Part shown: positions 1-21,488 of the stretch, one piece after another
Layout of the letters: each line of letters starts with the position of its first letter
Position numbering within the stretch: position 1 is the stretch's first letter
IMG/VR virus record: IMGVR_UViG_3300034061_004897
Coordinates: 1 to 21,488 of that record
From: a virus
Direction: 5' to 3' (one strand)
DNA: 21,488 nt
Notes under the pieces: generated by a model
Seen by the model: the letters and a program-made list of their open reading frames with translations, nothing else
What the model was told of the DNA's origin: nothing
The model's database searches: none
Program-made: the position numbers and the translations under genes

Positions 1-1
1 T

Positions 2-508
2 TGTGCTGGATTTGTTCATAATGTTATCGTTCAGGCAAGAACTCACCGTATTGGAACCAGTTGGGATGTTCAATCTCAGCGTTACACTGGAAAGCGTGTC
101 GTCAAGGTTGCAAAGAAAGAACTTGATATTGAAGAGGTCTTCTACGTGCGCCCCGTGGGGTTCTACACCAACCGTAAGGGCAAGAAGTATGAATGGACAG
201 AAGAACATCGCCAACGCAAACTAGGGCGCATCCTGGAAGAGTGTGAGGAGTATGCTGATTATTATGATCAAGGAATGTGTGAAGAGCACATCCGCGACTA
301 TCTTCCACAGGCAATTCGCCAAAACTTTGTAGTCTCATTTAATCTACGTTCCGTTCTTCACTTTATGGATCTCCGTTCAAAACTAGACGCTCAACTTGAA
401 ATTCAAGCACTTTGTGACTCTTTTGCACCTGAACTTGAGAAATGGGCACCTAATGTTTGGAAATATTATGAAGAGAAACGTCTTCATAAAGCACGTTTAA
501 GCCCTTAA
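2..508 (+). CDS. thyX: Flavin-dependent thymidylate synthase ThyX (5'-truncated by the window)
   Basis: ThyX makes dTMP from dUMP using methylene-tetrahydrofolate, FAD and NADPH, in the cytoplasm, for phage DNA synthesis. The frame is open from base 2, so the N-terminus lies outside the window; 168 residues are visible. They include the ThyX signature as RTHR (fragment residues 13-16) followed by eight residues and the Ser of QSQRY (residue 25), the RHR-X7/8-S form. Further on are LPQ, NLRS and the LR...AQ.EIQ helix typical of the C-terminal dUMP/FAD-binding half. The ATG at 146 is internal and is not the start. ThyX is common in cyanophages of this type. Base composition is less AT-rich than in the tail genes downstream. 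Confidence 0.95.
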   Translation, partial: CAGFVHNVIVQARTHRIGTSWDVQSQRYTGKRVVKVAKKELDIEEVFYVRPVGFYTNRKGKKYEWTEEHRQRKLGRILEECEEYADYYDQGMCEEHIRDYLPQAIRQNFVVSFNLRSVLHFMDLRSKLDAQLEIQALCDSFAPELEKWAPNVWKYYEEKRLHKARLSP

Positions 509-514
509 TAAATA
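507..514 (+). promoter_or_regulatory. Possible T4-type late promoter box
   Basis: AATAAATA lies just after the thyX stop, 23 bases before the next start codon. It differs from the T4 late box TATAAATA in one base. The spacing to the ATG leaves room for a short leader. The surrounding sequence is AT-rich, so chance occurrence is quite possible. Confidence 0.3.
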
Positions 515-537
515 AAATTATCTTGAATTCTTAACTT

Positions 538-780
538 ATGGCAATATATCCAATTATTCATAAAGAAACAGGTGAAAAAAAAGTTGTTGAGATGAGTGTC
601 AACGACATTATGCAGTGGTATAAAGACAATCCCGAATGGCAGAGGGATTGGTCGGAAGGATGTGCAACTCCAGGTGAAGTTGGAGATTGGCAAAACAAAC
701 TTATTAGTAAAAACCCAGGGTGGAACGACGTTTTAGGACGTGCAGCAAAAATGCCTGGATCTAACGTAAAGAAAATCTAG
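538..780 (+). CDS. Small conserved cyanophage protein, FmdB-like
   Basis: This is an 80-residue protein starting at ATG 538. It begins MAIYPIIHKETGEKK, followed by a Trp-rich acidic middle (MQWYKDNPEWQRDW, residues 26-39) and a basic tail containing NPGWNDVLGRAAK. The layout (short N-terminal beta segment, linker, C-terminal F/W-DVL helix) resembles phage proteins annotated as FmdB-type regulatory proteins. The zinc-ribbon cysteines of FmdB are absent: there is one Cys only, in the EGCATPG segment. Its function is unknown. It sits between thyX and phoH, one base before the phoH start, so the two are probably cotranscribed. The family link is recalled from similar phage proteins and is tentative. 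Confidence 0.75.
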   Translation: MAIYPIIHKETGEKKVVEMSVNDIMQWYKDNPEWQRDWSEGCATPGEVGDWQNKLISKNPGWNDVLGRAAKMPGSNVKKI

Positions 781-781
781 T

Positions 782-1540
782 ATGGCAAGAAGAAAAAGAG
801 GATCTGCAGAGCAACCAATCGGGGTTGGACTCACGGCAAAGCAGATGAAAAGGAGAAAGCCTTTAAGTTCTGATTATCTTTTAGATATTGAACCAGTTAC
901 AGACAATCAAAAAAAGTTTTTTGATGCTTATGCTCAAAATAAACATGTAGTTGCTTACGGATGTGCTGGAACTGGTAAAACTTTTATCACTCTTTATAAT
1001 GCTTTATGTGATGTTTTAGATGAAAACAGTCCATATGAGAGAATTTATTTAGTTCGTTCTCTTGTTGCAACTCGTGAGATTGGATTTCTTCCAGGAACTC
1101 ATGATGATAAGGCAGATATTTACCAAATTCCTTATAAGAATATGGTAAAATACATGTTCCAGATGCCTACCGATGCAGATTTTGAAATGCTTTATGGAAA
1201 TTTAAAGTCTCAAGAAACTATTAAATTTTGGAGCACCTCTTTTCTTCGGGGAACGACACTTGATAATGCTATTGTAATTGTAGATGAATTTCAAAATTTG
1301 ACCTTTCATGAATTGGATAGTATAATTACTCGTATTGGTGAAAATTCCAAGATTATGTTTTGTGGAGATGCTACACAATCAGATCTTCAAAAAACTAACG
1401 ATCGTAACGGAATTATTGATTTTATGAAAATTTTAAGATCTATGTCATCTATTGAACTCATAGAGTTTGGTGTGAATGATATTGTTCGTTCTGGATTAGT
1501 TAAAGAGTACATTATTGCAAAAATTGATTCTGGATTTTAA
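782..1540 (+). CDS. phoH: PhoH-like P-loop ATPase
   Basis: This 252-residue protein carries the PhoH ATPase core. Walker A is GCAGTGKT (residues 60-67). The Walker B strand is IVIVDEFQN (164-172), and GDATQ (195-199) is a sensor-type motif. A basic N-terminus (RRKR, MKRRK) precedes the core, and the TDNQKKFFDAY segment before the P-loop matches the family's Q-motif region. PhoH is almost universal in marine T4-like phages. Its biochemical role is unsettled: a link to phosphate stress was proposed from the E. coli gene, and RNA-related roles have also been suggested. It lies directly upstream of the oxygenase gene with no spacer. No Pho box was recognised upstream. Confidence 0.95.
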   Translation: MARRKRGSAEQPIGVGLTAKQMKRRKPLSSDYLLDIEPVTDNQKKFFDAYAQNKHVVAYGCAGTGKTFITLYNALCDVLDENSPYERIYLVRSLVATREIGFLPGTHDDKADIYQIPYKNMVKYMFQMPTDADFEMLYGNLKSQETIKFWSTSFLRGTTLDNAIVIVDEFQNLTFHELDSIITRIGENSKIMFCGDATQSDLQKTNDRNGIIDFMKILRSMSSIELIEFGVNDIVRSGLVKEYIIAKIDSGF

Positions 1541-1546
1541 TTGTCT

Positions 1547-2356
1547 ATGCAATATAGGTTTAACGACATAATTTGTATAGATAATTTTTATGAAGATCCA
1601 GATGAAGTTAGAAATTTTGCTTTATCTTCTAACTGCTTTTATCGTAGGACAATAAATGAAGGATATCCTGGAGTAAGAAATCGGGGATTTGGTTCTAAAT
1701 CTACACCAAAAAGTTTTTCAGATATTAATCAATATGTAATGTATAAAAAATATTATACTAATTTTTTAAACACATTGAAAAAAAAGTGCAGTCTGTTTGA
1801 TCCTGATAAAATTACATTTAGAGAAGTATCATTTCATAAAACCCCGTTATTTTCTAAAGACAATTATTCTAAATTAAATAGTGGATTCATTCACACTGAT
1901 AATCAAGATTTTAAGATTAAAGATTTAAATAAAAAATGTTTTGCTGGAGTTGTTTATTTAAACAAACAAGTTTGCAATCCAAATTCTGGAACAACTATTT
2001 TTAAATTAAAAAAATCAACAGAACGTGATATAAAATTTTTTAATCCAATTAATTCTTTTTTATTCCATAACCTCCGCTTTAGAAAATATAATGAAGATGA
2101 TTTTATATCATCAAAAGACATATTTTGGGAATATCAAAAATTGTATAATACATTTCTTAAAAAAGAAAAACATTTTGAAAAATATCTTTATTATAAAAAT
2201 ATTTTTGATTCCGAATTTGAACCAATAAAAAGTTTTGAAAATGTTTATAATAGAATTGTAATTTATAGTTCTGATTATTTTCATACTGCTACAGGAGCAT
2301 TTGTTAATGATTTTGAGGACAGATTGACACAAGTTTTTTTTGCTATTGAAGAATGA
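1547..2356 (+). CDS. Putative 2-oxoglutarate/Fe(II)-dependent oxygenase (DUF6445-like)
   Basis: This is a 269-residue protein. The N-terminus (IICIDNFYEDPDEVRNFAL, residues 8-26) matches the opening of phage DUF6445-type proteins. Residues consistent with a double-stranded beta-helix oxygenase are HTD (H116, D118) as the first iron ligands, FAGVVYLN and NSGTTIF as core strands, H246 as the third ligand and R259 in DRLTQVFF as the 2-oxoglutarate anchor. The substrate is unknown. ATG 1547 is preferred over an in-frame TTG at 1541. The gene abuts phoH and overlaps the nuclease gene by ATGA. It is conspicuously richer in A/T (AAA, TTT, AAT codons) than thyX or gp32, which may mean later acquisition. 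Confidence 0.75.
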   Translation: MQYRFNDIICIDNFYEDPDEVRNFALSSNCFYRRTINEGYPGVRNRGFGSKSTPKSFSDINQYVMYKKYYTNFLNTLKKKCSLFDPDKITFREVSFHKTPLFSKDNYSKLNSGFIHTDNQDFKIKDLNKKCFAGVVYLNKQVCNPNSGTTIFKLKKSTERDIKFFNPINSFLFHNLRFRKYNEDDFISSKDIFWEYQKLYNTFLKKEKHFEKYLYYKNIFDSEFEPIKSFENVYNRIVIYSSDYFHTATGAFVNDFEDRLTQVFFAIEE

Positions 2357-3039
2357 TTAATTTTAAACATATTGATATTGATCTCCCTCAACTTGAACGG
2401 GAGACTATAGATGGTGTTCGCTATTATAAAGTTCCAGATTTAGAAGAACTTCTCCGTTTAGTTTCTATTACTTCTGTTACAAGTCACAAAAATCGTCAGT
2501 TCTTTGCTAACTGGCGCAAAAAAGTTGGTCAAGAAGAAGCAGATAAGATTACCAGACAGGCAACTAGTCGTGGTACTGATATGCATACTTTAGTTGAGCA
2601 CCTTTTAAAAAATGAAGATCTTCCAGAAGTTCAACCTTTGTCGCAATTTTTATTCAAAATTGCTAAACCAGATTTAAATCGTATAAATAACATTTATGCT
2701 CTTGAAAGTTCCTTATACAGCAAAATTCTTGGAGTAGCAGGAACTGTAGATTGTATTGCAGAGTTTGATGGCGAATTAGCAATAATCGACTTTAAAACAT
2801 CTAAAAAACCAAAACCACGGGAATGGATTGAACATTATTTTGTTCAATGCGTTGCTTATGCATGTATGTTCTATGAACTTACAGGCATTCCTGTTAAAAA
2901 ACTTGTAATTATTATGGCTTGCGAAAATGGAGAATGTATCGTTTATGAAGAAAGAGACAAATCAAAGTACATCAAACTACTCACCGAATACATTAGAGAG
3001 TTTGTTAGAGATAAATTGGAATCATATGGAACCCAGTAA
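2353..3039 (+). CDS. PD-(D/E)XK exonuclease (RecB/Cas4/MGME1-like)
   Basis: This 228-residue protein carries the RecB-type nuclease motifs in order: RGTDMH (H78), E118, TVDCIAEFDG (D133), IIDFKTSKK (D146-F-K148) and the Q-motif FVQCVAYA (Q165). Together these give a metal-dependent nuclease active site of the PD-(D/E)XK superfamily, closest by eye to the MGME1/Cas4-like single-domain exonucleases found in cyanophages. There is no four-cysteine iron-sulfur cluster as in Cas4. A role in host DNA degradation or phage recombination is inferred. The start ATG overlaps the previous stop (ATGA), and the 3' end overlaps the gp33 start by 14 bases, which suggests translational coupling. Confidence 0.88.
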   Translation: MINFKHIDIDLPQLERETIDGVRYYKVPDLEELLRLVSITSVTSHKNRQFFANWRKKVGQEEADKITRQATSRGTDMHTLVEHLLKNEDLPEVQPLSQFLFKIAKPDLNRINNIYALESSLYSKILGVAGTVDCIAEFDGELAIIDFKTSKKPKPREWIEHYFVQCVAYACMFYELTGIPVKKLVIIMACENGECIVYEERDKSKYIKLLTEYIREFVRDKLESYGTQ

Positions 3040-3358
3040 ACAATTAAGAAAAGATGGAAAGGCGAACGTTAGAAATGATGCATTTTATGAACATTCGCCT
3101 AGGTACGAAGAAATTTTAGACAAAGAAATAGCAACTAAATTTCTAACGCCATCTAAATTTGCGTTAGAAATTGAAAAAATAGTGGCAGCAGAAAAAATCA
3201 ATTATATTGATGCTATAGTTCATTATTGTGAAGTGAATGAAATTGAAATAGAATCAATCACTAAAATAATTTCAAAACCTTTGAAAGAAAAGTTAAAGTG
3301 GGACGCAACACGTCTAAACTTTATGAAGAAAACTTCCCGTGCCAAACTTCCTTTATGA
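3026..3358 (+). CDS. 33: gp33 late-transcription coactivator
   Basis: This 110-residue protein is close in length to T4 gp33 (112 residues). In T4, gp33 binds the RNA polymerase beta flap and links it to the sliding clamp so that gp55-polymerase fires late promoters. The conserved cyanophage pattern is visible: FLTPSKFALEIEKIV, YIDAIVHYCEVNEIEIE, then a C-terminal LKEKLKWDA..LNFMKK stretch. Start ATG 3026 (MEPSKQ) is preferred over an upstream in-frame ATG at 2927, which would overlap the nuclease by 113 bases. The stop overlaps the gp59 ATG. The order 33-59-32 is the same as in T4, which supports the call. Confidence 0.88.
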   Translation: MEPSKQLRKDGKANVRNDAFYEHSPRYEEILDKEIATKFLTPSKFALEIEKIVAAEKINYIDAIVHYCEVNEIEIESITKIISKPLKEKLKWDATRLNFMKKTSRAKLPL

Positions 3359-3945
3359 GTCCGTTTGAGACATATCAAACTTATCTTTCTATGAAAAGTC
3401 ATTTTACTAACAGTAAATATGACTTTTTTAAGTATGGGGGTAAGTCTAGAGCAACAATTGCATCATTTAATAAAAGAAAAGACAAGTACTGGTTTGAAAA
3501 AACCAGTCGAAAATATTCCGATAAAGAAGTAATTGACTTCTTACTTTCAAACTTTGTTTCCGCCGATAACCCGTCAAACTTATGGATTGGAGAAATTATC
3601 AATTCTGGAGAAAGAACATACGCAGATTGGATGCGGAGACAGCAGAGTTTGACTTACTTGTTCAAAGAACAATCGGAAGAATTGTTCTCACAAATAAAAT
3701 TAGAGGATGCCTTCAATTGTTCCAAGGGTCATCCAATACTCCTCAAAAAGTTTCTAAGCGGGAAAATATCATTAGAAACCTTTACAATTTACGAAAAAAT
3801 ATTCCATTTTTCAAAAAGTTTTGACACTAAACTGATTGATCCAGTGTGGGAAACCGTAAGTTTGAAAGTTAAAAAATATAATCCATTCCTAAATATTGAT
3901 GTATTCCAGTTTAAAAAAATTTTGAGGAGAATTGTTGATGAGTAG
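3355..3945 (+). CDS. 59: gp59 helicase loader
   Basis: This 196-residue protein lies in the T4 slot between genes 33 and 32 and is slightly shorter than T4 gp59 (217 residues). gp59 binds forked DNA and gp32 and loads the gp41 helicase. The N-terminus MSPFETYQTYLSMKSHF matches cyanophage gp59 proteins, and the protein is rich in Lys, Phe and Tyr, as expected for an all-helical DNA-binding loader. ATG 3355 overlaps the gp33 stop (ATGA) and is preferred over an in-frame GTG at 3298 deep inside gp33. The 3' end overlaps the next gene by 8 bases. Confidence 0.88.
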   Translation: MSPFETYQTYLSMKSHFTNSKYDFFKYGGKSRATIASFNKRKDKYWFEKTSRKYSDKEVIDFLLSNFVSADNPSNLWIGEIINSGERTYADWMRRQQSLTYLFKEQSEELFSQIKLEDAFNCSKGHPILLKKFLSGKISLETFTIYEKIFHFSKSFDTKLIDPVWETVSLKVKKYNPFLNIDVFQFKKILRRIVDE

Positions 3946-4270
3946 TTTTTTTGATTCTGATATTATTCAGGAAGAATTGAGAGAAATCAACAAATTACAA
4001 GAAAAAATTTACGGAAGTATTCTTACTTTCGGAATGATGACCCGTGAAGATAAACTGGAACATATTGAAAAATTGACCACCTTATTAGAAAAGCAACGTG
4101 TAATGTATACACGGTTGTCTCTTTCAGATGACCCTCAAGCGGTTGAAATGAAAGAGAATTTGAGAAAATCAGTTGCTCTGATGGGATTTCCACCAGAAAC
4201 TGATATGAATTTATTGTTCAGTAGTATGAACAAAACAATTGAATCCCTCAAGCAATACCTTGACGCCTGA
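3938..4270 (+). CDS. DUF1825-like small helical protein
   Basis: This is a 110-residue, mostly helical, acidic protein of unknown function. MSSFFDSDIIQEELREI at the N-terminus, the central MTREDKLEHIEKLTTLLEKQRVMY and the C-terminal Met-rich MNLLFSSMNKTIESLKQYLD resemble the cyanobacterial DUF1825 family, which starts MSFFDSEIVQ.E and has the same helix order. That resemblance is recalled, not searched. ATG 3938 has GAGGAG 8 bases upstream and is preferred over TTG 3932. It lies between gp59 and gp32. The gp32 -35 box overlaps its last codons. Confidence 0.7.
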   Translation: MSSFFDSDIIQEELREINKLQEKIYGSILTFGMMTREDKLEHIEKLTTLLEKQRVMYTRLSLSDDPQAVEMKENLRKSVALMGFPPETDMNLLFSSMNKTIESLKQYLDA

Positions 4271-4288
4271 AGGAAACCCTGCTATACT
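4260..4288 (+). promoter_or_regulatory. Sigma70-type promoter for gene 32
   Basis: TTGACG (4260-4265) and TATACT (4283-4288) are separated by exactly 17 bases. Each hexamer is one mismatch from TTGACA/TATAAT. The promoter sits 42 bases upstream of the gp32 ATG, with an SD-like GAGG at 4320-4323. It would be read by unmodified host polymerase and would give gp32 expression independent of the upstream operon and of late transcription. Confidence 0.75.
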
Positions 4289-4330
4289 ATCCAAGTAATC
4301 CTCCAAATCCAATTAATCCGAGGTAATCTA

Positions 4331-5257
4331 ATGTCTTTCGCAGATCTTAAGAAACAATCCAAACTGGGTTCTCTCACCGCAAAACTGGTGAAAGAAGTCG
4401 AAAAAATGAATACTAGTAGCGGTTCTAGTGATGACCGTGTATGGAAACTCGATGTAGATAAAAGCGGCAATGGTTATGCCGTAATCCGTTTCCTTCCTGC
4501 TCCTAACGGCGAAGACCTGCCGTTTGTAAAACTCTACAGTCACGCATTTCAAGGCACTGGTGGTTGGTACATTGAAAACTCTCTGACCACTCTGGGGCAA
4601 AAAGATCCCGTTTCCGAGCACAATACTCTGCTGTGGAACAACGGCACCGATGTTGGTAAAGAGCAAGCACGTAAGCAGAAGCGCAAACTGACTTACATCT
4701 CCAACATCTATGTGGTAAAGGATCCTGCCAATCCCGAAAATGAAGGTAAAGTTTTCCTCTTCAAATACGGTAAGAAAATCTTTGATAAGATTACCGAAGC
4801 GATGCAACCTGAATTTGAAGATGAGGAAGCAATTGATCCCTTTGACTTCTGGCAAGGCGCCAACTTCAAACTGAAGGCAAAGAACGTTGCTGGATACCGT
4901 AATTACGATTCCAGTGAGTTTGCAAAGCAAGGTGCTCTGCTGGACGATGATGATGCAATGGAAGCAGTGTGGAAGAAGCAGTATTCTCTTGCCGAACTCG
5001 TTGCTGCTGATCAGTTTAAATCTTATGATGAACTGAAGAAGCGCCTTGAGTATGTGCTGGGTTCCAAAGGTTCCCGCCGTGTAGATGAAGAAGTTGCCGA
5101 AGAGGAAGAATATTCTCGTGGTCCTGTGAAGGAACTTGATGATGATCTTCGTTCCGAACTGAACAATCTTCAACCCACTCGCCGTGCTGCTGCCCCTGCA
5201 GAAGAGGATGAAGACGACGATGCACTTTCTTACTTTGCCCGCTTGGCAGAAGACTGA
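4331..5257 (+). CDS. 32: gp32 single-stranded DNA-binding protein
   Basis: This 308-residue protein matches T4 gp32 (301 residues) in layout: a basic N-terminal cooperativity region (FADLKKQSKLGSLTAKL), an OB-fold core with Trp/Tyr/Phe-rich strands (VIRFLPAPNG, FVKLYSHAFQGTGGWYIENS, ISNIYVVKDP, FLFKYGKKIFDKI) and an acidic tail (EEDEDDDAL) for protein contacts. It coats ssDNA and organises replication, recombination and repair. There is no cysteine anywhere, so the T4 zinc site (three Cys, one His) is missing. Codon usage is noticeably more GC-rich than in neighbours. A dedicated promoter precedes it and a strong terminator follows. Confidence 0.97.
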   Translation: MSFADLKKQSKLGSLTAKLVKEVEKMNTSSGSSDDRVWKLDVDKSGNGYAVIRFLPAPNGEDLPFVKLYSHAFQGTGGWYIENSLTTLGQKDPVSEHNTLLWNNGTDVGKEQARKQKRKLTYISNIYVVKDPANPENEGKVFLFKYGKKIFDKITEAMQPEFEDEEAIDPFDFWQGANFKLKAKNVAGYRNYDSSEFAKQGALLDDDDAMEAVWKKQYSLAELVAADQFKSYDELKKRLEYVLGSKGSRRVDEEVAEEEEYSRGPVKELDDDLRSELNNLQPTRRAAAPAEEDEDDDALSYFARLAED

Positions 5258-5268
5258 TTAGGTAATAT

Positions 5269-5300
5269 AAAAAAGGGGAAGTTTCCTTCCCCCTTTTTTT
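5269..5300. terminator. Bidirectional Rho-independent terminator
   Basis: The stem GGGGAAG (5275-5281) and CTTCCCC (5286-5292) encloses the loop TTTC. It is flanked by six A (5269-5274) on the left and seven T (5294-5300) on the right, so each strand ends in a U-tract. It lies 11 bases after the gp32 stop and 35 bases beyond the convergent gp53 stop, and would end transcription from both sides. Confidence 0.9.
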
Positions 5301-5335
5301 ATGAAATTTGATTATTGTGATGATCTTTAGATTTT

Positions 5336-6037
5336 TTAAGGAGAAGTGATTCTTAAATTTTCACCCCTAATTAAATACTCATTAACATATTGAGAAGATT
5401 TTTTATATTTCATTTCGTTTCTCATATCATTTAAGAACATTTGTAAGTATGTTTTTTTAAGAACTAAAATTTCTCTTTTCTCATCATTTTTCTGTATTTC
5501 ATATTCAAAATTTGTAACTGGTTTAGTTATATTGTATACAGTTTTATATGAATTTTCTCCTTCATCATAATATGTTACATATGATTGTGTGGGAAGAGTA
5601 TCTGTTTCTGGAATTGGTAATTTGTAATTTTGGTTTACTATTTGTCCAGATGGTATTATTATTCTTCCCTTGGAGTCTTTAATTTGTTTTGTTTCGTAAT
5701 ATTTTACTGAATTTATTTGATCACCATATATTGAATAAGTGTAATTATAAATGTCTTTATTTGATAAAGGCCATTCGTTTCTTATGTTCCTAATTCCTGC
5801 AGATATTATAACAACCCAGTCTAAATCTGGGGAACCATATAATTCATTTGCAACTTGATCTGGTCTAGTATCTTCTAGTATTGTATAGTTATCAAAAGCA
5901 GTATAAACATTTTCAAAATCTGGTCTTACTCTAACTCTTCTAAAAAGATTTTTAGCTTCAACATAATCTAAAGAAGAGTTTCTATCGACTAATGGTGATG
6001 GATATTCTAAATTTGGTAGTTCTCTAAAGTATCCCAT
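5336..6037 (-). CDS. 53: gp53 baseplate wedge protein
   Basis: This 233-residue protein resembles cyanophage gp53. The N-terminus is MGYFRELPNLEYPSPL, followed by FRRVRVRPDFENVYTAFDNYTI, DQVANELYGSPDLDWVVIISAGIRN and the C-terminal tail IRGENLRI. In T4, gp53 helps complete wedges and attach them around the hub; T4 gp53 is a little shorter (about 196 residues). It is the last gene of the inverted block, separated by one base from gp48. AAGGAG lies 12 bases upstream of its ATG (6055-6050 on the minus strand). Transcription should stop at the hairpin shared with gp32. Confidence 0.88.
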   Translation of the reverse strand: MGYFRELPNLEYPSPLVDRNSSLDYVEAKNLFRRVRVRPDFENVYTAFDNYTILEDTRPDQVANELYGSPDLDWVVIISAGIRNIRNEWPLSNKDIYNYTYSIYGDQINSVKYYETKQIKDSKGRIIIPSGQIVNQNYKLPIPETDTLPTQSYVTYYDEGENSYKTVYNITKPVTNFEYEIQKNDEKREILVLKKTYLQMFLNDMRNEMKYKKSSQYVNEYLIRGENLRITSP

Positions 6038-6038
6038 A

Positions 6039-6893
6039 TCAGAATCCTACTCCTTCTAAACTATCAGTGTATTCGTCACTATAAATTGGATTTAGTTCTT
6101 GGAAATTTAAATCCATTGTCAGCGATATTGGAGTTCCATCATAATAAGTTGCATAAACGTTATCTCCAGTATAATTTACAGATACGTTTTTTAATGCACA
6201 GGGTTTAAATTTATGTAAAAACTTATGATCACCACCTCCAGTTTTGTATACAGGTTGAAATACGTATGGAGTTGTCAAATAAAGATTTTCTTTACCTTCT
6301 CTATTTGCTGCCATGTACTTTTTAAAAGTTTTTATAATATTTTTTACATTTGCAGATTCTGTTTCATCTCTCGGAGTCATTTTAAATGAAAATCTAAAAT
6401 CACGAAGAGTTACTCCATTAAATAATAACTCTAAATTTGGATTAAAAATTCTTCCAGATTCCCTAGCTAGCATTTGATCTAGACTAACATTTGTTCCAAA
6501 TACATTAAGTGCTTCTGCTGCAATATAACGGTTGAATAATTGTGATGCTTCTTGCCCTGTTATACCAGATTCTGTTATTGCTGCATTTATTTTATCTTTT
6601 GCTTGCTCTAAACTTTGTGGTAAATCAAATACATTAATACCAGTTGCACCTTGAATTGCTTTTAATGCGGCACCAGTTATATTGCCCATTTTATCTTCAC
6701 CCCAACTCACAGCATTTGCATCCTGAATGCTAGATGGCATTGGTAAAAAAATAGTTTTTTCTATATCTCCAATTAACTGATTATTAATAAAAGATCCACT
6801 TTTTCTAGAATAAGATCTAATTTGTATCTCTAAATAATCAGTATTTTTTTCAATAGCCAAATCAGCAGGATATCTTAATTGAGGATCTGCCAT
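6039..6893 (-). CDS. 48: gp48-like baseplate tail tube cap
   Basis: This 284-residue protein is shorter than T4 gp48 (364). The C-terminal half carries the tube-cap pattern: NPNLELLFNGVTLRDFRFSFKMTPR (starting near residue 152), VKNIIKTFKKYM, then a CALKNVSVNYT..NVYATYYDGTP..LTMDLNFQELNPIY ending. The N-terminal part has an Ala-rich helical stretch around residues 60-130. gp48 caps the baseplate hub and, with gp54, starts tube polymerisation. The neighbour gp53 on one side and a gp54-like gene divergently upstream fit this role. No convincing SD was seen before the ATG. Confidence 0.8.
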   Translation of the reverse strand: MADPQLRYPADLAIEKNTDYLEIQIRSYSRKSGSFINNQLIGDIEKTIFLPMPSSIQDANAVSWGEDKMGNITGAALKAIQGATGINVFDLPQSLEQAKDKINAAITESGITGQEASQLFNRYIAAEALNVFGTNVSLDQMLARESGRIFNPNLELLFNGVTLRDFRFSFKMTPRDETESANVKNIIKTFKKYMAANREGKENLYLTTPYVFQPVYKTGGGDHKFLHKFKPCALKNVSVNYTGDNVYATYYDGTPISLTMDLNFQELNPIYSDEYTDSLEGVGF

Positions 6894-6902
6894 TATTGTT
6901 TT

Positions 6903-7307
6903 TTAACTATTTAGACGAAATTTCCCAAATGGAATAGTTTGTAAGTCTTTTATTTCTGAAGAATGTACTTCATAAATTCCTCCAGCAATCTCATCCCAAG
7001 TATATTGGCGAACTTCTCCCCAGTGGAAGTTAATTCCTCTAAATCCCCATGAAAAAACATCGGTAACTGCAACTAATGGATTTTGATCATATTGAATATT
7101 TGGAGTTTTTGGATTATATACAAATACATAATACTTTCCAGTTTTTGGAACTTTTTCACTTTCTGTCAATGCGCTAATTATTTCAAGCATTAAATCATCT
7201 GGATCTTCATTACCTACTAAATTCTTTGTTACATTACGAATTCTATTAATATTATCATTAGTATCAGTATTTGTTTTCTTTCTTTGTTTGATTGTTTTTC
7301 TTGGCAT
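6903..7307 (-). CDS. Conserved phage protein of unknown function between gp4 and gp48
   Basis: This is a 134-residue protein. The first ~12 residues are strongly basic (PRKTIKQRKK), residues ~13-55 are polar and probably helical, and the rest is a compact beta-rich region with aromatic residues (YYVFVYNPKTPNIQYDQNP, VFSWGFRGINFHWGEVRQYTW). This region could be an SH3-like barrel. Similar proteins occur at this position in other marine T4-like phages to my recollection, always unnamed. Being cotranscribed with gp4, gp48 and gp53 suggests a virion assembly role. The start is one base from the gp4 stop. Confidence 0.75.
   Translation of the reverse strand: MPRKTIKQRKKTNTDTNDNINRIRNVTKNLVGNEDPDDLMLEIISALTESEKVPKTGKYYVFVYNPKTPNIQYDQNPLVAVTDVFSWGFRGINFHWGEVRQYTWDEIAGGIYEVHSSEIKDLQTIPFGKFRLNS
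6908..6914 (-). promoter_or_regulatory. CTAAATA late-promoter-like box before gp48
   Basis: On the minus strand CTAAATA overlaps the last codons of the 134-aa gene and sits 14 bases before the gp48 ATG. The same heptamer occurs in the divergent spacer at 7741-7780. Here the leader would be only a few bases long, so it may just be coding sequence. Confidence 0.25.
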
Positions 7308-7308
7308 T

Positions 7309-7740
7309 TTAGATACCTAATTCATCTTCTGTGATGATTTTAAATTGCCATTGACGATCTTCGCAAAATTCTTTTGCTGCTTTCCATTTTGCTTGGTTTT
7401 TTGCATACTCTACTACTTCGTAGATGTATCCTTTTGTTTTTCTTTTTTGTACTTTGGGTTCTACTGTTTGTTTTTTTGGTTTTATTTCAATTAAATATTT
7501 TTTAATTACACCATTTTCATTTACCTTAATATAAAAATCTGGGAAATATCTGTGAATACGATTATCTATGGGTGATCTATAAGGTAGACAAATCTCTTCA
7601 GATCCCCATTCTAAAATATGTTCTCGCGTATCACAATAAACCATAAATTTTCTTTCCCACAAAGACCTGTATATGATATTTGTGGGATCACCTTTATATT
7701 TTTTGGGGTATGATGGTTTATATTTTCCCTTATATGACAT
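7309..7740 (-). CDS. 4: gp4 head completion protein
   Basis: This 143-residue protein has the highly conserved gp4 pattern: YPKKYKGDPTNIIYRSLWER, KFMVYCDTREHILEWGSEEI, PYRSPIDNRIHRYFPDFYIK and YLIEIKPKKQT. The E..(P)DF.I..EIKPK arrangement resembles a TnsA/PD-(D/E)XK nuclease-like core: D, then E-I-K in LIEIKPK. T4 gp4 (gp50/4) is needed to finish the filled head before tail joining. It is the first gene of the inverted block and faces the divergent late-promoter-like spacer. Confidence 0.92.
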   Translation of the reverse strand: MSYKGKYKPSYPKKYKGDPTNIIYRSLWERKFMVYCDTREHILEWGSEEICLPYRSPIDNRIHRYFPDFYIKVNENGVIKKYLIEIKPKKQTVEPKVQKRKTKGYIYEVVEYAKNQAKWKAAKEFCEDRQWQFKIITEDELGI

Positions 7741-7747
7741 CTAAATA
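7741..7747 (+). promoter_or_regulatory. Late-promoter-like CTAAATA box, rightward
   Basis: CTAAATA starts the 40-base spacer and is followed by ATT. It lies 33 bases upstream of the ATG at 7781. Compared with the T4 late box TATAAATA it keeps the TAAATA core. It faces the tail gene block and is mirrored by an identical box on the other strand. Confidence 0.55.
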
Positions 7748-7771
7748 ATTCATAACATAGTATCTTAAAGA

Positions 7772-7778
7772 TATTTAG
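7772..7778 (-). promoter_or_regulatory. Late-promoter-like CTAAATA box, leftward
   Basis: On the minus strand CTAAATA (top-strand TATTTAG) lies 31 bases upstream of the gp4 ATG. It is the mirror image of the rightward box, and the two would drive divergent late transcripts from one 40-base spacer. Confidence 0.55.
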
Positions 7779-7780
7779 AA

Positions 7781-8572
7781 ATGTCATTAGTACCTCAAAT
7801 TGGCACTGTTAATATGAGTACATTACCAATTCTTCTTCAGGGGGGATTGGCTAGAACAAATTTATATGAGGTTTCAATTACTCCATCTTGGTTGTCACCA
7901 TCAAATACAACATCTTTTTTAGATTTTTTGAGGAGCGGAACACAATATGGTTCTATTAATTTTACAACTGATTTTGGAAATAGACTAGGTCTTTTATGTT
8001 CTGAAGCATCTCTTCCAACTTCCTCATATGCCACTTCGGAAGTTAAAGACAATTATATGGGTGTTTCTGAAGAATTTGCCCATAGTAGAATTAATACTGA
8101 TATTGATTTTACTTTTTATATTGATAGAGATTATAAGGTTTTACAATTTTTTGAATCATGGATGGATTATATTTCCGGGGGAGCAGGTGGTCAATCACCG
8201 CAAATACAGGGGAGTAATGCTCCAACTAGAGGATATTACCGAAAGTATAATTACCCAAGATACTATAAAACAGATGGAGTTTATATAAAGAAATTTGAAA
8301 GAGATTTTGCATCTTCTAGATCTACAAATGTATCTTTTCAATTGGTCAATGCTTTTCCAAAGTCTGTTGCATCAATACCAGTCGCATATGGAGAAGCAGA
8401 AATTATGAAAGTTACTGTTACTATGAATTATGATCGTTATGTTATGAGAAGAGAAAATGCACCATTTAATTTTGACAGTGACACTTCAATAGGTGCAAAT
8501 GATCTTCTACCATCTTCCACTGAAACATTATCTCCATTATCCCCAGCATTTAATAATCCAGCGATAGCCTGA
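7781..8572 (+). CDS. Tail tube initiator-like baseplate protein (gp54/gp19 fold)
   Basis: This is a 263-residue protein. After a short leader, ARTNLYEVSITP opens a tube-protein-like domain, followed by LCSEASLPTSSYATSEV, a DIDFTFYIDRDYKVLQFFESWMDYI segment and, after a Gly/Ser/Gln-rich insertion (~residues 130-150), VSFQLVNAFPKSVASIPVAYGEAEIMKVTVTMNYDRYVM. The same order (RTN.., SxxxPxxxx, FR.D..Y...Q.W, AxPxSVSxxELxYDxxxxxxxxVTFxYxxx) is seen in T4 gp54 and the gp19 tube family. gp54 is the usual partner of gp48, which lies just across the divergent spacer. A tube paralogue other than gp54 cannot be excluded. Confidence 0.65.
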   Translation: MSLVPQIGTVNMSTLPILLQGGLARTNLYEVSITPSWLSPSNTTSFLDFLRSGTQYGSINFTTDFGNRLGLLCSEASLPTSSYATSEVKDNYMGVSEEFAHSRINTDIDFTFYIDRDYKVLQFFESWMDYISGGAGGQSPQIQGSNAPTRGYYRKYNYPRYYKTDGVYIKKFERDFASSRSTNVSFQLVNAFPKSVASIPVAYGEAEIMKVTVTMNYDRYVMRRENAPFNFDSDTSIGANDLLPSSTETLSPLSPAFNNPAIA

Positions 8573-8578
8573 TAAATA
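8571..8578 (+). promoter_or_regulatory. T4-type late promoter box before gp26
   Basis: GATAAATA differs in one base from the T4 late box TATAAATA. It overlaps the previous stop and lies 27 bases before the gp26 ATG. That ATG also has a good SD (AGAGG, 8598-8602). Confidence 0.55.
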
Positions 8579-8605
8579 ATCACAACTGAATTGTATTAGA
8601 GGATT

Positions 8606-9328
8606 ATGCCTTTACCTAAAATTAATACTCCAACTTATGAGTTGGAAATTCCTTCAACTGGAAAAAAGATAAGATACAGACCTTTTCTAGTTAGGGAAGA
8701 AAAAATTCTTATCATGGCACTAGAATCTGAAGACATGAAGCAGATAACCAGTGCTATTGTTCAGATTCTGACAGAATGTATTCTTACAAAGGGAGTTAAA
8801 ATTTCTGATCTAGCAACTTTTGACATTGAGTACATTTTCTTAAATTTAAGAGCTAAATCAGTTGGAGAAACTGTTGAAGTTAATGTGATTTGCCCAGATG
8901 ATGGAGAAACACAAGTTAAGATGGAAATTGATATTGATGAGATTAAAGTTCAAAAAGATACGGAACATACTCAAATAGTTAAATTGGATGATGAACTTTC
9001 AATGAAGATGAAGTATCCTTCATTAGAACAGTTTGTTGAAAATAATTTTGAATATAATAGTGATAATAATGATGTTGATAAATCTTTAGATATGATTGTT
9101 TCTTGTATTGATATGATTTACAATCAAGAAGAGTCTTGGTCTGCTGTCGACTGCACTAAAAAAGAAGTGAAGGAATTTGTAGATCAGATGAATACCAAGC
9201 AGTTGACAGAAATTGAAACTTTCTTTACTACAATGCCTAAATTATCCCACAAAGTTCAAGTCAAAAATCCAAAGACCAAAGTTGAAAGTGAAGTAGTTCT
9301 GGAGGGTCTTGCCAGTTTTTTCACTTGA
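8606..9328 (+). CDS. 26: gp26 baseplate hub assembly protein
   Basis: This 240-residue protein resembles the T4 gp26 / T4-like baseplate protein family (T4 gp26 is 208 residues). Family features are the N-terminal TPTYELEIPSTGKKIRYRPF and LVREEKILIMALES, a four-stranded middle containing VGETVEVNVICPDDGE (the zinc-ribbon-like loop has only one Cys here), an acidic PSLEQF region and a helical C-terminus with EIETFFTTMPKLSH. T4 gp26 is needed to assemble the hub. The stop overlaps the region before gp51, and the last codons contain a TTTTTTC slippery heptamer, so a longer frameshifted product is possible. SD AGAGG supports ATG 8606. Confidence 0.85.
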   Translation: MPLPKINTPTYELEIPSTGKKIRYRPFLVREEKILIMALESEDMKQITSAIVQILTECILTKGVKISDLATFDIEYIFLNLRAKSVGETVEVNVICPDDGETQVKMEIDIDEIKVQKDTEHTQIVKLDDELSMKMKYPSLEQFVENNFEYNSDNNDVDKSLDMIVSCIDMIYNQEESWSAVDCTKKEVKEFVDQMNTKQLTEIETFFTTMPKLSHKVQVKNPKTKVESEVVLEGLASFFT

Positions 9329-9342
9329 GTATGGCTCATACT
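9301..9342 (+). promoter_or_regulatory. Candidate -1 programmed ribosomal frameshift signal
   Basis: Three elements line up. GGAGGG (9301-9306) could act as an internal SD, 9 bases before the heptamer TTTTTTC (9316-9322), which is in the zero phase T-TTT-TTC. Five bases later comes a stem AGTATG/CATACT (9328-9342, loop GCT). Slippage would read on through CAC TTG AGT ATG into gp51, giving a ~304-residue gp26-gp51 fusion. The hairpin is short and AT-rich. Confidence 0.5.
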
Positions 9343-9519
9343 AGCCTTGAGTCATATTTCAAAATTAATTTTGCCATGATGCAGCACCATAAATATTCTT
9401 TGACAGAGCTAGAAAATATGATGCCTTGGGAAAGAGAAGTTTATGTTTCTCTTTTACAACAACATGTTGAAGAAGAAAACTTAAAAGCGCAGCAAAGTGG
9501 AAATCGATCAGGTTTATAA
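9331..9519 (+). CDS. 51: gp51-like hub assembly protein (short form)
   Basis: This is a 62-residue protein from ATG 9331 (an in-frame TTG at 9325 also exists). LESYFKINFAMMQHHKYSLTELENMMPWEREVYVSLLQQHVEEE has the short helical pattern with the PWERE.Y motif seen in cyanophage gp51 and in the second part of many tail assembly chaperones. T4 gp51 is much longer and is required for hub formation without being clearly a virion part. There is no SD at normal distance from the ATG; GGAGGG is 24 bases away and the start lies within a small hairpin. Expression by coupling or -1 frameshift from gp26 therefore looks likely. The 3' end overlaps the next gene by 23 bases. Confidence 0.75.
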   Translation: MAHTSLESYFKINFAMMQHHKYSLTELENMMPWEREVYVSLLQQHVEEENLKAQQSGNRSGL

Positions 9520-12103
9520 GGCACCATCTATTCCCAAATTAAATCGTAGAAATATTAAGTCTACGTTAATTAGTGGTGCCATTAAACCTGGTGTTGAACT
9601 AAAGAAGACAAAATTTAGTTTTATTAAACCTTTAGCGAAGTTAATTCCAGACTCTTTAGTTCCGATCAAAGAGGATGAGAGCAAAAGGGAAGCATTAGTT
9701 AAGTATATACAGTCTAATTTTGGGATACATAAAGTATTAGAACAGTCGAATAAACTGTTATCCCAAATCAAAGATCAATTATCTTTAGATTTTCTTTCTA
9801 GAATTAGAGAAGAGAAAAAAGATCTAGAAGAATCTAAAAAAAGAATCGCAGCAGAAAAGGTTAAAGATAAAGAAAAAAAATTAGAGAGCGGTGGCGTAAG
9901 AGGGTTTTTAGGTAAAACATTTAGTACACTTCTTGCTCCAGCAAAGAGTATTTTTCAAAAGTTAATTGACTTCTTTTCAATAATACTGACTGGAATTTTA
10001 GTTAATAGTGCTTTTAAGTGGTTACAAAAACCAGAAAACCAAGAAAAACTTAAACAGTTCTTTCAGTTTCTAAAAGATTATTGGAAAGAACTTCTGATAG
10101 TTTTTGGTGCAATTAAATTATTAGGATTAGTTAGAAAAGTTTTAAAGGTTGCGAATGCTCTTAAAAGTCTTATAGAGTTCTTCAAGAAAAAACCACAACT
10201 ACCTTGCAATTGTCCAAAATCTCCTGCACAAAAAGGAGGACTTCCAGATTGTGAACCTATTAAAGATTGTGTCGATAGTTTAGTTAAAGATCCGAAGAAA
10301 GGACCTGGATTTTTAGAAAATCTTGCCGAATCATTATTAGGAACAAAAGCATTCGCTCCATTTTTACTTTTATTAGGAAAACCACTACAGACACCTCAAC
10401 CTAAAGCACAACAACCTGCTCAACAACCAGCACAACAACCGGCACAACAACCTGCACAACAACCAGTAAGAAAACCAGTATCACCACAACAAGTTCCTCT
10501 TTTGAAAAGAGGAGGTCCTCCAAAAGGTTTGACTGATTACATTAATAATTTACAAAATCAACCAACTGCCGAAGCAAAATTATTCAAACAATTAAACTTA
10601 CCTTCTTGGAGTATTCCAATTGTTGAAGCAGTTCTTACATCTGCTACCATGGGATTAGGTAGAGGACGTGGAATTGGTTCTGCAGGTAGAATAAGAATTA
10701 ATCCACAACAATATCCTCGTCCACTTGGCCCCTATCCACAATCAATTCAAAGTCCAGTACGACCAATAAAACCAGTTAATACTACTTTAAGTGTTCCAGA
10801 ACTTCCTGCTCAACCTACTCGTTTATTAGATAGAGTACGAGTTACTGGTGCTAGTGGTAAAAAAACTATTGTCAGAAACCAAAGATTATTTTCAAATTTA
10901 GCATATAAATCTGATAAACAACTAGTTAGTAAAATAACAGAAGATCCAACAACTTCAACAGAATTTCTTAAGTTTTTAAAGCAAAGTCAATCTTTTACTA
11001 GGTCTGGATCTGATCCAAAAAATTTAAAAACTATAAATGATTTTGCAGAAATGCAAAATATTCCTGTTGAGCAACTTATACAAAGTCAAACAAAAAACTT
11101 TAGATCATATTTGCAAAATCAATATGTTGTTAGTAGAGAAAAGGGTGGAACAATCCCAAAAATTTCACTGTTTGCTGGAGGTGGAACTGTTGGAGGACCT
11201 GGCGCATTAGGTGTTGATAGCGTTCCTGCTGCGATAGCATCTGGGGCAGGAAAACTTGCTAACTATGGAAAGGCACTACTCGCACCTGGTGAAGAAGTTA
11301 TTAATACTCGTGCATCTATGCTTTTCAGACCGTTACTGAAAGACATTAATGATAATGCTGCTAGGATGTGGCAGAGTTTTACAAATGCGGTAAGAAGACA
11401 AGATGCTGTTAATAATATTAAGTCTGGTATAATTGAAGAACTGAATAAAATTTTAGAAGAATTTAAAGCATTATTAGATAAAGAGTCTAATGATATAAAA
11501 AGAAAAAATAGATCAGCAAGAAAACCTCCTGGTGGTGGTGGATTTAGACCATCCTTTGGTGGTGCTAATCCAATTCAAAAAATTGATAAAGGAGTTGGTG
11601 GATTAGTTCAAAATGTTGGTGGAATGCTAGGTAAAAATCAAGGAAAACAAACTGGAATTCCTGGAGGTGGATTTATTGGTGAGCAACTTGGAAGAAATGA
11701 AGCAGATAGAAGATATGAGGATCTTAAAAATTCAATTAGAGAACTTATGAATAAATCTAGATCTAATATTTCTAGACCAAATATTAATGTTCAAAATCCA
11801 ATAAATTTAACACAAAATATAGTTAATCCGGAAATTGAAAAAACTATACTAGGTAATCAAAACATATATGTTATTCCCGTACCAGTTTCTAGAGAAACAT
11901 CCAAATTGTCTAGATCCAAATCCTCTGGTGGAAATATTAGTGTTATAAACCTTCCACCAAAAACGGTTAATTTATCTAAACCAAAATCTAAACCACTACC
12001 ATCATCACCTTCCGGAACATCATTACCGTCTATTTCTCCTATTGATCAAAGTAATGATTATGTGTTTACAACACCTTCTATGTACGGCATTCTAGTAGTC
12101 TAA
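9497..12103 (+). CDS. Large tape-measure-like tail protein
   Basis: This 868-residue protein starts at GTG 9497 inside gp51; no ATG near the 5' end is available. Residues ~85-130 are charged and coiled-coil-like. A hydrophobic segment follows (FFSIILTGILVN, ~160-171), then a second (KELLIVFGAIKLLGLV). Next are four cysteines (C237, C239, C252, C258) and a five-copy AQQP repeat (residues ~304-323). Around 558-612, the GGG-TVGGPGALGVDSVPA...LLAPGEEVIN stretch resembles the Gly-rich D-S-V-P-A/P-G-E segment common in tape-measure proteins. A Pro/Ser/Asn-rich tail ends it. Position right after gp26/gp51 is where tape-measure genes follow chaperones. No T4 gp29 similarity was recognised by eye. Its N-terminus is related to the next gene's. 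Confidence 0.75.
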   Translation: MEIDQVYKAPSIPKLNRRNIKSTLISGAIKPGVELKKTKFSFIKPLAKLIPDSLVPIKEDESKREALVKYIQSNFGIHKVLEQSNKLLSQIKDQLSLDFLSRIREEKKDLEESKKRIAAEKVKDKEKKLESGGVRGFLGKTFSTLLAPAKSIFQKLIDFFSIILTGILVNSAFKWLQKPENQEKLKQFFQFLKDYWKELLIVFGAIKLLGLVRKVLKVANALKSLIEFFKKKPQLPCNCPKSPAQKGGLPDCEPIKDCVDSLVKDPKKGPGFLENLAESLLGTKAFAPFLLLLGKPLQTPQPKAQQPAQQPAQQPAQQPAQQPVRKPVSPQQVPLLKRGGPPKGLTDYINNLQNQPTAEAKLFKQLNLPSWSIPIVEAVLTSATMGLGRGRGIGSAGRIRINPQQYPRPLGPYPQSIQSPVRPIKPVNTTLSVPELPAQPTRLLDRVRVTGASGKKTIVRNQRLFSNLAYKSDKQLVSKITEDPTTSTEFLKFLKQSQSFTRSGSDPKNLKTINDFAEMQNIPVEQLIQSQTKNFRSYLQNQYVVSREKGGTIPKISLFAGGGTVGGPGALGVDSVPAAIASGAGKLANYGKALLAPGEEVINTRASMLFRPLLKDINDNAARMWQSFTNAVRRQDAVNNIKSGIIEELNKILEEFKALLDKESNDIKRKNRSARKPPGGGGFRPSFGGANPIQKIDKGVGGLVQNVGGMLGKNQGKQTGIPGGGFIGEQLGRNEADRRYEDLKNSIRELMNKSRSNISRPNINVQNPINLTQNIVNPEIEKTILGNQNIYVIPVPVSRETSKLSRSKSSGGNISVINLPPKTVNLSKPKSKPLPSSPSGTSLPSISPIDQSNDYVFTTPSMYGILVV
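10406..10465 (+). repeat. Five tandem 12-bp repeats encoding AQQP
   Basis: Five in-frame copies of GCNCAACAACCN encode (Ala-Gln-Gln-Pro)x5 in the 868-residue protein. Copies differ only at third positions (GCA/GCT, CCT/CCA/CCG). It is a likely extended linker and a site where copy number could vary by slippage. Confidence 0.95.
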
Positions 12104-12109
12104 TAAATC

Positions 12110-14914
12110 ATGAAACTAATAGAAACAAAACCAACAGAAAAATCATCAAAGAAATTAAAGTTGAGTATCTTCAACATTAAGAGTCTTTTGGTTTTTAATA
12201 AAAAGAAATTAGATAAAATTAAAAAAGAAAAGAAAAAGTTTTCTTTATTTCAAATGAAGAAAAAGAAAGTTGAAGAGAAAGAAAATAAGATTGAGTCTCC
12301 ACGTACTGTTGGGTCTACATTAAAGAATATTGGTAAAGGTTTATTGGCAAAACCATTAAGTATTATTGATAAATTAAAAGAATTTTTTGGTATAATACTT
12401 TTAGGTGTTCTAGTTAATAATTTACCTACTATAGTTAAAAAACTTCAAGATGTATTAGGTCAAATAAAGAAATTTTTTGAAGATAATCCATGGATTGGTA
12501 AAGTTATAACATTTACGTTTGATATTATTGCCAAAGGCATGATGGGCATTTTAGATTTAACCAAAGTTTTGATGCCTGTAATTGGTGGTTCATTTAAGTT
12601 TGCTCTTGATACTATTAAAACTGCCGGAAAAGAAATTGGAAAAGCAATAACTTTATTTGATCAATTAGATGCCGGTATTAGTTCCGTAATGTCTGCTTTT
12701 GGGTACAAACCACCCGCAAAAGCAGCACAAACATATGCTAAAAGTAAAGGAAAATATTATTCAAACACAACTGGAAAAACTTATGCAAATTATAAAAGTG
12801 CATTAAAAGACCCTAAAGTAAAGCAAGGTGCTCAACAGCAAGCAACGCAGAAATCAAAAAAAATACGCCAAGTTTCAACAGCATCTGGAGGATCTTATAA
12901 TCCTAATACTGGTTATACGTATAATCCAAATTTTAAAGATCCTGCACAGGCAGTTGGAGTTTTAGCACCAAAGGCTGGTGTAATGGGGACTATGATACCT
13001 GGTCAAAAAGATACTTGGAGAGAGTATGGACCAGGAGAAAATAAAAATATCTATAAACAAAATGTGCAGAGATATAGCACCGTAAATCAAGCACAAAAAG
13101 TACAAAAACTCGCTATTGGTGGAACAGTTAGAAACTTCTTTGGTAATATGTTTGGTTCTAGAAGAGGACTGGGAAACATACCACCACAAGAAGGAACTGG
13201 AAGAGGTGGTCCGTCTGATATTAGAATGGCAACTAAAGATAGTGGTAAAACTTATGCAAGTCCTTATGCATCTCCTGGAGGAACTGCTAAAGGAAGAAAG
13301 GCAAGAGAAACTGTAAATTACTTTAAATTCTTTGAGAATAATGTTAAAAATGAAGAACGTAATTTAGTTGGTGAAGAAAAAAATCTCACTATGTTTAGTG
13401 AGTTCATGAAGAGTTATAGTAATCTTCTTGATATAAGAAAGAAATATAGAGATACAGATTCTGAAACAAGGAGAAATAGAAATGCCCAAACAGAGTCTCC
13501 AGATGATTATGATCCAGGTGAAGTTGGATCATTTGCATCTGGTGCTTATATTGGACCTCCGGGAGATGCTGATGGGGAACAAACTGGTCTAAACATGAAT
13601 TTACCTGGAGGAATAGGAACTCCAATTTATGCCCCAAGAGATTTAATTTACAAGAAAAAAGGAACAAATGGTGGTCCATCTGTTGGTCTTCAAGGAACAC
13701 CCGATGCATTAGGACCATCAGGATCTGGATTTGGATTTTATGGTTCTTATTTTTTCAAAGAAAATGATAAAGAATATGAAGTTCTTATGGGGCATTTTAA
13801 AGATATGCCATATAAGGGATCTAGTGATGGGGAAATTATTAAAAAGGGAACTTTATTAGGTTATCAAGGTGCTTCTGGAAGGAGTGTTAGTTCATCTAAT
13901 GGAGTTTATCCACACATTTCACTCCATTTAAATGGTGTTGGATTTCAAGCATCAAATCAAGAACTAGTAAAATTTGCTAATTCATTGAGAGCTTCTGGTG
14001 GAACTAAAGCAGTTTCTTCTAGTAAACCCAGCGCAAGTGCTTCTGGATTAGCTAGTTTTTATGGAGGTCCATTTGACAAATATTGGCACGGAAGAAAAAC
14101 TGCAAGTGGTCAAGTATTTGATGAAAATGCATTTTCTGCAGCATTAAAAGATGGTCTTCCTTTTGGAATGTATGAAGTTGCATATAAAAATAAAACTGTT
14201 TTAGTTCGTGGAAATGATCGTGGAAATTTCGGTCCAGGAAATACTGCTGGAATTAATCCTCCAAAAGATTTTGATTTATCATATGGCGCAGCAAAAGCTC
14301 TTGGTATAACATCGGATGGTAGAGGTGGTGTAGGAAGAATTACTTATAAAAGAGTTGGTGATTTAAAACCAACTGGAGGTGGAATAATTACAAAACCAAA
14401 ACCACCAAAACCTTCTACTCAAGCATCTCCACAAGCAAAAATGGATGCTCAATCTTTGAGAACTAATATCTCAAATTTAATGGGAGATTTGGGTGTTACT
14501 AAAAAAATATTTGGACAGCAAAATTTATCTGTAGAGATTAAAGATGGAAAATTAGAAATCAAAGATACTAGAGGTGTTTTTGGAACAGGTTTATTTCAAT
14601 CTAATTATGATACCAAAGGTTCTAATTTAAAACTACTTAAGGATATAGAAAATTATTTAAAATATGAATTAAATAAAAAAAGAGAAGAACAAAATAAACC
14701 AGGAGCAGGAGCATCAGGTTATGGTGGTGCTAGTGCCAGCATTAAAAATGTAGATGATACAGATAAAAAAGATTTAGTTATTGTGAAAGAAACATTAGTT
14801 GCTGTTGTTGAAAGTCCACCCGAAGTAATTACTAATACGGTAAATAATTATGTTCCTATTTTGATCTCTCAAGGAACTTCTGCTTCAAGAAGTTTAAGAT
14901 CTACACTTTCATAA
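12110..14914 (+). CDS. Hub/tape-measure-like protein with degenerate M23 and RlpA-like domains
   Basis: This is a 934-residue protein. Residues 1-60 are Lys-rich, and ~72-103 repeat the LLA..LSI..KL.EFF.IIL.GVLVN segment of the preceding protein. A Gly/Ser/Thr/Tyr-rich middle follows. Residues ~490-610 look like an M23 peptidase fold (GTPIYAP, LMGHFKD with H562, IKKGTLLGYQGASGRS, PHISLHL with H602), but the usual His and Asp of H-x-G-I-D are Q491 and N495 and the second His of HxH is Ser604, so it may be inactive. Residues ~646-749 are an RlpA-type double-psi barrel: ASFYG, HGRKTASG, FGMYEVAYKNK, NDRGNF with D703, DLSYGAAKALGI. This could cleave peptidoglycan during infection. It ends in an acidic/Val-rich tail. 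Confidence 0.8.
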   Translation: MKLIETKPTEKSSKKLKLSIFNIKSLLVFNKKKLDKIKKEKKKFSLFQMKKKKVEEKENKIESPRTVGSTLKNIGKGLLAKPLSIIDKLKEFFGIILLGVLVNNLPTIVKKLQDVLGQIKKFFEDNPWIGKVITFTFDIIAKGMMGILDLTKVLMPVIGGSFKFALDTIKTAGKEIGKAITLFDQLDAGISSVMSAFGYKPPAKAAQTYAKSKGKYYSNTTGKTYANYKSALKDPKVKQGAQQQATQKSKKIRQVSTASGGSYNPNTGYTYNPNFKDPAQAVGVLAPKAGVMGTMIPGQKDTWREYGPGENKNIYKQNVQRYSTVNQAQKVQKLAIGGTVRNFFGNMFGSRRGLGNIPPQEGTGRGGPSDIRMATKDSGKTYASPYASPGGTAKGRKARETVNYFKFFENNVKNEERNLVGEEKNLTMFSEFMKSYSNLLDIRKKYRDTDSETRRNRNAQTESPDDYDPGEVGSFASGAYIGPPGDADGEQTGLNMNLPGGIGTPIYAPRDLIYKKKGTNGGPSVGLQGTPDALGPSGSGFGFYGSYFFKENDKEYEVLMGHFKDMPYKGSSDGEIIKKGTLLGYQGASGRSVSSSNGVYPHISLHLNGVGFQASNQELVKFANSLRASGGTKAVSSSKPSASASGLASFYGGPFDKYWHGRKTASGQVFDENAFSAALKDGLPFGMYEVAYKNKTVLVRGNDRGNFGPGNTAGINPPKDFDLSYGAAKALGITSDGRGGVGRITYKRVGDLKPTGGGIITKPKPPKPSTQASPQAKMDAQSLRTNISNLMGDLGVTKKIFGQQNLSVEIKDGKLEIKDTRGVFGTGLFQSNYDTKGSNLKLLKDIENYLKYELNKKREEQNKPGAGASGYGGASASIKNVDDTDKKDLVIVKETLVAVVESPPEVITNTVNNYVPILISQGTSASRSLRSTLS

Positions 14915-14918
14915 AAAT

Positions 14919-16208
14919 ATGTCAAGTTTTTCAAGAGCATCTCAATATAAAGAAATTAAAATCACTAGAGATAATACTAGTGTTTTTATAGATTGGAAAA
15001 CGGTAGATTTTTCATATTATGAAAGTATTTTTTCACCTATAGTTACCGCAAGTTTAACATATGTTGATACTGGAGATCTTGTTCGTTCAAATAGATCAGT
15101 AGACGTTCAGGAAAGAAGTGGAACTTTATTAGAGGCACTTCCTATTCAAGGTAGGGGAAAAGAAAAAATTTCTTTTAAAATAGAAAATGCATCTGGAGAA
15201 CTTGATTTTACGTCTGATCCAATGGTAGTTTCTAATCCTATTCCACTATTTCAGGAAAATAATCAAAGAGAATCTGTTTCATTACAATTAGTTTCAAAAT
15301 ATTCTATTGATAATGAAAATTCCAATATTTATTCAAAATATTATAATACAATCTCAAGTTCTATAGAAAAAATTTTAGTAGATGAGTTAAAAATTTCAAG
15401 CGATAAATTGGAGATTGATTCTACTTCAAATAGCGATTCTATTGAGGGATCTGGACAGAGAGCATTTGATATTTGTATAGAAATGGCAACTAGATCTGTA
15501 TCCACTTCTGGTGGTCCAGGATTCTTTTTTTGGGAAACTAAAGATGGATTTCACTTTAAATCTTTGGATAATATAGTAACATCAACACCGGTAGAAACTT
15601 ATAAATACCACCCAATTTCACAAAATCATATTGAAGGAACTGATGTTAATTATAGAATCTTAAATACACCAAGTTATAAAAATAATTCAAATCTTTCCAA
15701 TGATTTAAGATCTGGTCTGTTTAGAACTAAAAATATATCTTTTGATTTTAGCACATTTAGTTATAAAGAAGAATTTATTAATTTATCAAGTCTTGGATTT
15801 GAAACATTAAACAATTATACTGATTATTCTGATGTTTTTGATGAAAAAGAAAATTTTACAAGAACTAATTTCTTTGTTTTAGATTCTGGTCTCAATAATC
15901 CAGGCATAACTACAGTCGTTACTAATAATCAAAGATTTTATTTGCCACAATCTTTAATGAGATATAATTTATTAATGACACAGGTTTTGGATATTTTAGT
16001 TCCTTGTAATTTGAAACTAAAAGCAGGTGATGTTATAACATGTGAATTTGTAAAAATATCTTCAAGTAATTTAAGTTCTGGGTCAATAGGACAACTACAA
16101 AGTGGAAATTATCTTATTACACATCTATGTCATAAATTTACTTCAAGGTATTCTTATACTTCTTTAAGAATAGTTCGTGATACATTCGGAATATATAAAG
16201 GTAGTTAA
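14919..16208 (+). CDS. 27: gp27-like baseplate hub protein
   Basis: This 429-residue beta-rich protein is close to T4 gp27 in length (391). It opens with YKEIKITRDNTSVFIDWKTVDFSYYESIFSPIVTASLTYVDTGDL, the typical tube-like first domain, then a second domain with GSGQRAFDICIEMATRSVS...GPGFFFWETKDGFHFKSLD, a pattern shared by gp27/gpD-type hub proteins, and ends with LKAGDVITCEF and GNYLITHLCHKFTSRYSYTSLRIVRDTFG. In T4, gp27 is the trimeric adaptor between six-fold tube and three-fold spike and binds gp5. Here it is immediately followed by the gp5 OB-fold gene, as expected for a hub-spike pair. The start is 4 bases after the previous stop. Confidence 0.82.
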   Translation: MSSFSRASQYKEIKITRDNTSVFIDWKTVDFSYYESIFSPIVTASLTYVDTGDLVRSNRSVDVQERSGTLLEALPIQGRGKEKISFKIENASGELDFTSDPMVVSNPIPLFQENNQRESVSLQLVSKYSIDNENSNIYSKYYNTISSSIEKILVDELKISSDKLEIDSTSNSDSIEGSGQRAFDICIEMATRSVSTSGGPGFFFWETKDGFHFKSLDNIVTSTPVETYKYHPISQNHIEGTDVNYRILNTPSYKNNSNLSNDLRSGLFRTKNISFDFSTFSYKEEFINLSSLGFETLNNYTDYSDVFDEKENFTRTNFFVLDSGLNNPGITTVVTNNQRFYLPQSLMRYNLLMTQVLDILVPCNLKLKAGDVITCEFVKISSSNLSSGSIGQLQSGNYLITHLCHKFTSRYSYTSLRIVRDTFGIYKGS

Positions 16209-16217
16209 ATAAAAAAA

Positions 16218-16721
16218 ATGTTTGATCCCAGCTTTTTTGGCAAGTCACCTCCAAATTGGTTTATAGGACAGGTTCCTTTAGGACAAACTATTAATAGAGA
16301 AGATCCAAATCAATGGGGAGATAGAGTAAAAATTAGAATTGTTGGAAATCATGCAGCTGAAGGAAATAAAATCAAAGATGAAGATCTTCCTTGGGCAATT
16401 ATATTAAGATCAACAAGTCATGGTGCTCTAAATAGAATGAGCACCGGAATAACTGGTGGTGAGTGGGTTATTGGAATTTTTATTAACAAATCATATGTAA
16501 AACCAATACCATTAATTCTAGGAGTTCTTGGAAGAAGTGATCCAACTTATAATATGACTTTTTCTGAAGCAGAGAAAAAAAAGAGTTCAGAATTTAAAAA
16601 AACTTTAAATTGGTATAATGATATTCAACCTCAACTATATCATAAATTTGGAAATCAAACACCAGGTGAAAAATCTTCTCAATCTTTCCCCAAACCACCT
16701 TCAAGTTTTTTTGGTATATAA
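16218..16721 (+). CDS. 5: gp5-like spike protein, OB-fold domain only
   Basis: This is a 167-residue protein. FIGQVPLGQTINREDPNQWGDRVKIRIVGNH..., DLPWAIILRSTSHGALNRMSTGITGGEWVIGIFIN and PIPLILGVLGR form the OB-fold that opens T4 gp5 and VgrG proteins and docks onto gp27. The chain then continues only ~55 residues, polar and Pro/Ser-rich, ending at SFFGI. The T4 gp5 lysozyme domain and beta-helical needle (575 residues in total) are absent. Needle-like sequence is found in genes at 19404 and 20020, and the wall-lytic function appears to sit in the 934-residue protein. No frameshift or broken lysozyme remnant was seen after the stop. Confidence 0.8.
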   Translation: MFDPSFFGKSPPNWFIGQVPLGQTINREDPNQWGDRVKIRIVGNHAAEGNKIKDEDLPWAIILRSTSHGALNRMSTGITGGEWVIGIFINKSYVKPIPLILGVLGRSDPTYNMTFSEAEKKKSSEFKKTLNWYNDIQPQLYHKFGNQTPGEKSSQSFPKPPSSFFGI

Positions 16722-16727
16722 ACAAAC

Positions 16728-19403
16728 ATGACAGCATCAAAAACATTTAATGCGGATTTACCACATTACTTTAAAGAAGAAATTGGAAAAGATAAAACAT
16801 ATTTTGTAAAAGAATCATACTGCAATTCCCTTTCATATGAATCTTATAAGCAACTTTGTGAAATTCCACAAACAAAAGCGTCTGCTTGTGGAAATGATCA
16901 AGTTAGTCAAATATATAAAACTTTAAAAAAATTTTTTATAGTACTAAGAGGTCTTAAAAAATATCTTGATAAGTATGTAAATCAAACAATAAATGCAGTT
17001 ACAAATCTTCAAGCAGAAATAACTGCAACAATTAATGAAATAGTTGCAGTATTAAAATCTCTGGTTCATAGAGCTAGAGAATGGGTTCTTAAAAAAGTTA
17101 AAAAAGGTTTGGAAGATGTTTTATTTACTGCAGAAACTCCACAATCAAAAGGTCCAAAAAAAGCATTACTTTCTAGAATTATAGATGAAATTTTCTGCAA
17201 ATTTGATGATATTATATCTGGATTATTTAATTTAGTTGGAGATTTTTTATATGCTTTAATAGGTCAAGTTATTAACATTCCTTTCTGTGCAGCCGAAAAT
17301 TTTGTTAATTCTTTACTTAGTAAACTTCTTACTGACATTGACAATGCACTACAACCTATTTTTGATCAAATTAATAAGGTTTTAGCACCAATTTCTAAAA
17401 TAATGGGATCAGTATTTCAAGTTGTAGATTATATACTTGGATTTGAAGGATTTTTATGCGAAAAACCAGAATGTAATGATGAACTAAAACAATTTGAAGC
17501 TGGTCCTTGGGGAAGACCTCAAAACACTAAAACTGACAATTGGTCTAATTTTTCTTTTAGTTCCTCTATAGGTCGAGGTGCAAATCAAGTATTAAATGAT
17601 TTTTTTGGTAAAGGATCTGATGGTAAATATATTTCTCCTGGTGGATGCTATCCTGGAGAATTTGAATGTTCAACAGAAGTTCAATTTTTTGGTGGAGGTG
17701 GATCTGCAGCAGTAGGTTCTGCAGTTGTTAATCAAATAGGTCAAGTTGTAGGTGTTAATTTATTTTATGGAGGTTCTGGATATACATCCCCACCATTCGT
17801 TAGTTTTGTCGATTCGGGTGGATGTGGTAGAAATGCCAGTGGACATACTAAAATAGATAACGATACTGGAGAAGTAACAGATGTCGTAATAGATAATCCT
17901 GGAATAGGATGGACTACACAATCTCCAAATTCACCAATTATTACTAAGTTTTTAGGAACACCAAATCCAATTCAAGTAGAAAATGAAATAACTTTAAGTT
18001 GGGAGGTTTCTAATGCAACTAAAGTTTCTTTAGGGATTCCTGGATATACTAATTTACCTCTTGTTGGAAGTCAAAAAGTAGCGATTACTTCTTCAGATGT
18101 TGATTTTCCTGCAGGAAAGTTTATTACCAATAAAACATTTACTTTGACTGCAACAAATAGTATTCCACCATGGTCTCCGTTAGAAATCATTAGAGAATTA
18201 AATGTACAAGTTACATCACCAGAAGGATATGGATCTACAGATATTACCGATCCAATATCTACAGAATCTCCTATAATAAACGGATTTGGTGTAAATCCGG
18301 AAATAGCAGAAGTTGGGCAAGTTATTAAATTTACATGGTCAACTTCTAATGCAACTTCTGTTGAACTTGGAATTTTAAATTCTTCTGGAAATGTAACATC
18401 AATTTACACTAATTTAATTTCCAATGGTTCTGCATCATTGGTTCTACCAAACGATTTGGTATTTCCTAGCAGTGGTGCCAATTTAATTAATACTTATGTT
18501 TTAACTGCAATTAATTCTAAAGCTCCTTCTGGAAAAAATAAAGATGTAAAAAATACAACAGTAACTATAGTTTCACCAACAACTCTTTTACCAGATTGGA
18601 ATTTTCCATCAACACCGGGAGCAACACAAATACCAATTGCACTTGGTGATATAACCGGAACTCAAGTAGATAATACCGAACTTCCTGGAGGTGCTAATTA
18701 TAATTTTAATCCAAATCCTTCAGGATCATTTTTGGATATATTACCTGGTGGTGGTGGAGGAGGTGGTGATATTCCCGAAGGAGGTGGAGGTCAAACTCCT
18801 GAAGGTGGTGAAGATAATACTGGTGGTCCATCAAATTCAAATTCTGATTTTCCATTAAGTGGAAATCAAGGAGGAGATACTAATGGAGGAGGAGCTGGTA
18901 TAGATCCAGTTGGATCCGGAGATCAAGTAACTCCTGTGTCGGATTCTACGGGTGCTGGAGTAGGTGGTGGAAGTGGAATTTCTTTACCAATAGATTTAAC
19001 TGGTACAGGAGAAATTCCTGGGCAAATACCTATTGTGGGTGGGGATGGTGGAGGTATTGTTATTACTCCAAACGATGTTATATCTGAAATTAATGAAATT
19101 GAAATTATTGATACTGGAAGTGGTTATTCTCCAGATGATACTATTGAAATAGTAGGAGGAAATAATAATGCTCAATTGGAATTAGTAACAACTCCAATTG
19201 GTCAAATAGTTGACATTAAGATTATATCTGGTGGGTATGGATTTACTACACTTCCAGAAATTAGAATAAATACTATAAATGGAGTTGGTGCAAAATTTAG
19301 ACCAATTTTAAGATTTATCTCAGCATCAAAATTTAGTAATAGAGAGTTGCAAAGAATAGGAACAGATAAACTTTTAAAAATAGTGGATTGTGTAATAAAA
19401 TAA
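16728..19403 (+). CDS. Modular virion structural protein with paired Ig-like and GGSGY modules
   Basis: This is an 891-residue protein. Residues ~60-250 are helical/amphipathic with several Cys, and residue ~348 starts a GGSGYTSPPFVSF motif preceded by GQVVGVNLF. Two similar Ig-like modules follow (NPIQVENEITLSWEVSNAT.., ~413-498; NPEIAEVGQVIKFTWSTSNAT.., ~522-616). A Gly/Pro/Asp/Asn-rich linker (~660-780) leads to a second copy of the GxGY/GQIVDIKIISGGYGF motif (~796-835). The duplicated modules suggest a fibrous or adhesive part. Position after the gp5 OB gene suggests it is attached to the central hub or needle. The exact role is unknown and I do not recognise a T4 counterpart. Confidence 0.75.
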   Translation: MTASKTFNADLPHYFKEEIGKDKTYFVKESYCNSLSYESYKQLCEIPQTKASACGNDQVSQIYKTLKKFFIVLRGLKKYLDKYVNQTINAVTNLQAEITATINEIVAVLKSLVHRAREWVLKKVKKGLEDVLFTAETPQSKGPKKALLSRIIDEIFCKFDDIISGLFNLVGDFLYALIGQVINIPFCAAENFVNSLLSKLLTDIDNALQPIFDQINKVLAPISKIMGSVFQVVDYILGFEGFLCEKPECNDELKQFEAGPWGRPQNTKTDNWSNFSFSSSIGRGANQVLNDFFGKGSDGKYISPGGCYPGEFECSTEVQFFGGGGSAAVGSAVVNQIGQVVGVNLFYGGSGYTSPPFVSFVDSGGCGRNASGHTKIDNDTGEVTDVVIDNPGIGWTTQSPNSPIITKFLGTPNPIQVENEITLSWEVSNATKVSLGIPGYTNLPLVGSQKVAITSSDVDFPAGKFITNKTFTLTATNSIPPWSPLEIIRELNVQVTSPEGYGSTDITDPISTESPIINGFGVNPEIAEVGQVIKFTWSTSNATSVELGILNSSGNVTSIYTNLISNGSASLVLPNDLVFPSSGANLINTYVLTAINSKAPSGKNKDVKNTTVTIVSPTTLLPDWNFPSTPGATQIPIALGDITGTQVDNTELPGGANYNFNPNPSGSFLDILPGGGGGGGDIPEGGGGQTPEGGEDNTGGPSNSNSDFPLSGNQGGDTNGGGAGIDPVGSGDQVTPVSDSTGAGVGGGSGISLPIDLTGTGEIPGQIPIVGGDGGGIVITPNDVISEINEIEIIDTGSGYSPDDTIEIVGGNNNAQLELVTTPIGQIVDIKIISGGYGFTTLPEIRINTINGVGAKFRPILRFISASKFSNRELQRIGTDKLLKIVDCVIK

Positions 19404-20006
19404 ATGACTCAACAAAAGGCTCCAGATTTTACTATAGCCAATAACCCACACGCATTCATACATTGTGGTCCTGTAGGTCCAAGTACTCTTGATGATGGTA
19501 GAGATTTTAGTATCGTAACTTCTGCCAATAATCATTGTGTATGGCACAAAAATGGGTCAAAGATTGAACATATACAAGGTCCTTTTCATGAAGTTTCTGG
19601 TCATAGTTTAGATCCGACACAGCAAGGAGATGTTGGGAGATCTATAATTGCACAAAACGGAGATCTCGTTCTTAATGCCGAAAGAGGAACAATTTATCTT
19701 AAAGCAAAAAATATACATATAGAAACAACTGGTGAATCTAAACAAGGAAATTTTCTGGTAAGTTCTAATGGATTTATTGTTCTTGCATCAACTCAAGAAG
19801 TTCGTTTAGCTGGAACTAGATTATGTTTAACTGGAACAAGTGGAGTTAATATTGTAAGTTCTAATTTTATAAATCTTTATGGAAAAGTTAATCATCATAG
19901 TCCAGTTAGTTCATTAAGTACAATTAAAGAATTACTTTCTGGAAATTGGTCTAAACTTGTTGAAGGACTTTCCAAAACTTGTGGCAAAGTAGAAATAATA
20001 GAATAA
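19404..20006 (+). CDS. Needle-like beta-helical protein (gp5 C-terminus-like)
   Basis: This is a 200-residue protein. The N-terminal ~80 residues contain HCVWHKNGSKIEHIQGPFHEVSGHSLDP, similar in style to the region preceding the gp5/VgrG needle. Residues ~90-160 show alternating strand-turn repeats (GDLVLNAERGTIYLKAKNIHIET, NGFIVLASTQEVRLAGTRLCLTG, SGVNIVSSNFINLYG), a pattern expected of an intertwined trimeric beta-helix. It is thus a candidate for the puncturing needle missing from the short gp5. The last ~40 residues are helical and mixed. There is no spacer to the upstream gene: its ATG follows the stop directly. Confidence 0.7.
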   Translation: MTQQKAPDFTIANNPHAFIHCGPVGPSTLDDGRDFSIVTSANNHCVWHKNGSKIEHIQGPFHEVSGHSLDPTQQGDVGRSIIAQNGDLVLNAERGTIYLKAKNIHIETTGESKQGNFLVSSNGFIVLASTQEVRLAGTRLCLTGTSGVNIVSSNFINLYGKVNHHSPVSSLSTIKELLSGNWSKLVEGLSKTCGKVEIIE

Positions 20007-20010
20007 GGAG
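20005..20010 (+). promoter_or_regulatory. Strong ribosome binding site for the fibre-like gene
   Basis: AAGGAG, 9 bases before ATG 20020, is the strongest SD match in the late tail block. It fixes this start and suggests high translation of the downstream fibre-like protein. Confidence 0.7.
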
Positions 20011-20019
20011 ATATAAGAT

Positions 20020-20976
20020 ATGAGCTCTCATAATATTGATAATTTTTCAACTTCATACATAGAAGTATCTCATCCAGTTTTTGGAGCAGCTTTAAATGTT
20101 CCAATGTCTTTTATCCCTCCTGGATCTGCAAACATTTTTCAATGTTTTATTGGATCCGCTTTTAATAAGGTTGTAAGTGCTTCTTTAACTGTTGGTGCAA
20201 ATGCCACCAATCCACAAGCACTTAATGTAACTGGAGAAAGTAAATTTTTGGGAAGAACCACAATACTTGGAGATCTTTTAGTCACTGGAGCACCAGATGG
20301 TGGACCATCTGGGAGTGGAGTTAGAAAATTACCAGGATCTACAGAAATAGCTGGTCAAAATCTTATAGTTAGTTCAGTTAAATATGAAATAAATTCTGCT
20401 AGGTTATCTATAAATTGTGCAAGTGGTATTAATATTGATTCTGCAACTAAAATTTCTATTGATGGCCCAAAAGTGGATATAAGTTCACCTTTAATAAGAT
20501 TAGGTGGCAGAACAATAGTTGATGGTGTTGGTGATCTTGCCCAATCAATCATAAGATTAGAGATTGGTAAGAAAAACTTTGACATTAAGCATCCCAATAA
20601 ACCAGGATATAGATTAAGACATGCTTGTGTTGAAGGACCTGAGGCAGCAGTTTACGTTCGTGGTGTGTTAAATAATAGTAACGTTATTGAACTTCCAGAT
20701 TACTGGAATGGTCTTATTGATCCAGAAACAATTACCGTAAATCTTACTCAAATTGGACATAGTCAGGATTTAATTGTTGAAAAAATAGAATGGGGTAAAA
20801 AAATTATTATTAAATCTGGAAACGGTACAACTATCAATTGTTATTATCATGTTTGGGCAGATCGCCTGGGTGAAAAATTAATTGTTGAATATCAGGGTGA
20901 AACTCCAGATGATTATCCAGGTGATAATTCGGAATATTCAATCGCAGGTTGGACATACGATAAAAGAAGCTCATGA
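20020..20976 (+). CDS. Fibre/spike protein with beta-helix and conserved C-terminal fibre domain
   Basis: This is a 318-residue protein. The middle (~residues 100-175) has beta-helix style strands (STEIAGQNLIVSSVKYEINSAR, LSINCASGINIDSATKISIDGPKVDISSPLIRLGG). The C-terminus (~186-310) contains KKNFDIKHPNKPGYRLRHACVEGPEAAVYVRG and a beta-rich ending (LPDYWNGLIDPETITVNLTQIG...INCYYHVWADR). This R-x-R-x-A-C-x-E-G-P-E domain recurs at the ends of T4-like cyanophage tail-fibre and virion proteins. Whether it folds, trimerises or binds receptors is not known to me. The stop overlaps the next ATG by the ATGA arrangement. Confidence 0.72.
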   Translation: MSSHNIDNFSTSYIEVSHPVFGAALNVPMSFIPPGSANIFQCFIGSAFNKVVSASLTVGANATNPQALNVTGESKFLGRTTILGDLLVTGAPDGGPSGSGVRKLPGSTEIAGQNLIVSSVKYEINSARLSINCASGINIDSATKISIDGPKVDISSPLIRLGGRTIVDGVGDLAQSIIRLEIGKKNFDIKHPNKPGYRLRHACVEGPEAAVYVRGVLNNSNVIELPDYWNGLIDPETITVNLTQIGHSQDLIVEKIEWGKKIIIKSGNGTTINCYYHVWADRLGEKLIVEYQGETPDDYPGDNSEYSIAGWTYDKRSS

Positions 20977-21488
20977 CCAGAATTAGAATCTATCATACCG
21001 ATAGACCGCCCGAAGATCTATCAGATTTAGAAATTGATAATCTTTATGTCGGTACTGGTGTTACCATATATGGTAGTGTTGGTATTGTTAGTGCAGTTTC
21101 TTTCTATGGTGATGGATCTAATTTATCAAATGTTGGTATAGAAGTAAGTGAAATCGATACTTTAAATGGTAATGCAATATTAAATGTTGTCGAAAATGTA
21201 AAGGCAATTCGTTTTGATACAGATTCTGGATTTGATGTAACAGATTTAGGTGATGGTGCTGTACAAATTGCATTAAATAGTACATTTAAATATTGGGAAA
21301 TTGAAGGACAACCAACACTTATTGCAGAAGGTCTTGATACTGTAAAAATTGTAGCTGGTGTTGGAATTGCAATTACAACTCAAAATATTGAAGATGATAA
21401 AAGAATAACGATTACTGGAACTCTTGGGGCACAAGGTGTTCAGGGTACTATAAGTAATTTCCAAGGAACTCAAGGTCAACAAGGAACT
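20973..21488 (+). CDS. Tail fibre-like protein with collagen-like repeats (3'-truncated by the window)
   Basis: 172 codons from ATG 20973 remain open to the window end. The N-terminus TRIRIYHTDRPPEDLSDLEIDNLYVG leads into GIVSAVSFYGDGSNLSNV, a repeat-type motif frequent in cyanophage fibres. It is followed by ~80 residues of a beta-rich segment, then GAQGVQGT and GTQGQQGT, the beginning of a Gly-X-Y collagen-like tract rich in Gln. Such tracts form trimeric fibres. The ATG overlaps the previous stop, so the two are probably made together. The protein is incomplete and its full length unknown. Coordinates are from direct reading of the sequence; it has no stop in the window. Confidence 0.75.
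   Translation, partial: MTRIRIYHTDRPPEDLSDLEIDNLYVGTGVTIYGSVGIVSAVSFYGDGSNLSNVGIEVSEIDTLNGNAILNVVENVKAIRFDTDSGFDVTDLGDGAVQIALNSTFKYWEIEGQPTLIAEGLDTVKIVAGVGIAITTQNIEDDKRITITGTLGAQGVQGTISNFQGTQGQQGT

Follow-up and report, generated by a model that had tools for sequence, protein, structure and literature searches.

A conserved degenerate M23-fold domain beside an RlpA-type barrel in an exchangeable cassette of a T4-like cyanophage tail gene

Results

The window, by which we mean the whole 21,488-bp stretch of the uncultured virus record IMGVR_UViG_3300034061_004897, is related to T4-like cyanophages, and its nearest isolates are S-SKS1, S-SRM01 and P-SSM2. Its genes run in the order tail tube, gp26, gp51, an 868-aa protein, a 934-aa protein, a phrog_350 tail protein, a gp5 OB-domain protein and an 891-aa protein (Table 1). 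A sequence-only reading of this DNA had proposed that the 934-aa tail protein, hereafter the carrier, combines an M23-like region with an RlpA-type barrel, and both domains were confirmed. The span assigned to them in that reading (13595-14357, residues 496-749) begins just after Gln491 and Asn495, whose codons start at 13580 and 13592. The histidine missing from the barrel, the exchangeable cassette and the conserved family of disabled M23 domains, all described below, were not part of it.

Table 1. Features of the carrier gene and its surroundings (window coordinates; L-numbers denote related viral contigs or loci)
Feature	Position	Strand	Remark
gp26-type baseplate hub protein	8606..9328	+	
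868-aa neighbour	9497..12103	+	N-terminal region in common with carrier
Carrier ORF, 934 aa, tail/baseplate protein	12110..14914	+	between 868-aa ORF and phrog_350 tail protein
Hydrophobic segment of carrier, residues 91-109	12380..12436	+	
Stretch swapped for unrelated enzyme domains in L005-L007	13461..14767	+	
Degenerate M23-fold domain, residues 473-623	13526..13978	+	
Gln491, first metal-ligand His position	13580..13582	+	alignments
Asn495, metal-ligand Asp position	13592..13594	+	alignments
His562, conserved catalytic His (GHF)	13793..13795	+	invariant in family
Tyr600, first (catalytic) His position of HxH	13907..13909	+	
His602, second (metal) His of HxH	13913..13915	+	invariant
His606, family-specific residue (with Asn608)	13925..13927	+	invariant
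Stretch over barrel, different RlpA type in L002/L003	14018..14421	+	
RlpA-type double-psi beta-barrel, type A, residues 646-756	14045..14377	+	
Leu679, where compared RlpA barrels have AAH/VAH His	14144..14146	+	
Asp703 of NDRG, putative catalytic acid	14216..14218	+	kept
phrog_350 tail protein	14919..16208	+	
gp5 OB-domain protein, 167 aa	16218..16721	+	without lysozyme domain
Rest of gp5 (phrog_1922 211-664), separate 891-aa ORF	16728..19403	+	without lysozyme domain

The hydrophobic segment near the N-terminus of the carrier is also present in several of its positional equivalents. The 868-aa and 934-aa proteins resemble each other N-terminally, at 36% over about 106 aa, in a region that contains hydrophobic segments. 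The middle of the 868-aa protein contains PAQQ repeats and is strongly divergent between contigs that are otherwise near-identical, such as the window and L004. In phage S-CREM2, which has a tail of 418 nm, the proteins at the two positions measure 1565 and 1456 aa; by analogy with these sizes and this tail length, a tape-measure role is a candidate idea worth testing for the 868-aa and 934-aa proteins.

Profile searches as suggested by the sequence-only reading gave a clear match for the barrel (see below) and a sub-threshold one for the M23-like region when single sequences were used: PF01551 matched the whole 934-aa protein at E 0.026 and the isolated domain at 7e-4. At the level of the family (dM23, for degenerate M23), all 32 representatives matched PF01551 at E<1, the best at 4.5e-5, which is under the curated cut-off. 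By hhalign, a 39-member dM23 profile matched nine M23 domains with 98.1% probability (E 1e-13). The AlphaFold2 model of the domain alone, built from a 39-row alignment, reached a pLDDT of 83.6 and a pTM of 0.80, with lower confidence at model residues of about 1-20, 60-70 and 120-130. When this model was compared with the PDB by Foldseek, the first 23 matches were all M23-fold structures (LytM, Csd1/Csd2, phi29 gp13, DipM and others), at TM-scores of only 0.4-0.5. As judged from the model, the dM23 domain has an M23 fold, but a remodelled one. The view that the domain is not M23 at all, which the single-sequence Pfam value of 0.026 might suggest, was dropped given the family, profile and fold evidence. 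A model of the M23 domain and the barrel together, from a shallow alignment, had a pLDDT of 48.6 and was set aside.

With the domain as query, viral contigs yielded 24 loci and then 31; the C-terminal half, blind to the Hx3D ligands, yielded 55, and a wider profile brought the family to 63 viral loci, with a gene position common to nearly all of those examined. In examined contigs that extend far enough, the dM23 carrier lies after gp26 and before the phrog_350 protein. L161 (2217-5480) departs from this pattern: it is a contig of T7-like appearance in which the dM23 domain forms the C-terminus of a 1087-aa protein adjoining two other large internal-virion-like proteins; from this case, the domain appears to have moved between unrelated virion types. 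A tblastn search of the domain against 50,697 phage records returned weak M23 matches only (E 0.7 or worse), and no isolate of the dM23 family was found in this collection. A scan of bacterial genomes with a few exact peptide patterns found neither the dM23 domain nor the type A barrel.

M23 enzymes bind zinc through the H(x)nD motif and the second His of HxH; the other His of this motif, the first, activates water, and a further catalytic His is located some 30-40 residues upstream (PMC9662197). Folds of the M23 type that lack part of the catalytic set have been described as degenerate and non-peptidase (PMC9662197). The carrier lacks two of the three metal ligands (Gln491 and Asn495 take their places) and one catalytic His. 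The placement of Gln491 and Asn495 at the metal-ligand positions agrees with the sequence-only reading, and its Hx3D register is right because the homologue L054, which has all three metal ligands, carries His and Asp at these positions in the same register. The HxH register in that reading, in which Ser604 was a substituted ligand, was two residues off. With the PF01551 HxH columns 82 and 84 calibrated on three intact motifs, Tyr600 falls on column 82, His602 on 84 and Ser604 on 86, and all the sequence methods used (Pfam, HMMER, hhalign and MAFFT in three modes) give this register; the earlier one, based on the P-H shared with GPHLH, was dropped as improbable at the level of sequence. As aligned, His602 is thus the kept third ligand, Tyr600 replaces the catalytic His and Ser604 takes the position of the Glu that follows. 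His562 and His602 are indeed retained as first read, in all 39 members, and only the role given to His602 had to be changed to that of the second His of HxH. His606 and Asn608 are likewise found in 39 of 39 members. At position 600, no member has His and 36 have Tyr, so the whole family lacks the first His of HxH, while the extra catalytic His (His562) is kept throughout.

The pair at 491/495 occurs in six states among the members (QN, QD, DN, HN, EN and HD), a distribution that takes nine or more changes on the tree and is not the behavior of a zinc site under selection. The dM23 domain is otherwise under purifying selection, with a dN/dS of 0.14 between the window and L059 (dS 0.46). It is possible, although unlikely, that the domain has remained an enzyme through a rebuilt site, with His562, His602 and His606 joined by Tyr600, Ser/Thr604 and Asn608 in a new metal or acid-base center acting on peptidoglycan. 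The extreme conservation of exactly these residues would fit such a center, as would the full set of metal ligands in L054 and the peptidase of phage A-1(L), which is active despite departing from the Hx3D motif in our alignment. Against it, the water-activating His is missing in every member, positions 491 and 495 are free to vary (Q/H/D/E and N/D), and folds of this kind are regarded as non-peptidase (PMC9662197). The alignments instead support the loss of peptidase chemistry and a non-catalytic role of the dM23 domain; the reduction of the M23 domain in the sequence-only reading is upheld, with its residue assignments corrected.

The barrel matched PF03330 (DPBB_1) over carrier residues 646-744 at E 7.7e-10, above the cut-off, as well as phrog_7930 (5e-17) and the PDB entry 4avr (PA4485). 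By these profile matches, its RlpA-type identity is certain. The NDRG motif is intact, as first reported, and holds Asp703, the putative catalytic acid of an RlpA lytic transglycosylase. The His of the AAH motif, which we take to be catalytic and essential in Pseudomonas aeruginosa RlpA, is absent, the carrier reading AAL(679)KDG. This His is present in the barrels of A-1(L), N1, Acinetobacter RlpA, PA4485, L002, L075 and L082, whereas the four type A barrels seen, those of the window, L018, L173 and L174, all have Leu in its place. Two RlpA matches labelled as Acinetobacter phage (H1 and H2) have bacterial neighbor genes (mrdB, mltB), and we counted them as bacterial RlpA. In L173 and L174, the type A barrel sits in another carrier with an M15/VanY-like stretch upstream, identified by eye. 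In Vibrio cholerae RlpA, the predicted active-site mutant D145A does not support growth (PMC8820737), and D145 probably corresponds to the Asp of NDRG. Glycan cleavage by the type A barrel of the carrier is putative, and its activity is uncertain because the AAH-motif His is missing.

Two further explanations bear on these residues. One is that neither domain cuts, the barrel binding or loosening wall glycan without hydrolysis in an expansin-like manner and the M23 domain serving as a structural spacer. We consider this improbable: Leu679 in 4/4 type A barrels and the 79-84% conservation of the type A barrel between different carriers speak for it, but Asp703 and NDRG are kept, and clear glycosidases (GH24, Phage_lysozyme2 and SLT) stand at the same place in relatives, which suggests an enzymatic need at this position. 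The other, a cassette that has lost its function and is decaying, could draw on the catalytic residues missing from both domains. It is extremely unlikely, being already contradicted by selection: dN/dS is about 0.14, the motifs are invariant across dozens of contigs and the reading frame is intact in the relatives read.

Comparison with close relatives points to an exchangeable module. L005-L007 have about 93% DNA identity to the window up to 13460, are unrelated until 14768, and from there return to about 80% identity in a block that extends into the following gene. Between these breakpoints they encode a permuted M23 domain and a Phage_lysozyme2 domain. In this M23 domain (L005:9380-9840, also in L006 and L007), TGPHIHLE comes first and FHAGED and GHL follow, with the catalytic residues complete; from this motif order it looks like a circular permutant placed before the Phage_lysozyme2 domain. 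L002 and L003 keep the dM23 domain (86-90% identical) and differ in the type of RlpA barrel. Other partners of dM23 domains are a GH24 lysozyme, Phage_lysozyme2, an SLT-like domain (L031, by eye), a SleB-like domain (weak Pfam match) or none. Even sister dM23 domains have unlike partners: the window has RlpA-A and L059 RlpA-B, and L071 has RlpA-A and L021 none. These comparisons show that the carrier is retained among relatives while the cassette is swapped as an exchangeable module at one baseplate locus.

In most dM23 carriers, no partner enzyme was recognised within the protein itself, so the pairing of M23 domain and enzyme is not obligatory. In the subset scanned, the upstream neighbor and gp5 also lack a wall enzyme, except for an SLT-type lysozyme domain in the neighbor of L100. 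This scarcity is a further point in favor of the rebuilt dM23 site considered above.

No lysozyme domain was detected in gp5, either in the two gp5 ORFs of the window or in 12 isolates (S-SKS1, S-SRM01, nine more and S-CREM2), although many records name gp5 a tail lysozyme. The window thus does not have the T4-type arrangement of a lysozyme domain within gp5. The split of gp5 into the 167-aa OB-domain protein and the 891-aa protein also occurs in close relatives and many examined contigs; the isolates examined have a single gp5 of about 620-1010 aa.

At the carrier position, M23 domains were found in S-SRM01, S-H9-1 and S-PM2, Phage_lysozyme2 in S-SKS1, both in B23, VanY in DSL-LC03 with SLT next door, and GH24 in S-CREM2 with GH19 next door. 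No wall-hydrolase domain was detected in the carriers of Bellamy, S-SSM7, P-TIM68, syn9 and P-SSM2, and the S-T4 protein had no Pfam match though its record names a muramidase. The S-H9-1 protein gp216 (L168:4096-7008), annotated as hypothetical, has an intact M23 domain followed by an amidase-like C-terminal stretch, seen by eye and with no Pfam match listed. The S-CREM2 proteins gp208 and gp209 are virion proteins by mass spectrometry, with 73 and 71 unique peptides (PMC10665884). They are the two proteins before the phrog_350 protein, and these positional equivalents have glycosidase domains.

Discussion

The closest known counterpart of the carrier is the hub protein gp15 of cyanophage A-1(L), with its homologue in Nostoc phage N-1, in which an RlpA-type barrel and an M23-type domain also occur in one cyanophage baseplate protein. 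A-1(L) gp15 contains lysozyme, RlpA-like 'endoglucanase' and M23-like 'peptidase' domains, and its RlpA-like and M23-like domains attack Anabaena cells (PMC10966104). The A-1(L) barrel is about 39% identical to that of the window. However, the A-1(L) domains lie inside a VgrG-like hub, whereas those of the window lie in a separate variable protein; and while A-1(L) has an intact HxH in the peptidase, the AAH His in the barrel and demonstrated activity, the key residues are gone from the carrier.

The dM23 domain also resembles EnvC, NlpD, DipM and Csd2, which are M23 folds with an incomplete catalytic set kept by selection (PMC9662197). An M23 fold with incomplete catalytic residues, the mark of degenerate LytM proteins, is what we found. 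Unlike these cellular division or shape factors, dM23 is encoded in a phage tail gene and has its own fixed residues (Tyr600, His606 and Asn608). An EnvC/NlpD-like role can be imagined, in which virion-borne dM23 docks on and activates a host cell-wall amidase or a co-delivered glycosidase in the periplasm. Such activation would account for the lack, in most carrier proteins, of a recognised wall enzyme of their own, and, if true, the phage would open the wall with a borrowed enzyme; we regard this as quite improbable.

The likeness to the T4 gp5 tail lysozyme lies in the presumed role, a local opening of the wall during entry, and in the adjacent genes; in T4 the lysozyme is inside gp5, whereas in the window the wall domains are in the protein two genes upstream of gp5. 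Five Kyanoviridae genes at the same position before phrog_350 (S-SRM01 gp041, S-H9-1 gp216, S-PM2p210, B23 gp10 and S-CREM2 gp209) encode wall hydrolases, namely M23 domains with intact HxH and/or lysozyme domains, and none of the five has dM23 or the type A barrel. The lack of a detectable lysozyme domain in gp5, together with wall hydrolases at the carrier position in several isolates, makes an upstream carrier of wall enzymes a good reading. This agrees with the part of the sequence-only reading in which a wall enzyme replaces the gp5 lysozyme; the part in which the barrel is an active lytic transglycosylase is weakened by Leu679 in place of the AAH His.

On balance, we favor the explanation that the carrier belongs to the tail/baseplate of a T4-like cyanophage and breaches the wall in place of the missing gp5 lysozyme, with a non-catalytic M23 domain and an exchangeable glycan-active module. 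Swaps of whole enzyme domains at this spot, beside the disabled M23 domain and the barrel, suggest that the carrier rather than the usual tail lysozyme breaches the wall. The N-terminal 446 or so residues and the C-terminal tail would form a constant carrier with the exchangeable cassette in between. The carrier would travel with the tail and probably be exposed to the periplasm on contraction. Its dM23 groove would most likely bind peptidoglycan, a wall peptide or a partner protein, and the neighboring RlpA-type barrel may open the glycan strand during entry. Virion location is experimental only for the S-CREM2 positional equivalents, and wall lysis only for the related A-1(L) barrel.

The combination of RlpA and M23 in one cyanophage baseplate protein (A-1(L), N-1) and degenerate M23 domains in bacteria are already known. 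In the open literature, subscription journals being outside the scope of the search, we found no lysozyme-less gp5 and no degenerate M23 domain of a phage tail. Relative to that literature, the conserved family of apparently peptidase-dead M23 domains in tail genes, the type A barrel and the exchange of cassettes at a single baseplate locus appear to be new.

T4-like cyanophages are among the most abundant viruses of the ocean. A separate, fast-swapping carrier as the wall-breaching part would allow entry, and possibly adaptation to host walls, to be tested one gene at a time. With a selected M23 domain that is peptidase-dead and encoded in a phage tail gene, the theme of degenerate LytM factors would reach beyond bacterial division to virus entry.
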